DNA of 64,000 nt from Polaribacter sp. SA4-12 (GTDB lineage: Bacteria > Bacteroidota > Bacteroidia > Flavobacteriales > Flavobacteriaceae): the NCBI RefSeq assembly GCF_002163675.1, contig NZ_CP019334.1, positions 2,337,501-2,401,500 of the forward strand, written 5' to 3'. How positions within the stretch are numbered: position 1 is the first letter of the stretch; every line of letters begins with the position of its first letter. Shown here piece by piece: positions 1-64,000 of this stretch. The translations under genes and the position numbers were made by a program. The notes below the pieces were generated by a model. The model was not told where the DNA came from. It saw nothing but the letters and a program-made list of their open reading frames with translations, and did not search any database.

Positions 1-1
1 G

Positions 2-445
2 GTTGTTTCTCATAACGACAATAGAATTCGTTCTACTCCTGTACCTGTTGCCTCAAATATTCGTTTGTTAGCAAGTGATGTTGATGTTGTTGGTATTGAT
101 GAAGCTCAGTTTTTTGATGATGAAATTGTTGCAGTTTGTAACGATTTAGCAAACAGAGGAGTTAGAGTAATTGTTGCTGGTTTAGATATGGATTTTAAAG
201 GAAATCCTTTTGGGCCAATGCCAGCTTTAATGGCTACTGCTGAATATGTAACAAAAGTGCATGCCGTTTGCACACATACAGGTAATTTAGCTCATTATAG
301 TTTTAGAAAAGCGCAAAATGATGACTTAGTGATGTTGGGCGAAACTCAAGAATATGAGCCTTTAAGTAGAGCTGCTTACTACAAAGCTTTGAAAAGCCAG
401 AAAGCAGAAAAAACTTCTGAAAAAGAAAATAATACAGATGAATAA
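2..445 (+). CDS. tdk: Thymidine kinase, 5' end cut by the window edge
   Basis: Thymidine kinase phosphorylates thymidine to dTMP with ATP in pyrimidine salvage. The frame is open from base 2, so the P-loop and the start lie outside the window. Visible are the DEAQFF active-site box, the segment GLDMDFKGNPFGPMP and the C-terminal stretch CTHTGNLAHYSFRK. The zinc site of this family normally uses four Cys/His ligands; here only one Cys is left in CTHT and the usual second CxxC/H pair reads RAAYYK. From memory this reduced form is usual in Flavobacteriia. The stop overlaps the start of alr by 8 bases, so the two are probably co-transcribed. Confidence 0.9.
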   Translation, partial: VVSHNDNRIRSTPVPVASNIRLLASDVDVVGIDEAQFFDDEIVAVCNDLANRGVRVIVAGLDMDFKGNPFGPMPALMATAEYVTKVHAVCTHTGNLAHYSFRKAQNDDLVMLGETQEYEPLSRAAYYKALKSQKAEKTSEKENNTDE

Positions 446-1538
446 TCATGTTACTATATTAGAAATTGATGGAAATGCAATCTTGCATAACCTAAATTAT
501 TTTAAAGAAAAACTAAAACCAGAAACAAAAATTTTGGCTGTTGTTAAAGCTTTTGGATATGGAAGTGATGCAGTACAAATTGCTAAATTCTTAGAAGATA
601 AAGTAGATTATTTTGCGGTAGCTTATGCTAATGAAGGAATCGCTTTACGTGAAGCAAAAATTGAAACTCCTATTTTAGTTTTACATCCTCAAACACAAAA
701 CTTACAATCTATTGTAGATTATAGACTAGAACCGAACTTATATAGTTTTAAAATATTTAATGCTTTTTTAAAACTAGCTGATGAAATTCCGTTAATGAAT
801 TACCCAATTCATATAAAATTTAATACAGGATTAAATAGATTGGGTTTTTGGCATACAGATATTCCTAAAATAATTTCTAGTTTAAAAGAAACTACACATG
901 TAAAAGTACATTCTTTATTCTCTCATTTGGCAGCTAGTGAAGATCTTGAAGAAAAAGATTTTACAATCAATCAGATTAACAATTTTGCATACATAGCACA
1001 ACAGTTCTACAAACATTTAGGTTACGAACCAATGTTACATGTTTTAAATACTTCTGGAGTTGTAAACTACCCAAAAGCACAATTTGATATGGTGAGAATT
1101 GGAATTGGTCTCTATGGTTTTGGGAATGATGAAAAGGAAACGAGTCAACTTAAAAACACGCATAATTTAAAATCAATTATTTCTCAAATTCACTTAATCG
1201 AACCTGGAGAAACAGTAGGTTATAACAGAGCTTTCGTTGCAAAAAAACCAACAAAAACAGCTACGATTCCTATTGGTCATGCAGATGGTTTGTCTAGAAG
1301 ATTAGGAAATAAAAAAGGATTTGTACTTATCAATAATCAGAAAGCACCAATAGTTGGTAACGTTTGTATGGATATGATTATGGTAAATATTACCAAAATT
1401 GATTGTAAAGAAGGTGATGAAGTTATCATTTTTAACAATCAAGAAATGATACAATATATTGCTGATGTTTCTGAAACAATCCCTTACGAAACCTTGACCG
1501 CAATTTCTCAACGTGTTAACAAAATGTTAAAAGTCTAA
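438..1538 (+). CDS. alr: Alanine racemase
   Basis: PLP enzyme that interconverts L- and D-alanine; D-alanine is needed for peptidoglycan stem peptides. The 366 residues match the usual length. The PLP lysine lies in VVKAFGYGS near residue 36, in place of the common KANAYGHG. The second catalytic base, the tyrosine in VGYNRAF (Tyr265 of the Geobacillus enzyme), is present, and the CMDMIMVN box is intact. One oddity: the usual IGYADG reads IGHADG, so the tyrosine equivalent to Tyr284 is a histidine. The start overlaps the tdk stop by 8 bases, suggesting translational coupling. Some Bacteroidetes also carry a MurF-Alr fusion; this one stands alone. Confidence 0.93.
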   Translation: MNNHVTILEIDGNAILHNLNYFKEKLKPETKILAVVKAFGYGSDAVQIAKFLEDKVDYFAVAYANEGIALREAKIETPILVLHPQTQNLQSIVDYRLEPNLYSFKIFNAFLKLADEIPLMNYPIHIKFNTGLNRLGFWHTDIPKIISSLKETTHVKVHSLFSHLAASEDLEEKDFTINQINNFAYIAQQFYKHLGYEPMLHVLNTSGVVNYPKAQFDMVRIGIGLYGFGNDEKETSQLKNTHNLKSIISQIHLIEPGETVGYNRAFVAKKPTKTATIPIGHADGLSRRLGNKKGFVLINNQKAPIVGNVCMDMIMVNITKIDCKEGDEVIIFNNQEMIQYIADVSETIPYETLTAISQRVNKMLKV

Positions 1539-1586
1539 ATTTTTTATTACTTTAGCAATCTAATAATTAATTAAAAATAAAGTAAA

Positions 1587-1997
1587 ATGTTAAAAGAATT
1601 TAAAGATTTTATTACTGGTGGTAATGTAATTGAATTTGCAGTTGCAGTAATTATGGCTGGCGCAATTGGTGCTGTTGTAAAAGGATTTGTAAGTAATATT
1701 GTTATGCCAGTTGTAGGTTTATTTACAGGAGGCGTAAGTTTAGCAGATCAAAAACATGTTTTATCTGAAGCAATTTTAGATGCAGCAGGTAAAGTAACAA
1801 CTCCAGAAAACGCAATTACTTATGGTGCTTGGATTGATACTATTATCAACTTAATCATTGTTGGTTTTGTAATGTTTATGATTGTAAAAGCATACAACAA
1901 GACTAAAAAGAAAGAAGAAGCAGCTCCTGCAGCTCCAAAAGGACCAAGTCAAGAAGACTTGTTATCTGAAATTAGAGATTTATTAGCTAAGAAATAA
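1587..1997 (+). CDS. mscL: Large-conductance mechanosensitive channel MscL
   Basis: Inner-membrane channel that opens under membrane tension and releases solutes on osmotic downshock. At 136 residues it has the normal MscL size. The N-terminal amphipathic helix (MLKEFKDFITGGNVIEFAVA), the pore helix TM1 with alternating small residues (AGAIGAVVKGFVSNIVMP), a periplasmic loop, TM2 (residues about 88-108) and a charged C-terminal helix ending in DLLSEIRDLLAKK are all visible. A promoter-like TACTTTAG lies at 1548-1555, and a strong terminator follows the gene, so it is probably a single-gene transcript. Confidence 0.96.
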   Translation: MLKEFKDFITGGNVIEFAVAVIMAGAIGAVVKGFVSNIVMPVVGLFTGGVSLADQKHVLSEAILDAAGKVTTPENAITYGAWIDTIINLIIVGFVMFMIVKAYNKTKKKEEAAPAAPKGPSQEDLLSEIRDLLAKK

Positions 1998-2022
1998 GTT
2001 TTAGGTTTTCTTAATAAAATAT

Positions 2023-2048
2023 AAACCCAAGCAATTGCTTGGGTTTTT
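2023..2048 (+). terminator. Rho-independent terminator after mscL
   Basis: Perfect inverted repeat with arms AAACCCAAGCAA and TTGCTTGGGTTT and essentially no loop spacer, followed by a T run. It sits 25 bases after mscL and before the convergent truB, so it may serve both strands. The same sequence recurs after the protease gene at 33752-33777. Confidence 0.85.
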
Positions 2049-2084
2049 TTATATTCTGTATTTTTATCTTGATAAAATATTTTT

Positions 2085-2780
2085 TTAATCACCTTTTAAA
2101 CCTTCTATAAAACCCTCCACAGAAAGTCCTTTATCAACAGAAAAATCACCAATTTTAGTTCTTCTCAATGCAGATAAATGTGCGCCAGAATTTAAAGCTA
2201 ATCCAAAATCATAGGCTAAAGATCTAATATAAGTTCCTTTACTACAAACCACTCTGAACTCTACTTCTGGTAAATTTATTTTTGTTATTTCAAATTCTGA
2301 TATCGTTACTGTTCTTGCGTTAATCTCTGTAGTTTCACCTTTTCTAGCCAATTCATATAAACGCTTACCGTCTTTTTTTATAGCAGAGAAAATAGGTGGT
2401 TTTTGCTGAATTTCACCAACAAACTGTTTTGTTGTTTCGTGTAATAATTCTTCTGTAATATGTTCTGTTGGATATGTTTTATCTACTTCAGTCTCTAAAT
2501 CGTAACTAGGAGTTGTAGCACCAATTGTAAAAGTACCTGTATATTCTTTTACCTGACCTTGATAGATATGTATTTCTTTGGTTTGTTTACCTGTACAAAT
2601 AATTAACAACCCAGTTGCTAAAGGATCTAATGTACCTGCGTGACCAACTTTAATTTTTTTGATATTAAAGCGTTGCCTTATTTCCCAACGAAGTTTATTT
2701 ACTACTTGAAATGAGGTCCAGTTTAAAGGTTTATCAATCAATAAAACCTGACCATTTTGATACTCTTCAATATTCATCAA
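2085..2780 (-). CDS. truB: tRNA pseudouridine(55) synthase TruB
   Basis: Converts U55 in the T-loop of tRNAs to pseudouridine. The 231-residue protein carries the family signature KVGHAGTLDPLATGLLI at residues 44-60, with the catalytic aspartate at D52. The start of the protein (LLIDKPLNWTSFQVVNKL) and the motif GTYIRSLAYDFG are also typical. It is the short Bacteroidetes form without a clear PUA domain. It is the last gene of the minus-strand operon ftsX-DUF3098-uppP-truB; the gap to uppP is 7 bases. Confidence 0.95.
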   Translation of the reverse strand: MMNIEEYQNGQVLLIDKPLNWTSFQVVNKLRWEIRQRFNIKKIKVGHAGTLDPLATGLLIICTGKQTKEIHIYQGQVKEYTGTFTIGATTPSYDLETEVDKTYPTEHITEELLHETTKQFVGEIQQKPPIFSAIKKDGKRLYELARKGETTEINARTVTISEFEITKINLPEVEFRVVCSKGTYIRSLAYDFGLALNSGAHLSALRRTKIGDFSVDKGLSVEGFIEGLKGD

Positions 2781-2787
2781 TAAAAAA

Positions 2788-3597
2788 TTAAATAGTCAAT
2801 TTATAAATAAAAAAATGAATGACTAACAAAGCGATTCCTAAAACAATTCTGTAATAACCAAAAATTTTAAATCCTTTTTTACTTAAATAATCGATAAAAG
2901 ATTTAATAGCAATTAAAGCTACTACAAAAGCAATAATATTTCCAATAATTAGATAATTAATTTGGTCTGAAGACAACACAAAACCTGCCTTATAATATTT
3001 ATATATTTTATAAGCTGTTGCACCAAACATTGTTGGTACTGCTAAGAAAAATGAAAATTCTGCAGCAGTTTTTCTATTGATTTTTTGTGTCATTCCACCA
3101 ACAATACTCGCACCACTTCTAGAAGTACCAGGAATCATTGCTAAACATTGAAAGAAACCAATTTTTAAAGCAGTCATATAGCTTATCTCTGTGTGAGCAG
3201 TTGGGTTTTCGGCATCATATACTTCATTTTCTTTAAACCAATCATCAACTTTTAATAGAATAAAACCCCCTATTATTAATGAAATAGCAACAGTTACAGG
3301 GCTCTCTAAAAGGCTATCTATAAAATCGTTTAATAATAAACCTAAAACTACAGCAGGAATAAATGCTACTAATAATTTAAAGTAGAAATCCACACTTTGA
3401 AAAAAGCGTTTCCAATATAAAACAACAACAGACAAGATTGCACCTAGTTGAATTACAATGGTAAAAAGTTTGGTAAAATCGTCTGTAGCAATTCGCATAA
3501 AAGACGAAGCGATAATCATATGTCCTGTTGATGATACAGGTAAATATTCTGTTATTCCTTCAATAACAGCTAAAATTATAGTTTCTAATAAATTCAT
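2788..3597 (-). CDS. uppP: Undecaprenyl-diphosphatase UppP (BacA)
   Basis: Integral membrane phosphatase that recycles undecaprenyl diphosphate to undecaprenyl phosphate, the lipid carrier for peptidoglycan and surface polysaccharide. Its 269 residues match the family. Both active-site boxes are present: [14 protein letters not shown] at residues 13-26, and [13 protein letters not shown] in the middle of the protein. About eight hydrophobic segments follow. It also links to the polysaccharide genes at 41-56 kb, which need the same lipid carrier. It is separated from DUF3098 by 2 bases. Confidence 0.95.
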
Positions 3598-3599
3598 TC

Positions 3600-3842
3600 T
3601 TATTTTTTAGGGTTTGCTAAAATAGCGTAAATCTCTATTGCTAAACCAATAATTACTAATGTTGGTGCTAAACGAATACGTTGCCAGTTGTAGATTTCTT
3701 CATTAAAAACTTCTGGATTATCACTTCCTCCTCCAGACATAAATATAAAGCCAAGAGTAATAAATATGATACCAACAATCATTATCATGTAATTTCTTTT
3801 ACCAAATAAAAAAGTTGGTTTTTGTATATTTTCGTTTTCCAT
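3600..3842 (-). CDS. DUF3098 membrane protein
   Basis: 80-residue protein with two hydrophobic segments (about residues 18-36 and 57-76) joined by a short loop containing [16 protein letters not shown]. This matches the DUF3098 family, which as far as I recall is confined to Bacteroidetes and usually found next to ftsX. The function is not known. Its place between ftsX and uppP, with gaps of 4 and 2 bases, suggests a part in division or cell-wall synthesis, but that rests only on context. Confidence 0.8.
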
Positions 3843-3846
3843 ATTA

Positions 3847-4725
3847 TTAATAGTAAAGTTCGTCTGTTTGTAAGTTTAAGAAACGTTGTGTAGCAAAAAA
3901 AGTACTTATCAAAGTAATTAAAAAAGCTGAAATTAAAACGCCTCCAACTAAATATCCTAAAGTAACATAATCTTTAATTAGTTCTAAACTTGGTGCATAT
4001 TTATCTATATAATAGACAACAAATGCCAATCCTATTAGTGCTATAATTGCGCCAATCATTCCTAATCTTATACCTCGCCAAATAAAAGGTTTTCTGATAA
4101 ATCCTTTAGTGGCGCCAACCATTTGCATGGTTTTTATATTAAAACGTTTAGAGTAAATAGAAAGCCTAATTGAACTATTAATTAAAATCATTGATACTAA
4201 ACCAAAAAACCCGCTAAAAACTAATAGCCAAAAACTAATTCTTTTTATATTTTTAGTTAGTAAATTAATTAATGGTTTATCATAAGAAACATCCGCTACA
4301 AAAGCATTTTTAAGAAAACGCTCTTCCAATTCTTGCATTTTTTCTGGAGTAACAAAATCTGCTTTCAGATAAATATCTATTCCATTTTTTAGTGGATTTT
4401 TTCCTAAAAATTTCAGAAAATCTTCACCAATTTCTTTACTGTAAATTTTCGCAGCCTTTTCTTTACTTGTATAAATAATTCTCTTAGTAAATTCCTCCTT
4501 TTGTAAAGATGCTTTTAAATCGTTTCTATTTTTAGTAGAAACATCATCCTTTAAAAATAAAGTTATGGCTACTTTTTCTTTTACACGGTTTGCAACTAAA
4601 GTTGATTTTAATAAAACCAGCCCTAAAACACCAACCATAAAAAGAACTAAAGCAATACTTATTACTACTGAAAAGTAAGAAGATTGCAGTCGTCGTTTTT
4701 GATAAGAATCAAATTTGGAGGACAT
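3847..4725 (-). CDS. ftsX: Cell division protein FtsX
   Basis: Permease-like subunit of the FtsEX complex, which senses division in the cytoplasm and activates peptidoglycan hydrolases in the periplasm through an EnvC-type partner. The 292 residues show a cytoplasmic N-terminus, TM1 (about 20-42), a periplasmic domain (about 45-165) and three further transmembrane segments in the C-terminal half, the FtsX/MacB-like core. ftsE is not adjacent. A likely partner, the EnvC-like protein, is encoded at 25121-26389. This is the first gene of a tight operon; GCAAGATA at 4752-4759 (reverse: TATCTTGC) resembles a -7 element. Confidence 0.93.
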   Translation of the reverse strand: MSSKFDSYQKRRLQSSYFSVVISIALVLFMVGVLGLVLLKSTLVANRVKEKVAITLFLKDDVSTKNRNDLKASLQKEEFTKRIIYTSKEKAAKIYSKEIGEDFLKFLGKNPLKNGIDIYLKADFVTPEKMQELEERFLKNAFVADVSYDKPLINLLTKNIKRISFWLLVFSGFFGLVSMILINSSIRLSIYSKRFNIKTMQMVGATKGFIRKPFIWRGIRLGMIGAIIALIGLAFVVYYIDKYAPSLELIKDYVTLGYLVGGVLISAFLITLISTFFATQRFLNLQTDELYY

Positions 4726-4802
4726 CTATAGTTTGGTTTTTAATTTAGCACGCAAGATAATAATTAGAAAGCAGTTGACAGTAAGAGTTGGCAGTAATTT
4801 AA

Positions 4803-5204
4803 CTAATCTATTTCTTGACATAACTCTATAAGAACACCATTTGTTGATTTTGGATGTAAAAACACTACTAATTTGTTGTCTGCACCTTTCTTTGGCGTTT
4901 CATTTAAAACAATAAAACCTTCTTTTTGAAGTCTTTTTATTTCTGATTCGATGTCATTAACAGCAAATGCTATGTGATGAATTCCTTCTCCTTTTTTCTC
5001 TATAAACTTTGCAATTGGGCTCTCTGGGTTTGTAGCTTCTAACAATTCTATCTTATTTGGACCTGATTGAAAAAAAGAGGTTTTTACTCCTTCAGAAGCA
5101 ACTTCTTCAGTTTTATAATGTGCTTTTCCAAAAAGTGAAGCAAATAGTTGGTTCGATTTTTCTAAATCTTTTACTGCAATACCAATGTGTTCAATTTTTT
5201 CCAT
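4803..5204 (-). CDS. mce: Methylmalonyl-CoA epimerase
   Basis: Interconverts (2R)- and (2S)-methylmalonyl-CoA in propionyl-CoA/succinyl-CoA metabolism. The 133-residue protein is a VOC-fold metalloenzyme. Its metal ligands can be placed in MEKIEHIGIAV (His), GIHHIAFAV (His) and GVLIELCQ (Glu). Length and motifs agree with bacterial Mce. The methylmalonyl-CoA mutase genes are not nearby. It is separated from ftsX by 77 bases and from the upstream gene by a terminator hairpin, so it is likely transcribed separately. Confidence 0.92.
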   Translation of the reverse strand: MEKIEHIGIAVKDLEKSNQLFASLFGKAHYKTEEVASEGVKTSFFQSGPNKIELLEATNPESPIAKFIEKKGEGIHHIAFAVNDIESEIKRLQKEGFIVLNETPKKGADNKLVVFLHPKSTNGVLIELCQEID

Positions 5205-5218
5205 GTTTCAAAAATAAG

Positions 5219-5250
5219 AAAACTGTTTCAATTTAAATTGAAACAGTTTT
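5219..5250 (-). terminator. Terminator hairpin before mce
   Basis: Perfect 32-base palindrome with arms AAAACTGTTTCAATTT and AAATTGAAACAGTTTT. Read on the minus strand it is followed by TTTTCTTATTTTTG, as expected for a terminator of the gene ending at 5276. The mce start is only 15 bases downstream of it, so the region may also carry the mce promoter. Confidence 0.6.
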
Positions 5251-5275
5251 CACCCAAAACAAATAATTATACAAT

Positions 5276-5755
5276 TTAATTCTCGTAACCAAATTCACTA
5301 TTTCCTTCAACATCTAATTTTACTACTTTTAAATATACATTTTTCATATTTGAATTTTCAATATTCAATATTTCTGCATTTAGATATACTATTTCATTCT
5401 CTCTTAATAAAAGAGAAAGTGTCTTATGAGACGATTTTATTGCATGAAAACTTGGTGTTTCTTTAGTAATTTCTGCTTTTTCATCGAGCTTTTTATTATT
5501 TATCATTAAAGCCAATGCTGTCTTATGGTCTTTATAAAAAGTATTTATTGAGTTTTGATAAAAACCCCATGATATTTTATAAACTCCATAAACTGGTATC
5601 GTCAGTTTTTCACCATTCCATAAAGAATGAATTCCTCTTTCATCATCTTTAGAAGAAAAATTTACAACACCATTAGTAATTAATATTTTTAATTCTACAT
5701 TTAAATTGAAAGTACTTCTATTTTTAACTGGTTTCTCTAATACATTAACATTCAT
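5276..5755 (-). CDS. Small C1q/TNF-like protein of unknown function
   Basis: I do not recognise a named family with certainty. The protein is about 159 residues with the start I prefer, ATG at 5755, because a perfect TATTTTTG promoter element sits just upstream at 5773-5780; a longer frame from 5815 would begin above that promoter. The pattern IPVYGVYKISWGFYQNS, then TALALMINN, then TLSLLLRENEIVYLNAEI, ending in YLKVVKLD, resembles the beta-strand order of C1q-like jelly-roll domains. No signal peptide or membrane segment is visible. It lies alone between two terminator-like or intergenic stretches. Confidence 0.55.
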   Translation of the reverse strand: MNVNVLEKPVKNRSTFNLNVELKILITNGVVNFSSKDDERGIHSLWNGEKLTIPVYGVYKISWGFYQNSINTFYKDHKTALALMINNKKLDEKAEITKETPSFHAIKSSHKTLSLLLRENEIVYLNAEILNIENSNMKNVYLKVVKLDVEGNSEFGYEN

Positions 5756-5772
5756 AATCTTTTCCTTTTTTA

Positions 5773-5780
5773 CAAAAATA
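5773..5780 (-). promoter_or_regulatory. Bacteroidetes -7 element for the C1q-like gene
   Basis: The minus strand reads TATTTTTG, a perfect match to the Bacteroidetes TAnnTTTG element, 17 bases before the ATG at 5755. No clear -33 TTG was found. It decides the start codon, because the alternative ATG at 5815 lies upstream of it. Confidence 0.5.
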
Positions 5781-5843
5781 CCTATTGAAATAAGTTCTTG
5801 AAAGAGGAAAAACACCTGATTATGAATAGGTAAACATTATCTA

Positions 5844-7265
5844 TTACTTCGCATTTATAACAACATTATCCAATTCATAAGTTCCATCAAAATTCACATT
5901 TCCATTTCCTGAATATTTAAAAGCGATATAAGCTGTACCTGAATAATTTGATAAATCAATATATGTAGAATGTATCCAATTTTTAAAATTCTCTCCATCA
6001 GAAACAATTTTTGCAGGTAAAACAAACCAAGTTGCCAAATTTATACTATTTTCATTACCATTAAAATCAGTAGAAATTAATACTTGTAACTCACTTCCGT
6101 TTGAAAAACTATTGGAAGTTTCAAAAGACAAAAACTCTTGTGTTGTTGTGTCTAAATCAACACCTTCTGTAATTAACCACGAAATTGTACTTACATCTCC
6201 AGAATTTTTAGAACCAACTCTTGCTGCTTTACTTTGCGCATAAGAATCTGTATAGGATCTCCACGATTTTGTACCTTCTTCACGATAATTAATCCAATTT
6301 AAAACATCAATATCTCCAGATTCATCATCAAAATTCTCATCCAATAAAATTGTTGTAAAATCTGCTATAGGTAAAGGAGAGCATCTTTCTTCAGTCATAA
6401 CAACATCATTAGTATTGTTTATATTTAACACAATAAAATTACCTCCAAAATCTTTAGAAACTATCGCATTGATGCTTCCTGCTTTTTCTGGTAAAGTTTC
6501 ATTTGAAAAACGTGAAAAAGAACTCGTTTCTACTAACAACTCATCATAACCTAAGCCCAAACAAGTTTGAATTTTACGTTGAGTATCAAAATCTTCTTTT
6601 GGATCTACATAAGATTTCCCTGATAAATTTGCTTCAAAAAATACATTTTCTAATGTGATAAACGTTCCAATATCTGTTTCATTTATTCCTGCAAAATCTA
6701 TTATTTTAGGAATAATCTCTTTTGTAGTTTCTGATCTATAAATATGATTTGGAATTTGATTTACAGTTATGTTTTCAATTTCAGTAATATCTGTCGATTT
6801 TATTTTTCCACCAATTGTAATTATTCCATTTCCAGAATTAGTTTCACCAATATACAATCCCTTTAGACGAATATAAATCTCTCTCCCAATATTAAACTTA
6901 TTGTAACTATTACTCAAGTTTAAAGCAACTTTTATCCCTGAAACTGGGTTTTCCGGAGCATCTTGCATATAAAATTCCTTGTAGAAATTCCCGGATTTAT
7001 CCGAAGAGATAACATATCCTTTTACAACGATGTTCGATGTAATTTCTAACGGATCATTGCCAATTATATACAATTCTTTTACTTGTTGTATTGTTTTCAT
7101 TTGAAGATCCCCAGTACTAATACTATCTAAAATTTTAGCGATATCTTCATTTTCTTCAATTCCTAAACTTTCTGGAACTGTAAAATCTCCATCTTCTACA
7201 CAGGTGATAAAAGAAATACTAATTATTACAAAAAATAGTAAAGTGCTTATTTTATTCGTTTTCAT
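5844..7265 (-). CDS. DUF5689 surface lipoprotein with choice-of-anchor J domain
   Basis: 473-residue lipoprotein: a hydrophobic leader ends in SFITC with the lipidated Cys at 22. Residues about 60-290 match DUF5689, with OB-fold-like strands such as VVKGYVISSDKSGNFYKEFY. Residues about 310-473 are a jelly-roll of the choice-of-anchor J type (ENFDDESGDIDVLNWINYRE ... YELDNVVINAK). It lies 23 bases downstream of the TonB receptor on the same strand, so it is probably the receptor's outer-membrane partner in the position where SusD-like proteins usually stand. The substrate is unknown; the phosphodiesterase-type gene opposite suggests a phosphorylated or nucleic-acid substrate (inference). Confidence 0.75.
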   Translation of the reverse strand: MKTNKISTLLFFVIISISFITCVEDGDFTVPESLGIEENEDIAKILDSISTGDLQMKTIQQVKELYIIGNDPLEITSNIVVKGYVISSDKSGNFYKEFYMQDAPENPVSGIKVALNLSNSYNKFNIGREIYIRLKGLYIGETNSGNGIITIGGKIKSTDITEIENITVNQIPNHIYRSETTKEIIPKIIDFAGINETDIGTFITLENVFFEANLSGKSYVDPKEDFDTQRKIQTCLGLGYDELLVETSSFSRFSNETLPEKAGSINAIVSKDFGGNFIVLNINNTNDVVMTEERCSPLPIADFTTILLDENFDDESGDIDVLNWINYREEGTKSWRSYTDSYAQSKAARVGSKNSGDVSTISWLITEGVDLDTTTQEFLSFETSNSFSNGSELQVLISTDFNGNENSINLATWFVLPAKIVSDGENFKNWIHSTYIDLSNYSGTAYIAFKYSGNGNVNFDGTYELDNVVINAK

Positions 7266-7288
7266 TTTCTCTTTTTTTTTGATTTTAA

Positions 7289-10045
7289 TTAAAAGCTAAT
7301 ACTCACATTCAAAAAATACGTTGTACCTCTTCCGTACCAATATTTACTTCCAAAAACGGGTTTATCTAAAACTTTATCTTCTTTTAATTGTCTATAATTT
7401 GCGTTTCTACCTTGCTCAAATCCACCTGATTTATAGGTTTTATTTAACAAGTTATTTACGGTTGCAAATACACTTATATAATAATCCTTAATTTTAAGAG
7501 ATTTACCTCCAACAATATTTACAACTGAATAATCATCAAATTTCTCTTGTGTTAAAAGTTCTTTTGCAATCGTTGTATCATAATCTAAGAAAGGCAATCC
7601 ATCATCATCTAAATAAAAATTCTTAGACCTGTTTAATGGTGAAACATCTATAAATGTATTGCTGAAAAAATTTACGGTTGCTCCCAACCACCAATAATCC
7701 GGATCTCTGTATTCAAAACCTAAAGAATATGCGTTTTGTGGTCCTGCAGCTAATTTATAATTCTTGAGATTTGCTTCTCCAAAATCCTTATATCCATCAA
7801 TAAAACCTGCTGCCAAAGATTCAGTATCGGCTTCTGTTGTTAATTCTAAATGCGGATTATTTTCATAGGTAAACTGACCAATAGAAGCTGCTCCTTTTAA
7901 TTTAAATGTTGATGTTAATTGTGCTTCAATTCCTAATTCTAATCCCAAATGTTTTTTATTAATTCCGCTTAAAATCTCTTGTACAAAAGCAGTGTTATCT
8001 CCACCTACTCCATCAGCAAAATAGAACGAAATTTCTGTTGCATCTTTTATTGATGTATAATATGCGGTAACTTTTGATGTAATTATTGGGTTTCTAAAAA
8101 CATAACTTATATCTGCAGAAAGTGTTTTTTCACTCTGTAAATCTAACACCACATTATTGTTTTCTCTTGAGTTAGAGAACGTGTTTCTAATTGTTGGTGC
8201 ATTTGTTAAGTATGCTGCATTTACATCAACCAAATGACGACCTGTAAATTTATAAGTTATGCCAGATTTAATTCCATAATTGGTAAATTTCTGTTCTTTA
8301 GATTTCCCTAGGGAAGTTTCAGAAAAACCACCATTTTTATACAATCCTTCTCTTTGATGTGTCGTATTAGAAAAATTTACCGCTGTATAAAAATCTACTT
8401 TATTGTAATTAAACTGTGCTTGCACAAAAGAGGATAGAATTGTAGAATTCAGATTAAAATTATACTTAAAAGCATCTCCTTTACCAACCAATCTATTTGG
8501 GTCTAAAAGATTGTTTTGTTTTTCATCTTCTGTCGCACCAAAAGGATCAATATCTAAATAACCACTTCCACCTAATAAATCGATAACTTCTGCAAAATTA
8601 TGAGACTGCAAACGTTTAAAACCAATTTTTCCGTTTATTAAAATATGGCTATTTATTTCTTTACTTAAAATGGAGTTTACTGATAATAATTTATCATCAT
8701 TTCTGTCTTCATACAAAACATAAGCATTTTCTATATCAGCATTTGCATTTGTAGTATTTGCATCAAAAATTGCATTCCAATCTATTTGCCCATCATTTTG
8801 AAAATTATTTTGAGCATCATAAGCGCCTTCAAAATCGCCATTTCTTAAAAAATAACTTGGTAAATATTGATAATAAGTAGCACTCGGATTCGCACCAGAA
8901 TTATAATCAATCCTACTATTACCAATCTTACCAAATTGATATGCAACATTTGTATTTATTGATGTGCTTTCAGAAACATCCCAATAATGATTCAACATTA
9001 AAATGGGTTCATTCACTTCTTTAATTCTTGAGTTTGTTTGTTTTCCATTTAAAGAACCCCAATAATCGTTATACTTTATCCCTTTTAAATCGTAGACTTC
9101 TTGTGTATTTGGTGAAGATTTTCCACGTTTATTTGGCGTAAAAATTCCTGTAAAATTAATACTACTTTTATCAGTTAGTTTTTTCTCTATGGATGTAAAA
9201 AAGGAATAAGCATTGTAAGAAGTTGCATCATTAAAACCTTCATTACCTGCTCTTCTACTTCCAGAAAAAGTAAATGCCCAACCATTTTTTATGGTTCCTG
9301 TAGAATGTGTCGCCATAACTCTATGCTGGTAACTTCTATTGGATGAAGAATAAGAAACTCGTGTACCAGGTCTTTGTTCTGTTGCTCTAGTATTCATATT
9401 CTTCGAACCCAAAAGACCGCCAAAAGTTACATCTGAAGGAGTTAAACCACTTCTAAATTCTTGGTTTCTTAATACATCATTCAATCCTCCCCAATTACCC
9501 CATTGCGCTCTACCGTCATAGATTTTATTCATTTCTATGCCATTAATTAGCACTTTACCATTTCCAGAATCCAAACCTTTAACTCTAAAAAAAGACGAAC
9601 TAAATTCAAAAGCAGCTGTTCTTAGAAAAATATCCATTGATGATTGTAGCAATCCAGAAATATTATCAGCAGAACTCACATCATTATTTAACTCATCATC
9701 AGTAATGGTAATTAAACTTAAGTCTTGGTCTTCAGAAAGATTTTTAAAAAGTGGGATAATTCCTAAATCTAAAGTTTTACCCGAAAGTTCTATCGGAATA
9801 TTTTGGATTTCATAACCTGAGAATTTTATTTCTAAAATAAATTTTCCGTTCTGAAAATCTTTAATAAGAAAGTGTCCATTTAAATCTGTAGTTTCACTTT
9901 TAAAGGTATTTTTTATTTTTACTAAAACTCCTTGAAGTGGTTTTTTGGAATCATTTCCTATAACAGTTCCCTTCACTTTGTTCTGTCCATTAACACCCAA
10001 AAATGAGGCTAATAGCAAACAAGTTGCCATAACATTTTTTTTCAT
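7289..10045 (-). CDS. TonB-dependent outer-membrane receptor
   Basis: 918-residue outer-membrane transporter driven by TonB. The order is a signal peptide (1-20), a carboxypeptidase-regulatory-like beta-sandwich domain (about 22-95, starting KVKGTVIGNDSKKPLQGVLV), a plug domain (about 115-220, including FFRVKGLDSGNGKVLINGIE), and a long beta-barrel ending in the aromatic FLNVSISF. It is not a classic SusC: the plug is short and no SusD gene follows. Instead a DUF5689 lipoprotein gene lies 23 bases downstream. The divergent gene at 10177 encodes a secreted EEP-family enzyme. Uptake of a product released by that enzyme is plausible but not shown. Confidence 0.88.
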   Translation of the reverse strand: MKKNVMATCLLLASFLGVNGQNKVKGTVIGNDSKKPLQGVLVKIKNTFKSETTDLNGHFLIKDFQNGKFILEIKFSGYEIQNIPIELSGKTLDLGIIPLFKNLSEDQDLSLITITDDELNNDVSSADNISGLLQSSMDIFLRTAAFEFSSSFFRVKGLDSGNGKVLINGIEMNKIYDGRAQWGNWGGLNDVLRNQEFRSGLTPSDVTFGGLLGSKNMNTRATEQRPGTRVSYSSSNRSYQHRVMATHSTGTIKNGWAFTFSGSRRAGNEGFNDATSYNAYSFFTSIEKKLTDKSSINFTGIFTPNKRGKSSPNTQEVYDLKGIKYNDYWGSLNGKQTNSRIKEVNEPILMLNHYWDVSESTSINTNVAYQFGKIGNSRIDYNSGANPSATYYQYLPSYFLRNGDFEGAYDAQNNFQNDGQIDWNAIFDANTTNANADIENAYVLYEDRNDDKLLSVNSILSKEINSHILINGKIGFKRLQSHNFAEVIDLLGGSGYLDIDPFGATEDEKQNNLLDPNRLVGKGDAFKYNFNLNSTILSSFVQAQFNYNKVDFYTAVNFSNTTHQREGLYKNGGFSETSLGKSKEQKFTNYGIKSGITYKFTGRHLVDVNAAYLTNAPTIRNTFSNSRENNNVVLDLQSEKTLSADISYVFRNPIITSKVTAYYTSIKDATEISFYFADGVGGDNTAFVQEILSGINKKHLGLELGIEAQLTSTFKLKGAASIGQFTYENNPHLELTTEADTESLAAGFIDGYKDFGEANLKNYKLAAGPQNAYSLGFEYRDPDYWWLGATVNFFSNTFIDVSPLNRSKNFYLDDDGLPFLDYDTTIAKELLTQEKFDDYSVVNIVGGKSLKIKDYYISVFATVNNLLNKTYKSGGFEQGRNANYRQLKEDKVLDKPVFGSKYWYGRGTTYFLNVSISF

Positions 10046-10176
10046 AAATCCTTTTTTCTTTTTTTCTAGCGCTCATAAGTTAGGTAAAAAATATTTAACA
10101 CTTGTAAAAAGCAGATTATGAAACACCAAAAACCGCTTAAGTTTCGTATTTTTACTTCAACAAAAAATCATTAAAA

Positions 10177-11232
10177 ATGAGTAAAAATATATTCTTAATT
10201 TTAATATTTTCGATTACATTTTTTGCATGTAGTGCACAAAAAAATGGAAAAAAATATAGCATTAGAACCATTGCTTTTTACAATCTAGAAAACTTATTTG
10301 ACACCATAAATGATGTTACTAAGGAAGATGAAAAGAGCCCGATGATGGAATTGAAATTCGGTAGATCTAAAGTTTATTGGGATAAAATTGACAAATTAGC
10401 AAGTACAATTGCTCAAATCGGAGAAGAGAAAGCAAATACAAGTCCTGCTATTATTGGTGTTTCTGAAGTAGAAAACCTAAGTGTTTTAGAAGATCTTGTA
10501 AACTCTAAACATTTAGTTAAAAACGATTACGGAATTGTGCATTATGATTCTCCTGACAAGAGAGGAATTGATGTTGCTTTATTATATCAAAAGAAATATT
10601 TTAAACCAATTCATCATGAAGCATTTAATCCGAACATTTATAGAGACAACTTTAAAGTGTATACAAGAGATCAACTTTTAGTTTCTGGTTATCTAGATGA
10701 CGAATTAATACACGTAATTGTAAATCACTGGCCTTCTAGAAGAGGTGGTGAAGCTGCAAGTAGACCATCAAGAGAGAAAGCTGCTTATCAAAATTTAAAA
10801 ATAATAAAACAAGTTAAAGATCAAGATCCAGCAGCAAAAATCTTGGTTATGGGAGATTTTAATGATGATCCTACAAATTCGAGTTTTAAAAACGTTTTAA
10901 AAACGAAAAGCAGAAAGAAAAATGTAACGGATGGAGATTTATTTAATCCTTATGAAGATATGTTTAGAAGGGGTTTTAACACTTTAAAATATAGAGATAA
11001 GATAAACTTATTTGACCAAATATACTTTACCTCTCCCTTATTAGATAAAGGCGAAAAAGATTTTTCTACTTATAAAATGTATAAAGCAATGGTTTTTAAT
11101 AAAAGCTTTTTAACAACTAAAAAGGGGAAATATAAAGGATATCCTTTTAGAAGTTTTTCTAATGGAAACTACACAGGTGGTTACTCAGATCATTACCCAG
11201 TTTATATGTATTTGATTAAAGAAAAGAAATAA
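10177..11232 (+). CDS. Endonuclease/exonuclease/phosphatase family lipoprotein
   Basis: 351-residue EEP-superfamily hydrolase, the Mg-dependent fold shared by DNase I, exonuclease III and sphingomyelinase. A lipoprotein leader ends in ITFFAC (Cys18). Catalytic boxes in order: FYNLENLF, GVSEVEN (metal-binding Glu), DKRGIDVALLY, VNHWPSRRGG (His), VMGDFNDDP (Asp/Asn) and YSDHYPV (final Asp/His pair). All key residues are present, so it should be active outside the cytoplasm on a phosphodiester or phosphomonoester. It is divergent from the TonB receptor with a 131-base spacer. Related proteins are often called nuclease or phosphatase without proof; the exact substrate is open. Confidence 0.88.
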   Translation: MSKNIFLILIFSITFFACSAQKNGKKYSIRTIAFYNLENLFDTINDVTKEDEKSPMMELKFGRSKVYWDKIDKLASTIAQIGEEKANTSPAIIGVSEVENLSVLEDLVNSKHLVKNDYGIVHYDSPDKRGIDVALLYQKKYFKPIHHEAFNPNIYRDNFKVYTRDQLLVSGYLDDELIHVIVNHWPSRRGGEAASRPSREKAAYQNLKIIKQVKDQDPAAKILVMGDFNDDPTNSSFKNVLKTKSRKKNVTDGDLFNPYEDMFRRGFNTLKYRDKINLFDQIYFTSPLLDKGEKDFSTYKMYKAMVFNKSFLTTKKGKYKGYPFRSFSNGNYTGGYSDHYPVYMYLIKEKK

Positions 11233-11254
11233 ATTACTTATTTTTATAAAATAC

Positions 11255-11288
11255 AAAACCCCGCAACTTAATAGTTGCGGGGTTTTTT
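11255..11288. terminator. Bidirectional terminator
   Basis: Hairpin with arms AAAACCCCGCAACT and AGTTGCGGGGTTTT around a TAAT loop, with A and T runs on both sides. It sits between two convergent genes (the EEP lipoprotein and the RNase G-type gene), so it can stop both transcripts. Confidence 0.9.
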
Positions 11289-11322
11289 GATAAAAATTTA
11301 TTCCCTTATTATTTTATAAAGA

Positions 11323-12852
11323 TTAATCTTTTGGAGATTTAAATTTATAATATAAGTATGTGTAAGCATCACGAGGTATAATTGTAATCCACTTTTTGTG
11401 TTTTAAATACCATTTAAAACGAATAGAATTCATTCCTTTTGTTAGATAGGCTGCAATAAAAGGATGTACATGTAATTGTACCTTTTTATTTTTAGAGTTT
11501 GACATAAACTTCTCTAAATCTGATTCTAGTTTGTCTAACAAAACTATTGGTGCTTCTACTTCTCCACTTTTACTTGGGTTGGCTTCGGTAGTTTTTATAC
11601 TTAACTCAGGTCTTACCCTTTGTCTTGTAATTTGTACCAATCCAAATTTACTTGGAGGTAATATTTTATGCTTTGTTCTATCTAAAGCCATTTGTTCTTT
11701 TAGATGCTGATACAGTTTATTTCTGTTTTCAGCTTTGTGCATATCAATAAAATCTACAACTATAATTCCTCCCATATCACGCAGTTGTAACTGACGTGCT
11801 ACTTCAGTAGCTGAAATTAGATTTACTTCTAATGCAGTATCTTCTTGAGAACCTGCTTTATTTGAACGGTTTCCGCTATTAACATCAATAACGTGTAAAG
11901 CTTCAGTATGCTCTATAACTAAATAGGCACCTTTGCTCATAGAAACTGTTTTTCCAAATGATGTTTTAATTTGTCTTTCTATTCCATATTTTTCAAAAAT
12001 AGGAGTTTCAGACTTGTGTAATTTTACAATTTTTTCCTTTTCAGGATAAATCTCTTGTAAATACTCTTTAATTTCTACTGCCAAAGTTTCATCATTTGTT
12101 ACAATACTAGTGAAAGAATCATTCATAACATCTCTTAAAATAGAAGATGCTCTGTTTAACTCGCTTAAAATCTTTGTTGGTGTGTTTGTATTTGGTATAC
12201 TTTTACACATTTTTTGCCAACGTTCTAATGAGTTTTGCAAATCTTTATCTAATTCTGCAACTTTTTTACCTTCGGCAACAGTTCTTAAAATAACACCAAA
12301 ACCTTTAGGCTTGATGCTCTTTGCTAATCTTTTTAAACGTTCTTTTTCTTTTGGGTCTGCTATTTTTTGAGAAACAGAAACTCGGTTAGAAAAAGGAACA
12401 AGAACTAAAAATCTACCTGCTATAGACAACTCAGAACTTAATCTGGGGCCTTTCGTAGAAATTGGTTCTTTTACTATCTGTACTAATAGGTTTTGCCCTG
12501 TTTTTAGTACTTGATTAATACTACCGTCTTTGTTAATGTCTTCTTCCTTACGGAAGTTACTTAAAGTGAAATCTTTATACTTACCTGTGCTTACTTTCTT
12601 AATGAACGAATTTAATGAGTTTACCTGCGCACCTAAATCATGATAATGTAAAAACCCATCTTTAGGGTAACCTACATTTACAAAGGCAGCATTTAAACCA
12701 GTTAAAACTTTTCCTATTTTGGCTAAAAAAATATCGCCAACCGAGAATTTGTTGTCACTTGTTTCATTATTTAATTCAATAAGTTTTCCATCTCTTAATA
12801 AGGCAAAATCAATATCAGATGAATTTGAACGAATTATTAATTCTGTTTTCAT
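11323..12852 (-). CDS. rng: Ribonuclease G/E family endoribonuclease
   Basis: 509-residue single-strand-specific endoribonuclease of the RNase G/E family, which acts in rRNA maturation and mRNA decay. It has RNase G size, without the long C-terminal scaffold of RNase E. An S1-like RNA-binding segment lies at about 37-125 (VGDIFLAKIGKVLTGLNAAF). The catalytic DNase I-like part holds the metal-binding motifs HVIDVNSGN and GGIIVVDFIDM. The zinc-link CPxC of RNase E is replaced by ILPPSKFGLVQITRQRVRPE. The gene lies downstream of HU and the 29-residue protein and has a hairpin-rich leader. Confidence 0.93.
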   Translation of the reverse strand: MKTELIIRSNSSDIDFALLRDGKLIELNNETSDNKFSVGDIFLAKIGKVLTGLNAAFVNVGYPKDGFLHYHDLGAQVNSLNSFIKKVSTGKYKDFTLSNFRKEEDINKDGSINQVLKTGQNLLVQIVKEPISTKGPRLSSELSIAGRFLVLVPFSNRVSVSQKIADPKEKERLKRLAKSIKPKGFGVILRTVAEGKKVAELDKDLQNSLERWQKMCKSIPNTNTPTKILSELNRASSILRDVMNDSFTSIVTNDETLAVEIKEYLQEIYPEKEKIVKLHKSETPIFEKYGIERQIKTSFGKTVSMSKGAYLVIEHTEALHVIDVNSGNRSNKAGSQEDTALEVNLISATEVARQLQLRDMGGIIVVDFIDMHKAENRNKLYQHLKEQMALDRTKHKILPPSKFGLVQITRQRVRPELSIKTTEANPSKSGEVEAPIVLLDKLESDLEKFMSNSKNKKVQLHVHPFIAAYLTKGMNSIRFKWYLKHKKWITIIPRDAYTYLYYKFKSPKD

Positions 12853-12870
12853 ACTGAACTGGTTTTAACT

Positions 12871-12944
12871 CTACACATAATTGTGTAGATGGGTTAATAT
12901 TGTCAGGTATATTATGTAATACCGTGTGAGGTTAGTTTAACCTC
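12871..12944 (-). promoter_or_regulatory. Three-hairpin 5' leader of the RNase G gene
   Basis: Three stem-loops stand between the previous gene and the rng start at 12852: GAGGTTA/TAACCTC (12928-12944), GGTAT/ATACC (12906-12923) and CTACACA/TGTGTAG (12871-12888). The E. coli rne leader is known to carry hairpins through which RNase E controls its own mRNA; a similar role here is inference. Confidence 0.45.
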
Positions 12945-12988
12945 TAATGTCAATGAACTTTTTTTGTTTTTTTCGCTAAACTATAAAC

Positions 12989-13016
12989 GAAAAAGTAAGC
13001 GGATGCTTACTTTTTC
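12989..13016 (-). terminator. Terminator overlapping the stop of the 29-residue gene
   Basis: A 12-base stem, GAAAAAGTAAGC/GCTTACTTTTTC, with a 4-base loop covers the last codons and the stop of the small basic protein. Read on the minus strand it ends in CTTTTTC before GTTTATAG. It may separate rng from the HU-led transcript or only attenuate it. Confidence 0.55.
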
Positions 13017-13096
13017 TTGTGTCTATTTGCTCTTGCTCTTTTCTTTCTTTTGTGTGTCGAGATCTTTGCTCTCTTTCTTTTTTTACCGCTTGGCAT
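13007..13096 (-). CDS. 29-residue basic ribosomal-type protein (COX24/AURKAIP1-like)
   Basis: A short frame, ATG at 13096 to TAA at 13007, encodes a 29-residue peptide that begins MPSGKKRKRAK and ends RANRHKKK, almost entirely Lys, Arg and His. Very similar tiny proteins are annotated in many Bacteroidetes as AURKAIP1/COX24-domain proteins, related to mitochondrial small-subunit protein mS38, so it is probably a small-subunit ribosomal protein (family recalled, not searched). It lies 50 bases downstream of HU on the same strand and ends in a terminator hairpin. It is easily missed because of its size. Confidence 0.8.
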   Translation of the reverse strand: MPSGKKRKRAKISTHKRKKRARANRHKKK

Positions 13097-13146
13097 AATG
13101 TTCTGTTGTTTTTTAAACCCTTTTTTAGGTTTAGATTAATATTTTG

Positions 13147-13437
13147 TTATTTAACTGCTACTTTACTTTTCACTCCTTCTGTAAAAGTTTTAGCCGGTTT
13201 AAAAGCTGGAATGTTGTGCGCAGGAATCTTAATAGTTGTATTCTTAGAAATATTTCTACCTGTTTTCTCTGCTCTTGTTTTGATAATAAAACTACCAAAA
13301 CCTCTTAAATAAACGTTATCGCCATTTTCTAATGCATCTTTTACTTCAGTCATGAATGCTTCAACAGTTGCTAATACATCTGTTTTTTCTATTCCTGATT
13401 TATCTGAAATCTTTGATACGATATCTGCTTTCGTCAT
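13147..13437 (-). CDS. HU-family DNA-binding protein
   Basis: 96-residue nucleoid protein of the HU/IHF family that bends and compacts DNA as a dimer. The N-terminal helices (MTKADIVSKISDKSGIEKTD), the signature GFGSFIIKTRAEKTGRNISK at residues 46-65, and the DNA-inserting arm with the IPAHNIPAFKPAK segment are all present. The gene is expressed from a near-consensus promoter at 13488-13516. Downstream on the same strand are the 29-residue ribosomal-type gene and rng. Confidence 0.95.
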   Translation of the reverse strand: MTKADIVSKISDKSGIEKTDVLATVEAFMTEVKDALENGDNVYLRGFGSFIIKTRAEKTGRNISKNTTIKIPAHNIPAFKPAKTFTEGVKSKVAVK

Positions 13438-13487
13438 GTCTCTTTTTTTACTATATTTTTATTAAATTACTTTCAAAAATGCGGATG

Positions 13488-13516
13488 CAAATATATGATA
13501 ATTAATCAATTCCAAA
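13488..13516 (-). promoter_or_regulatory. Near-consensus Bacteroidetes promoter for HU
   Basis: On the minus strand: TTTG (13516-13513), a 17-base spacer, then TATATTTG (13495-13488). This matches the known -33 TTTG / -7 TAnnTTTG layout of Bacteroidetes housekeeping promoters. The leader to the HU start is about 45 bases. Confidence 0.75.
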
Positions 13517-13578
13517 AATAATAACACTTAAATTTATGTGAATTTTAAAATGTATTATTGCAATCCTATTTTTAAACA

Positions 13579-14622
13579 ATGAAATTTTCTAACATATTAA
13601 TTTACTGGTACTTACAAAACAATAGAGAATTGCCTTGGCGCAGTACAAAGAACGCCTATTTTATTTGGTTATCAGAAATTATGTTGCAACAAACAAGAGT
13701 TGCCCAAGGTTTGTCTTATTATTTGAAATTTACAGAGGCATTTCCGACAGTTTTCGACCTCGCTAAAGCGGATGAAAGTACCGTTTTAAAAATGTGGCAA
13801 GGTCTCGGATATTATTCTAGAGCAAGAAACCTGCATTTTTCTGCAAAACTGATTGCAAACGAATTAAAAGGTGAATTTCCATCAACTTATAATGAAATCA
13901 TAAAACTAAAAGGAATTGGAGATTATACAGCTTCTGCAATTGCTTCTATTTGCTTTGACGAACCAACTGCAGTTGTAGATGGAAACGTTTATAGAGTACT
14001 TTCTCGCTATTTCGGAATTAAAACACCTATTAACTCATCCGCAGGAATTAAAGAGTTTAAAGCATTAGCACAATCTTTAATTGATAAAACGCAATCTGGA
14101 ACTTTTAATCAAGCAATTATGGATTTTGGTGCGCTTCATTGCAAACCTCAAAATCCTTTATGCGAAACGTGTCCTTTTTCTGATAGTTGTGTTGCTTTAG
14201 AAAAAAAGTTAATCAAGGAACTTCCCGTAAAAGAGAAAAAGATAAAAGTCAGAAAACGTTATTTTAATTTTCTAGTTATTAAAACGGATGATAATAAAAC
14301 TATTTTATCAGAAAGAAAAGGAAAAGGCATTTGGCAAGGTTTATATCAATTCCCTTTAATTGAATCGGAAACGACTATTGATAAGGAAGAGCTTATTTCA
14401 TCAGAAGAATTTATCAATTTATTTCCTTCTGAAACAACGCTCTCTCTATTTAATAAGAAGGAAATTGTACACAAATTATCACATCAACATTTATATACAC
14501 AATTCTGGATTGTAGAAACAAAAAATTCATCCGAAGTAAACATAAATTGGAATGAAATTGAGAAATATCCAGTTCCTGTTTTAATCGCAAATTTCTTAGA
14601 AGCTTATCTAGATAAAAAGTAA
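13579..14622 (+). CDS. mutY: A/G-specific adenine glycosylase MutY
   Basis: DNA repair enzyme that removes adenine mispaired with 8-oxoguanine. The 347-residue protein has the helix-hairpin-helix LKGIGDYTASAIAS, catalytic Glu33 (WLSEIMLQQTRV) and Asp134 (AVVDGNVYRVLSR), and a 4Fe-4S cluster loop with Cys188, Cys195, Cys198 and Cys204 in the canonical C-x6-C-x2-C-x5-C spacing. The C-terminal third is the NUDIX-like 8-oxoG recognition domain (KGIWQGLYQFPL). It is the first gene of mutY-ssb-gldE-gldD, an order I recall as conserved in flavobacteria. Confidence 0.95.
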   Translation: MKFSNILIYWYLQNNRELPWRSTKNAYFIWLSEIMLQQTRVAQGLSYYLKFTEAFPTVFDLAKADESTVLKMWQGLGYYSRARNLHFSAKLIANELKGEFPSTYNEIIKLKGIGDYTASAIASICFDEPTAVVDGNVYRVLSRYFGIKTPINSSAGIKEFKALAQSLIDKTQSGTFNQAIMDFGALHCKPQNPLCETCPFSDSCVALEKKLIKELPVKEKKIKVRKRYFNFLVIKTDDNKTILSERKGKGIWQGLYQFPLIESETTIDKEELISSEEFINLFPSETTLSLFNKKEIVHKLSHQHLYTQFWIVETKNSSEVNINWNEIEKYPVPVLIANFLEAYLDKK

Positions 14623-14635
14623 TTGATATTTTTAG

Positions 14636-14643
14636 TACTTTTG
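14636..14643 (+). promoter_or_regulatory. -7 element before ssb
   Basis: TACTTTTG, a perfect TAnnTTTG match, 19 bases upstream of the ssb ATG and directly after the mutY stop. ssb and the gld genes can therefore be transcribed independently of mutY. Confidence 0.5.
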
Positions 14644-14662
14644 ATGTAGAAAAAAACAAGCT

Positions 14663-15106
14663 ATGGCAGGAACAATAAACAAAGTGATTTTAATTGGTAA
14701 TTTAGGTGATGACGTTAAAATGCATTATTTTGATGATCAAAATTGCGTTGGAAGATTCCCAATAGCAACCTCTGAAAGCTATACCAATAAACAAACAGGA
14801 GAAAAAACTACCACAACTGACTGGCATAATATTGTTGTTAGAAATGGATTAGCAAAGGTTTGTGAAAAGTATTTAAATAAAGGTGATAAAATTTATGTTG
14901 AAGGAAAATTAAAAAATCGTCAGTGGGAACAAGATGGCGTTAAGCGATATTCTACAGAAATTCAAGTAAATGAAATGACAATGTTATCGACTAAAAATAA
15001 CGTAACCAACCCAAATACGCCTCAACCAAATCAACAGCAACCTTCTGCCCCAGCTCCAGCTCCAAAAACTGTAGCTACAGAAGAAAATGATGATTTACCC
15101 TTTTAA
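14663..15106 (+). CDS. ssb: Single-stranded DNA-binding protein
   Basis: Binds and protects single-stranded DNA in replication, repair and recombination. The 147 residues comprise an N-terminal OB-fold (about 1-107: MAGTINKVILIGNLGDDVKM ... YSTEIQVNEM), a flexible linker rich in Pro, Gln and Ala, and the acidic tail EENDDLPF, which recruits partner proteins. It is the right length for a tetramer-forming bacterial SSB. It follows mutY by 40 bases and precedes gldE by 19. Confidence 0.95.
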   Translation: MAGTINKVILIGNLGDDVKMHYFDDQNCVGRFPIATSESYTNKQTGEKTTTTDWHNIVVRNGLAKVCEKYLNKGDKIYVEGKLKNRQWEQDGVKRYSTEIQVNEMTMLSTKNNVTNPNTPQPNQQQPSAPAPAPKTVATEENDDLPF

Positions 15107-15125
15107 TTAACCAAAACCACAGCAA

Positions 15126-16454
15126 TTGGACCCAGATCCCGAAATTTTGTTTTTACTTTTTGCCTCTATTGATTTACTAACTACATTTAATGCCATTATT
15201 CTAATTGTTTTACTAATAAGTTCAGCGTTAGTTTCTGGAACAGAAGTAGCTTTTTTCTCACTTTCTCAAACCGATTTAAACGAACTTTCCAACAACGGAA
15301 AAGAGGATAATATTGTAGTAACTTTATTAGAAAAACCGAGAAAATTATTAGCTACAATATTAATTACCAACAACTTTATAAATATTCTAATTGTTTTATT
15401 ATTTGCTTCTTTAGCAGAAACTTTATTTAGCGATTTTAACTATCAATTAAACTTATATTTATTTACAGTTCCTATTCGATTTTTATTAGAAATTGTACTT
15501 GTAACTTTTTTAATTCTCTTGTTTGGAGAGGTTTTACCAAAAGTTTACGCATCTAGAAATGCACTTACTTTTTCTAAAAAAATGTCTAAATTCATTCACA
15601 TAATAAACATCATATTAACACCGTTTAGTCTACCATTAATTACATTAACAAAGTGGATCGAAAAGAAATTAGGAAGTAAAAACTCTAACTTTTCTGTAGA
15701 AACTTTATCGCAAGCTTTAGAGTTAACATCTGAAGGAGCAACGACAAAAGATGAACAAAAAATTCTTGAAGGAATTGTAAATTTTGGAAATACAGAAACG
15801 GTGCAAATTATGAAACCTCGTATCGATATTTTTGCAATTTCTGATAAAGAAACATACGAAGTTGTTTTAAATAAAATTCTAAAAAATGGATATTCTAGAA
15901 ACCCAGTTTACAAAGATAATATTGATAATATAATCGGTGTTTTATACGCAAAAGACCTATTAAGCCACTTAGATAAAACTACATTTAAATGGCAAGATTT
16001 ATTACGTGAACCCTTTTTTGTGCCAGAAAACAAAAAATTAGACGACTTGTTAGGTGATTTTAGAGAAAAGAAAAACCACTTAGCAATTGTTGTTGATGAA
16101 TATGGAGGAACCAGTGGCTTGGTGACTTTAGAAGATGTTATTGAAGAAATTGTAGGTGATATTAATGATGAATTTGATGATGAAGATTTATCTTATTCTA
16201 AAATTGATGAAAACAATTATGTTTTTGAGGGTAAAACTTCAATTAAAGATTTTTGTAGGGTTTTAGATGATGAAGATGAAGCTATTTTTGAAGAAGAAAA
16301 AGGAGAAAGTGAAACTTTAGCAGGGTTTATTTTAGAAATTTCTGGAAAATTCCCGAAAAAAAGTGAGAAAATAAACTTCAAGAATTATACGTTTACAATA
16401 GAAGCGTTAGATAAAAAACGTATTAAACAAGTTAAAGCAACAAGAAATGCGTAA
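15126..16454 (+). CDS. gldE: Gliding motility-associated membrane protein GldE
   Basis: 442-residue CorC/HlyC-type protein. It has a DUF21 membrane domain with four hydrophobic segments (about 20-170), a CBS pair (about 215-340, including EYGGTSGLVTLEDVIEEIVG) and a C-terminal CorC_HlyC domain. The family match plus the following gldD identify it as GldE, which is needed with GldD for gliding and T9SS function in Flavobacterium. The best start is a TTG at 15126, giving MDPDPEILF; no ATG gives a full-length protein. It overlaps gldD by 8 bases. Confidence 0.88.
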   Translation: MDPDPEILFLLFASIDLLTTFNAIILIVLLISSALVSGTEVAFFSLSQTDLNELSNNGKEDNIVVTLLEKPRKLLATILITNNFINILIVLLFASLAETLFSDFNYQLNLYLFTVPIRFLLEIVLVTFLILLFGEVLPKVYASRNALTFSKKMSKFIHIINIILTPFSLPLITLTKWIEKKLGSKNSNFSVETLSQALELTSEGATTKDEQKILEGIVNFGNTETVQIMKPRIDIFAISDKETYEVVLNKILKNGYSRNPVYKDNIDNIIGVLYAKDLLSHLDKTTFKWQDLLREPFFVPENKKLDDLLGDFREKKNHLAIVVDEYGGTSGLVTLEDVIEEIVGDINDEFDDEDLSYSKIDENNYVFEGKTSIKDFCRVLDDEDEAIFEEEKGESETLAGFILEISGKFPKKSEKINFKNYTFTIEALDKKRIKQVKATRNA

Positions 16455-16998
16455 CCTCTTTTTATTAATTATACTAACTGTTTTCATGTCTTGTAATGAA
16501 GACGTTTTGCCAAAACCTAAAGCATATTTAAGTTTAACCTATCCTAAAAAAACTTACAAAAAACTAACACTAAAAAGACCTTATTCATTTGAAGTTTTAG
16601 AAAATACAACAGTAATTAATGAAGCTAATAATTGGTTAAAAATTAAGTATCCTAATTTAAAGGCATCCATAGATATTACTTACAGACCTGTAAATAATAA
16701 TTTAAAAGAACTTTTAACAGAAGCAGAAAAATTAGTTTTTAAACACACCGTAAAAGCAGAACAAATTATTCCAAAAGATTTTGTAAACCCAGAAAAAAGG
16801 ATCTTTGGTAGTTTGTACGAAATTACTGGAAATGCTGCTTCTCAAATTCAATTTCATATTACAGATAGTACAAATAATTTTTTAAAAGGTTCTTTGTATT
16901 TTTACGCGAAGCCCAATTACGACTCCATTTTACCAGCTGTAGATTATATAAAACAAGATATATTACACATTGTAGAAACTTTAGAATGGAAAGAGTAA
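16447..16998 (+). CDS. gldD: Gliding motility lipoprotein GldD
   Basis: 183-residue lipoprotein: leader MRNLFLLIILTVFMSC with the lipidated Cys at 16, then a mature domain beginning PKPKAYLSLTYPKKTY. Residues such as KASIDITYRP and RIFGSLYEITGNAASQIQF are typical of GldD. GldD is required for gliding motility and for the T9SS motor complex; it sits in the cell envelope with GldE. The start lies inside the gldE 3' end, so the two are translationally coupled. Confidence 0.9.
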   Translation: MRNLFLLIILTVFMSCNEDVLPKPKAYLSLTYPKKTYKKLTLKRPYSFEVLENTTVINEANNWLKIKYPNLKASIDITYRPVNNNLKELLTEAEKLVFKHTVKAEQIIPKDFVNPEKRIFGSLYEITGNAASQIQFHITDSTNNFLKGSLYFYAKPNYDSILPAVDYIKQDILHIVETLEWKE

Positions 16999-17109
16999 AA
17001 AACTCTTAACACTAAGTATATCTACCTGTTTTATAAAATAGAAAATAAAACTCTTAACCACTTTCATAATTATTTAGTTCTTGTTAGCAACTAACTAAAC
17101 TTATTAATT

Positions 17110-18687
17110 ATGAAAAAAAGTATTCTTTATTTCAGCGCTTTAACATTATCCTTTTTGATGTTTTACTCTTGTAACAACACTAAAAAAACAACTTTGATCC
17201 CTGAATATTTGGTTTCCATTAAAGCTGCACCAAATAGAAATGCACCTTCTTTACAATCTTTTATACACGGAACATCTGGTTCTGAATGGTTACTTTTTGC
17301 TGGTAGAACAAATTCTATAGACTCACTAAATGGTGGTTTACATAATTTACATGGCAATTATGCTAACACTTCATTTACAAAAGTTTCTTTTAATGAAAAC
17401 ATTTATGTTTATGACCCAATTATTGATGCAGTTCCCACTAGTATAAGTATCACTAAATTGACATCTATTATATCAGAAAATTTTGACAAAGAAAATACAG
17501 CTCTTTTTAAAAAGTTTTTAAGTGTATTTAAAAATACAAATGCAAACGTAAAACAAGTTGACGAATTTCTATATATAACTGGTGGTTATGGAGCAATAAA
17601 TTTTGAAGAACCAACTAAAGGTTATATTACTTACGATCATATAGCTCGTATTCACGTTCCATCAATGATTCAATTAGTAAAAGGGAATTATGAAGGAATG
17701 GAAAAATCTAAATTGTTTGCTTTTACAAGAAACAAAAGTTTAGTTAGTACTGGTGGAGAGTTATATTATATTGGTGGTAAAACGATAAAAAATGGAACTT
17801 TTTATTTAGTTGGCGGTCATAATTTTGGAAAAAAAGCTGTAGCTACTGGAGGACAAAAATATGTAGATGCTGTTTATCCTTTTTCAATAGGTTCAAAAAT
17901 TGTAAAAAAAGACACTCTAAAACACACTCTATCTTTATCTTTCAACAGTGCTATTTCTGATGTTAGTGATCCTAATGGAGCGGCTTCAGATAATACTTCA
18001 ATTTTTAGAAGAAGAGATGGACCAATTTTACCTTCAATTTACAAAAGTCCTGTTTCTAATAAAATTTTACCAGGAATTGCTATTTATGCTGGTGTTTTTA
18101 AACCTGGAAATGATAGTAATTTACAAGCTTGGAATGACGCAATCTATGTTCATCCACAATGGGCAAATAAAGAAAGTAAGTTATTTACATACGATAAGAC
18201 CTATAACCAAAAGAATTATAACGTTTATGCTTCACCAAACTTTGTAGCTTACGATAGTATTTCTGGTATTTCACATTCTTATTTATTAGGAGGAATTGGT
18301 GATGGGCCTGAGAAAGATTATAATGATGAATTATCTGGTTTTACCAACACAGGAATGCATATAAAAACGGATATAAATAAGCATCCTTTAAAAAGTGAAA
18401 ATGAAATATTTAGCAACAATTTATTTAGTGAGAATTCTAAAAACAAACCTCCTTTTTATGGAGCAGAAGCTATTCTATTTCCGAACGAGAATATTTCTTA
18501 TTCGAAATATTCTAATGAAATAATCGATTTAAACACCACTTTCAAAAACACTAACAGTATAGATGTTGGCTATATATTTGGTGGTATAGAAGCTTTTAAA
18601 CCTAACCCAGGAACTTATGGGAAAAGAAATTCTAGAGCTTCAAACAAAGTTTGGAAAGTAACCTTAACAAAACAAACTGTAAAATAA
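17110..18687 (+). CDS. Kelch-like beta-propeller lipoprotein of unknown function
   Basis: 525-residue lipoprotein with a leader ending LMFYSC (Cys21). The mature part has several blades typical of kelch or galactose-oxidase-like propellers: SGSEWLLFAGRTN, NIYVYDP, FLYITGGYG, ELYYIGGKT, TFYLVGGHNFG, SYLLGGIGDGP and DVGYIFGGIEAF. Each repeats the hydrophobic-GG pattern followed by a variable loop. No catalytic residues can be placed. Such propellers usually bind glycans or proteins at the surface. It lies 111 bases after gldD and ends at its own terminator, so a link with gliding is only positional. Confidence 0.65.
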   Translation: MKKSILYFSALTLSFLMFYSCNNTKKTTLIPEYLVSIKAAPNRNAPSLQSFIHGTSGSEWLLFAGRTNSIDSLNGGLHNLHGNYANTSFTKVSFNENIYVYDPIIDAVPTSISITKLTSIISENFDKENTALFKKFLSVFKNTNANVKQVDEFLYITGGYGAINFEEPTKGYITYDHIARIHVPSMIQLVKGNYEGMEKSKLFAFTRNKSLVSTGGELYYIGGKTIKNGTFYLVGGHNFGKKAVATGGQKYVDAVYPFSIGSKIVKKDTLKHTLSLSFNSAISDVSDPNGAASDNTSIFRRRDGPILPSIYKSPVSNKILPGIAIYAGVFKPGNDSNLQAWNDAIYVHPQWANKESKLFTYDKTYNQKNYNVYASPNFVAYDSISGISHSYLLGGIGDGPEKDYNDELSGFTNTGMHIKTDINKHPLKSENEIFSNNLFSENSKNKPPFYGAEAILFPNENISYSKYSNEIIDLNTTFKNTNSIDVGYIFGGIEAFKPNPGTYGKRNSRASNKVWKVTLTKQTVK

Positions 18688-18697
18688 TATTACCTTT

Positions 18698-18735
18698 AAA
18701 AAAAGTAGCCTAAAAAAAATTAAGCTACTTTTTTT
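18698..18735 (+). terminator. Terminator after the kelch-like gene
   Basis: Inverted repeat AAAAAAAGTAGC / GCTACTTTTTTT with a 14-base A-rich loop, 10 bases after the stop codon at 18687. Confidence 0.8.
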
Positions 18736-18849
18736 ACTTTAACCAAAAAATACTCAGTTCATAAAGCGAAACAAAAGCTTTTTCTTCCGTTTTTTTTCAT
18801 CAATTTTACCACACAATAAGATTTACATTATAAAATTATTGAAAATTTA

Positions 18850-19707
18850 ATGGAAAACTCACACACAAAAAATCTTTCAGGCTTGCTATTAGCAACTCTT
18901 TTTATTAGTACTTCTGGTGTTTTAGGAAGATATATTGCATTACCAACTGAAATTATTATTTGGTTTAGAGCTTCTTTAGCAATGGTGTTTTTATATGTTT
19001 TTTGTAGATATAAAAAAATAGATTTAACCATAAAATCTTCTAAAGATTATTTCCCCTTTTTTATTAGTGGAGTTTTTATGACTGTACACTGGATAACTTA
19101 TTTCTACGCCCTAAAACTCGCTAATGTTGCTTTGGGTGTTTTATCATTATATACATTTCCTATTATAATTGCGTTACTAGAACCTTTGTTCTTAAAGGTG
19201 AAATTTAATCCTATTTATATTTTATTAGGATTAATGGTTTTAACAGGATTGTACATTTTAACTCCAGATTTTAATATTGAAAGTTCGCAAGTAAAAGGTG
19301 TGCTTTTCGGTATCTTTTCAGCATTTTGTTATGCAATTAGAATTCTTCTATTAAAGAAACAAGTTTCTAACTATAATGGTACAATGCTTATGTTTTATCA
19401 AACAGTAATTATTACCATTCTACTCTTACCAACCTTATTCTTTATGGATTTATCTGGTTTAGAAAGTCAGTTTCCATTTTTACTGTTATTAGCATTCCTA
19501 ACAACTGCTATTGGTCATAGTTTAATGTTACATTCTTTAAAGTTCTTTTCGGCCTCTACCGCTAGTATTATTAGTAGTTTACAACCCATTTTTGGAATTA
19601 TTTTAGCATTCTTTTTCCTTCAAGAAACCCCTACTTTGAATACATTTTGGGGAGGAAGTTTAATTCTACTAACAGTTGTAATTGAAGGATTTAGAACAAG
19701 AAAATAA
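18850..19707 (+). CDS. EamA/DMT-family membrane transporter
   Basis: 285-residue inner-membrane protein with about ten hydrophobic helices in two homologous EamA halves, roughly residues 10-140 and 150-280. Typical EamA patterns are visible, such as the ARASLAM-like FRASLAMVFLYVF after TM2 and SIISSLQPIFGIILAFFFLQE near the end of the second half. DMT transporters export amino acids or other metabolites; the substrate cannot be told from sequence. No operon partner is evident. It is followed by a promoter-like TAACTTTG for the next gene. Confidence 0.85.
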   Translation: MENSHTKNLSGLLLATLFISTSGVLGRYIALPTEIIIWFRASLAMVFLYVFCRYKKIDLTIKSSKDYFPFFISGVFMTVHWITYFYALKLANVALGVLSLYTFPIIIALLEPLFLKVKFNPIYILLGLMVLTGLYILTPDFNIESSQVKGVLFGIFSAFCYAIRILLLKKQVSNYNGTMLMFYQTVIITILLLPTLFFMDLSGLESQFPFLLLLAFLTTAIGHSLMLHSLKFFSASTASIISSLQPIFGIILAFFFLQETPTLNTFWGGSLILLTVVIEGFRTRK

Positions 19708-19724
19708 TTTTTTTAACATAATTT

Positions 19725-19732
19725 TAACTTTG
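19725..19732 (+). promoter_or_regulatory. -7 element before the TonB-like gene
   Basis: TAACTTTG, a perfect TAnnTTTG match, 37 bases upstream of the ATG at 19770. No clear -33 box was found. Confidence 0.4.
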
Positions 19733-19769
19733 GCATCTTCTTTGATTTTAGTTCATAAAACCCAACACA

Positions 19770-20690
19770 ATGAACTCGAAATTTAAGATTACTATCCCAA
19801 AACCTTGTCATGAAAACTGGAACGAAATGACTCCTAAAGAAAAAGGAAGGTTCTGTAAATCGTGCTCTAAAACTGTTGTCGATTTCACTAAAAAGTCAAC
19901 TGTAGAAATTCAAGATTATTTAGTTAAAAATAAAAGCAAACGTGTTTGTGGACATTTTTATCGTAAACAATTGGATTCGGTGACAATTGAAATTCCTAGA
20001 ATAGCTTTTAATCAACAATTATCATTTCAAAAATTATTTACTTTGTCTTTATTTTTTGTGATGGGAACTTCACTTTTTAGCTGCCAATATTCTGATGGCA
20101 AGAAACAGAAAATTGAGAATATAATTATTATTGATACTTTGAAAATTGAAAAAGTTTCAATATTAAAAACGAGAAAAGTTTCACCACCTCCAAAAACCAC
20201 TGGTATTTTTATTTGTGATACAACTTCTAAAAAAGATAGCATTATAGAAATAATCACAACTGGTGAGCTAGTTGAAGTTATTGTTAATGGAGACTTAGCT
20301 GTTGAAGGAGAAATTACCTTAGAAGAAGAAACAGATATTAGTTTTATTGCAATTGAAGAATCACCAAGGTTTAAAACCTCTAAAAAACTATCGAAACATA
20401 AGATAAAAGAGGATTTTGATAAAAGAATGAAGAATTTTTTTCAAGAAAATTTTGACATAAATACAACTATAAATTTAGGTTTATACAAAGGAAAACATAA
20501 AATACAAACTCAATTTATCATAGATGAAAATGGAAATCTAACTGATATTAAAGTAAGAGCACCTCACCCAGCATTAAAAAGAGAAGTGATAAGAATGCTT
20601 AATGAATTACCTCAATTTATCCCAGGAAAACAGAATGGTATAATTGTGAAAACAAAATATACTTTGCCAATTTCTTTTGAAGTAAAATAA
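19770..20690 (+). CDS. TonB C-terminal-domain protein with N-terminal Cys4-type motif
   Basis: 306 residues. The cytoplasmic N-terminus has Cys13, Cys29, Cys32 and Cys60 followed by His62 (KPCHENW ... GRFCKSCSKT ... KRVCGHF), which looks like a small zinc-ribbon. One transmembrane helix follows at about 86-104. A long periplasmic linker leads to a TonB-like C-terminal domain (about 215-306), including KIQTQFIIDENGNLTDIKVR and LPQFIPGKQNG. This suggests an accessory energy transducer that could contact outer-membrane receptors. No exbB/exbD lies next to it. The Cys motif is found in other Bacteroidetes membrane proteins, as I recall; its role is unknown. Confidence 0.7.
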   Translation: MNSKFKITIPKPCHENWNEMTPKEKGRFCKSCSKTVVDFTKKSTVEIQDYLVKNKSKRVCGHFYRKQLDSVTIEIPRIAFNQQLSFQKLFTLSLFFVMGTSLFSCQYSDGKKQKIENIIIIDTLKIEKVSILKTRKVSPPPKTTGIFICDTTSKKDSIIEIITTGELVEVIVNGDLAVEGEITLEEETDISFIAIEESPRFKTSKKLSKHKIKEDFDKRMKNFFQENFDINTTINLGLYKGKHKIQTQFIIDENGNLTDIKVRAPHPALKREVIRMLNELPQFIPGKQNGIIVKTKYTLPISFEVK

Positions 20691-20712
20691 TAAATAACTA
20701 CCAAACAAGTCT

Positions 20713-20790
20713 AGCCCTGATTGAACGGTCTGTTTGAGCTCTTTTTTGAGTTTTCGAAAAAAAAGCGAGTAGTGAAAGCAGGAAATAGCT
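20713..20790 (+). ncRNA. Candidate structured RNA element, copy 1
   Basis: Outer stem AGC (20713) with GCT (20788-20790), inner stem CCTG (20716) with CAGG (20779), then ATTGAA on the 5' side and GTGAAAG on the 3' side, and an internal hairpin CTTTTTT ... AAAAAAG. A 5-base bulge (AAATA) lies on the 3' side. The element at 40035-40106 shows the same layout with different paired bases. From memory, similar sequences are widespread in flavobacterial intergenic regions. It lies between two convergent genes. Confidence 0.5.
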
Positions 20791-20809
20791 TCTAAAAAAC
20801 AGAATATAA

Positions 20810-21868
20810 CTATTTACTACTAATATCTAGATAGTTACGTTTTACAAAAATTAGAATAGTCTCTAAAATTTCGCCCATATTATTACATTTCTTAAACTCT
20901 ACATCACCAACATATTCTATTAAATCTTGCTTTAAACGCTCTACATGTTTTGGGAATGAAATAGTGTCATGAATCATACATCTAACAATATGCTGAATTC
21001 TGTCTGGAGAACTAATCATTCTTTTTGCAATGTATGAACGTTCTTCTATTTTGTACTGATTTATAGAACTATTCTCTAATCGTTCACCAACCATTTGCAC
21101 CATCTTAAAATTCTCTTTCATAAACTGTAAGTTGTAAACTTTTAAGTTTCCTTCAAAAGACTGTTGATCGAAATCTATCGCTCTAATTTTATAGACAATC
21201 TTATCAAAATCATGAATTGGTGTAATTACATAATTGTAAGAACGCATGTCTCCTAAAAGACGAATAAAACATCTTTCTTTAAACTTTACAAACTCTTTGG
21301 CTATTTGAGCTTTTTCTGATTTTGAACAAGTTGGAAGAACATTCTCAATAAAATCGTCTCCAGGAATTCCAGAAATATGCTCTTCTATTAAAGTATCTTC
21401 ATACACCAAATAGTTCATTGTATATGGAGACAAAATATGTTCTAATTCTAAACCATAAACACGAGATGCATCTGCTTGTTTTACATAGAAATAAGTGAAA
21501 TTATCATTTAAAATATTTCTAACTTTTATTCTAAATGGTTTGGAATTACCAAACGTACAAAAATCAATAGCATCAATATTTAAATAAGGAATAGTTTTTT
21601 CATTACCATCTGAATGTAATAAAGTATATATTTTTTTTAAGTTTAAGTCTATTTCTTCTCTTTCAAACTCAGAGTAATAAGTTCTTACCCAAAGCGTGTC
21701 TACATCATTTTTATCATAGACAGAAATTGCTCCTTGAAAACGCAATAAATCATCATATAAAATACTAATTTTAGTACTTCTATTATGCTTTTTTAAAAAA
21801 GCAGCCAACAATTTACTTACAGGAAAGGTTGGTTTCTTTTTTGAAATTAATTTTTGATTTTCAGCCAT
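20810..21868 (-). CDS. Uncharacterised protein with kinase-like motifs
   Basis: 352 residues, no signal peptide or membrane segment; I do not recognise a named family. The middle looks like a divergent protein-kinase/HipA-type fold: a possible ATP-binding Lys130 (YFYVKQADAS), a hinge-like EEHISGIPGDDF at 162-173, a catalytic-loop-like RLLGDMRSYNYVI (Asp207, Asn212), and a metal-loop-like RAIDFDQQSFEG (Asp232, Asp234). The order and spacing fit such a fold, but this is inference from motifs. It is on the same strand as dprA and 46 bases downstream of it. Confidence 0.55.
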   Translation of the reverse strand: MAENQKLISKKKPTFPVSKLLAAFLKKHNRSTKISILYDDLLRFQGAISVYDKNDVDTLWVRTYYSEFEREEIDLNLKKIYTLLHSDGNEKTIPYLNIDAIDFCTFGNSKPFRIKVRNILNDNFTYFYVKQADASRVYGLELEHILSPYTMNYLVYEDTLIEEHISGIPGDDFIENVLPTCSKSEKAQIAKEFVKFKERCFIRLLGDMRSYNYVITPIHDFDKIVYKIRAIDFDQQSFEGNLKVYNLQFMKENFKMVQMVGERLENSSINQYKIEERSYIAKRMISSPDRIQHIVRCMIHDTISFPKHVERLKQDLIEYVGDVEFKKCNNMGEILETILIFVKRNYLDISSK

Positions 21869-21914
21869 TTTTATTGTCTAAATATTCTACAAAAATAAGG
21901 ATTATTAATAGACT

Positions 21915-23033
21915 CTACGCTATTTCAAACATCTTTCCTGGTAAAGGCTTTGTGATTCCTTTTAATTCCATTTGCAATAAAATTGATGATAATTGAAAAA
22001 TAGGAATATTACATTCTAAAGCAATAACATCTAATAATTGTTGCCCCTTATCGTGTAATAAATCATGAATTTTCTGTTCGTTTTCATTCAATTCGATAAA
22101 TAACTGTTTTTGAATTATCTTGGGTTTTTGTTGAACATCCCAATTTAGCATCTTTACAACATCTGATGCTGAATTTAATAAATGAGCTCTGTTATTTTTT
22201 ATTAAATTATTACAACCTCTACTATAAATATCGGTTGTTCTACCTGGAACAGCAAATACATCTTTATCATAAGAATTTGCAATATCTGCAGTTACCAAAG
22301 AACCTCCTTTAGATGCTGATTCTATAATTATTGTTGCTGTAGAAATACCAGCTACAATTCTATTTCGTTTTAAAAAATTTTCTCTTAATGGAGCTTCTTC
22401 ACTCCAGAATTCGGTTAAAAATCCTCCATTTTCATTTACTTGATTGATATACTTTTTATGAACCTTCGGATAAATTTGCTCGAAACCATGTGCTAAAACT
22501 GCAATTGTTTGCAAATTGTTTTCTATTGCTGCTTTATGCGCACAAATATCTACTCCATAAGCAAAACCACTTACTATTATTGGATTATATTCAGCGATTT
22601 CTTTTATAAATTGATTACAAAAATCGCGACCATAAGAACTTATATTTCTTGTACCAACAATTGAAATGATTTTTTTATTAGAGAAATCTAAGTTTCCGTC
22701 TTTGAAAATTAATATAGGACTATCTATACAATGTTGAAGATTTGTAGGATAATCATCTTCTAAAAAATAAGAATAAGAAATACCATTATCTTGAATGTAT
22801 TTTAGCTCTTGCTCTGCTAATTTGACATTTTCAGCATCAAAAAGATGTTTTAAAGCATGATTCCCTATTCCGTTTATTTTTGATAAAGTTGTAGCCTTTT
22901 CTTTAAATATTTGACAGACATCTCCCACATTTACAATGAGTTTCTTCGCCAAAATATCGCCTACAGCTTTACTTTTCTGCAATCTTAGGATTGCGAGTAA
23001 TTTTTCTTCTTTCAATAGATAACAATTTGACAA
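21915..23033 (-). CDS. dprA: DNA-processing protein DprA
   Basis: 372-residue protein that in naturally transformable bacteria protects incoming single-stranded DNA and loads RecA. An N-terminal helix-hairpin-helix region (about 1-75, with ILAKKLIVNVGD) precedes the Rossmann-like core containing GTRNISSYGRDF, SGFAYGVDICAHKAA, AVLAHGFEQIYP and RIVAGISTATIIIESASKGG. A C-terminal winged-helix domain of the DprA type follows (about 300-372). DprA is kept in many bacteria not known to be competent. No com genes lie in the window. Confidence 0.93.
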   Translation of the reverse strand: MSNCYLLKEEKLLAILRLQKSKAVGDILAKKLIVNVGDVCQIFKEKATTLSKINGIGNHALKHLFDAENVKLAEQELKYIQDNGISYSYFLEDDYPTNLQHCIDSPILIFKDGNLDFSNKKIISIVGTRNISSYGRDFCNQFIKEIAEYNPIIVSGFAYGVDICAHKAAIENNLQTIAVLAHGFEQIYPKVHKKYINQVNENGGFLTEFWSEEAPLRENFLKRNRIVAGISTATIIIESASKGGSLVTADIANSYDKDVFAVPGRTTDIYSRGCNNLIKNNRAHLLNSASDVVKMLNWDVQQKPKIIQKQLFIELNENEQKIHDLLHDKGQQLLDVIALECNIPIFQLSSILLQMELKGITKPLPGKMFEIA

Positions 23034-23097
23034 CCAATATATAAAAAATTTGTTGATAAATATTAGAGAACTTTCTTTTACAAAACATCAAATTCTC

Positions 23098-23105
23098 TAT
23101 ATTTG
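23098..23105 (+). promoter_or_regulatory. -7 element directly before the SPOR gene
   Basis: TATATTTG, a perfect TAnnTTTG match, only 5 bases before the ATG at 23111. Transcription would start at or very near the start codon, so the mRNA would be leaderless. The same spacing occurs before rnpA. Confidence 0.5.
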
Positions 23106-23110
23106 TTATA

Positions 23111-24016
23111 ATGACATTAGCTACCTACATAAACGATTTATTATACAGATACGATTGCGTAATTGTACCAGATTTTGGCGGATTTGTAACCAATAGAATT
23201 GGTGCAAAAGCCAATAATTTCACACACACTTTTACGCCACCAATAAAACAGGTTGCGTTTAACAGTCTATTAAAACATAATGATGGTTTATTAGCGAACT
23301 ATATTGCTTCTGCAGAAAACATTTCTTTCGAGAAAGCTTCTACCGCTATTTCTTTGTCTGTAATTAAATGGCAAAATGAATTACAATCTAAATCTGTAGA
23401 AATAGATAGCTTAGGAGTTTTATCATTAAACGAAGAAAAACAAATCGTTTTTGAACCTAATACTTCTGTTAACTATTTAACAGAATCTTTTGGTTTATCA
23501 ACTTTAGAATCTTCGGCAATTTCTAGATACAAACAACAAGTAAAACCTTTAATACCTGTTCTTGCAAAAGAAGAGAAAAAAGCGATTCCTACATTTATAA
23601 AATATGCCGCAACTGCTGCAATTTTATTAACATTAGGTTTTGCTGGCTACAATGGTTATCAACAAAATGAGCAAAAAGAAGTTTTAGCAAGTCAAGAAAA
23701 AGCGATTCAAAAAAAGATACAATCTGCTACTTTTGTAATTTCTAATCCTTTACCAACAATCAACTTAAATGTTGTTAAAGAAAAAGTAAAACCATTTCAT
23801 ATAATTGCTGGTGCTTTTCAATTTGCAGAAAACGCAGAAAAGAAAGTAAAGCAATTAAAAGCAAAAGGTTTTGACGCTAAAATAATTGGCGTTAACAAAT
23901 GGGGCTTAACTCAAGTAACTTTTAACAGTTACTCTGATCGTAACGAAGCAACAAATAGCCTTTACAAGATTCAAAAAACAGTGTCTAAAGATGCTTGGTT
24001 GTTGATTAAAAAGTAA
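23111..24016 (+). CDS. HU-CCDC81 and SPOR domain membrane protein
   Basis: 301 residues. Two tandem CCDC81-like HU domains occupy about 1-130 (LLYRYDCVIVPDFGGFVTNR is the family signature), one transmembrane helix lies at about 162-182, and a SPOR domain at about 228-301 (PFHIIAGAFQFAENAEKKVK). SPOR domains bind denuded peptidoglycan strands at the septum, so the protein probably links the cytoplasm to the division site. The HU-like part may bind DNA or protein; this is not known. The start is fixed by the conserved N-terminus although no leader seems to exist. Confidence 0.85.
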   Translation: MTLATYINDLLYRYDCVIVPDFGGFVTNRIGAKANNFTHTFTPPIKQVAFNSLLKHNDGLLANYIASAENISFEKASTAISLSVIKWQNELQSKSVEIDSLGVLSLNEEKQIVFEPNTSVNYLTESFGLSTLESSAISRYKQQVKPLIPVLAKEEKKAIPTFIKYAATAAILLTLGFAGYNGYQQNEQKEVLASQEKAIQKKIQSATFVISNPLPTINLNVVKEKVKPFHIIAGAFQFAENAEKKVKQLKAKGFDAKIIGVNKWGLTQVTFNSYSDRNEATNSLYKIQKTVSKDAWLLIKK

Positions 24017-24072
24017 CAATTAATTCAATTTTCTTTAACATTTTTAATTTTCACTTTTAAATAAGCGATTGC

Positions 24073-24080
24073 TATCTTTG
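24073..24080 (+). promoter_or_regulatory. -7 element before the thioesterase gene
   Basis: TATCTTTG, followed by C, is the most common form of the Bacteroidetes -7 element. It lies 16 bases before the ATG at 24097, so the leader is short (about 10 bases). Confidence 0.6.
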
Positions 24081-24096
24081 CAAAAAATATTTTTTG

Positions 24097-24606
24097 ATGG
24101 AAGCAAAAACACCAAAAGAATCTTTAACAACACTTACCGACTTAGTTTTACCTGGGGAAACTAATTATTTAGACAACCTTTTTGGTGGCGAGCTATTAGC
24201 TAGAATGGATAGAGCTTGTAGTATTGCTGCAAGAAGACACTCAAGAAAAATTGTTGTTACAGTATCTGTAAATCATGTTGCTTTTAACAAACCTATTCCT
24301 GTAGGAAGTGTAGTAACTTTAGAAGCGAAAGTTTCTAGAGCATTTAAATCTTCTATGGAAACCTATGTTGATGTTTGGATTGAAGACAGACAATCTAGAT
24401 CTAGAACAAAAGTAAATGAAGGTATCTATACTTTTGTTGCTGTAGACGAAGCAGGTAAACCGGTACCGATTCCACAAATAATTCCTGAAACTGAATTAGA
24501 AAAAGAACGTTTTAAAGGAGCTCTAATACGTAAACAGTTAAGTTTAGTATTAGCTGGTAAATTAGACGCTCATGATGCTACAGCCTTAAAAGCTTTATTT
24601 AATTAA
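24097..24606 (+). CDS. Acyl-CoA thioesterase (hotdog fold)
   Basis: 169-residue hotdog-fold thioesterase of the YciA/BFIT group, hydrolysing acyl-CoA to free acid and CoA in the cytoplasm. The core contains NYLDNLFGGELLARMDRACSI-like residues with the catalytic region around Asn-Gly-Gly, VSVNHVAFNKPIPVGSVV and VDVWIEDRQSRSRTKVNEG. I place the start at ATG 24097, after a TATCTTTG promoter; an in-frame TTG three bases earlier is unlikely. The C-terminal helix after residue 130 is typical. The small MscS gene follows by 9 bases. Confidence 0.85.
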   Translation: MEAKTPKESLTTLTDLVLPGETNYLDNLFGGELLARMDRACSIAARRHSRKIVVTVSVNHVAFNKPIPVGSVVTLEAKVSRAFKSSMETYVDVWIEDRQSRSRTKVNEGIYTFVAVDEAGKPVPIPQIIPETELEKERFKGALIRKQLSLVLAGKLDAHDATALKALFN

Positions 24607-24615
24607 TCTAAAATT

Positions 24616-25119
24616 ATGGAACTATACAATTACAAAATCATCTATTCAGTTGCCATTTTTGTAACTGCTTTTTTTCTTCGCTTGTTAATTACGAATTCTT
24701 TAAAAAAAATTCAAACAAAATTTGGCTTTCAGAAAGCAAGAATCTTAGTCACAAATAAAATAATTACAGTATTAATTTATATTACTGTAATTGTTGTTGT
24801 CTCTTTTATTTGGGGTGTTGATGAAAAACAATTACTCGTTTATGTTTCTTCTTTTTTAACGATTTTAGGTATTGCTTTTTTTGCACAATGGTCTATTCTC
24901 TCTAACATTACAGCTGGTATAATTTTATTTATAAATTATCCAGTAAAAATTGGAGACACTATTACTATATTAGAAAAAGACAATAATATTACTGGTGAAA
25001 TTAGAGATATTGGCGCTTTTTTTATCACATTAAGAACACCAGAAAAGGAGCTAATAACAATGCCTAACGCTGTTATTCTTCAAAAAAATATTAAATACTC
25101 ACCTCAACCGGAGAGTTAA
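24616..25119 (+). CDS. Small MscS-family mechanosensitive channel
   Basis: 167 residues with three hydrophobic helices (about 7-24, 47-66 and 70-105) and the MscS beta domain. The pore-lining helix plus beta domain is visible as FFAQWSILSNITAGIILF followed by YPVKIGDTITILEK and ITMPNAVILQKNI. The large C-terminal alpha-beta vestibule of MscS is missing; the protein ends right after the beta domain. That makes it a minimal channel or a truncated one. It follows the thioesterase by 9 bases and converges on the EnvC-like gene with 1 base between. Confidence 0.8.
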   Translation: MELYNYKIIYSVAIFVTAFFLRLLITNSLKKIQTKFGFQKARILVTNKIITVLIYITVIVVVSFIWGVDEKQLLVYVSSFLTILGIAFFAQWSILSNITAGIILFINYPVKIGDTITILEKDNNITGEIRDIGAFFITLRTPEKELITMPNAVILQKNIKYSPQPES

Positions 25120-25120
25120 G

Positions 25121-26389
25121 TTATCTTTTTAAAATCCAAGAAGATGGATTTAAACGTGTTGTATTTTTAAACAATACAAAAACTATTTTGGTCTTTTTAG
25201 AAACTTTATCTGTAAAAATCTGACCAATTTTTTGTCCTGTTTTTATATTATCACCTTTTTTAACATAGATTTTTTCTAAGTTATTATAAGATGAAATATA
25301 ATTTCCATGTTGAATTAATACATTTCTTCTTCCTTCAGAATTCACTAAAACATTCAACACTTTTCCATTAAAAATAGACTTAGCTTCCCTTCCTTGTTTC
25401 GTAACAATATGTAAACCTGTACCATTTATAGTAATTCCAGGAAATGAAGGATGAGGCTGCTTACCAAACCTTCTAACAACAATACCCTCACTAACAGGCC
25501 AAGGTAATTTACCTTTATTTAATTCAAACTTTGTTGCTAATGCTTTTGCTTCAGGACTTAAAATAAATTCATTTTTCTTAACCGATTTAGGCTTAGAACT
25601 AGGTTTTGAATTTAACTTCGCTGCTGCTGCTTTTGCTTTTGCCAATGCAATTCTATTTGCTCGTGCAATTTCTTCACGAATCTTTTTATCTATTTTAGCA
25701 ACAACTCTTTTCTCTTCTTTAATTTTATTTTGAAGCTCTTTTTTATACTTACTTTCTTTCTTCTTAATAGTAGTTAATAACTTTTCTTGACTCTTTTTAT
25801 CAGCTTCAATTTGTTGTTTCTGTTGTTTTTCTGATAAAATTAAAGTGTCTTTTACATTCTTCTGAAAAAATAAAGAATCATTCAATTTTTGAACAAAATT
25901 TGTACTCTCAACAATTTCTTCTCCTTGATTTTTTCTAAAAGAAGTATATTGTTTCATATACTCAAGCCTTTTATAAGCTTGATAAAAATTTTGAGACGAA
26001 AGCAAAAACATCGTTCTACTTTGTTGAGATTTACTTTTGTATGATTTAAAAATCATATCCGCATAATCCTCTTTTAATTCAGCTAATTTTTTATTTAATT
26101 TTTTAAGCTTAGCTTCATTTACAGCAATTTCTTTTGATAAAATTGACGCTTCTGCATTAATCGTAGAAATTAGTTTAGCTCTAACTTCAATTTTTTTATT
26201 GATATCCTTTAAATCGTCTAAAGCATTCTTCTCTTTTTTCTTTTCATTAAAAAGCAACGTGTTTACCTGTTTAATTTCTTTATTCAGTTTTTTACGCTGT
26301 ACCTCTAATTGTTTTCTCGTTTGACCAAAAACAGAAAAAACACTTAGAAAAAAGACTAAAATTGGTATGTATATTTTTTTACTTTTCAC
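25121..26389 (-). CDS. EnvC-like murein hydrolase activator (degenerate M23/LytM domain)
   Basis: 422 residues: signal peptide (1-22, ending VFGQ), a long coiled coil (about 23-265, rich in Lys and Glu), and a C-terminal LytM/M23 domain (about 290-422). The zinc ligands of active LytM are missing: the HxxxD site reads GTGLHIVTKQG, HL reads NL, and HLHFE is replaced by KIVFVLFKN. This is the pattern of EnvC, which activates amidases and is controlled by FtsEX. FtsX is encoded at 3847-4725. The start overlaps the DUF4292 stop by one base. Confidence 0.88.
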   Translation of the reverse strand: MKSKKIYIPILVFFLSVFSVFGQTRKQLEVQRKKLNKEIKQVNTLLFNEKKKEKNALDDLKDINKKIEVRAKLISTINAEASILSKEIAVNEAKLKKLNKKLAELKEDYADMIFKSYKSKSQQSRTMFLLSSQNFYQAYKRLEYMKQYTSFRKNQGEEIVESTNFVQKLNDSLFFQKNVKDTLILSEKQQKQQIEADKKSQEKLLTTIKKKESKYKKELQNKIKEEKRVVAKIDKKIREEIARANRIALAKAKAAAAKLNSKPSSKPKSVKKNEFILSPEAKALATKFELNKGKLPWPVSEGIVVRRFGKQPHPSFPGITINGTGLHIVTKQGREAKSIFNGKVLNVLVNSEGRRNVLIQHGNYISSYNNLEKIYVKKGDNIKTGQKIGQIFTDKVSKKTKIVFVLFKNTTRLNPSSWILKR

Positions 26390-27159
26390 TATATTTTAAT
26401 TTGCTTATACCCTTTAGGGATTGAAAAAGAGATATTAACATCGGTATTAAACTGAACAGATTTTACAATAAAATCTATATTCGTAAACTTACCTGGTTGT
26501 TTTGCTTTTATTTTAATTTCTGATGGAAAAACTGCATCGTCAACTATTTTATACGATGGGTAAAAAACGTCTAATCTTTGGTTCTTTTTTGAATTAACAA
26601 TAGATTGTTTATCTAATTTAAAATGAGATGGATTTACTGAAAAGAAAATATCAAATAAATCTTCTTGCACTTTTGGTGACAAAACATAAGAATTATCTTG
26701 TATAATTACCTCTTGTTTTTGCTTCTTAACATTCATTAAAGATTGCCCTAATAATAAATTTTGAAGTTGATCAAAATTAATATCTGTTCCTAATATTTTC
26801 TTTAGCATCGAAAAATCTCCATCAAAATATTTTTTACTCAAAGAAGAATAAAACTGAACAGATGTAGGTGTAATTTTTGCTTTAAACAGCGTAATAAACT
26901 TCGTTCCTTTTAACCAAATAACCTCATCCTTTTTCATTCTAAAACTAACAGAGAAACCTTGTTTTATTTTTCCGTTATTAAAATTTGCCTTCAGTTTTGC
27001 ATCAACCGTTTTTTTATCAAAATTAGATGCAATATGTTTTCTAGCTATCTTTTTAGCCGACATTTCTTCGGCAACTACATTTGAATCCATTAAATTCTTT
27101 TTTGCTTTACACGAAGTAAATACAACTAAAAGAACCACAAAATATTTTATAAATTTCAT
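26389..27159 (-). CDS. DUF4292 lipoprotein
   Basis: 256-residue lipoprotein with a short leader ending VVFTSC (Cys17). The remainder matches DUF4292 and has the alternating strand pattern of a LolB/LppX-like half-barrel, for example GFSVSFRMKKDEVIWLKGT. Such folds carry lipids or lipoproteins; a role in outer-membrane biogenesis is plausible but not established. It belongs to the operon nucleotidyltransferase-TPR-DUF4292-EnvC, an order I recall from other flavobacteria, with 2 bases to the TPR gene. Confidence 0.8.
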   Translation of the reverse strand: MKFIKYFVVLLVVFTSCKAKKNLMDSNVVAEEMSAKKIARKHIASNFDKKTVDAKLKANFNNGKIKQGFSVSFRMKKDEVIWLKGTKFITLFKAKITPTSVQFYSSLSKKYFDGDFSMLKKILGTDINFDQLQNLLLGQSLMNVKKQKQEVIIQDNSYVLSPKVQEDLFDIFFSVNPSHFKLDKQSIVNSKKNQRLDVFYPSYKIVDDAVFPSEIKIKAKQPGKFTNIDFIVKSVQFNTDVNISFSIPKGYKQIKI

Positions 27160-27161
27160 TC

Positions 27162-28139
27162 TTAACTTTTGATTTTATTTGATTTCTCAATAAACTTTTT
27201 TTCCTCTTTAAAGTTACCTAAACCTTTATAAGAAATTGCCATTTCTTTGTAGAAATCTGCTTCCATAGTATCTTCAATAACAAAATCGATACCATTTTGT
27301 AAACTCAATAACGCTTTTTTATACTTTTTCTGATAATTCAATGCTTTTCCTTTTACAAAATACACATAAGGCTGTGCAGGAAACAGCGAAATTCCCTCAT
27401 TACTATACTTTAAAAGCTCTTCTGTATTATTTTTGGACTCGTCTAAAATTTGCTTTAAAATAGTATACGATTTATTGGACTTAAATTGATCTTTTAAGGA
27501 AACAACATCACTTGTTTTTTCTTCAACAACAACCTTTCTTTTTCTTTTTTCTAGATTATTTTTTAAGTTTTTAAAGTTAGAAGACAATGCATTATCCTGC
27601 TCCATCGCATTCATTAAAGAAATTGCTTTTTTATAATCTCTATTTTTAAGATATAATTTCAACAAAAACTCTCTTTCTTTTAAATTGATAGCAACTATTT
27701 TTTGTTGAATCGCAATTGCTTCAGTAATACTTCTATCTTTTATATGAATTTTAACCAGATGCTTTAGCATCCAAATATTATTTGGCGCTGTTATTAAAGC
27801 TCTGTTTATATATTCTTTTGCAAGTAAGGTTTTGTTAAGCAATAAGTAGTTTTTAGAAAACTCAAAGAAAACAGCAACATTATTTGTTAAAACCTGATTG
27901 CAGCTTTCTAAATTTTCAATGGCTTTCTGATAATTACCAATTGATTTTTCTGATAAAGCTTTAAAAAAAAATTGCTGAAAGTCTAACTCTTTTTCTTCGG
28001 TTAAATCTTTAGCAACTGGTATACTATCTTGTGTGTAAGACTTTAAAGAGAAAAGAATACAAAAAATAGAGAAGAGAGCATACTTAAAATAAATAGCTCT
28101 CTTTTTTCTCTGTTCTTTTTTCTCAAATATTGTAATCAT
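27162..28139 (-). CDS. Tetratricopeptide repeat protein
   Basis: 325 residues. A basic N-terminus and a hydrophobic stretch (about 18-34, YALFSIFCILFSLKSYTQ) act as signal peptide or anchor. After it come TPR-like helical pairs, for example SIGNYQKAIENLESCNQVL, TLLAKEYINRALITAPNNI, RDYKKAISLMNAMEQDNAL and YQKKYKKALLSLQNGIDFV. TPR proteins assemble other proteins; the partner here is likely in the envelope, given the co-transcribed lipoprotein and EnvC genes. The gene touches the nucleotidyltransferase gene directly, without spacing. Confidence 0.82.
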   Translation of the reverse strand: MITIFEKKEQRKKRAIYFKYALFSIFCILFSLKSYTQDSIPVAKDLTEEKELDFQQFFFKALSEKSIGNYQKAIENLESCNQVLTNNVAVFFEFSKNYLLLNKTLLAKEYINRALITAPNNIWMLKHLVKIHIKDRSITEAIAIQQKIVAINLKEREFLLKLYLKNRDYKKAISLMNAMEQDNALSSNFKNLKNNLEKRKRKVVVEEKTSDVVSLKDQFKSNKSYTILKQILDESKNNTEELLKYSNEGISLFPAQPYVYFVKGKALNYQKKYKKALLSLQNGIDFVIEDTMEADFYKEMAISYKGLGNFKEEKKFIEKSNKIKS

Positions 28140-29156
28140 TTATGTTAATTCGGTATAATCACCAATACTTACAGAAGTATATTTACCATTATATTTAGCA
28201 TAATTTCCAATCATAGCATTATCTAAATTTGCATTAGAAATTTCTACATTAGATTGAATTAGAGAATTAACAATCGTAGAATCTTCTACAACACTGTTTG
28301 CTCCAATAGAAACATAAGGTCCTATTTTTGTATTTTTAAGCACAACATTCTCTCCAACAAAACAAGGTTGAATAATTTCTGAATTTTCTAAAACAACATC
28401 TTTAGAAACTAAATTGTTTCCTGCTTCATGTTCAAACCCTAAAACTTGTTTATTAGTATCTACAGTTGGGTCTTTTTTACCACAATCCATCCAAGTATTT
28501 ACGGTTCCTGGAATAAACTTTGCTCCTTGTAGTTTTAATGATTCTAATACATTTGTTAATTGATATTCATTGTTTTCTTTTAAATCATTATCAATTAAAT
28601 ATTGAATCTCTTCTAATAATTTATCTCCACTTTTAAAATAATAAATTCCAATAATCGCTAAATCAGACACAAAGTCCTTTGGTTTTTCTATAAAATCGGT
28701 AATAAAACCATCTTGTAATTTTACAACACCAAAAGCACTTGGATTTTCTACTTTACTCACCCAAATTGCTCCATCTGCATTTGCATCAAGTTTAAAATCT
28801 GCCTTAAATAAAGTATCAGCATAAGCAACAACACAAGGACCACTTAAAGATTCTTTTGCACAATAAATTGCATGTGCAGTTCCTAAAGCTTCTTCTTGCA
28901 CATAAACAGATCCTTTAGCACCTAATTCTTTAGCAATTTTTAACAATTGTTCTTCTGTATCTGTCGGAAATCCTTTAGCTGTTGTACCTATAACAAATGC
29001 TATCTCATCAATTTCTTCATCAATTACAGAAGCAATATCCTCTACTAAACGTTGTACAATTGGTTTACCCGCAATTACAGTTAAAGGTTTTGGAACTGTT
29101 AAAGTATGAGGTCTTAAACGAGACCCAATCCCTGCCATTGGTACAATTATCTTCAT
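28140..29156 (-). CDS. Sugar-phosphate nucleotidyltransferase
   Basis: 338 residues. The N-terminal nucleotidyltransferase domain (1 to about 240) starts with the nucleotide-binding loop VPMAGIGSRLRPHTLTVPKP and contains GTAHAIYCAKESL and VAYADTLF. The C-terminal part (about 250-338) is a left-handed beta-helix (hexapeptide-like: VVLENSEIIQPCFVGENVVL). It should activate a sugar phosphate as NDP-sugar; glucose-1-phosphate or mannose-1-phosphate are the usual substrates. It is first in the operon with the TPR, DUF4292 and EnvC-like genes. A TAATTTTG element lies upstream at 29177-29170 on the minus strand. Confidence 0.85.
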   Translation of the reverse strand: MKIIVPMAGIGSRLRPHTLTVPKPLTVIAGKPIVQRLVEDIASVIDEEIDEIAFVIGTTAKGFPTDTEEQLLKIAKELGAKGSVYVQEEALGTAHAIYCAKESLSGPCVVAYADTLFKADFKLDANADGAIWVSKVENPSAFGVVKLQDGFITDFIEKPKDFVSDLAIIGIYYFKSGDKLLEEIQYLIDNDLKENNEYQLTNVLESLKLQGAKFIPGTVNTWMDCGKKDPTVDTNKQVLGFEHEAGNNLVSKDVVLENSEIIQPCFVGENVVLKNTKIGPYVSIGANSVVEDSTIVNSLIQSNVEISNANLDNAMIGNYAKYNGKYTSVSIGDYTELT

Positions 29157-29242
29157 ATTATTCTTTTATCAAAATTAAGCATGCAATATACCATTAATAA
29201 GGGAGATGTAAAAAGCTAGAATTCAATTTTACTTTTTCTACC

Positions 29243-29310
29243 TCACTGAAAACAGTTAGAGAACTCACCATTTTCGGTGAGGACAATATTTCACCGTTTT
29301 CAGTGATTGC
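29243..29310 (+). repeat. Triple-palindrome block, left copy
   Basis: Three imperfect TCAC...GTGA palindromes start at 29243, 29265 and 29291 (spacing 22 and 26 bases). A second copy lies at 33787-33854; I count 54 of 68 identical positions without gaps. The block ends in the TTG of a promoter-like pair, so it looks like an operator array (inference). Confidence 0.75.
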
Positions 29311-29337
29311 GATATTAGTAATAAAATTATAAGTTTG
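29307..29337 (+). promoter_or_regulatory. Promoter-like TTG-N20-TAAGTTTG upstream of the protease
   Basis: TTG at 29307-29309, a 20-base spacer, and TAAGTTTG at 29330-29337, a perfect TAnnTTTG match. A start near 29344 would give the protease mRNA a leader of about 190 bases. The same spacing is seen in the right-hand copy. Confidence 0.5.
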
Positions 29338-29533
29338 TAACGAATAATTCATTTAATTAAGTTTATTTAACTTTAAAATAAAATATTTTGCAATCAAAAT
29401 TTCAAAACCGTCAAACAGCATAATGGTTCTAAATTATAACTCACACACCATTTAAGTCTCATCGTTTAGACTTTTCAAAAAAAAAGCGATACAAATTAAT
29501 TCAAATAATCATTATTTAAAAACCACAAAAACA

Positions 29534-32500
29534 ATGAAAAAAAGTTACTTCAGTAAACTTCTTATTATAGGAGTTTTTTTCGCGTTCAACTTTAATTTGC
29601 ATGCACAAAAGCAAACTGAGTTGAAAAAAATTAGTGGCAAGTACAATCAAGAAAAATTAACCATTTTAAAAAAGGATTTCAAAGAAAAGGCTTCTATTGA
29701 AAAACTAAAAGCAAACAAAATTGCAAAAGAAAAAGGATGGAAAATTAAATTCACAAACAAAAAAGGTGAATTACAAGAACTCCAGAAAGTAGTAAACGGA
29801 AAACCTATTTATTACACAACATTTAATGTTGCCGCAGCAAAATCTACTAGAGTAGATCACTTAAACTCTGGAGGATCTTTAGGTTTAAACTTAGACGGAC
29901 AAAATATGACCGCTTATGTTTGGGATGGTGGAGTTGCAAGAGCATCTCATCAAGAATATGATGGAGCTGGTGGAAATAATAGATTTTCTACAGGAGATTC
30001 AGGTTCTTTAAATTACCACTCTGCCCACGTAACAGGAACAATTATAGCTTCAGGAGTAGTTGCCAATGCAAAAGGTATGGCTTCTCACGCTCAAGCAATA
30101 GGATATGACTGGAACAGTGATCTTGCTGAAGCTACTACAGCTGCTGCAAATGGTATGCTAATTTCCAATCACTCTTATGGTTATGCCGCAAGAAACAGTG
30201 CTGGTCAAGTACAATTACCTCAATATTATTTTGGTGGTTACATAGAAGACTCTAGAGACTGGGATGAAATTATGTTTAATGCACCAAATTATTTAATGGT
30301 AGTTGCCGCTGGAAATGACGGTACAGATGATACAGCGAATACAAACCCAACAGGAGGTTCAGGATTTGACAAATTAACAGGTCATTCAACATCAAAAAAT
30401 AACTTAGTAGTTGCAGCAGCTAATGATGCAAATGTAGATGCAAACGGAAACTTAATAAGTACTACAATTGCTACTTTTAGTAGTGAAGGACCAACTGATG
30501 ACTTCCGTATTAAGCCAGATATTGCTGGTAATGGAGTTTCTGTATATTCTACTTACGAAACTAGTGATACTGCATATAATTCAATTTCAGGAACATCAAT
30601 GGCTTCGCCAAATGTTGCCGGATCATTAATATTATTGCAACAACACGCTAATAATGTAAATGGTTCTTTTATGAAAGCAGCAACCTTAAAAGGATTAGCA
30701 CTGCACACTGCAGATGATTCTGGAGTTTCTGGACCTGATGCAATTTTTGGATGGGGATTAATGAATACTAAAGCAGCAGCAGAAGCTATTACACAAAATG
30801 GAAATGAAGCAAAGATCGAAGAACTTACATTAACAAGTGGTCAATCATATCAAATCACAGTAGATTCTGATGGTGTTAATGATTTAATAGCTTCAATTTC
30901 TTGGACAGATAGAGCAGGAACAGCTAATACAGGAACTGTAAATTTAACAACACCTGTTTTAGTAAATGATTTAGATATTAGAGTTACTCAAGGAGGAACA
31001 ACAAGTTTCCCTTATGAGTTAACAGGAGCAACAACAAACGCTAAACAAGACAATAATGTTGACCCTTATGAAAGAGTTGATGTTGCAAATGCTTCAGGAA
31101 CTTACACAATTACTGTAACCAACAAAGGAACTTTAACTGGTGGAAGTCAAAATTACTCTTTAATTGTAACTGGTTTAACAGGAACACCTGTTATTTGTAA
31201 TGCTACAACTCCTTCTAATCTTACTATTGATGGATTTGGATCTTCTACAGCTACAGCTTCTTGGAATGCAGTTGCTGGTACTTCTTACGATTTTAGATAC
31301 AGACAAACAGGAACCTCTACTTGGGCTACTTCTGCAGTTGCAGGAACATCTACTTCTTTATCAGGATTAACTCCACTAACTTCATACGAAATACAAGTAA
31401 GAAGCAAGTGTCCAGATAATTCTACATCAGCATATAGCGCATCAGCAAGTTTTACAACAACAGAAGTGCAACTTAACTACTGTGCTTCTAACGGAAATAG
31501 TGTTGCTGATGAATATATTAGTAATGTAAATTTAGGAAGTATTAATAATACTTCTGGTGCTTCATCTGGAGGATATGCAGATTACACTTCTCAATCTACA
31601 AGTTTAACTAAAGGAGCTTCTTCAACAATTACTATAACTCCAACTTGGACAGGAACTGTATATAGCGAAGGTTATGCTGTTTTTATTGATTATAATAAAG
31701 ATGGAGATTTTGTTGATAGTGGTGAAACTGTTTGGACAAACGCAGCTTCACAAACAACACCAGTAAGTGGTTCTTTTACTGTGCCAACATCAGCAATTAC
31801 AGGTGCAACAAGAATGCGTGTTGTTATGCAATATAATGCTACTCCTTCTGCTTGTGGTTCATTTGATTATGGAGAAACTGAAGACTATACCGTAAATATT
31901 ACTGGTGGAGTTGCAGATACAACTGCTCCAATAATTACTTTAACAGGAGCATCAACAATAAATTTAAATGTTGGTGATACTTATAATGAATTAGGCGCAA
32001 CAGCTTCAGATAATATTGATGGAAATTTAACTTCTAGCATAGTTACTTCAGGAACAGTAAACACAAGTAGTGTAGGATCTTATACTGTAAATTATAATGT
32101 AAGTGATGCTGCTGGAAATGCTGCAACTCAAGTTTCAAGAACTGTAAATGTTAGTGATGGAACAGCTCCAATTATAACATTAAACGGAGCGTCAACGACT
32201 AATCTAACAGTTGGTGATACTTATACAGAACAAGGAGCAACTGCAACAGATAATGTTGATGGAAATTTAACTTCTAGCATAATCACCACAGGAACAGTAA
32301 ACACAAATTTAGCAGGAACTTATACTGTAAATTACAATGTAAGTGATGCTGCTGGAAATGCTGCAACTCAAGTTTCAAGAACAGTAAACGTAAATAACGT
32401 TAGCACTGGTGGTTGTACTAATGGTGTTTCAACTTTTCCTTATAGTGAAGGATTTGAAAATACTTTAGGATCTTGGACACAATCTTCATCAGATGATATT

Positions 32501-33727
32501 GATTGGACTATAAATTCTGGAGGAACTCCATCTGGTAGCACAGGACCAAGTTCTGCAAATCAAGGTACTTACTACATTTATGTAGAAGCTTCAGGCGATG
32601 GAACAGGTTACCCAACAAAACAAGCTATAATTAATTCTCCTTGTTATGATTTATCAGGTGAAACAGAAGCTTCTTTTTCTTTTGACTATCATATGTATGG
32701 AGCTGCTGATATAGGAACAATTGCTTTAGAAATCAGTTCAGATAATGGTTCTACTTGGACTAGCATCTGGAATGAATCTGGAAATAAAGGTAATTCTTGG
32801 CTAAATGCTAGCGTTAATTTAAATGCTTATGTTGGAGGTAGTGTTCAATTACGTTTTAATAGAGTTACTGGAAGCACTTGGCAAGCTGATATTGCCTTAG
32901 ACAATGTTCAAATCACAAATGGAGGTAGCACAGGAAATGGATGTACAGCAGAAATAACATCATTCCCTTATACTCAAGGTTTTGAAAACACACTTGGTTC
33001 TTGGAGTCAATCTTCATCTGATGATATTGACTGGTCTGTAAACTCAAGCACAACTCCTTCTAGTAATACAGGTCCTGCTTCTGCAAACCAAGGTACTTAC
33101 TATATTTATGTTGAAGCTTCTGGAAGCGGAACAGGTTACCCAACAAAACAAGCTATAATTAATTCTCCTTGTTTTGATTTATCTGGATTATCAGTTGCAT
33201 CATTTAATTTTGATTATCATATGTATGGAGCTACAGATATGGGAACAATGGACTTAGAAGCTAGTAATGATAATGGAGCAACTTGGACAAGTATTTGGAG
33301 TCAATCTGGAAACCTAGGAAACTCTTGGTTATCTGCAAGTGTAGATCTTTCTTCATACTTAGGAAGCACAGTTCAGTTAAGATTTAATAGAATTACTGGT
33401 GCAACTTGGCAAGCAGATATTGCTATAGATAATATTAGCCTTACAAACACTGCTGCTAATAATACTAGTTTATATGTCACTTACAACTCTAATGAGTCTA
33501 ACAAGACATTTAAAATGTATCCAAATCCTGCTAAAGACTTACTAAATGTAAGATTAGCTACAGAAGGACAAAATAGCTTTAGAATTATAGATATTACTGG
33601 TAAAACCATAAAATCTGGAAGTATTTCTAAAGAATCTATCAATATTGCTAATTTAAAAGTAGGAATTTATTTGATAGAAATTAATGATGGAGAAGAAATT
33701 ATTATAGAAAAATTCATAAAACTATAA
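29534..33727 (+). CDS. Secreted S8 (subtilisin-like) serine protease with T9SS sorting domain
   Basis: 1397-residue exported protease. A signal peptide (1-25) and prosegment are followed by the S8 domain with Asp131 (YVWDGG), His162 (NYHSAHVTG), oxyanion Asn261 and Ser355 (SGTSMASPNVAGS), so the catalytic triad is complete. Then come a fibronectin type III domain (about 555-645), a GEVED domain (about 648-792), two tandem 80-residue DUF5011-type Ig-like units (795-954), two MAM-like units of about 176 residues (961-1310), and a type A T9SS sorting domain (about 1325-1397, starting FKMYPNPAKDLLNVRL). It is thus a T9SS cargo that is released or anchored at the surface. Confidence 0.93.
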   Translation: MKKSYFSKLLIIGVFFAFNFNLHAQKQTELKKISGKYNQEKLTILKKDFKEKASIEKLKANKIAKEKGWKIKFTNKKGELQELQKVVNGKPIYYTTFNVAAAKSTRVDHLNSGGSLGLNLDGQNMTAYVWDGGVARASHQEYDGAGGNNRFSTGDSGSLNYHSAHVTGTIIASGVVANAKGMASHAQAIGYDWNSDLAEATTAAANGMLISNHSYGYAARNSAGQVQLPQYYFGGYIEDSRDWDEIMFNAPNYLMVVAAGNDGTDDTANTNPTGGSGFDKLTGHSTSKNNLVVAAANDANVDANGNLISTTIATFSSEGPTDDFRIKPDIAGNGVSVYSTYETSDTAYNSISGTSMASPNVAGSLILLQQHANNVNGSFMKAATLKGLALHTADDSGVSGPDAIFGWGLMNTKAAAEAITQNGNEAKIEELTLTSGQSYQITVDSDGVNDLIASISWTDRAGTANTGTVNLTTPVLVNDLDIRVTQGGTTSFPYELTGATTNAKQDNNVDPYERVDVANASGTYTITVTNKGTLTGGSQNYSLIVTGLTGTPVICNATTPSNLTIDGFGSSTATASWNAVAGTSYDFRYRQTGTSTWATSAVAGTSTSLSGLTPLTSYEIQVRSKCPDNSTSAYSASASFTTTEVQLNYCASNGNSVADEYISNVNLGSINNTSGASSGGYADYTSQSTSLTKGASSTITITPTWTGTVYSEGYAVFIDYNKDGDFVDSGETVWTNAASQTTPVSGSFTVPTSAITGATRMRVVMQYNATPSACGSFDYGETEDYTVNITGGVADTTAPIITLTGASTINLNVGDTYNELGATASDNIDGNLTSSIVTSGTVNTSSVGSYTVNYNVSDAAGNAATQVSRTVNVSDGTAPIITLNGASTTNLTVGDTYTEQGATATDNVDGNLTSSIITTGTVNTNLAGTYTVNYNVSDAAGNAATQVSRTVNVNNVSTGGCTNGVSTFPYSEGFENTLGSWTQSSSDDIDWTINSGGTPSGSTGPSSANQGTYYIYVEASGDGTGYPTKQAIINSPCYDLSGETEASFSFDYHMYGAADIGTIALEISSDNGSTWTSIWNESGNKGNSWLNASVNLNAYVGGSVQLRFNRVTGSTWQADIALDNVQITNGGSTGNGCTAEITSFPYTQGFENTLGSWSQSSSDDIDWSVNSSTTPSSNTGPASANQGTYYIYVEASGSGTGYPTKQAIINSPCFDLSGLSVASFNFDYHMYGATDMGTMDLEASNDNGATWTSIWSQSGNLGNSWLSASVDLSSYLGSTVQLRFNRITGATWQADIAIDNISLTNTAANNTSLYVTYNSNESNKTFKMYPNPAKDLLNVRLATEGQNSFRIIDITGKTIKSGSISKESINIANLKVGIYLIEINDGEEIIIEKFIKL
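31916..32395 (+). repeat. Two tandem 240-bp units coding for DUF5011-type domains
   Basis: Units begin at 31916 and 32156, exactly 80 codons apart, and encode nearly the same Ig-like domain (APIITL ... GNAATQVSRTVNV). Long stretches are identical at DNA level, so unequal recombination could change the copy number. Confidence 0.8.
32414..33460 (+). repeat. Two tandem 528-bp units coding for MAM-like domains
   Basis: Units begin at 32414 and 32942, 176 codons apart, and share long near-identical stretches (for example GTYYIYVEAS, GYPTKQAIINSPC and FNFDYHMYGA-like segments). They look like a recent internal duplication. Confidence 0.8.
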
Positions 33728-33750
33728 AATTATTTGAATTACTTCTCATT

Positions 33751-33778
33751 AAAACCCAAGCAATTGCTTGGGTTTTTT
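33751..33778 (+). terminator. Terminator after the protease gene
   Basis: Palindrome with arms AAACCCAAGCAA and TTGCTTGGGTTT followed by T residues, 23 bases after the stop. The core is identical to the terminator after mscL. Confidence 0.85.
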
Positions 33779-33786
33779 CATTTTAA

Positions 33787-33854
33787 TCACTGATTTCAGT
33801 GAAATATCTCACCATTTTCAGTGAGGTAAAAATTTCACTGTTTTCAGGGATTGA
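33787..33854 (+). repeat. Triple-palindrome block, right copy
   Basis: Palindromes start at 33787, 33809 and 33835, with the same 22 and 26 base spacing as the left copy at 29243-29310. The best unit reads TCACTGATTTCAGTGA. It ends in TTGACA, which lies 20 bases before TATATTTA. Confidence 0.75.
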
Positions 33855-33881
33855 CAAGGAGATTTATTAGATCTATATTTA
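33851..33881 (+). promoter_or_regulatory. Promoter-like TTG-N20-TATATTTA
   Basis: TTG at 33851-33853, a 20-base spacer and TATATTTA at 33874-33881 (one mismatch to TAnnTTTG). Position and spacing relative to the palindromes equal those of the left copy exactly (offset 4544 at every element). Confidence 0.45.
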
Positions 33882-33887
33882 CAATAT

Positions 33888-33975
33888 CATAGTAAACATT
33901 TAATTTAATTCCCCCAAGAATCCCCCTTAAAAATTAAATGCCATCAAAAACCCAAGTTAACGCTTGGGTTTTTTG
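33888..33975 (+). ncRNA. Candidate small RNA or attenuator leader upstream of the ABC-F gene
   Basis: Between a promoter-like element and an intrinsic terminator lies a stretch of about 88 bases with no gene of its own. It forms an 8-base stem CATTTAAT/ATTAAATG (33897-33940) whose loop carries two CCCCC runs, then a terminator. CCCAAG in the loop equals CCCAAG in the terminator arm, so both could pair with CTTGGG. Either a small RNA or a leader controlling the ABC-F gene is possible. Confidence 0.4.
33946..33975 (+). terminator. Terminator immediately before the ABC-F gene
   Basis: Arms AAAACCCAAG and CTTGGGTTTT with loop TTAACG, followed by TTTTTTG. No gene ends here: the previous gene already has a terminator at 33751-33778. 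It lies 28 bases before the GTG start of the ABC-F gene. Confidence 0.8.
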
Positions 33976-34003
33976 TTTCTTTGCAAAAAATAAATTTATT
34001 TCT

Positions 34004-35872
34004 GTGAATTATTTATCAGTAGAAAATATCTCTAAAGCTTATGGAGAACGTGTTTTGTTTGAAGACATCTCTTTTGGAATTAGTAAAGATCAAAAAGTTG
34101 CATTTGTAGCTAAAAATGGTAGTGGAAAAACATCAATCTTAAATATTATTGCTGGTTTAGATGTTCCTGATTCTGGACAAGTAGTTAGTAGAAAAGGTAT
34201 TTCTATGGCTTATTTAGCTCAGAAAGATGATATTAACCCAGAGTTAACTATCGAAGAAACTATTTTCGCTACTGATAATAAAATTCTTTCTATTGTTAAT
34301 CAATATGAAAAGGCTTTAAAGAACTTGGATGATGGAGATGCATACCAAGCTGCTTTCGATTTAATGGACCAACATAATGCTTGGGATTTTGAAACTCAAT
34401 ACAGACAGATTTTATCAAAATTAAAATTAGACGATTTAACTTTAAAAGTAGGTTCACTTTCTGGAGGACAAAGAAAACGTCTTTCTTTAGCAATTGTTTT
34501 AATTAATAAACCAGATTTATTAATTCTTGATGAGCCAACAAATCATTTAGATTTAGAAATGATAGAATGGTTAGAGGCTTTCTTTGCAAAAGAAAAGATT
34601 ACCTTATTTATGGTTACACACGACCGTTATTTCTTAGAGCGTGTTTGTAATGAAATTTTGGAATTAGACGAAGGTAAAATATACAAATACAAAGGAAACT
34701 ATTCTTACTATTTACAAAATAAAGAAGAACGTATTGCTTTAGAAGCTACCAATTTAGGAAAAGCTAAAAGTTTATTTAAAAAGGAATTAGAATGGATGCG
34801 AAAGCAGCCAAAGGCTAGAACTACAAAATCGAAGTCAAGAACAGATGATTTCTATCAAATTAAAGAGAAAGCACACCAACGTAGACAAGATCATCAAGTT
34901 CAATTAGAAATTAATATGGAGCGTTTAGGAAGTAAAATTCTTGAACTTCATAATGTATCTAAATCTTTTGGTGATAAGAAAATATTAGACGGTTTCGAAT
35001 ATATTTTTAAACGTGGAGAACGTGTAGGAATTATTGGTAAAAACGGAACAGGAAAATCATCTTTTTTAAATATTATTACAGGAACATCTGAATTAGATAG
35101 CGGTAAAGTTATTTTAGGTGAAACTGTAAAGTATGGTTATTACACACAAGCTGGAATTCAGATTAAAGAAGGACAAAAAGTAATTGATGTAGTTAAAGAA
35201 TTTGGAGAATTTATCCCTTTAACAAAAGGAAGAAAAATTTCTGCTTCACAATTATTAGAACGCTTTTTATTCGATAAAAAGAAACAATATGATTTTGTTG
35301 AAAGATTATCTGGTGGAGAACAAAAACGTTTGTATTTATGCGCCGTTTTAATTCAGAATCCTAACTTCTTAATTTTAGATGAGCCTACAAATGATTTAGA
35401 TGTTGTAACCCTAAATGTTTTAGAAAACTTCTTATTAGATTACCCAGGAAATCTTTTAGTTGTTTCTCACGACAGGTATTTTATGGATAAAATTGTTGAT
35501 GCACTTTTTGTTTTTAGAGGCGAAGGTGTTGTTGAAAATTTCCCAGGAAATTACTCAGATTTTAGAGCGTATGACAATTCTGGCACAAAAGAAATTACAG
35601 AAAAATACGTCATAAAAAAGGAAGAGAAAAAACCTGCTAAAAAAGAAAATAAAAATGCATTAAGCTTTAATGAAAAAAGAGAATTTGGTGCTTTAGAAAG
35701 TGATATTGAAAGACTTCAAAGAAAAAAAGAAGCAATAGAGAAGCAGTTTTTAAACGTTGAAATAGCACCTGATGATATTGCAGCAAAATCTGAAGAGCTA
35801 CAAGAAACAATCACAAAATTAGAGGAAAAGGAAGAGCGTTGGTTAGAGCTTTCTATGAAAATAGAAGATTAA
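34004..35872 (+). CDS. ABC-F family ATPase (Uup-like)
   Basis: 622 residues from the GTG at 34004, giving MNYLSVENISKAYGE. Two ABC domains are complete: Walker A AKNGSGKTS, signature LSGGQRKRLS, Walker B LLILDEPTNHLDL; then GKNGTGKSS, LSGGEQKRLYL and FLILDEPTNDLDV. The linker between them and the C-terminal coiled coil (about 560-622) make it Uup-like. ABC-F proteins are soluble and act on the ribosome, some giving antibiotic resistance. An ATG at 33938 is in frame but would place a terminator and a promoter-like TTTCTTTG (33976-33983) inside the coding region, so I reject it. Confidence 0.88.
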   Translation: MNYLSVENISKAYGERVLFEDISFGISKDQKVAFVAKNGSGKTSILNIIAGLDVPDSGQVVSRKGISMAYLAQKDDINPELTIEETIFATDNKILSIVNQYEKALKNLDDGDAYQAAFDLMDQHNAWDFETQYRQILSKLKLDDLTLKVGSLSGGQRKRLSLAIVLINKPDLLILDEPTNHLDLEMIEWLEAFFAKEKITLFMVTHDRYFLERVCNEILELDEGKIYKYKGNYSYYLQNKEERIALEATNLGKAKSLFKKELEWMRKQPKARTTKSKSRTDDFYQIKEKAHQRRQDHQVQLEINMERLGSKILELHNVSKSFGDKKILDGFEYIFKRGERVGIIGKNGTGKSSFLNIITGTSELDSGKVILGETVKYGYYTQAGIQIKEGQKVIDVVKEFGEFIPLTKGRKISASQLLERFLFDKKKQYDFVERLSGGEQKRLYLCAVLIQNPNFLILDEPTNDLDVVTLNVLENFLLDYPGNLLVVSHDRYFMDKIVDALFVFRGEGVVENFPGNYSDFRAYDNSGTKEITEKYVIKKEEKKPAKKENKNALSFNEKREFGALESDIERLQRKKEAIEKQFLNVEIAPDDIAAKSEELQETITKLEEKEERWLELSMKIED

Positions 35873-36588
35873 TCCACACTAACAATATCTTCTAGTTTTA
35901 ATAATTCTTGATTATTAAAACGCAATAAAATTTGAGCTACAGCTATTGTGTCTTTTTCGCAATAGCTTACAATTCTTTGTATATTTTTTTCTTTATAATA
36001 AACACCAGCAACTTCGCTTCCATCAATATCATCCTTTGGAGATGGAATACCCAAAATAGAAGTCAATAACTTCAATGATGTGTAGTGTTTATAATCACCA
36101 AATTTCCACAATTCTAAAGTATCTAAATGTGGAACTTCCCAAGGTTTTTTACCAAACAAATTTAGTTTCTTTGGTAATTCTATTTGATGAACAATCATTC
36201 TTCTTGCTATAAAAGGAAAATCAAATTCTTTTCCGTTATGAGCACATAAAACATTGCTTTTCTTAACAAAATGTTGATCCAATAAAACTTTAAACTCCGT
36301 TAATAATTTATGTTCATCATCACCAAAAAAAGAAGTTAAACGTAATTGCTTGCTCTTCTTTATATCTATAAAATAACCAACAGAAATACATACTATTTTA
36401 CCAAATTCGGCCCAAATACCTGCTCTTTCATAAAAGGCTTCTGCGGTATAACCTTCTTTACGTTGGTATTGAGTTTTCTTTGCAAAGAGTTCTTGAGTTT
36501 CTTTAGAAAGTTGTTTCCAGTTTTCTTTTTGAGGTACAGTTTCAATGTCCAAAAAAAGGACATCATTTAACTTTACAGATAAATTCAT
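35869..36588 (-). CDS. Predicted 3'-5' exonuclease (DnaQ-like, PolB-exo type)
   Basis: 239-residue RNase H-fold exonuclease of the group annotated as PolB-like predicted 3'-5' exonuclease. The acidic residues of the DEDD set are in LFLDIETVP (Asp, Glu), AHNGKEFDFPFIARRM (Asp) and VSYCEKDTIAVAQI (Asp, preceded by Tyr). It should trim nucleic acid in the cytoplasm; the substrate is unknown. It converges with the ABC-F gene with a 4-base overlap of the coding ends. Confidence 0.85.
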   Translation of the reverse strand: MNLSVKLNDVLFLDIETVPQKENWKQLSKETQELFAKKTQYQRKEGYTAEAFYERAGIWAEFGKIVCISVGYFIDIKKSKQLRLTSFFGDDEHKLLTEFKVLLDQHFVKKSNVLCAHNGKEFDFPFIARRMIVHQIELPKKLNLFGKKPWEVPHLDTLELWKFGDYKHYTSLKLLTSILGIPSPKDDIDGSEVAGVYYKEKNIQRIVSYCEKDTIAVAQILLRFNNQELLKLEDIVSVD

Positions 36589-36617
36589 AGCAATACGTTT
36601 TTCTTTTTCTTGACTTA

Positions 36618-36881
36618 AAGATAGTGAAAATAAAAAAGCTCAACATTCCTAATTACAGAATCTGTAAAACTCTTGTAAAATTTTACTGAAAAAACTCCAT
36701 TTCCACCAGATATAGCAATAGAAGTGATTATACTTTGTGACGAACCTTGTCTTAACATTAATGCAGCTAAATTTAACACAGTAATAGACTGTCGTTAAAC
36801 AACATACATCCAATTAACACTAGTTTTCAAAACAAAACTTCCATTTACATATGAATTTATTGCGGCTACATTTGTAAAGAT
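36618..36881 (-). pseudogene. Remnant of a protein-coding gene
   Basis: On the minus strand 87 codons are open from 36881 down to a TAA at 36615, broken by a single TAA at 36795. The translation looks like real protein, for example VNGSFVLKTSVNWMYVV before the stop, and LNLAALMLRQGSSQS and SGGNGVFSVKFYKSF after it. In DNA this AT-rich many more stops would be expected by chance. The family is not recognised; a C1q-like tail is one idea. No start codon or promoter was found. Confidence 0.35.
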
Positions 36882-37151
36882 TCAGCACTTTAACCAGAAG
36901 ATAATGCACTAAAAAAGAGTTGAAAATAAAGTAAAAAAATATTTTTTTTTAATGTGTGATTTGATTTAAATGTTGGAAGGTAAATATAATAAGTATTTAA
37001 ATTCTAACTTAATCCGCTGGTTATTAATAAATTGTTAAATTAAAAAAAAGAAGATAAATTGATAGAATAACATTAAAGTTATTTTAATGTTAACTAAAAC
37101 CCCTAAGATTAAATGATTGTTAAGTACTCCTTTTTGTAAAATAATTATCAC

Positions 37152-37159
37152 TATTTTTG
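37152..37159 (+). promoter_or_regulatory. -7 element before the response regulator
   Basis: TATTTTTG, a perfect TAnnTTTG match, with TTTG at 37133-37136 (spacer 15, slightly short). It lies 24 bases before the ATG at 37184 and rules out a start at 37157. Confidence 0.5.
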
Positions 37160-37183
37160 ATACTCATAGTTTTTAATCTGTAT

Positions 37184-37882
37184 ATGAATAAAAGTGATAT
37201 TAAGATTTTATTGGTTGATGATGAACCAGATATTTTAGAAATTGTAGGTTACAATTTAAAGAATGAAGGTTATCAAATTTTCACAGCAAAGAATGGTGTT
37301 GAAGCTGTAAAATCTGCTAAAAAAAACACCCCTCATCTAATTTTATTAGACATTATGATGCCAGAAATGGATGGTATTGAGGCTTGTGAAAAAATCAGAA
37401 AAATAAATTCTTTAGAAAACGTTATTATTGCTTTCTTAACAGCAAGAGGAGAAGACTATTCTCAAGTTGCAGGTTTTGAAGCTGGTGCAGATGACTACAT
37501 TACAAAGCCTATAAAACCTAAAGTTTTAGTTAGTAAAGTAAAATCTTTACTTCGTAGACTAAAAACTGAAAAAGAAACCGAAGAGATTTTTAAAATTGGT
37601 GATATCGTTATAGACAGAGATGAATATGTTGTTTATAAAGCTGGTAAAAAAATATCACTTCCTAGAAAGGAATTCGAATTATTTTCTTTGTTAACTTCTA
37701 AAGCTGGTAAAGTCTTTAAAAGAGAAGTTATTTTAGATACAGTTTGGGGAAATGAAGTTGTTGTTGGTGGTAGAACTATAGATGTTCATATTAGAAAACT
37801 GAGAGAAAAAATTGGTGATGATCACTTTAAAACAGTAAAAGGAGTTGGTTATAAGTTTGTTTTAGAAGACCACGATAAATAA
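37184..37882 (+). CDS. OmpR/PhoB-type response regulator
   Basis: 232 residues from the ATG at 37184. The receiver domain (about 5-120) has the acidic pair VDDEPD at 11-16, phosphoacceptor Asp56 (LILLDIMMPEMDG), the switch threonine in FLTARGE and the conserved lysine in DDYITKPIKP. The winged-helix output domain (about 130-230) ends VRKLREKIGDDHFKTVKGVGYKF-like residues of the PhoB type. The histidine kinase follows by 10 bases, so they form one operon. PhoP/PhoB is the closest match by eye, but the signal is unknown. Confidence 0.9.
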   Translation: MNKSDIKILLVDDEPDILEIVGYNLKNEGYQIFTAKNGVEAVKSAKKNTPHLILLDIMMPEMDGIEACEKIRKINSLENVIIAFLTARGEDYSQVAGFEAGADDYITKPIKPKVLVSKVKSLLRRLKTEKETEEIFKIGDIVIDRDEYVVYKAGKKISLPRKEFELFSLLTSKAGKVFKREVILDTVWGNEVVVGGRTIDVHIRKLREKIGDDHFKTVKGVGYKFVLEDHDK

Positions 37883-37892
37883 GCTTTCTTAA

Positions 37893-38933
37893 ATGAAAAT
37901 TAAAAAAACGTATTCTTACGCACTTTTATCTGCATTCTACTTAACGACACTCTCTGCCGTTATAGCTGCTATTTCTTACTTTTTTATTGTTCAACATTTT
38001 GGAATAAACACTATTATTATTTCGATTGTTGCTCTTTTCGTAATTTCATTTTTTATCATTCAATATAGAACTGAACATTTTATTTATAGACGTCTAAAAA
38101 AAATATATGAAGATGTTTCTATCTTAAATGTAAATGATCTTCGAAACGATTCTGTAACAACAGATATTGAAAAACTTTCAAATAGAATGGAAAAATTCGT
38201 AGAAGGTAAAAGACTTGAAATAGAAAATCTAACAGAAAGAGATTCTTTTAGACGAGACTTTCTAGGAAACGTAGCACACGAACTTAAAACTCCTTTATTT
38301 ACGGTACAAGGTTATATTTTAACCTTAATTGAAGGTGCTGTAAACGATAAACAGATTAGAACAAAATACCTCGAAAGAGCTAACAAAGGTGTAGAAAGGT
38401 TGGTTGCTGTTATAAAGGATTTAGATATGATTGCCAAGTTAGAGAATGATGGCATGAAAATAAATATAGCTGTTTTTAACATTTTAGAACTCGTACAAAA
38501 TGTCTTTGACATGTTTGAAATGAAAGCAAAAAAAAGAAATATCACTTTAAAATTCGATAGAATTTATGAGTTTCCTGTTTTTGTGAAAGGTGATGCTGAA
38601 AAAATTGAACAGGTGCTAATAAACCTAGTTGTTAACTCCATTAAATACGGAAAACCAAATGGAAATACAATTGTTGCAGTTGATTCTTATAACGACAAAA
38701 AATTTATAATTAAAGTCAATGACGATGGAGAAGGAATTAAACAACAGCATCTTCCCCGTCTTTTTGAACGATTCTATAGAGTAGATCAAAGTAGATCTAG
38801 AGAGCAAGGTGGTTCTGGACTAGGTTTATCTATTGTGAAACACATTATAGAAGCTCATGATGAAACCATTCTTTTAAAAAGTACTTATGGAGAAGGTTCT
38901 GAGTTCTCATTTACGCTGGAAAAGGCTAAATAA
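37893..38933 (+). CDS. Sensor histidine kinase
   Basis: 346 residues. Two transmembrane helices (about 8-33 and 38-56) with almost no periplasmic part between them, then a HAMP-like linker (about 60-110), a HisKA dimerisation domain with phosphoacceptor His129 (GNVAHELKTPLF) and a HATPase_c domain with the N box NLVVNSIKYGKPNG, G1 VNDDGEGI and G2 GGSGLGLSIVKHI. Without an extracellular sensor domain it probably reads a membrane or cytoplasmic cue, or another protein. It pairs with the upstream response regulator. Confidence 0.92.
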   Translation: MKIKKTYSYALLSAFYLTTLSAVIAAISYFFIVQHFGINTIIISIVALFVISFFIIQYRTEHFIYRRLKKIYEDVSILNVNDLRNDSVTTDIEKLSNRMEKFVEGKRLEIENLTERDSFRRDFLGNVAHELKTPLFTVQGYILTLIEGAVNDKQIRTKYLERANKGVERLVAVIKDLDMIAKLENDGMKINIAVFNILELVQNVFDMFEMKAKKRNITLKFDRIYEFPVFVKGDAEKIEQVLINLVVNSIKYGKPNGNTIVAVDSYNDKKFIIKVNDDGEGIKQQHLPRLFERFYRVDQSRSREQGGSGLGLSIVKHIIEAHDETILLKSTYGEGSEFSFTLEKAK

Positions 38934-39956
38934 CTGAGAATTCAACCTATTCTCAGCAACTTTTAAACCTTTATAATTTTCGATTTCAGAAATTTTTTCT
39001 TTTGAAAAATTAGCTATATTAGAAAATGGAGCAAACCTATTTTCTTCTAAAAAATCTGCTAAATATAATTGTTCATATTGATTTTCTGTAGGAATAAGAA
39101 AAACTTTCTTTTGCAAAACAGCCAAATCCATAATTGAAGAATAGCCAGATCTACAAACTACAATTTTACTTGAGTTCATTATTTTTTGAAGCTCATCAGA
39201 CAATAAGTAGTTATAAAAAATAATATTTTCTGAAGTCCATATTTTTTGTTCACTTTCAACTTTACCTAAAACAAAAACAATGTTTCTAGAGTTATTTTTA
39301 AACTCTGAAATCAATTTATTTTCTAGAAATGTTCTATTAGGTTCTGGTCCTGATAAAATGACTAAAACGTCTATTTCTTGCTTTAAAACTTCTTTTTTAA
39401 ATCGACTTAAAACTCCAATAAACTTACCATTTAAATTTCTTTTTGTTGATGATAGTTTTCCTGAAAACTGTGAGTTCTCATTATCTGGAACCCAACATTC
39501 ATCAAATTTTTTGATTATTTTTTGATGAAAATAACTCGTTAGAGAAGTCGTATTTCCTGACAAAACATTTACTTGATGTGTAATATAAACAGAAGGAACA
39601 AGTTTACTTCTTACTCCGAATCTATTATCAGAAATGATACCAACAACCTCTTTATTGGCTTTGATAAAGTTATCAATTACCTTTTTTTCTTTTCTAACTG
39701 ACTTTAAAATTTGAGGGATTTGCAAAAGTAATCCCAACTTTAAATTTCTATGGTAAGAAATGTTATAAGTTGGGAGTATTAAATATTCTAAGTTTGGAAA
39801 TTCTTGCTTTAAAAATTCAAGCGCAATTCCATCTGAAGCTATAATTGGCGTAAATTCGTTTTCCAACAAAGCATTAATAATTGGCACACAACGTGTTGCG
39901 TGACCTAAACCCCAATTTAAGGGTGCTATTATTATTTTTTTGTTGGTAGCATTCAT
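38907..39956 (-). CDS. MurG-like (GT-B) glycosyltransferase
   Basis: 349 residues with a GT-B fold of the glycosyltransferase 28/MurG type. The N-terminal acceptor domain begins KIIIAPLNWGLGHATRCVPI with the glycine-rich loop GLGHATR, and the C-terminal donor-binding domain contains VVCRSGYSSIMDLAVLQKKVFLIP (split here: VVCRSGYSSIM, then LAVLQKKVFLIPTE). It is not MurG itself. The sugar and acceptor are unknown. Its end overlaps the histidine kinase end by 27 bases (convergent). Confidence 0.8.
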   Translation of the reverse strand: MNATNKKIIIAPLNWGLGHATRCVPIINALLENEFTPIIASDGIALEFLKQEFPNLEYLILPTYNISYHRNLKLGLLLQIPQILKSVRKEKKVIDNFIKANKEVVGIISDNRFGVRSKLVPSVYITHQVNVLSGNTTSLTSYFHQKIIKKFDECWVPDNENSQFSGKLSSTKRNLNGKFIGVLSRFKKEVLKQEIDVLVILSGPEPNRTFLENKLISEFKNNSRNIVFVLGKVESEQKIWTSENIIFYNYLLSDELQKIMNSSKIVVCRSGYSSIMDLAVLQKKVFLIPTENQYEQLYLADFLEENRFAPFSNIANFSKEKISEIENYKGLKVAENRLNSQLFSLFQRK

Positions 39957-40034
39957 TTTTATTTCAATTTAAATCTACCAATTTTTTAAATTATAACTTA
40001 CTATTCAGGCTAATAATTTAGATTTTAAAAAAGT

Positions 40035-40106
40035 GCGTTAAGGATTGAAATGGCATCCTTTTTTCTTTTTCAGAAAAAAGATACAATGGAAAGCCTGTTA
40101 AAACGC
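40035..40106 (+). ncRNA. Candidate structured RNA element, copy 2
   Basis: Outer stem GCGTT (40035) with AACGC (40102), inner stem AGG (40041) with CCT (40094), then ATTGAA on the 5' side and GGAAAG on the 3' side, and an internal hairpin CTTTTTTC/GAAAAAAG. A 5-base bulge lies on the 3' side between the two stems, as in copy 1 at 20713-20790. Paired bases differ but pairing is kept. It lies 16 bases from the purD stop, between two minus-strand genes. Confidence 0.5.
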
Positions 40107-40122
40107 CCAAATAAAAATTCGT

Positions 40123-41397
40123 TTATACTAAATCGAAACCAATATCTTTTCTGTAATTCATTGCATCAAAATGAATTTTATCGATGCTTCTATAACTCTT
40201 CTCTAAAGCTTCTTCGATAGTGTCTCCAAAAGAAGTTACAGCCATAACTCTACCTCCGTTTGTAACTACTTTACCATCTTTAATTGTAGTTCCTGCGTGA
40301 AAAGCAAAAGATTCATCAATAGATTCGAAACCTGTAATTTCTTTATTTTTCTCGTAAGCTTCAGGATATCCACCAGCAACCAACATAACAGTTGTTGCCG
40401 TTTTATCGGTAACAGAAAAAGATTTTTCATTTAAATTTTGATGTGCAACACCTTCAAATAAATCAAACAAATCTGATTCAATTCTAGGCAATACAACCTC
40501 TGTTTCTGGATCTCCCATTCTTACGTTGTATTCTACAACAGAAGGGTTTCCATTATCATTCATCAATCCAATAAAAATAAAACCTCTATAATCAATTCCG
40601 TCTTTTTGCAAACCAGCAATTGTAGGTTTTACGACTAATTCTTCAACTTTATCTAAAAATGCTTTATCCGCAAAAGGCACAGGAGAAATTGCTCCCATTC
40701 CACCAGTATTTAAACCAGTATCTCCTTCGCCAATTCTTTTATAATCTTTCGCCGATGGTAAAATTTTATAATTTATTCCGTCTGTTAAAACAAAAACAGA
40801 CAATTCTATTCCTTTTAAAAACTCTTCGATAACCACTGTTGCAGAAGCTTCTCCGAATTTTAGGTTAGAAACCATTTCTTTTAACTCCGATTTTGCTTCC
40901 TCTAAAGAATCTAATATTAAAACTCCTTTTCCGGCTGCTAAACCATCTGCTTTTAATACAAAAGGTGGTTCTAATGTTTCTAAGAAAGCAAAACCTTCTT
41001 CTAAATTATCTTTTGTGAATGATTGATAACGTGCTGTAGGAACTCCATGTTTTTGCATGAATTGTTTCGAAAAATCTTTACTTCCTTCTAATAAAGCTCC
41101 ATCTTTTTTAGGACCAATTACCGGAATATTTTTCAAGGCATTGTCCGCTAAGAAGAAATCATGAACACCTTCTACTAAAGGTGCTTCTGGACCAACAACT
41201 ACCATTTTAATATCATTCTCTAAAACAGTCTTTTTAACCGCTTCAAAATCTGTAGGGTTAATATTGATATTGGTTGCTATTTTATCTGTCCCAGCATTAC
41301 CAGGAGCTACAAATAACTGATTAATCTTGTCGCTTTCTAATAGTTTGATTGAAAAAGCATGTTCTCTACCTCCAGAACCTAAAATAAGTACATTCAT
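40123..41397 (-). CDS. purD: Phosphoribosylamine-glycine ligase (GAR synthetase)
   Basis: Second step of de novo purine synthesis: joins glycine to 5-phosphoribosylamine with ATP. The 424 residues match PurD. The N-terminal domain starts NVLILGSGGREHAFSIKL; the ATP-grasp core shows FVLKADGLAAGKGVLI and EYNVRMGDPETEVVLPR; the C-terminal domain holds TVMLVAGGYPEAY. It sits at the end of the polysaccharide locus but has its own promoter element at 41420-41427, so it is probably not part of that operon. Confidence 0.96.
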   Translation of the reverse strand: MNVLILGSGGREHAFSIKLLESDKINQLFVAPGNAGTDKIATNININPTDFEAVKKTVLENDIKMVVVGPEAPLVEGVHDFFLADNALKNIPVIGPKKDGALLEGSKDFSKQFMQKHGVPTARYQSFTKDNLEEGFAFLETLEPPFVLKADGLAAGKGVLILDSLEEAKSELKEMVSNLKFGEASATVVIEEFLKGIELSVFVLTDGINYKILPSAKDYKRIGEGDTGLNTGGMGAISPVPFADKAFLDKVEELVVKPTIAGLQKDGIDYRGFIFIGLMNDNGNPSVVEYNVRMGDPETEVVLPRIESDLFDLFEGVAHQNLNEKSFSVTDKTATTVMLVAGGYPEAYEKNKEITGFESIDESFAFHAGTTIKDGKVVTNGGRVMAVTSFGDTIEEALEKSYRSIDKIHFDAMNYRKDIGFDLV

Positions 41398-41419
41398 GTT
41401 TATTGTGTTGTTGTTACTG

Positions 41420-41427
41420 CAAATATA
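41420..41427 (-). promoter_or_regulatory. -7 element before purD
   Basis: The minus strand reads TATATTTG, a perfect TAnnTTTG match, 22 bases before the purD start. It implies independent transcription of purD. Confidence 0.55.
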
Positions 41428-41446
41428 TTTTAAAATATTAAGGAAA

Positions 41447-42217
41447 TTAGATTCCCCACTTTAAAAAATATTTAATTGCTGATGAAGTATGGCGAAAAAA
41501 TAAATTTAAGTCTTTAGAAGAACCTTGTTTTAAAACATGAGTGATTTCTTCTTTGGGATAGTATAACTTCTGCTTATCTGATAAACTTATTTTTTTACAA
41601 ATATCTACATCTTCCATATATAAAAAATATCGATCATCAAACCCGTTCAACTCGATAAAGTCCTTCGTTTTATATAGATGAAAACACCCGGCAATATATT
41701 CCGCAAAAAAAGAAGAGTCAAGGTTCTTCTCTTTATATTCTCCTTTATATATTATAGATTTAAAAATTGGCTTTAAAAACTTAAATCTCCTTGCCAATAA
41801 TTCTGAAACTCTTGGATATCTTCTACAAGAATATTGATGCTCTCCATTTGGAAATAATACTTTTGGAGCTATCATTGAAACAATTTCATGCCTTTTCAAT
41901 TTTGCAATTAAATTAGGTATTACTGTTGAATTAAAGCTAACATCCGGATTTAGAACTAAGTGATAATTTGAAAGATTTTTAATTTTATTTAAAATAATAT
42001 TATGACCCGCTCCAAAACCTACGTTTTTCCCTACAGCAATGTATTCAACATCCTTTAGATCGAATACATCTTCAAACTCCTTATTTAAAGTATTGTCTAT
42101 TAAAAACAACCGTTTTTTTATAGGAGTATTTAAAAAACATTGTATAGTTTTAGATAGTTCATCTATATCTTCTTTGTAAACTACGATAGATGCTGATATG
42201 TCTATTTTCTCTTTCAT
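41447..42217 (-). CDS. GT2 family glycosyltransferase (rhamnosyltransferase-like)
   Basis: 256-residue inverting GT-A glycosyltransferase without membrane segments. The nucleotide-sugar site has SASIVVYKEDIDEL at the start, the NVGFGAGHNIIL segment, and the DxD-like NPDVSF; the late acidic motif FLYMEDVDICKKIS marks the WbbL/rhamnosyltransferase type. A dTDP-rhamnose-type donor would fit the rfb genes in the same locus, though rfbD is missing. It is the last gene of the polysaccharide operon, 5 bases after the priming transferase. Confidence 0.85.
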   Translation of the reverse strand: MKEKIDISASIVVYKEDIDELSKTIQCFLNTPIKKRLFLIDNTLNKEFEDVFDLKDVEYIAVGKNVGFGAGHNIILNKIKNLSNYHLVLNPDVSFNSTVIPNLIAKLKRHEIVSMIAPKVLFPNGEHQYSCRRYPRVSELLARRFKFLKPIFKSIIYKGEYKEKNLDSSFFAEYIAGCFHLYKTKDFIELNGFDDRYFLYMEDVDICKKISLSDKQKLYYPKEEITHVLKQGSSKDLNLFFRHTSSAIKYFLKWGI

Positions 42218-42222
42218 TTTAA

Positions 42223-43584
42223 CTAATAAGCGCTTTCTTGACCTTTAAATACATTTAATACAGTTTGCGAAATAATTTTAAGATCTAAGAAGAAAGACCA
42301 GTTTTCGATATAAAAAATATCTAAACGCACTCTATTTTCTATATCAGATTTCTTTTTTACTTCTCCTCTATAACCAGAAACCTGAGCCAAACCCGTTATT
42401 CCTGGTTTTACAGAATTCCTTATCAAATAATTATCAATTTCCTTTAAGTACTTTTCTGTTTGAATATTCATATGCGGTCTTGGACCAACTACACTCATAT
42501 TTCCAATTAATACATTAAAAAATTGAGGCAATTCATCTAAGCTAGATTTTCTTAAAAACATTCCAACAGAAGTAATTCTATCATCATTTTTTGATGCTGA
42601 GACTAAATCTGATAAATAATTTTCTTCCATAGATCTAATTTTATAACAATAAAATTGTTCCCCATTTATTCCATCTCTTTTTTGTTTGAAGAAAAATTCA
42701 CCTTTTGAGTTTACTTTAACAATTACCCATAAAATTGGCAACAACCATGACAACAAAAAAACACAAACAAATAAAGAAAATAACACATCAAAAGATCGTT
42801 TCAATATATGGGTTTCAATTCTTTCAAATGGTAATTGTTTAAGTTTTAATACAGGTATTGTTCCATAATGCTCAAGAATGAAGTCTTTACTATAAATTGC
42901 CTTATTTTCTGGAATTAAGCTAAATTCAATCTTATTTTCATTGCAAAACCTTCTTATTTCTTTTAATTTTAAACTTGAGACAGAATTAACCTCACAATAA
43001 ACTTCATCTATAGTTTCTTTTTTGGTGTATTCTAAACCATCTTTAATAGAACCCAAAAAATTCTTAGAGCTACTTTGTTTATCTGAAAAAAAACCACAGA
43101 ATCGATACCCTAAATCTTGCCTTTTCAAAAATAATGTTGCAACATTTTGAGCAGACTTACTTTCTCCAAAAACAACAACATTCCTATAATTATTCCCTTT
43201 TAATCTATATTTTTTTAACAGAAAAAAGAAAAAAAACTTAAAAGAAGTAATAGTTGCCATAAAAGAAAAAACAACATTAGATTGCTTACTTACAATAACT
43301 CCTTCCTCAAAAATAGTATAATACGCAAAAAAAGCTAACAGAAAAACAAAAAACTGAGAGAATAAAAGCGTAATTAACTTTAAAACATGAGTGTATCTAT
43401 AAACATTATAAAACTTTGTATAAAAAGCTATTGAGAGCCAAAACAAAGTAATATAAAGAATAAATTGTAGATTCCAATGCTCTCTATCTGAGAGAAAGAA
43501 AATAATAATATTTATGATTAATAAATCAAATAAGATTATTAATGGTCTAATTAATTCAGAATATTTTTTAATTTTTAATATCAC
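42223..43584 (-). CDS. Polyprenyl glycosylphosphotransferase (WcaJ/PglC-type initiating enzyme)
   Basis: 453 residues. It starts polysaccharide synthesis by moving a sugar 1-phosphate from its nucleotide onto undecaprenyl phosphate. Four hydrophobic helices (about 12-115) and a Rossmann-like segment (about 130-235) precede a further membrane helix (SFDVLFSLFVCVFLLSWLLP) and the catalytic bac_transf domain with CYKIRSMEEN, SSLDELPQFFNVL, GNMSVVGPRPH and GITGLAQVSGYRGE. All key acidic and arginine residues are present. It touches the WcaI-like gene upstream by one base. Confidence 0.92.
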   Translation of the reverse strand: MILKIKKYSELIRPLIILFDLLIINIIIFFLSDREHWNLQFILYITLFWLSIAFYTKFYNVYRYTHVLKLITLLFSQFFVFLLAFFAYYTIFEEGVIVSKQSNVVFSFMATITSFKFFFFFLLKKYRLKGNNYRNVVVFGESKSAQNVATLFLKRQDLGYRFCGFFSDKQSSSKNFLGSIKDGLEYTKKETIDEVYCEVNSVSSLKLKEIRRFCNENKIEFSLIPENKAIYSKDFILEHYGTIPVLKLKQLPFERIETHILKRSFDVLFSLFVCVFLLSWLLPILWVIVKVNSKGEFFFKQKRDGINGEQFYCYKIRSMEENYLSDLVSASKNDDRITSVGMFLRKSSLDELPQFFNVLIGNMSVVGPRPHMNIQTEKYLKEIDNYLIRNSVKPGITGLAQVSGYRGEVKKKSDIENRVRLDIFYIENWSFFLDLKIISQTVLNVFKGQESAY

Positions 43585-44816
43585 TATTCAATTAATTTTT
43601 CAAATGTGTCCATAAATTGATTTAAGATTTTGGTTTTAGAGAAGTTTTCAGAAACAAATGTCCTTGCATTTTTACCATATTCTTCCTGTAAAGGTTTATC
43701 TAACTTTAATTTTTTCACAAACTCTAAAACGTCGCAAATATCACTAGTCTCAAAATACTTACCACTATTTGATTTACGAATAATTGAATAAACTTCAGAT
43801 TTTAAATTCCCAGTAATTAAGGAAGGTTTTTCACTAGACATCATCGCTAAAATTTTTGATGGCATCACAGTATCTATAACATCAATTTTTTGAAATAAAA
43901 CATGTAAATCTGCACTGCATAATAAATTAGAAAGTTCTGAATATTTAACAGGACTATAAAAATATATATTGTCTAAATCTAACAACTGCTCCTCTAACCA
44001 AATTCTTTTACTTCCATTCCCAACTACTATTATTTCAATATCATCAATGCACTCTAACTCTTTAACAAATTCTATAAAAAACACCCAATCTTGTTTTTCT
44101 CCTATATTTCCTGAGTATAGTATTTTGAATTTTGAAGATGTTAGATACCTATGTACTTTATAATCTTCAGGTTTTATAAAATTTGAATCGACCCAATTTG
44201 GAAGAAGCTTTTTACTTTCCGGTCTTAATTTTACTTTTTCATGAAGTTTTGAAATCATAGAAGAACTTATAGTACTTAATAAGTCTGCTGATTTTAATAA
44301 CTTTTTTTCTACCCAGAACAATCCTTTAAAAACAAAATTTTTATTAGTTTTATTTTCTACAAGGTTTGAATCTGAAACCGCATCAAATTCAAAATCTTGA
44401 ACATGAACCCAAAGTTTAGCTTTTTTTGATTTTGCTAAAATTTTACCTAAGAATACAGAACCAATAAAAGGAACAACACAAATAACAACATCTGTTTCTT
44501 TTATTTTTAAAATATTTATAAAGGTTCCTAATGAAAAATCTAGTAAATGTAAAATTCTTTTTAGAAAAGTAGGGTTTTTAGGAACATACTGTTTGTATCT
44601 AAGAATTTTAATCCCATTTATGTTTTCGCTATAAAAAGTCTTTTTAGATTTATATTCATCCGTTATTCTCCATGCAGGATAATATGGAAATCCAGAAACA
44701 ACAGTTACATCAATATTTTTTTCATTAAAATATTCAGCAAGTTGTGAAGTGTATAAACCAATAGCTGTATCTTCAGGGTAATAATTAATCCCTATTATAG
44801 TTATGCTCTTATTCAA
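43584..44816 (-). CDS. GT4 glycosyltransferase, WcaI-like
   Basis: 410-residue GT-B glycosyltransferase. The N-terminal part (IIGINYYPEDTAIGLYTSQL, then TVVSGFPYYPAW) matches WcaI of the colanic acid pathway. The GT4 donor domain includes KILYSGNIGEKQDW and ends with the usual helix. It follows the WcaF-like gene with an 8-base overlap and precedes the WcaJ-like gene, so three neighbouring genes have colanic-acid-type homologues. The sugar is unknown. Confidence 0.85.
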   Translation of the reverse strand: MNKSITIIGINYYPEDTAIGLYTSQLAEYFNEKNIDVTVVSGFPYYPAWRITDEYKSKKTFYSENINGIKILRYKQYVPKNPTFLKRILHLLDFSLGTFINILKIKETDVVICVVPFIGSVFLGKILAKSKKAKLWVHVQDFEFDAVSDSNLVENKTNKNFVFKGLFWVEKKLLKSADLLSTISSSMISKLHEKVKLRPESKKLLPNWVDSNFIKPEDYKVHRYLTSSKFKILYSGNIGEKQDWVFFIEFVKELECIDDIEIIVVGNGSKRIWLEEQLLDLDNIYFYSPVKYSELSNLLCSADLHVLFQKIDVIDTVMPSKILAMMSSEKPSLITGNLKSEVYSIIRKSNSGKYFETSDICDVLEFVKKLKLDKPLQEEYGKNARTFVSENFSKTKILNQFMDTFEKLIE

Positions 44817-45372
44817 GTCTTTTTTTTATTGGTTTAGCAGGATTTCCAAAACAAATCCATCCTTCGGGCATATTTTTATAAACGCTGCTTCTTGCACCGA
44901 TAACTGCGCCTTTTCCAATTGATACTCCTGGCGCAATGTAAACATCATTTGTTATCCAACATTCATCTTCAATAATTATTTTTTTTGATGAAATAGTAAA
45001 TTCTTCTTTTGTATAATCGTGTAAACCAGTATTAAAATATACTCCATGTGCTATAGCAACATTATCACCAATTTTAATTTCACCTAAACTATAAAAAATA
45101 GTGTCTTCACCAATCCAAGAATCATCTCCTATCTGTATTTTCCAAGGATAAGTAAACTTAGCTGTAGATCTTATCAATACGTTTTTACCAATTTTAGCAC
45201 CAAATAACCGTAAAAGGAATCTTCTCCAACCATAAAAAAATTGAGGTGACATTGCAAAAAATGTACTCTCAACAATCGACCACAACTGAACAATTACTTT
45301 AGATTTACCTCTAAAACCTTTAGAAACTTTAAAGGCCTTTAGATCTTGATACTTTTTTATTTCTTCAGCCAT
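44809..45372 (-). CDS. Acetyltransferase, WcaF-like
   Basis: 187-residue O-acetyltransferase with a left-handed beta-helix of hexapeptide repeats (about 70-170, for example IGDDSWIGEDTIFYSLGEIK and APGVSIGKGAVIGARSSVYK). The region GRRFLLRLFGAKIGKNVLIR-like before it (GWRRFLLRLFGAKIGKNVLI) is typical of colanic acid acetyltransferase WcaF. It should acetylate a sugar of the lipid-linked repeat unit. It overlaps the epimerase gene by 16 bases. Confidence 0.85.
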   Translation of the reverse strand: MAEEIKKYQDLKAFKVSKGFRGKSKVIVQLWSIVESTFFAMSPQFFYGWRRFLLRLFGAKIGKNVLIRSTAKFTYPWKIQIGDDSWIGEDTIFYSLGEIKIGDNVAIAHGVYFNTGLHDYTKEEFTISSKKIIIEDECWITNDVYIAPGVSIGKGAVIGARSSVYKNMPEGWICFGNPAKPIKKRLE

Positions 45373-46313
45373 TTAAATGTAATCTTTGTTCCTTCTTCTA
45401 AGTTAAACGGTAATTTTTTAATTATATTTTCCACTTCTTTAGTATCATAAAACATTTGAGTGGTAAGGTTGTTAAGCCTAAAACTAGTTAATGGAGGATT
45501 TTTAACCCCAAGAATCTTTGATAAATCACCAAGAACAGAAAAAAACTTGAGCATAAAATAAGGGATTTGTTTTACTCTTTTTCCATGAAATTGATTAGAA
45601 ATAATATCTGCCCAAGTCTTTACTTCAAGTTCATTAAAATCTGATAAATAAATTGTTTTTTTATTAAGCTTATCATTGTATAATAATACATCTAAAATAT
45701 GTATACAATTTAAAACAAAACCAAATTTCTTATAAATCTTCCTTCCTCTCGGATGAAAGTATAGTTGTCTTTCTATGATATCAAAAAAATTCTTATATGG
45801 AATTCCAAACCAAGGCCCCCATAAAGAAGTGGGTCTAACAATTATCCAATTTGCATTTTCAATTTTACTAGATCTAACTATTTTTTCACCAATAATTTTA
45901 CTTTCCCCATAAACAGTAGATGGTCTATAATCAAATTCATCTTTAGGTTGATAACCTATTTCACAGACTAATCTACTTGACGCAAAAATAATTTTCTTTA
46001 TTGATGGTGTATTGTTAGTTGCTTCAATGATGTTTTCGACACCTTTTATATTTGCATTATAATCCTCCAAGGTTTCTCCATCTAAATCTGTTTTTGCTGC
46101 CATATGCAAAACAAAATCCGGTTTAAAACTCGAAAAAACTTCGTTTAAAGATTCCTTATCTAAAATATCAATTTTCTTCCAATAAGCAGTATGATTTGAA
46201 TTTCTAGGTGATAAAACATCAATATTTAAGACTTCGAAACTATCTTTATAAAATTCAACAATATTTGTCCCTATAAAACCAGACCCACCTGTAACTAAAA
46301 TTTTCTTCTTCAT
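45357..46313 (-). CDS. NAD-dependent epimerase/dehydratase family protein
   Basis: 318 residues from the ATG at 46313, which overlaps the stop of the previous gene as TAATG; a start three codons earlier is possible. Extended SDR fold: the NAD-binding loop is VTGGSGFIGTNIV, and the catalytic YxxxK is in TVYGESKIIGEK. FASSRLVCEIG and WIIVRPTSLWGPWFG complete the SDR pattern. It probably modifies an NDP-sugar or a lipid-linked sugar for the local polysaccharide; the reaction cannot be read from sequence. Confidence 0.85.
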   Translation of the reverse strand: MKKKILVTGGSGFIGTNIVEFYKDSFEVLNIDVLSPRNSNHTAYWKKIDILDKESLNEVFSSFKPDFVLHMAAKTDLDGETLEDYNANIKGVENIIEATNNTPSIKKIIFASSRLVCEIGYQPKDEFDYRPSTVYGESKIIGEKIVRSSKIENANWIIVRPTSLWGPWFGIPYKNFFDIIERQLYFHPRGRKIYKKFGFVLNCIHILDVLLYNDKLNKKTIYLSDFNELEVKTWADIISNQFHGKRVKQIPYFMLKFFSVLGDLSKILGVKNPPLTSFRLNNLTTQMFYDTKEVENIIKKLPFNLEEGTKITFKWLKK

Positions 46314-47545
46314 TAATTGCAATTCCTAAATTTTCTATTGGGCGTTAAAAATAATGATATAAAATAGATAAACAATACGATTCCATGTTGTCTTGAAAAA
46401 AAATTTTCTGTAAAGTTTATAATTAATACTTGAAGAATAAAAGTAATAATAAGAATTGAATAATTTTCTTTCCAAATAAGGTGAACTAAAAAGAAAATAA
46501 ATAGTAATAAAAATAACCACCCACCATATAAAATTAAATTTAAATAATAATTATGACTATTATATGTTGCTAGTGTATAAAAATTACTATCATTATTTAT
46601 TTCATAACAATCGTTCAATTTATTTTGTAAATCTTGTCCATATCCCCAAAAAGGCAATTCTTTTAATATTTTAAAAGAACATTTAATTATAGCAACTCTA
46701 ATGTTAATAGAATTATGATAATCACCAACTAAAGGTCTATTTATTTCTGTTCTAATTTCATTAAACCTTTCTTTTATTAGCCTACTAGAACCAAAATAAA
46801 ATAATGCACCAATTATACTTAGAGGAATTAAAATTTGTATTATTTTCTTCCTTTTAAAATTAAGAAACATTCTTATTATAAAAACAAAAATCGTAAAAAC
46901 AAAGGCTATAATAATAATTTTTGAAATAAAAACGAAAATAAAAAATGTTGTAAAAAGAATGTTAATTATTTGAAATGTAAAATACTTGTTAGTCTGTTTT
47001 TTTACTCCTAAAAAAAGTGAAATTGTAAAACTAAAAAGCAGAAATGCTGAAAAATATGTTGGATGTATTTCAATTGATGTATTCTCAAAAACATAAGTTC
47101 TAAATAAAGGTATATTATAATTATTAATAGAAAAAATCTGTACTAAATTATACTTTTTTAAAAATACAAAAAGGTAAATTAGAGACTGAATTACAACACT
47201 TCCTTGAAACACCAACAAAGAGTATTCTTTAACTTTATCATTAATATAATTTGGTTTAAAAACAAAAAGTAATGGAAATATCAAAAAAGGCAAATGAAGT
47301 AATATTGTTTTAGAATTAAAATCTAAAGTAATTACTTCATGTAAAAGGAACATCCAAAAAACTGAGGTAAGTATTAGTATATTAGGTTTTAAAACGACTT
47401 TCCTTTTGTTTTTTACAAATTCGTAAATAGCAAATAAACTACAAAATATAATGAAAATTGAATTAATATTGGCTTTCATTAATGGGAAACACGCCAAAGA
47501 CAAATAAAGAACTATTGTTATTTTAGTTATTATTTTATTCATCAT
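46313..47545 (-). CDS. O-antigen ligase/polymerase-type membrane protein (Wzy/WaaL family)
   Basis: 410 residues with about ten hydrophobic helices and one larger external loop (about 265-335). That loop contains HNSINIRVAIIKCSFKIL, ELPFWGYGQDL and YNSHNYYLNLILYGGW, the pattern of the O-antigen ligase family (PF04932 type). It could polymerise repeat units or ligate the finished chain to lipid A core; a second such protein is encoded at 48605-49795. The start overlaps the end of the upstream glycosyltransferase gene by 4 bases (ATGA). Confidence 0.75.
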   Translation of the reverse strand: MMNKIITKITIVLYLSLACFPLMKANINSIFIIFCSLFAIYEFVKNKRKVVLKPNILILTSVFWMFLLHEVITLDFNSKTILLHLPFLIFPLLFVFKPNYINDKVKEYSLLVFQGSVVIQSLIYLFVFLKKYNLVQIFSINNYNIPLFRTYVFENTSIEIHPTYFSAFLLFSFTISLFLGVKKQTNKYFTFQIINILFTTFFIFVFISKIIIIAFVFTIFVFIIRMFLNFKRKKIIQILIPLSIIGALFYFGSSRLIKERFNEIRTEINRPLVGDYHNSINIRVAIIKCSFKILKELPFWGYGQDLQNKLNDCYEINNDSNFYTLATYNSHNYYLNLILYGGWLFLLLFIFFLVHLIWKENYSILIITFILQVLIINFTENFFSRQHGIVLFIYFISLFLTPNRKFRNCN

Positions 47546-48630
47546 AAAATACTATTATATAATTTTTTCCAATCATGCACTCTATTTTCCCACGTATAAG
47601 TTTGCAAAACAAACTTATATAATTTTTCACCTTCTTCTTTTTGTTTTTCATCAGTCCAACTTAAAACATTTTTTAAAGCAGCTGTTAACTCTTTTTCATT
47701 AGGATTTATTAAACCTCCCCCATTTTCTTTCCATAACTTACTTAAACCTGTCTGATAAGTTGTTATTACGGGAGTTTTTAAGATTGCAGCTTCTAAATTA
47801 ACCATCCCTATTACTTCAGAATGCGAAGGTGCAACTAATGCTATTGCATTTTTAATTAAATCTTCCTTTGCTTTTCCTTTAACAAACCCTAAAAATTCAA
47901 TATTATTTGCATCTATATTAGAATCATTAATAATTTTCACCAAATCTTCTTTATAGGAGTTTATTTCGCCAGCAATTTTTAATTTTATTTCATTGGGGTT
48001 TAACTTTATATAAGCCTTTATTAACAAATCAATTCCTTTCTTTTTATCTAATCGCCCAATATAAAGCAAATACTTATTTTTGTTAAGCTCGTCTACTAGT
48101 TCTTCCTTTTTATTGATAATTAAATTAGGTATTATTGAAACATTAACTTCTGGAAAAAGTTTTTTCAAGTTTCTTTTTTCTTGACTTGTTATAGCATGAA
48201 TGATTGTTGCTTTAGAAAAATATTTTTGAACCAAAAGATGAAAATAAATTTTTTTCTTTAAAGTACCATTTTCCCACAACCATGGCTCAAACATTCCGTG
48301 AGGTGTAATAACATATGGAATGTTATTTTGAAAGCAAAATTTAGCTGCTATAAACTGAGGAAACATCCATGTTCCATGAATATGAATACAATCTAATTTT
48401 TTTTCAGTACAAATTTGTTGAATTTTCTTCTTCCAATTACTCGAATATAACCATGGTTTTTTATCAGAATTAACAAGATACACATCACTATCTTCATCCT
48501 CTTTTAAAGAAGTTAAAATAAAAGAAACATAATTATGTGAAGATAATTCTTTAGTCAAATTTTTAACAACTGTTCTTATTCCTCCACTAGAAAATGAATA
48601 ATTTTCAACTATATGTAGTATTTTTATCAT
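47542..48630 (-). CDS. GT4 family glycosyltransferase
   Basis: 362-residue GT-B enzyme. The N-terminal half has FSSGGIRTVVKNLTKEL and HIHGTWMFPQFIAAKF; the donor half contains LLYIGRLDKKKGIDLLIKA and the GT4 acidic motif APSHSEVIGMVNLEA. Retaining mechanism expected for GT4. Donor and acceptor are unknown. Its start lies inside the 3' end of the membrane-protein gene (26-base overlap), typical of the tight packing in this locus. Confidence 0.87.
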   Translation of the reverse strand: MIKILHIVENYSFSSGGIRTVVKNLTKELSSHNYVSFILTSLKEDEDSDVYLVNSDKKPWLYSSNWKKKIQQICTEKKLDCIHIHGTWMFPQFIAAKFCFQNNIPYVITPHGMFEPWLWENGTLKKKIYFHLLVQKYFSKATIIHAITSQEKRNLKKLFPEVNVSIIPNLIINKKEELVDELNKNKYLLYIGRLDKKKGIDLLIKAYIKLNPNEIKLKIAGEINSYKEDLVKIINDSNIDANNIEFLGFVKGKAKEDLIKNAIALVAPSHSEVIGMVNLEAAILKTPVITTYQTGLSKLWKENGGGLINPNEKELTAALKNVLSWTDEKQKEEGEKLYKFVLQTYTWENRVHDWKKLYNSIL

Positions 48631-49795
48631 TGAAGTCTTTTAAAAAAATTAAAACAAAAAAATAAAACTCGGGTGGAAAATAATGCCCTTCTCTAAATAA
48701 TTTAATTATTAAATAAAAAAAGGTACTCTGTTCTTCAGTTTTATAATCTTTTTTAAACAGCTTATAACTTCTATATATAAAATAGAGCATAATAAGCACA
48801 GCAAAGATACCTAAATCAGCCCAAATTCTTAAGAATAAAGAGTTTGCATCTTGTTTATTTATTTTAGACAAGTTTTGCTTAATTAAATACTTTGGCGGTG
48901 ATAATTCTGGATAAACTTTATCATACTCATGTTTATATGAACCCAAACCAGCCCCTAAAGGATAATGTAAGAAAATGTTTTTAGAAACAAAAACATTACT
49001 TAATAGAGCATAGGAGCTTAAATTGGTATATTTTTTAAATTTACCTGTATTAATTGCCACAAAAGACTCTTGTGTTTGCTTAATTCTTCTTACTAATACA
49101 TTTCCTTCTTGTTCATTAGTATCCACATTCCATTGTGTAGAAATGTAATAAGTACTTGCTCCTAAAATAACAAAAACAATTAGCGAATATTTTAAAAAGT
49201 ACTTTACTTTTAATAATGGTAAAAACAATATTAGAAATAAACCAAGAAAACCAACAGAAGATTTAGACAACAAAATTGTTATTAAAATAACTGCAAATTT
49301 AAAATATCTTTTTTGTACTAAAGTTACATATACAGCTGGTAACATTATTGCAGCATAGTGTGCTGGTTCTAGTAATATTCCATTTAAGCGACCTGATGTA
49401 AAAACATTAATATTTAAATAAAACATTGGTATTGCCAACAATGCAATATAAAAAGCAGTATTTACATAGGTTTTAAACAGAAGTTTAGAGGTATAACGTT
49501 TGATAAAATTATAATAATAAAAACTGCTCAAAACAACTCCTAATAACTGAGCTAATAAAGAACTAATTGGATTTCTTAAAACACAATACATAACTACACC
49601 ATGTATTAATAAAAAACCATAAACAATTAACATATTCTTATTTGCAACTAATTTATTTTTAATTAAAAGTATACTTAGATTAATAAATAAAATTATGTAA
49701 AAAAGCTTCCAATCAATAATATAATGAAAGATAAAACCTTCAGTAAAAAGAGCAAAAACACTACTAAAAACAAGGTATTTATCTAATAATTTCAC
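48605..49795 (-). CDS. Polysaccharide polymerase-like membrane protein
   Basis: 396 residues with about ten predicted helices and an external loop near 225-325 that contains YPLGAGLGSYKHEYD and DANSLFLRIWADLGIFAVL. The layout is that of Wzy-type O-antigen polymerases, but sequence similarity in this family is always weak. With the protein at 46313-47545 it could form a polymerase/ligase pair. It overlaps the GT2 gene upstream by 17 bases. DNA here is visibly more AT-rich than in the housekeeping genes, as usual for such loci. Confidence 0.65.
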   Translation of the reverse strand: MKLLDKYLVFSSVFALFTEGFIFHYIIDWKLFYIILFINLSILLIKNKLVANKNMLIVYGFLLIHGVVMYCVLRNPISSLLAQLLGVVLSSFYYYNFIKRYTSKLLFKTYVNTAFYIALLAIPMFYLNINVFTSGRLNGILLEPAHYAAIMLPAVYVTLVQKRYFKFAVILITILLSKSSVGFLGLFLILFLPLLKVKYFLKYSLIVFVILGASTYYISTQWNVDTNEQEGNVLVRRIKQTQESFVAINTGKFKKYTNLSSYALLSNVFVSKNIFLHYPLGAGLGSYKHEYDKVYPELSPPKYLIKQNLSKINKQDANSLFLRIWADLGIFAVLIMLYFIYRSYKLFKKDYKTEEQSTFFYLIIKLFREGHYFPPEFYFFVLIFLKDFNDKNTTYS

Positions 49796-50555
49796 GTAAT
49801 ATTTTTTTTGAGTAATATTTAAATAATGCTATGATATAATCTAAAAAACAACTAAGAATACTAATATTAGCTGTTTTATATTTTGCTTTAAAAGTTTCGT
49901 TAAAAGCTAAAATAGCCTGATTGTTGCTAACACCCTCATTAGACATAATTGCTGTGTTTTTTTCGATTTTAATAGTTTTTAAATTGCTTTTTGCTCTTAA
50001 TAACAATTCATAATCTCCAGAAATTTTAAAAGACTCATTAAAAAAACCATATTTTAAAAAGTATTGTTTGTGATGAAAAGCGCCAACATGAGCAATATCC
50101 ATATATCTTTTAAATTTAGACCAATACCAATTGCTATTTATTTTTTTTACAATTTTCCCTTTTTCATCAATTACATCTACATTAGAAAAAACAAAATCTA
50201 CATTGCTATCTATTTTTAAAATAACGTTAGCATAAATTTCTAATGCATTTTTTTTATAATAATCATCAGATCCTAAAAAAGAAACCCAACCAGTTTTCAC
50301 TAAGTTTAAACCTTTATTAAAGGCATTATAAATACCTGTATCTTTTTCTGATATCCAAGTAAAAGAAATTCCTTTTTCTATAAATTTATCTTTAAAAGAT
50401 GTTATAATTTTAACTGTATTGTCAGAAGAGTTTCCATCAATAATTATATATTCAAAATTTGTAAAAGTTTGATTTAAAATAGAATTTATTGTAGTTTCTA
50501 TTGTTTTTTCAGAATTATAACAAACAGTAACTACACTTAATAAAGTTTTTGACAT
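49779..50555 (-). CDS. GT2 family glycosyltransferase
   Basis: 258-residue GT-A glycosyltransferase. It begins LLSVVTVCYNSEKTIETTIN and contains EYIIIDGNSSDNTVKI, WISEKDTGIYNAFNKGL and the metal-binding FLGSDDYY, all classic for GT2 enzymes of the WcaA/SpsA type. The C-terminal third is more variable and ends in a short hydrophobic segment. Likely adds one sugar of the repeat unit on the cytoplasmic face. Confidence 0.88.
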   Translation of the reverse strand: MSKTLLSVVTVCYNSEKTIETTINSILNQTFTNFEYIIIDGNSSDNTVKIITSFKDKFIEKGISFTWISEKDTGIYNAFNKGLNLVKTGWVSFLGSDDYYKKNALEIYANVILKIDSNVDFVFSNVDVIDEKGKIVKKINSNWYWSKFKRYMDIAHVGAFHHKQYFLKYGFFNESFKISGDYELLLRAKSNLKTIKIEKNTAIMSNEGVSNNQAILAFNETFKAKYKTANISILSCFLDYIIALFKYYSKKILREIIR

Positions 50556-50587
50556 TATAAGTATTTATATATTATCCTTTTAAAGTT

Positions 50588-51721
50588 TTAAATATTTACA
50601 ACCTCTTTATATACTTTAAAAATATTCTGAGCATTTAAGGTTGAAGAAAAGTTATTTATTACATAATCATAAGATTTTTCTCCTATCAACTTTAAATTTT
50701 CTCTATTTAAATTAATATCATTAATAATTTCTGCTAATTTAATAATATCACCAGAGTCATATAAATAACCTAATGTATTATCTTTAATAATCTCTGTATT
50801 CGCACCATTTTTATTTGCTATTACAGAAATTTTATTCATCATAAATTCTACAGTTACTCTTCCAAAAGCTTCTCTTTTAGAAGAAACTATACCCAAATCC
50901 ATAGTTTTTAAAAACAATTCGACATCAGCAATATAACCTTTAAAAACAACATTATCAATAAGTCCTTCCTTTTTTATATAGTCTTTTAAATACTTCACAT
51001 ATCCATCAAGTCCATCACCAACTATGTATAATATAAAATTGGTTTGTTTCTTTTCATTTTTAAGATATGACAACGCTTTTATTACTTCTATTTGATTTTT
51101 GTTTTCAGATATTACTCCTAATAAACATATTTGCAAGGGAGATTTATGATTATATTTTTTTTCGAAATTACTTTTTATTTTAATTCCGTTATATATTACT
51201 TTCATTTTTTTAGAATAAATATATTTGGAATAATAATCTTTTAAAGATTTAGAAACTGTAATAATTACAGAGGCATTTAAATTAAAATAATGTCCTGCAT
51301 TTTTAATCCCTGTATAGTAATTCATATTAAAATCGTCTTTACCGTATTCTCTTATATGCCAAATATGTGGTTTTTTCATTTTATTTGATAAATATCCACC
51401 TAAATTTGTAGCACTAGAATTAGTATGTATTAAATCAAAACTATCATTTTTTAAAAAATTAAAAACTTTTTTAAAAAAAAACATATTAATAAGCATCTTT
51501 ACTTTAGCTTTAATAAAACCGTTTGCATTTAACCAATTATAATATCTAAAAATATAATAGTCAATATTATTTTCTTCTAATTTATCTGAAAAAGCACCTT
51601 TTTCCGGTATAATTACAATGGGTTTAATATTATAATTTGTTCTTAAATCTAATAAAAGTTGTAATAGTGATTTATTAGCTCCATAAAGAAAAGAGTAGTG
51701 AGTAATAAATAAAATTTTCAT
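50588..51721 (-). CDS. GT4 family glycosyltransferase
   Basis: 377-residue GT-B enzyme. The start is ILFITHYSFLYGANKSLLQL; the donor domain has QICLLGVISENKNQIEVIKA, VVFKGYIADVELFLKTMD and the acidic motif SKREAFGRVTVEFM. The acceptor sugar is unknown. It is 32 bases upstream of the GT2 gene and 42 bases downstream of the flippase gene, so it belongs to the same transcript. Confidence 0.87.
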   Translation of the reverse strand: MKILFITHYSFLYGANKSLLQLLLDLRTNYNIKPIVIIPEKGAFSDKLEENNIDYYIFRYYNWLNANGFIKAKVKMLINMFFFKKVFNFLKNDSFDLIHTNSSATNLGGYLSNKMKKPHIWHIREYGKDDFNMNYYTGIKNAGHYFNLNASVIITVSKSLKDYYSKYIYSKKMKVIYNGIKIKSNFEKKYNHKSPLQICLLGVISENKNQIEVIKALSYLKNEKKQTNFILYIVGDGLDGYVKYLKDYIKKEGLIDNVVFKGYIADVELFLKTMDLGIVSSKREAFGRVTVEFMMNKISVIANKNGANTEIIKDNTLGYLYDSGDIIKLAEIINDINLNRENLKLIGEKSYDYVINNFSSTLNAQNIFKVYKEVVNI

Positions 51722-51763
51722 TTGTTTTGATATAATTAGAGTTGGTTTGTACTAAAATTTAAT

Positions 51764-53086
51764 TTATGACTTCATAAATAATATAGCTTTTATTTTTAAT
51801 TGAAAATTAATCCTAAGTTTTTTAAACAATAAATCATAAAATAATCCAACAAATGCGTAAGAAACTAGGGTAGAGATTGCAGCACCAGTTAATCCGTAAT
51901 TGTTTATTAAAATAATGTTTAAACCTATATTTAAAATAGCCCCTAAAATATTTCTATAAAAAGAATGAATATAATACCCCTCAGCAACTAACCATTTAGA
52001 ACTAATAGTTGTAAAAAAGAAAAAAACATTAGACCAAATATAAATACTTAAAATTTTACAAGAATCTAAATAGTCTTTACCGTACAAATATTTGATAATC
52101 CATTCTCCAAAAAAAGTAATAAAAATAGATAATATAATTGCTATCCAAAAAAGCAAACTATAGAGATTTGTGATTCTTTGATAATACGTTTTTTGATCTT
52201 TTGATTTATTTAACAAAATTGCTGGAAAGAAAGAAGCTGCAATTATGTTTGGTATGAAATACCAAACTTCACTTAAACTAATTGAAACTGCATAAAAACC
52301 TGCAGATTTAGCTCCTAACATTTCTTTAACCATTATTTGGTCTATTTTTATATATACAATATACATCATTCCACTTAAAAAAAGTGGCCAACTTTTTTTA
52401 AGAAGATTTAATGCATAGTTTTTATTAAAATTAAAAATGGGAATTTTTATTTTAAGTTTATTAAAATAAATAAAAGTTACTAAGTGTGTTATTAAAAGTT
52501 CTAAAACAATAACAATAGCAAAATAACTTACAGGTGAATTTATTTTTATAAATATAATTTTTAATATACTTGAAATTGATACGGATACAATTCTAGAATA
52601 AACTACAAACCTAGATTTCACTTCACTTTGAAAATAAAAATCAAATACCTCTAAGCTTTGTAATATTAAAAAAGAAGAAAATATTAATATTAACGTTCTA
52701 ACTTCTGAAAAGTCATTACTTAGAAACACAAAAGCAGCAAGAATCATTAAAGAAATAAAACCAAAAATAAATTTTAACAAAAAAGCTGTTCCTAAAATTT
52801 TTGACGATTCTATATTATTTTTAGAAATCACCAATTCTTTAACAATTATATCGTTTAAACCTATCATAGCAATTGGCAAAAACAAAGCAACCAAACTATT
52901 ACTATAAGCCAGAAGACCATAAGTTTCAGGTCCAAGGTACCTTGCTACCCATGCACCTACGAAAATTGTCGAAAAAAAACCCAAAAACTTGCTTAAAAAA
53001 AGCCATAAAGTATTTTTAAAATACTTTATAAAATTTACATTTTCTTTAGCTTTAATGACCCTATCAACAAATTTGGATAATATCAT
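51764..53086 (-). CDS. Wzx-type oligosaccharide flippase
   Basis: 440 residues with 12 or so hydrophobic helices, a member of the polysaccharide-transport branch of the MOP superfamily. The early segment FLGFFSTIFVGAWVARYLGP, followed by ETYGLLAYSNSLVALF, is the hallmark of Wzx. It flips the undecaprenyl-linked repeat unit to the periplasmic face. It lies directly downstream of the rfb genes. One flippase plus polymerase-like proteins and a chain-length regulator make a Wzx/Wzy-dependent pathway. Confidence 0.9.
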   Translation of the reverse strand: MILSKFVDRVIKAKENVNFIKYFKNTLWLFLSKFLGFFSTIFVGAWVARYLGPETYGLLAYSNSLVALFLPIAMIGLNDIIVKELVISKNNIESSKILGTAFLLKFIFGFISLMILAAFVFLSNDFSEVRTLILIFSSFLILQSLEVFDFYFQSEVKSRFVVYSRIVSVSISSILKIIFIKINSPVSYFAIVIVLELLITHLVTFIYFNKLKIKIPIFNFNKNYALNLLKKSWPLFLSGMMYIVYIKIDQIMVKEMLGAKSAGFYAVSISLSEVWYFIPNIIAASFFPAILLNKSKDQKTYYQRITNLYSLLFWIAIILSIFITFFGEWIIKYLYGKDYLDSCKILSIYIWSNVFFFFTTISSKWLVAEGYYIHSFYRNILGAILNIGLNIILINNYGLTGAAISTLVSYAFVGLFYDLLFKKLRINFQLKIKAILFMKS

Positions 53087-53115
53087 ATACTTTTATCAAT
53101 TGATTTAAGTTTTAT

Positions 53116-53658
53116 TTAATTATAAACTGAAAACAATTTCAATTTTAAATCTTTTTCTGAAAGAATAATCTTATCATTTGGAATTTTCCAATCAATATTT
53201 AAATCGACATCATTATACATTACACCATCTTCTGCATCTGGTTGGTAATAATTATCACATTTATAGGAAACAATTGTATCATCTTCCAAAACAGAAAAAC
53301 CATGTAAAAAACCTCTAGGTATAAATAATTGTTTTTTATTATCACCCGATAATTCTATTGAAAAAACTTTCCCAAAAGTTTCAGATTCTTTTCTTGCATC
53401 TACAGCAACATCTAAAATTTTACCTTTAACAACTCTCACTAGTTTTGCTTGGGAATATTCACCTTTTTGTAAATGCAAACCTCTTACAACTCCATATTGA
53501 GAAGTAGATTGATTTCCTAAAACAAAACCTCCTTTAAAACCTGTTTTTTCTTGAAACTCTTTTTTATTATATTCTAATAAAAAACTCCCTCTTTCATCAC
53601 CAAAAACTTGAGGTTCGATAACAAAACAACCTTTTAAATATGTTTCTGTAACTTTCAT
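53116..53658 (-). CDS. rfbC: dTDP-4-dehydrorhamnose 3,5-epimerase
   Basis: 180-residue cupin enzyme that epimerises dTDP-4-keto-6-deoxyglucose at C3 and C5. Typical segments: FGDERGSFLLEYNKKEF, QSTSQYGVVRGLHLQKG with the catalytic His, KGKILDVAVDARKES and FIPRGFLHGFSVLEDD. The start overlaps the rfbA stop by one base. Together with RfbA and RfbB it makes the L-rhamno keto-intermediate; the reductase RfbD is not encoded in the locus. Confidence 0.95.
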   Translation of the reverse strand: MKVTETYLKGCFVIEPQVFGDERGSFLLEYNKKEFQEKTGFKGGFVLGNQSTSQYGVVRGLHLQKGEYSQAKLVRVVKGKILDVAVDARKESETFGKVFSIELSGDNKKQLFIPRGFLHGFSVLEDDTIVSYKCDNYYQPDAEDGVMYNDVDLNIDWKIPNDKIILSEKDLKLKLFSVYN

Positions 53659-54512
53659 TAAATATCCATTAAACTTTTTCCGTAGCCACTTTTTAATAAA
53701 GGTTCTGCTAATTTATGTAGCTGTTCTTTATTTATAAAACCACTTCTATAAGCTGCTTCTTCAATAGAACCTATTTTTAAACCCTGTCTTTCTTCTATCA
53801 CTTCTACAAATTGAGATGCTTGCATTAAAGATGCAAAAGTACCTGTATCTAACCAAGCTGTACCTCTATCTAAAACTCTAACGGATAAATTTCCGTTCTC
53901 TAAATATATTTTATTTACATCTGTAATCTCTAATTCACCTCTTTTACTTGGCTTCATATTTTTTGCAATTTCTACCACAGAGTTATCATAAAAATAAATT
54001 CCAGGAACTGCATAATTAGATTTTGGTTTTAGTGGTTTTTCTTCAATAGAAACTGCATTCATATTATCATCAAACTCAACGACACCATACCTTTCAGGGT
54101 CATTTACATGATAAGCATAAACAATTCCTCCATCAGGGTTGTTATTTGCTCTCAATAATTTTGGTAGCCCGGATCCATAAAAAATATTATCGCCTAATAT
54201 TAAAGCTACTTTATCTTTTCCTATAAAATTTTCGCCAATAATAAAAGCCTCTGCAAGTCCATTAGGATTTTCTTTTACAGCATACTGAAAATCGCATCCA
54301 TATTTTTTCCCATCACCTAACAACCTTTCAAATAATGGTAAATCTTGTGGTGTAGAAATAATTAATATTTCATTTATTCCAGCCAACATCAATACAGAAA
54401 TTGGGTAATAAATCATTGGCTTATCATAAACAGGCATTAATTGTTTACTCACTGCTAATGTGAGTGGGTGTAATCTTGTACCTGAACCTCCTGCTAAAAC
54501 TATTCCTTTCAT
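53658..54512 (-). CDS. rfbA: Glucose-1-phosphate thymidylyltransferase
   Basis: 284-residue enzyme that makes dTDP-glucose from glucose 1-phosphate and dTTP. The nucleotide loop [20 protein letters not shown], the lysine-containing [16 protein letters not shown] start, [11 protein letters not shown] and YGVVEFD are canonical. Length equals that of RmlA enzymes. Single-base overlaps with its neighbours show tight coupling in rfbB-rfbA-rfbC. Confidence 0.96.
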
Positions 54513-54513
54513 T

Positions 54514-55521
54514 TTATTGATACTTTTTTAAATACCATTCAATGGTTTTTTTAATACCAGTTTCAAAATTTTCGTCAGCTCTCCAACTTAACTCATTTTC
54601 TATTTTTGATGCATCTATTGCATATCTAAAATCATGTCCTGGTCTATCTTTAACAAAACTAATTTGCTCTTTATATGATTTTTCTTTAGGTATCACCTTG
54701 TCTAAAATCCCACAAATTACATCAACTATATATAAATTATCACGTTCATTTTTCCCGCCAATATTATATGTTTCCCCTGTTTTACCAGTATTAAACACCA
54801 ATTCAATTCCTTTACAATGATCTAAAACATAGAGCCAATCTCTAATATTTTTTCCATCGCCATAGATAGGTATTTTTTCTCCAGAAATTGCTTTTCTTAT
54901 TATTGTTGGTATTAGTTTTTCATCATGTTGTTTTGGACCATAGTTATTAGAACAATTAGTTGTAATAACATTCATTCCATAAGTATGATAATAACTTCTA
55001 ACCATAAAATCTGAGGAGGCTTTAGAAGCACTATAAGGACTATTAGGCGCATAAGAGGTTTCTTCTGTAAACAAACCTGTTTCTCCTAAAGTTCCGTAAA
55101 CTTCGTCTGTAGAAATATGATGAAATCTAGCTGTTTCAAATCCTTTTTTATAATTATTTGGAGATTCCATCCAGTAATTTCTGGCTACATCTAATAAATT
55201 AAACGTTCCAAAAACATTTGTTCTAACAAATGCATCTGGATTTTTAATAGAATTATCAACATGAGATTCTGCTGCGAAATGAATAACTCCATTAAAATTG
55301 TATTGATTAAATAGTTTTTCAACTAAATCTCTATCACAAATATCTCCTTCTACAAAAGTATACCTTGGGTTATTTTCAATTTTTGATAAATTAGAAAGTT
55401 CTCCTGCATAGGTAAGTAAATCTAAATTTACAACCTTGTATTCCTTATTTTTTTCTAAAAAATAAGGAATAAAATTAGACCCGATAAAACCTGCTCCACC
55501 AGTTATAAGAACTGTTTGCAT
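54514..55521 (-). CDS. rfbB: dTDP-glucose 4,6-dehydratase
   Basis: 335-residue extended SDR that converts dTDP-glucose to dTDP-4-keto-6-deoxyglucose. The NAD loop is [17 protein letters not shown]; the active site shows [14 protein letters not shown] (Thr, Asp, Glu) and the YxxxK motif in [24 protein letters not shown] and [15 protein letters not shown] are also typical of RmlB. It is separated from the chain-length gene by 3 bases and from rfbA by 1. Confidence 0.96.
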
Positions 55522-55524
55522 AAT

Positions 55525-56565
55525 TTATTTTTTGTAAGTATTTAAGTACTTATTTAATAGCCTTACAAGTAAAAACAAAATCATAAACCCTGCTCCTAAT
55601 ATTGTTAATAAAAAAGCATAATTTTTTGTTACTCCTTTTACCTCAGAACCTATTGGTTGAAAATTAGAAAGAACATTTATGACTTCATATTTTGTAGCTT
55701 TTTCAGATGCTATATTTTTTAAATCAGTATTTATATCTCTACTAGTTGCAAACAGTTCTAGTTCTTTGGTTGTTCTTTTCTCCCCTCCTAAATCTATATT
55801 TGTGGCAGCTGTTTTTTTTCTAGCTTCTTCAAGCATAACATTCATATAGATCTTCCTTAAGGAATCTATTTGTATTAAATTTTTACGATATAAAGAATCT
55901 GTTCTATTTAAGTTTTTATTCGATAATTCTTTTATTCTATTAAAATATTTATTATTTACTACTGAAGAAATTATTACATCATCTAGTTTATCAAAAACAT
56001 CATTCTGTTTTGAAGTAACTGTTACTTTATGAAACCTATAATCATATTCTGTAAATGACGATTTAAACTTATCAAACGTATAACTATTTACAGTAATAGT
56101 ATCTACAGAAGATACAAAACCGTTATAGGAATTAATAATATCATTGCCAGATATAACTGGCTCGATTACAAACTTTTTAAGACTTGCAGCTGCCAATTTA
56201 TCTAACTTAAAAGTTTCTACCAAACCAGCAGTATCTTTTTGTTTTACAAGGTTATTATAATAATTTATATTATCATATAATTGTCTTGTACTTTTAAAAT
56301 TTGGTTCTAATAATAATTCAGATTCAAAAGTATTTGTTTTTTTTACTTCTAAAAAAATACCTAAGATAGCTCCCAAAATAGCAGCAATTCCTATTTTAAT
56401 AATGTTGTTTTTCAGAAAAATAAGGATTGAAATTACTCCATGAAAAATCCCTCTAAAAATATTTCCAATAAAATTGAAAAATTTAGAGAAACCTTTTCCT
56501 ATGATTACAAATAAAGAACCTAAATCTACTTCTTCTTCTTTGTTGTTTGTTTGGTTGGTTGACAT
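55525..56565 (-). CDS. Wzz-like chain-length/polysaccharide co-polymerase protein
   Basis: 346 residues. A cytoplasmic N-terminus and a hydrophobic region at about 30-85 (including IIKIGIAAILGAILGIFL) are followed by a long periplasmic part with helical stretches (about 90-310) and a C-terminal transmembrane helix (about 318-336, AFLLTILGAGFMILFLLVRL). This two-helix layout is that of Wzz/polysaccharide co-polymerases, although the sequence is divergent. No tyrosine kinase domain is fused. It is the promoter-proximal gene of the polysaccharide locus. Confidence 0.65.
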   Translation of the reverse strand: MSTNQTNNKEEEVDLGSLFVIIGKGFSKFFNFIGNIFRGIFHGVISILIFLKNNIIKIGIAAILGAILGIFLEVKKTNTFESELLLEPNFKSTRQLYDNINYYNNLVKQKDTAGLVETFKLDKLAAASLKKFVIEPVISGNDIINSYNGFVSSVDTITVNSYTFDKFKSSFTEYDYRFHKVTVTSKQNDVFDKLDDVIISSVVNNKYFNRIKELSNKNLNRTDSLYRKNLIQIDSLRKIYMNVMLEEARKKTAATNIDLGGEKRTTKELELFATSRDINTDLKNIASEKATKYEVINVLSNFQPIGSEVKGVTKNYAFLLTILGAGFMILFLLVRLLNKYLNTYKK

Positions 56566-56600
56566 TGTTTAAGTTTGGGTATGAAATCAGTCTTTGACTG

Positions 56601-58280
56601 CTAAAAAATTTGTTCTAATATTTTTTGAGTAATAGCGTATGTAGGTGTAACTCCTGTCATACCTAAACCTCCTGAAGCTAATGTTGCTCCTGTTTCTAAT
56701 GGATTATCTGAAGCATAATAAGCATATCTCACTTTTACATTTTTAGAGATATTTCCTCTTATTTTTGATGCAGATTGTATTGCTTTTTGATAATGTGCTC
56801 CTTCCATCTCTAAACCAATAACATTCCAAGTAGAATCGTGGAAAAACTCTAATAAGTCTTTATTTTGTAATGATGTTCCTAAAACAGAAATCATAGAACC
56901 ATCAAAAACGGCTACTCCAAAACCTTCTAAATCTTCTTTAGACAACTCATTTTTAAATGGATAATTATCTGCTGTTCCTTCAAAAATATGTGCAGAAGGA
57001 ATCATGATATCTCCTTTTCCTCCTTCTAAAATACCTGCTTTCCCCATTATAGAAACAGACTTTACGTCTAAGTGATTCTTTTTCTTACTGTTCTTATATG
57101 GTTTTAAAAGTTCATCCATCGTTTCATAAGCTTGCTCTCCAAATGCATAGTCCATTACAATAATAACAGGACTTTTATCGATAGAATTATCTTTCTTAAA
57201 CGGCGAAACCTCAAAGTTTATTTCATCTGTATCTATTATTTGTACATTAATATTTGTACCAGATGTATCTTTAACATAAATTAAACCATTTTGAGAAGCA
57301 TATTCTTTAACTGCTTTTTGCAATGGTTTACTGTCTGAGTTACTCAATAATTGAAATAGTTCAAAATTTTCATGTTCTGCTGCTTGTTTTGGTAAGGCAG
57401 CTTTAGCATAAATCGAGTTTAATACACTATGCATATTTGCACTAATAATATGTATTGGTCTTTTTAATAGTTTGTTTTCTTTTAAAACTTCTTTAATATT
57501 ATTTGCCCAAACATCACCATAAATGTGATGCCCAATTTCTTCAATTAAAACAGAACTAAAAGTAACGTTTCTCTTCTTATTATCTAGCACTTCATCAATA
57601 GCTAATTTACCTAACCAATAAATTAAATGAAAAAATCTATCTTTTTTCTCTTCTGTTTGAAATGTTTTATGAATACTTACCACTTCATCAAAAGTTCTTC
57701 CTAAAATACTACTTAAATGAGCAATAGAAACCTCTCTTTCTTCCTCTGAAATTTCCTTATTATAAATAACAATATCTTCTAAATATTTCCACTCTCTTAT
57801 AAAACTCTGTCCCTCGTTAAGGGTTACTCTTTTTTGAATTTTATGAGATTCAATAAATAAAAAGGTTAAATGTGTAAGAATATCATAAATTTCAGACCTT
57901 CCACGAGTAATCTCTATATTCATTTGGTCTTTATCTATTCTGTAACAATTTCTTCTTCTTTTTGGAGGAATTATTGTCTCAAAATGAGAATCACCATAAC
58001 CTTCATCTGCAGTTAAATTTATAAACTGGCATTCTTCAATTCCTTTCGGAAGCCTTTCTATTACATAAATTAATCCATTTAACTCAACTCTATCCTCTGC
58101 TATAGAACCATAAATTTCTGGTCTTAAGGAGAGTAAAGACTTTCTTAAAGCTTCTCCAGAAATCCCCATTGGTTTATAAAAACCTCTACTAAATAAATGA
58201 CGCATAGAAATGTATAATTTTTCTATTGCATTTGTAGATTCTTGAGCTCTTGTTCTATCTATTTTGTTTGTTTTTGCCAT
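56601..58280 (-). CDS. DUF6909-type protein with nucleoside-phosphorylase-like C-terminus
   Basis: 559 residues, cytoplasmic. I take the family to be DUF6909 from memory. Residues 1 to about 350 are mostly helical with no known motif. The C-terminal part resembles the nucleoside phosphorylase/AMP nucleosidase superfamily: VIIVMDYAFGEQAYETMDEL (373-392), MGKAGILEGGKGDIMIPSAH (412-431), the hallmark GLEMEGAH (489-496) and YYASDNPLETG (521-531), where Glu and Asp would be catalytic. Activity is inference. It follows the S41 protease gene by 26 bases and precedes the chain-length gene. Confidence 0.65.
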   Translation of the reverse strand: MAKTNKIDRTRAQESTNAIEKLYISMRHLFSRGFYKPMGISGEALRKSLLSLRPEIYGSIAEDRVELNGLIYVIERLPKGIEECQFINLTADEGYGDSHFETIIPPKRRRNCYRIDKDQMNIEITRGRSEIYDILTHLTFLFIESHKIQKRVTLNEGQSFIREWKYLEDIVIYNKEISEEEREVSIAHLSSILGRTFDEVVSIHKTFQTEEKKDRFFHLIYWLGKLAIDEVLDNKKRNVTFSSVLIEEIGHHIYGDVWANNIKEVLKENKLLKRPIHIISANMHSVLNSIYAKAALPKQAAEHENFELFQLLSNSDSKPLQKAVKEYASQNGLIYVKDTSGTNINVQIIDTDEINFEVSPFKKDNSIDKSPVIIVMDYAFGEQAYETMDELLKPYKNSKKKNHLDVKSVSIMGKAGILEGGKGDIMIPSAHIFEGTADNYPFKNELSKEDLEGFGVAVFDGSMISVLGTSLQNKDLLEFFHDSTWNVIGLEMEGAHYQKAIQSASKIRGNISKNVKVRYAYYASDNPLETGATLASGGLGMTGVTPTYAITQKILEQIF

Positions 58281-58306
58281 TTTAAATTTCAGTTTTTAAA
58301 GATAAA

Positions 58307-59938
58307 TTATTTACTTGATAATAGTTGTTTATATCTATCTTCATTATGCAGCAATATAACTGCTTCTTTTATCACTAAATCATTATTTAAATTGTGTTGA
58401 TATACTCCTTGCTGATAATGATATCTTTTTATTATTTCCTCCTTTATAGTTCTCTTTAAGATGTCTTTATTTTTTGATATTTCTATAATCTTATCATCAA
58501 ATAATTTGTCTTGAATTCCTTTATATTCTTTAGATATATTTTTTGATATTGATGCTGTATAAGCTTCTTTAAATAAAGCCTCTTGTTTTGTTACAAAAGT
58601 AGTATCAACTTTTAAATAAGTGGTGAATTTTTTAAACTCAGAATCTTTAAATTCAAAATCAGCTTCACTTTCTATTTGTGGGTTTTGATAAAAATAATTT
58701 GTCGCAAAATTAAAAACCGCTCTAGAACTCAATAACCTTTTAGTTGCCTCAGTTCGTTTTGAAGTTTTTATTACGAAATCTGGTAAAACTCCTCCACCAT
58801 CAAAAACAGTTCTTCCGTTTGCCGTTTTAAATGCATTTATTCCTTTATCCGAAAATTTAGGAACCTTTCCGTTTTTATCTCTATTTGCATAATCTAGTTC
58901 TTGAATACATCTTCCACTTGGCGTATAATATTTAGAAATAGTTACCTTTAACTGTGTTCCATAAGTAAGTTCTCTATAGCGTTGCACAAGACCTTTTCCA
59001 AAAGAACGTTGTCCCATAATTACAGCTCTATCATAATCTTGTAAAGAACCACTTACAATTTCTGATGCTGATGCTGATCGTCCATTTACTAAAACTACAA
59101 TAGGTATTTCTAAATCTAAAGGATTGTTTGTTGTTTTATAAGTATTACTCCATTTTTTTACTTTCGCTTTTGTTGAAACAATTGTTTTTCCTTTAGGTAA
59201 AAAGAAATTTGAAATATTTATAGACTCTCTTAAAGACCCTCCTGGATTGGCACGTAAATCAAAAACCAACTTTTTCATTCCTTCTTTCTTCAGTTTTCGA
59301 AATGCTTTTTTTACTTCGGATGAAGCTTTATCATTAAAACGAGTTAAAACAATATAACCTGTTTCTTCATCTATCATTTCAGAAAACGGAACAGGATTTA
59401 CAACTACTTTATCTCTAATAATATCTTTTTTAATAACATTCCCTTGTCTTAATACTTCAACAGAAAACTCACTATTTGGTGTTCCTTTTAAATACATTGA
59501 GAGTTGGTCTCTCTCCATATTTTTAACAGATTGTCCATCAACAGAAATAATTACATCACCTGCTTTTAAATCAGCTTTATCTGCAGAATATCCTTTGTAA
59601 ATTTCATTAACTTCAATACCTACTTTTGAATAATATACAGAAACTCCAATTCCTCCATATTCACCTTCTCTTCTAATTTTTGCATCTTCAACATCTTGTT
59701 CGTTATAGAAATTTGTATAAGGGTCTAAATCTTTAAGCGTATTTTTAATTGCTTTATTGGTTAATTCTGCAGGATTAATTTCATTAACATAATACATGTT
59801 CAACTCCTTAAATAAGGTGTTGTAAATTTCGATCTGTTTTGCTACTTCAAAAAATTTAGATTTAAATGAAAACGATAAAAAAATGACTCCAACTAAAAGA
59901 ACAAGAACCGTTTTTTTTGAAAGATTAAATTTCTTCAT
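58307..59938 (-). CDS. S41 family C-terminal processing protease
   Basis: 543-residue periplasmic protease. Signal anchor (about 10-26), then a helical region, a PDZ domain (about 90-165, GEYGGIGVSVYYSKVGIEVN with GYSADKADLKAGDVII) and the S41 catalytic domain with the Ser290/Lys315 dyad (GRSASASE, RSFGKGLVQ; the 25-residue spacing equals that of Tsp/CtpA). FDLRANPGGSL is the substrate-side motif. It trims or degrades envelope proteins from the C-terminus. Its start overlaps the end of rnpA by 14 bases. Confidence 0.93.
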   Translation of the reverse strand: MKKFNLSKKTVLVLLVGVIFLSFSFKSKFFEVAKQIEIYNTLFKELNMYYVNEINPAELTNKAIKNTLKDLDPYTNFYNEQDVEDAKIRREGEYGGIGVSVYYSKVGIEVNEIYKGYSADKADLKAGDVIISVDGQSVKNMERDQLSMYLKGTPNSEFSVEVLRQGNVIKKDIIRDKVVVNPVPFSEMIDEETGYIVLTRFNDKASSEVKKAFRKLKKEGMKKLVFDLRANPGGSLRESINISNFFLPKGKTIVSTKAKVKKWSNTYKTTNNPLDLEIPIVVLVNGRSASASEIVSGSLQDYDRAVIMGQRSFGKGLVQRYRELTYGTQLKVTISKYYTPSGRCIQELDYANRDKNGKVPKFSDKGINAFKTANGRTVFDGGGVLPDFVIKTSKRTEATKRLLSSRAVFNFATNYFYQNPQIESEADFEFKDSEFKKFTTYLKVDTTFVTKQEALFKEAYTASISKNISKEYKGIQDKLFDDKIIEISKNKDILKRTIKEEIIKRYHYQQGVYQHNLNNDLVIKEAVILLHNEDRYKQLLSSK

Positions 59939-60317
59939 TTTTTATATTTTTTGTTTCGCTTACAAACCGTGTTAATAATTTCTCCATCTTTAAGAACATC
60001 TCTTCATAGGTACATTCTTGTTTTCCAAGATACGAAATCATAAAAACATAAGGTTTATCAAGATTATCGTAAACAATTTCTTTTTGCAAACGATACGATT
60101 CTCGCATTAATCTCTTAATTCGATTTCTATCAACAGCTAATTTAAAATTTCTTTTTGGTACTGAAACACCAACTTGAGCAGGAAAATTTGACGTATGCTC
60201 TGTTTGTAGAAAAATCATTCTAAGAGGAAATGCTTTCACAGAATTCCTTTCTTCATAAAGTCTTTCTATAAGCTTTTTACTTTTTAACCGTTCTTCTTTT
60301 CCTAAAGTGTATTTCAT
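59925..60317 (-). CDS. rnpA: Ribonuclease P protein component
   Basis: 130 residues from the ATG at 60317 (MKYTLGKEERLKSKK). The basic subunit of RNase P helps the RNA subunit cut 5' leaders from precursor tRNAs. The RNR signature is AVDRNRIKRLMRESYRL, and VGVSVPKRNFKLAVDRNR-type residues precede it. A TAAGTTTG element only 5 bases upstream suggests a leaderless mRNA, which is why the longer frame from 60344 is rejected. rpmH is not next to it. The gene overlaps the S41 protease gene by 14 bases. Confidence 0.92.
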   Translation of the reverse strand: MKYTLGKEERLKSKKLIERLYEERNSVKAFPLRMIFLQTEHTSNFPAQVGVSVPKRNFKLAVDRNRIKRLMRESYRLQKEIVYDNLDKPYVFMISYLGKQECTYEEMFLKMEKLLTRFVSETKNIKNEEI

Positions 60318-60322
60318 TACTA

Positions 60323-60330
60323 CAAACTTA
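60323..60330 (-). promoter_or_regulatory. -7 element directly before rnpA
   Basis: The minus strand reads TAAGTTTG, a perfect TAnnTTTG match, 5 bases before the ATG at 60317. The geometry equals that of the SPOR gene at 23098-23111. Confidence 0.45.
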
Positions 60331-60438
60331 ATAGAAATCATCAACTTTTAATAGATTTTATATCTTTAACTTTGTTTTATTTGATTATTGTAAGATTGAT
60401 TTTTACAATGATAAATACATAAATTAAACAATTATTAT

Positions 60439-60446
60439 TAATTTTG
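60439..60446 (+). promoter_or_regulatory. -7 element before the acyl-CoA dehydrogenase
   Basis: TAATTTTG, a perfect TAnnTTTG match, 53 bases before the ATG at 60500. No clear -33 box. Confidence 0.4.
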
Positions 60447-60499
60447 TTTAAATTTACACAAATATAAAATCGAAATAATTCAATTTATAGATATTAAGT

Positions 60500-61678
60500 A
60501 TGAAAAAAGATCTCTTTCAAGCTCCTGATTATTATAATTTAGATGATTTATTAACTGAAGAACATAAATTAATACGTGATGCTGCTCGAGAGTGGGTAAA
60601 GCGTGATGTTTCTCCAATTATTGAAGAATATGCTCAAAAGGCAGAATTTCCAACTCAAATTATAAAAGGGTTATCAGAAATTGGAGCCTTTGGACCTTAT
60701 ATTCCTGAAGAATATGGAGGCGCAGGTTTAGATCAAATTTCTTACGGATTAATTATGCAAGAAATAGAACGTGGAGATTCTGGCGTTCGCTCTACCGCTT
60801 CTGTACAATCTTCATTAGTGATGTATCCTATTTACACTTATGGAAACGAAGAACAACGCAAAAAATATTTACCAAAATTAGCTTCTGGAGAATGGATGGG
60901 TTGTTTTGGATTAACAGAACCAAACCACGGTTCTAATCCCTCAGGTATGGAAACCAAGTTTAAAGATATGGGAGATCATTATCTTTTAAACGGAGCAAAA
61001 ATGTGGATTTCTAATGCACCTTTTGCACAAGTTGCTGTTGTTTGGGCAAAAGATGAAGAAGGTAGAATTCATGGATTAATTGTAGAACGTGGAATGGAAG
61101 GTTTTTCTACACCAACAACTCATAACAAATGGTCTTTACGTGCATCTGCAACCGGAGAACTTATTTTTGATAATGTAAAAGTGCCAAAAGAAAACTTATT
61201 ACCAAATAAATCTGGACTTGGAGCGCCTTTAGGATGTTTAGATTCTGCAAGATTCGGAATTGCTTGGGGCGCAATTGGTGCTGCAATGGATTGTTATGAC
61301 ACTGCCTTACGTTATTGTAAAGAGCGTGAACAATTTGGTAAACCTATTGGTCAATTTCAATTACAACAGAAAAAATTAGCTGAAATGATTACAGAAATCA
61401 CCAAAGCCCAATTATTAGCATGGAGGTTAGGAACTTTAAAAAATGAAGGAAAAGCTACTTCTGCACAAATTTCTATGGCAAAACGTAATAATGTAGACAT
61501 GGCAATTAATATTGCTAGAGAAGCAAGACAAATGTTGGGCGGAATGGGAATTACTGGTGAATACTCTATTATGCGACATATGATGAATCTAGAAAGTGTA
61601 ATTACTTATGAAGGTACTCATGACATACATTTACTAATTACTGGTTTGGATGTTACTGGCTTAAATGCATTTAAATAA
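60500..61678 (+). CDS. gcdH: Acyl-CoA dehydrogenase, glutaryl-CoA dehydrogenase type
   Basis: 392-residue FAD enzyme. The best match by motifs is glutaryl-CoA dehydrogenase, which oxidises and decarboxylates glutaryl-CoA to crotonyl-CoA in lysine and tryptophan breakdown. Seen: the N-terminal helical domain, RSTASVQSSLVMYPI (substrate-binding), CFGLTEPNHGSNPSGM and KMWISNAP (flavin site), REQFGKPIGQFQ, QMLGGMGITGEYSIMRH, and the catalytic Glu371 in TYEGTHDIH. A very strong terminator follows. The exact acyl-CoA is inferred. Confidence 0.88.
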   Translation: MKKDLFQAPDYYNLDDLLTEEHKLIRDAAREWVKRDVSPIIEEYAQKAEFPTQIIKGLSEIGAFGPYIPEEYGGAGLDQISYGLIMQEIERGDSGVRSTASVQSSLVMYPIYTYGNEEQRKKYLPKLASGEWMGCFGLTEPNHGSNPSGMETKFKDMGDHYLLNGAKMWISNAPFAQVAVVWAKDEEGRIHGLIVERGMEGFSTPTTHNKWSLRASATGELIFDNVKVPKENLLPNKSGLGAPLGCLDSARFGIAWGAIGAAMDCYDTALRYCKEREQFGKPIGQFQLQQKKLAEMITEITKAQLLAWRLGTLKNEGKATSAQISMAKRNNVDMAINIAREARQMLGGMGITGEYSIMRHMMNLESVITYEGTHDIHLLITGLDVTGLNAFK

Positions 61679-61695
61679 CAATTAAAAAAGTAACT

Positions 61696-61744
61696 AAAAG
61701 CTGAAAAAACCATTGAAATTAATTCAATGGTTTTTTCAGCTTTT
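61696..61744 (+). terminator. Strong terminator after the acyl-CoA dehydrogenase
   Basis: Perfect 22-base stem, from AAAAGCTGAAAAAACCATTG to its complement ending TTTTCAGCTTTT, with a 5-base loop (ATTAA). It can act on both strands. Confidence 0.9.
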
Positions 61745-61880
61745 AATCAAAAAAATCTCTCTCTTTTAAAGTTTTATATTCGTTGTAAAACACTCAATCT
61801 TAAACTGATTCCCTCAATCGTATTCGTTAAAATTTACTCGAAACATGATATTTAACAGGTTTTATAAATCTTTCATTTTT

Positions 61881-61888
61881 TAGTTTTG
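61881..61888 (+). promoter_or_regulatory. -7 element before the last gene
   Basis: TAGTTTTG, a perfect TAnnTTTG match, 37 bases before the ATG at 61926. Confidence 0.45.
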
Positions 61889-61925
61889 CTTAAGAAATTA
61901 TACTAATACTATCAACTAAAACACC

Positions 61926-64000
61926 ATGGAAGAAACTAGAAAAGATATTGTTCAGTTTATAAACTTAAGGTTAGCTTCGTTGGGACAACCAACATTTAAA
62001 GACAAATCAGAAAGTGCTGATAAGTTTTTAGATCCTAAATTTGAAGAGTTAACAAGCGGGCTTATAAAAAGTTTACAAGAAAAATCAAGATTATTATCTG
62101 ATCATCTTTCTCCAGTAGATACAAGAATACAAGAATTTATAGACGACTATTTAAAAGACGTTTCTATAGACAAACCTACTGTTTTACCAAACAATACATT
62201 AATATTATCAAAAAAAGGACAAGCAAGAGAGGTTAGTTTACCTCCTGATGGAGATACTTTTAAAAGTGATTTAGTTACAACAAGTAGAGTAAAGCAAGGA
62301 ATTTTAAACAATCCTTTAAACGATAAAAGAACTACAAAAGGGACTTTTCATATTGTTGAAGGTCCTTTACCTGTTCCTTTAGATAAATTTGAGGTACCAA
62401 AAATAGTATTTGCTCATCTTTTAAATGCAGCTTTTAATCCTTCTGATGATTTAAAAATTTTACCATTTACTTCAAGTCAAGAAGAACAAGCTAAAGTAAT
62501 GGTTTCTACATTAATGAGACCAATAGTTTGTCCGGAAGTAAAAGGTGTTATTTCAGAAAAATCTTTAGAAGTTCGTTTTTTCGTTCCTGGAAACTTAGTA
62601 AGTAATTTAGATTTCGTAGAATCTATTTTTGGAAACGCAGGAGATCCTAATTTAGCTCAAAACGATGCTGCTTTAGATACAGAACATTGGACAGGTCATA
62701 CAGGTTGTATCGTTTTAGCTCCGCATTTAAAAGAGTTAAAAAAGAAAGATCTTGGTTTACCTCATTTTGATGATGCTACAGAACGTCAGATAAAAGACGG
62801 AATGTGTTGGAAAGATGAAAATGATCTTTATAACGATGGTGGTGCATTTAAAATAACTTGTAGAGATGATAGAGGTGTTGTAATTACTTTAATTGCAGAT
62901 AACTACTATGGTTATTCTAAAAAAGAAATTAAAACTCAAATTAGCTATTCTGCTAACTTATTTGGATTAGTAGAAGAAGAGCATGCTGGGGGTGCAATTG
63001 CATTTGCTAGAAGAGTTATGGGTGATACTTTAGATGGTAGAGACTATTCTGAATTCCATAATTTCGAGCATACTTTTGAAGGTGTAAAACAACTTTTAGG
63101 TGATACAATTGATGTAAAACCAGAAAACTACGCCGTAGATAAAAAATACCCAAATATTATTTATATTCCTGAGTTTGCATATGTAAACATCACTACAAAT
63201 AGTATTACTTGGATGCATCATAGTAAAGAGCAAAAATTAACTTTGTCTCCTTTTAAAACTTATGTACACCCAACAGGTAATAAATTTAAATTAGAAAAAC
63301 ATAAATCTATCGATTTGTGGAGAATTGTAGATACGTTTGCAGAAGGAGTTTTCTGTCATAAACCTTGTACAGTTTCTGGTGGTGGAAAATCTGAAATATC
63401 TAAATCGATGCAAAATGCTATTACATATAGTAATTTTAACATTCAAAATATCGATGAAGATTTCAAAAAAGCAGATGAAATTATAGAATTTGTGTACTCT
63501 AATCGTTGGAAAGTTAAAGATCCAAATAGACCAATTTCAAGATCATTTTTAAGTGAAAAAAGATCGTTAAGTTCTGCAGTGAAATTATTAATTCCTTCTG
63601 AACATAATTCAGATGAATTTAATGCGTTTTTAGATGGAATTCCTGTTCATATTCGTTCTTTAGTATTATTTGTAAAACGTTTATACAGACAAGCTCATGG
63701 TGAGTTAAACTGGAAAGAATACATGTCTGTAGAAATTATCAACGGAAAAAAAGGTACCGGGCTTTTATATAATAATACTCCTGTTGTTGGTAGTTATGTT
63801 CGTATTGGATTCAACGAAAAGGGAAACTGGATGTTGAACAAATTACGTTCTGATTTTTCTCCTTGTGAAAAAATACAAACTGAAGATGATATTACAGCTT
63901 CTATAACAATACCTAGAAATAGATTAAAAAACTTAAACCCTGAGTTTACAAACAAGAGTTTAAAAATCCTTACCAATTGTGAAGCTCACTTGTTTCAAAG
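61926..64000 (+). CDS. Large protein of unknown function, 3' end outside the window
   Basis: Open frame from ATG 61926 to the window end, 691 codons so far and no stop. I do not recognise the family. The start MEETRKDIVQFINLRLASLG has no signal peptide and no membrane helices are visible, so it is probably cytoplasmic. Notable segments: HWTGHTGCIVLAPHLKELK, CRDDRGVVITLIADNYYGYS, EEEHAGGAIAFARRVMG, and HKPCTVSGGGKSEISKS at 478-494, which resembles the SGxGKT nucleotide loop of PEP carboxykinase. Codon use is like that of its neighbours. It has its own promoter element after the strong terminator of the previous gene. Confidence 0.75.
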   Translation, partial: MEETRKDIVQFINLRLASLGQPTFKDKSESADKFLDPKFEELTSGLIKSLQEKSRLLSDHLSPVDTRIQEFIDDYLKDVSIDKPTVLPNNTLILSKKGQAREVSLPPDGDTFKSDLVTTSRVKQGILNNPLNDKRTTKGTFHIVEGPLPVPLDKFEVPKIVFAHLLNAAFNPSDDLKILPFTSSQEEQAKVMVSTLMRPIVCPEVKGVISEKSLEVRFFVPGNLVSNLDFVESIFGNAGDPNLAQNDAALDTEHWTGHTGCIVLAPHLKELKKKDLGLPHFDDATERQIKDGMCWKDENDLYNDGGAFKITCRDDRGVVITLIADNYYGYSKKEIKTQISYSANLFGLVEEEHAGGAIAFARRVMGDTLDGRDYSEFHNFEHTFEGVKQLLGDTIDVKPENYAVDKKYPNIIYIPEFAYVNITTNSITWMHHSKEQKLTLSPFKTYVHPTGNKFKLEKHKSIDLWRIVDTFAEGVFCHKPCTVSGGGKSEISKSMQNAITYSNFNIQNIDEDFKKADEIIEFVYSNRWKVKDPNRPISRSFLSEKRSLSSAVKLLIPSEHNSDEFNAFLDGIPVHIRSLVLFVKRLYRQAHGELNWKEYMSVEIINGKKGTGLLYNNTPVVGSYVRIGFNEKGNWMLNKLRSDFSPCEKIQTEDDITASITIPRNRLKNLNPEFTNKSLKILTNCEAHLFQ

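Follow-up and report, generated by a model that had tools for sequence, protein, structure and literature searches.

The window analysed here is a stretch of 64,000 nucleotides from Polaribacter sp. SA4-12, and all the features located in it below lie on the forward strand. It contains the gene of a secreted subtilisin-like (S8) protease (29534..33727), whose product also carries a type IX secretion sorting tail along with MAM, GEVED and Ig-like domains. An intrinsic terminator of the protease transcript is predicted at 33751..33776. The neighbouring gene encodes an ABC-F protein (34004..35872); the start at 34004 is the one suggested by orthologues, the longest frame starting at 33938. Two related blocks of palindromes, 29243-29310 (block 1) and 33787-33854 (block 2), are located on both sides of the protease gene.

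Putative operator blocks and promoter geometry

The two blocks share 54 of 68 bases, and direct-repeat detection returns them as a 67-nt repeat (81%, spacing 4544). In both of them three palindromes are arranged with their starts 22 and 26 bases apart. Those of block 1 are P1 (TCACTGAAAACAGTTA, 29243..29258), the putative operator for the protease promoter, P2 (TCACCATTTTCGGTGA, 29265..29280) and P3 (29291..29306), which adjoins the -33 box. Block 2 is composed of P1 (TCACTGATTTCAGTGA, 33787..33802), P2 (TCACCATTTTCAGTGA, 33809..33824) and P3 (TCACTGTTTTCAGGGA, 33835..33850), the last of these being centred some 44 bp ahead of the start expected from the -7 box. A promoter follows each block (coordinates run from the first letter of TTG through the last letter of the -7 box). 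The promoter of block 1 (29307..29337) consists of TTG at 29307 and, after exactly 20 bases, TAAGTTTG (29330-29337); that of block 2 (33851..33881), which would serve a small RNA, consists of TTG at 33851 and, again after exactly 20 bases, TATATTTA (33874-33881).

The identity, the 22/26 spacing, the TTG-N20-TAnnTTT geometry and the offset of 4544 given by the original prediction were all reproduced on recounting. Three TCAC...GTGA palindromes per block had also been described. Three palindromes are indeed present, but they are imperfect (5, 5 and 5 self-complementary positions of 8 in block 1; 7, 4 and 5 in block 2), and some ends differ: P1 of block 1 ends in GTTA and P3 of block 2 in GGGA.

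The array is common to both sites, as proposed, although copies are not limited to these two, since at least nine distinct arrays are present in this genome. When a degenerate pattern of two palindromes was run with up to 3 mismatches allowed, it gave 18 strand rows corresponding to nine distinct places (8 rows for the reversed control), and a stricter pattern matched in eight of 97 genomes, with no control matches across all 97. Among the arrays of this genome, one lies upstream of a response regulator (RR) gene and three upstream of tandem small RNA (sRNA) genes. In all nine, TTG-N20-TAnnTTT is found at the same offset and P3 touches TTG, which bears out the claim that the array is set against the -33 box. 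Because of this constancy, no crowd of promoter-unrelated copies appeared among those that these patterns find. The original prediction is supported in part by these sequence comparisons, and the part borne out is that both sites share an array for regulator binding which adjoins the -33 box and is under selection.

In genome-wide scans of two other operator classes, neither of them S or K, the arrays are almost confined to genomes with the matching RR, and TTG and TAnnTTT are both at the expected offset in 17 of the 21 loci, the exceptions being L110, L117, L125 and L127. The promoter-side half of P3 is a class-independent GGG in 48 of 76 promoters; P3 may therefore be only half a RR site.

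The response regulator and its putative operators

The RR gene preceded by an array copy is located about 900 kb from these blocks in the same genome. Its 221-aa product is of the NarL/LuxR type, with a receiver domain (PF00072, E 2.3e-19) and a GerE helix-turn-helix (PF00196, E 1.4e-16), and its best PDB match, among NarL/FixJ-type structures such as VraR, DesR, NarL and DevR, has an E value of 2.6e-23. Downstream of the RR gene come first a lipoprotein gene and then a gene for a histidine kinase with TPR, HisKA_3 and HATPase_c domains, which is probably the partner of the RR. This RR is most likely the regulator that reads the arrays. A LytTR-type protein had been suggested instead; for the linked RR, the one protein covered by this check, that identity is rejected, GerE being present and a LytTR match absent.

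The architecture of the RR is the same as in VraR, DesR, NarL and DevR, and in the alignment with VraR and NarL its residue 190 falls within the segment that holds their recognition helix. Unlike the solved NarL/FixJ-type RRs, the RR studied here would read three sites, spaced 22/26 and held at a constant distance from a Bacteroidota -33/-7 promoter, and its operator sequence varies between species.

This variation follows residue 190. The TCAC operator accompanies N190 in 16 of 16 cases at no more than one mismatch (13 at none), and AGGGT..ACCCT is found in 28 of 28 RR promoters with K190. TCCC occurs in 10 of 10 with H190 and in 16 of 17 with S190, and TACGTA in three of four with R190. Some leakage between classes is seen at up to one mismatch: TCAC also with Y190 (1/1), H190 (3/10) and S190 (2/17), and TCCC with N190 (4/16). 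Since the motifs were picked from the earlier covariation data and the two genome sets overlap, this tally, which excludes L192 and L256 (RR frame absent), is a count and no independent test. A related RR group outside the first parse (L081-L085) also combines N190 with TCAC sites in 5 of 5.

The covariation sample consisted of 76 RR matches, which gave 70 loci (30, then 40), 65 of them parsed and 62 with a parsed promoter. In 37 of these 62 orthologous promoters both palindromes are placed 56 and 34 bp (each ±1) before TTG; the Mantel tests used these 37, the other 25 having palindromes that are weak or at other offsets. The P2 symmetry limit was 4/8, lowered from 5/8, which excluded the RR of the window's own genome, and the P1 rule was stricter. 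Given the receiver distance, operator and helix distances are correlated (partial Mantel r 0.276, 0/5000 permutations), whereas the correlation of the operator with the whole HTH is weaker (r 0.175, 106/5000). The operator also follows the receiver (r 0.288, 17/5000), with r 0.197 (262/5000) when the helix is taken out. Among single columns, receiver positions 45 and 53, which vary in three of 37 rows, outrank residue 190. A tree-based comparison of N190 and TCAC on supported branches was underpowered, with five independent pairs, of which about four agree, none is opposite and one is a tie (p 0.125). Finally, the operator at the block-2 site tracks the RR operator of the same genome (0.893 versus a null of 0.676, 0/20,000 permutations) in 24 of the 26 array-bearing genomes, G025 and G117 being left out. 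The best reading of these data is that operator and recognition helix evolve together, ancestry being controlled for in part. The covariation also supports binding of the RR to the short palindrome, putatively as a dimer.

Probable targets of the blocks and the predicted small RNAs

Block 1 likely targets the secreted protease gene. Class-matched arrays are found upstream of protease orthologues in G001, G005 and G052; a clear array is present at only four of the 30 protease loci examined, and a protease match (E ≤ 1e-120) is absent in 19 of the 26 array-bearing genomes (49 examined).

Block 2 was thought to drive a leader of the ABC-F gene. However, a hairpin predicted as an intrinsic terminator, AAAAACCCAAG-TTAACG-CTTGGGTTTTT (33946..33973), would end a short RNA before that gene. 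This predicted small RNA, sRNA-B, is about 88 nt long (33886..33974; fold z -4.81, terminator included) and contains a stem (CAUUUAAUUU/AAAUUAAAUG) and a loop with two CCCCC runs (33911-33915 and 33922-33926), followed by the terminator. Array and RNA are kept in relatives at the position before the ABC-F gene, and in G013 and G021 RNA and terminator are found well upstream of it. A C-run is present in 24 of 25 extracted sRNA-B sequences from relatives and, on recounting, in one of 23 array-less regions before the same ABC-F gene. The C-runs are unpaired in 37 of 40 cases in sRNA-B folds, a figure partly expected in a G-poor RNA.

The terminator is often weakened in array-less relatives. On recounting, a stem score of at least 14 is reached by 24 of 26 array-bearing and five of 23 array-less regions, the five being G040 and G125 together with G114, G120 and G130, whose hairpins are unrelated. 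The scan covered 125 nt, so that the hairpins of G013 and G021 fall beyond it, and G042 and G115, as well as G015 and G025, were placed with the array-bearing regions by eye. In a first grouping, with the array-bearing G015 and G025 counted as array-less, the terminator scores differed with p 0.0003 (Mann-Whitney). Block 2 thus probably drives a terminated small RNA, and the ABC-F gene is probably not its target, because the terminator would end the RNA first and array and RNA are kept in relatives. The proposal that one regulator governs the protease and an ABC-F leader holds as regards the operator array common to both sites, but not for the leader, the predicted block 2 RNA ending before the gene.

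The tandem sRNAs (sRNA-A) form three units in this genome; arrays number five in G037, three in G033, two each in G005 and G045, and one in G039 and in each of four H-class loci. C-runs are strand-specific in the RNAs of this regulon. The 20 extracted sRNA-A rows, which include an antisense artefact (L032_+937) and several near-identical copies, contain 22 runs of four or more C, against a null of 0.83. One copy of this genome is devoid of any run of four C, and the second copy, outside the 20 rows, has C-runs by eye. RNAalifold kept the terminator stems alone, with compensatory types in two of 14 pairs for sRNA-A and none of 10 for sRNA-B; therefore, no claim of a conserved 5' structure is based on the alignment. 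In Rfam searches, the window matched only Flavo-1, elsewhere in the window, and 11 array loci gave seven weak matches, none reaching the gathering score.

The perfect complement of the C-run, TTWGGGGGA, is not enriched in this genome (21 matches versus 17 for the reversed pattern). Fourteen of the 21 lie inside frames of at least 80 aa, and three have an ATG just after them, opening frames of merely 7, 13 and 17 codons, none of which is convincing; no target is proposed.

Proposed circuit and its significance

The best reading of these sequence data is an autoregulated two-component system that controls C-run RNAs and secreted proteins. The RR, phosphorylated by the downstream TPR kinase, would occupy each array as three dimers, whose centres would lie some 92, 70 and 44 bp ahead of the start, and would activate the -33/-7 promoter (TTG-N20-TAnnTTT) in a manner resembling class II activation. 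The secreted protease would be turned on through block 1 and the terminated sRNA of about 88 nt, rather than the ABC-F gene, through block 2, while the remaining arrays would act on the RR gene itself, on the three tandem sRNA genes and on genes for small proteins. Dependence of the sRNAs on the two-component system is suggested by the shared operators. The UCCCC runs exposed by the sRNAs and by the RR's own 3' UTR would probably be pairing or protein-binding sites. We consider it likely that a self-controlled NarL/LuxR-type RR acts in this way at the triple sites, activating the protease and the sRNA.

The opposite sign of control is unlikely. The RR would then act as a repressor that blocks the -33 box from P3, the arrays marking genes that are on while it is inactive; autorepression is common among regulators, and a site that touches TTG in every array of this genome could repress. 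However, three upstream sites with the nearest centre near -44 are a usual layout of class II activation, and the promoter-side half of P3 is often not class-specific (GGG in 48/76). We regard it as quite improbable that the block 2 transcript is an attenuator or antibiotic-responsive leader of the ABC-F gene. It points at that gene and stops some 30 bp short of its start, and attenuator leaders are known for ABC-F genes, but the terminator comes after only some 88 nt, RNA and terminator are far upstream of the gene in G013 and G021, C-run and strong hairpin are scarce in the 23 array-less regions (one and five, respectively), and the block-2 operator class follows the RR.

Even less probable is that an unlinked DNA-binding protein reads the palindromes, the RR gene being merely one of its targets. 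An initial survey of this genome for RR-like loci yielded 46 candidates, and ancestry accounts for part of the covariation with the whole RR, as the receiver correlation indicates; the operator, nevertheless, follows the RR helix beyond receiver distance, and its classes are sorted by residue 190, a pattern that held in the five RRs read later. Finally, the blocks are palindromic, multi-copy and in part tandem, as mobile or structural repeats (REP-like elements) with no regulator involved would be. Such an origin is exceedingly improbable given the fixed promoter geometry of all nine arrays, the symmetry and spacing conserved between species although the sequence differs, and the zero matches of control patterns in the 97-genome search and the other-class scans.

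GacA and RsmY/RsmZ, which are CsrA sponges, are a known case of RR-driven sRNAs with repeated single-stranded motifs, and in both respects the proposed circuit would be alike. However, the CsrA-sponge motif is GGA and the motif here is a C-run; CsrA (PF02599) has no matches in this genome (control positive in 3/14), and the GacA/UvrY model gives the RR 131.8 of 280 bits, far below the cut-off. A Csr-like circuit without CsrA, in which UCCCC-displaying RNAs would soak up a C-run-binding protein and the operator code of the regulon would have been rewritten together with the helix, is a tentative and rather doubtful possibility. The RNAs concerned are the tandem sRNAs, sRNA-B and the 3' UTR of the RR mRNA. 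The partner of the FopS sRNAs is RbpB, a RRM protein, whereas this genome is devoid of RRM_1 matches (PF00076, control positive in 2/14).

FopS of Bacteroides thetaiotaomicron is likewise a multicopy sRNA family in Bacteroidota, with paralogues linked to RbpB and one member derived from a 3' UTR (PMC11697453). In the available text of that source a transcriptional regulator, unknown, is proposed, the promoters are canonical with no palindrome array, unlike those described here, and the word 'tandem' is absent from the main text on FopS. In Listeria monocytogenes, several copies of the sRNA LhrC depend on the two-component system LisRK and carry redundant UCCC motifs in loops, in a single-stranded stretch and also in the terminator loop (PMC4132741). 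The likeness lies in the multicopy sRNAs and the redundant unpaired UCCC motifs; the phylum is another, and in the available text of PMC4132741 no LisR site consensus is known, in contrast to the strict triple palindrome. Moreover, base pairing of LhrC takes place at a G-rich stretch ahead of the lapB start codon (PMC4132741), whereas perfect complements are not enriched here. The sRNA Rfp18 of Flavobacterium psychrophilum has been linked to secreted protease expression (PMC9723704); by description, both flavobacterial cases combine a sRNA and a secreted protease, but neither regulator nor palindrome is described in the available text of that source, in contrast to the palindromes and the probable regulator here. 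In line with the original prediction, no earlier account of such a site is found among the literature matches listed. For Polaribacter or Tenacibaculum, this regulator, array and sRNA are absent among the matches listed, subscription journals lying mostly outside them.

The near-identical regulons would constitute a natural series in which operator and reading helix changed together (N-TCAC, H/S-TCCC, R-TACGTA and K-AGGGT..ACCCT), and the NarL-type recognition code is therefore directly testable, as is the question of how a regulon survives operator change. For flavobacteria, which are reported to lack the Shine-Dalgarno sequences that C-rich sRNAs usually target (PMC9723704), the analysis offers a concrete candidate regulator, its site and a small RNA family.

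Predicted operator arrays in the window and the probable product of block 2

Blocks 1 (29243-29310) and 2 (33787-33854) are arrays of three palindromes (P1, P2 and P3, the latter being the closest to the promoter) whose starts are spaced 22 and 26 bases apart. As originally described, 54 of 68 bases are identical between them, and in both a TTG (-33 box) is followed, after exactly 20 bases, by TAAGTTTG or TATATTTA (-7 box), every element being displaced by 4544 bases. The palindromes are imperfect, with 5, 5 and 5 self-complementary positions of 8 in block 1 and 7, 4 and 5 in block 2.

Block 1 is oriented toward the gene of a secreted S8 protease of 1397 aa; besides MAM, GEVED and Ig-like domains, the protein has a type IX sorting tail. 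Predicted terminators lie on either side of block 2: that of the protease at 33751-33776, and a second one, 3' of the block, at 33946-33973. About 88 nt separate the expected start (~33886) from the latter, and the fold of this stretch beats those of all 200 shuffles (z -4.81, with the terminator counted in) and has two CCCCC runs in one loop. Because of the flanking terminators and this well-folded stretch with its C-rich loop, the product of block 2 is most likely a small RNA (sRNA-B, predicted). Thus, the original prediction stands in its observations and in part of its interpretation, but the proposal that block 2 precedes a leader of the ABC-F gene is not borne out, since the second predicted terminator closes the folded stretch. 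The two terminators are near copies (33751-33778 and 33947-33974, 86% over 28 nt), perhaps due to a local duplication. The sole Rfam match of the window at gathering score is a Flavo-1 RNA (RF01705) at 40016-40104 (+), with 53.4 bits.

An ABC-F match is present in 90 of 97 genomes, and 49 upstream regions were examined. Arrays were found in 26 of them, 22 by parser and four by eye (G015, G025, G042 and G115), those of G025 and G043 being degenerate. In 24 of these 26 genomes the ABC-F-side operator was compared with that of the response regulator (RR) gene of the same genome: similarity was 0.893 versus 0.676 when permuted (0 of 20,000), the match persisted inside each palindrome class (139, 128 and 35 of 20,000 permutations), and in 15 of 24 no other RR operator matched better than the own-genome one. 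The extracted sRNA-B carries a C-run (at least four C) in 24 of 25 cases. Single-sequence folds leave 37 of 40 runs unpaired, as is partly expected in G-poor RNA. Among the 23 array-less regions, one (G040) has a C-run and five a strong hairpin. In the G040 region (L160), the 3' end of a coding frame is followed immediately, without an intervening array, by an sRNA-B-like C-run and terminator, as though the RNA had turned into a 3' UTR.

No protease match at E <= 1e-120 was found in 19 of the 26 array-bearing genomes, and in G021 there is no frame of 150 aa from the nucleotidyltransferase gene to the array. Since relatives keep array and RNA while 19 of 26 have no protease match, block 2 is tied to the predicted sRNA-B and not to the protease. 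Out of 30 protease loci, clear class-matched arrays precede four (those of the window's own genome, G000, and of G001, G005 and G052). G025 has a degenerate array upstream, and the 420 nt upstream of the other 25 showed no array.

The proposed regulon and its response regulator

The window occupies 2337501-2401500 of a 3.99-Mb genome. Among the copies found, the array always accompanies the promoter motif: a degenerate two-palindrome pattern (18 strand rows for nine places, versus 8 rows for a control) located arrays at at least nine places, with TTG-N20-TAnnTTT at the same offset in 9/9. Besides blocks 1 and 2, arrays precede the RR gene, three tandem sRNA genes (sRNA-A) flanked by a GH31 gene and what we take, by its sequence, to be a peptide release factor gene, a 199-aa likely lipoprotein (a short frame intervening), a protein of 124 aa and a likely secreted one of 146 aa; the last three gave no match in Pfam or NCBIfam. 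A stricter pattern matches 8 of 97 genomes (58 of the 97 from the same genus group, own genome counted), all eight within that group, and its control none. In G037 (L032) the tandem sRNA cluster comprises five arrays, and in G033 (L036) three, its units having their own promoter and terminator.

The RR combines receiver and GerE (LuxR-type) domains, and its best solved-structure matches are VraR, DesR, NarL and others of NarL type. In the promoter of the own-genome RR, ten bases separate the -7 box from the ATG, and therefore its mRNA is nearly leaderless. Genes for a 223-aa likely lipoprotein, without Pfam match, and a 605-aa kinase (TPR, HisKA_3, HATPase_c) follow 3'. RR matches at E <= 1e-60 occur in 76 of 97 same-genus genomes; among the best 80 of 97 relatives in named genomes, those in Polaribacter are close, up to 96%, and those in Tenacibaculum, Lutibacter and Aureivirga are farther, which suggests that the window derives from Polaribacter or near kin. 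In G020, G057, G030, G129 and G011 (L081-L085) P3 of the RR promoter is preceded by three TCAC-type palindromes rather than two.

Most likely, the putative TPR kinase would phosphorylate the RR, which would then fill the three putative dimer sites of the array and activate transcription. The centre of P3 lies ~44 bp upstream of the expected start, adjoining the -33 box. Sigma or polymerase may read its promoter-side half, because GGG is found there independently of class in 48 of 76 promoters. Judging from sequence, the system is most likely a two-component regulon with a regulator of NarL type and C-rich sRNAs in several copies.

C-runs in the predicted RNAs

The 20 sRNA-A sequences contain 22 C-runs, with at least one in 18 (null mean 0.83, maximum 5, 2000 shuffles). 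In the 160 nt 3' of the RR stop there are 94 runs in 43 Polaribacter-side loci (at least one in 34; null 7.1, maximum 16, 1000 shuffles) and 69 in 34 loci of Tenacibaculum and others (at least one in 29; null 8.7, maximum 18), this grouping being partly by hand. Upstream controls held 2 runs in 43, and opposite-strand G-runs numbered 0 and 2, respectively. The noncoding sequence of the window (6356 bases) has six C- or G-runs in total, two of them within sRNA-B. These strand-specific runs, outside the original prediction, are in our view the most interesting by-product of the analysis.

The C-run RNAs may act as decoys, or they may bind G-rich stretches of mRNAs by pairing, as is reported for LhrC under LisRK in Listeria (PMC4132741). 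Searches of the own genome for CsrA and RRM_1 gave no match for either, and perfect-complement sites of the C-run there showed no clear enrichment (21 versus 17 in the control). A noncoding stretch at G000:C1:1404881-1404906 (L300, L301), with three C-runs and then a terminator-like hairpin (GCAGTTACTTTTAGTAACTGC), is perhaps a further RNA of this kind. Downstream of arrays of differing palindrome classes, L108, L124 and L125, from three genomes, share a leader-like sequence, with AAATGTGA(A/G)AGTTGAAACCGAAAT as its core, that might be a structured RNA.

Joint variation of operator and recognition helix

Across relatives the geometry of the RR promoter is mostly retained and the palindrome varies, being CTCACTGAAAACAGTGAG in the window's species and CTCCCCATTTATGGGGAG, ATCCCTGAATTCAGGGAT, CTCCCCCTTTAGGGGGAG or CTACGTATTTATACGTAG elsewhere; in Tenacibaculum it is AGGGTTAACCCT, and the spacing differs too. 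Residue 190 was placed by alignment with solved structures; it falls where VraR, NarL and DosR have their recognition helix, and a DosR lysine at that spot contacts bases. The count covers 79 RRs from the scan of named genomes plus the own RR, by fixed motif scans, with motifs picked from an earlier promoter comparison whose genomes overlap with these. N190 goes with a TCAC operator in 16/16 at no more than one mismatch (13 at none), and the class motif is present for K in 28/28, H in 10/10, S in 16/17 and R in 3/4; T, Y, A and G have one row each. Leakage at this threshold comprises TCAC with Y190 (1/1), H190 (3/10) and S190 (2/17), and TCCC with N190 (4/16). Distant N190 RRs (52-60% identity; L217, L236-L238) have TCAC-like sites as well, and five RRs skipped by the first parser, apparently one group, combine N190 and TCAC palindromes in 5/5.

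Distance tests used the 37 of 62 parsed RR promoters with P2 34 and P1 56 bp before TTG (each ±1). Operator distance correlated with that of the 13-residue helix (r 0.344, 0/5000 permutations), also when the distance of the receiver (r 0.276, 0/5000) or of the remaining HTH (r 0.252, 7/5000) was removed. Several results count against this: the receiver alone gave r 0.288 (17/5000) and, with the helix removed, r 0.197 (262/5000); the whole HTH, receiver removed, gave r 0.175 (106/5000); and receiver positions 45 and 53, variable in 3 of 37 rows, outrank residue 190 as single columns. In a tree-based test on supported branches, about four of five independent pairs agree, none opposes and one is a tie (p 0.125).

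Other sites change as well. Pairs of TCCCTGANNTCAGGGA match 9 of 97 same-genus genomes, eight of them with an H190 RR and the ninth (G124, S190) at its own RR promoter only; three further H190 genomes among those whose RR was read, G029 (53% completeness), G111 and G122, gave no match. TACGTA pairs in the same 97 genomes gave two sites in G006 and one in G053, whose RRs, the ones read, are R190, and one match in G118 with 3 mismatches and no promoter. The fetched loci of both kinds show TTG-N20-TAnnTTT at the expected offset in 17 of 21, and include RR genes, sRNAs sharing a terminator motif and likely lipoprotein genes. The whole regulon is rewritten between species, and it constitutes an unusually clear natural record of joint change of operator and recognition helix.
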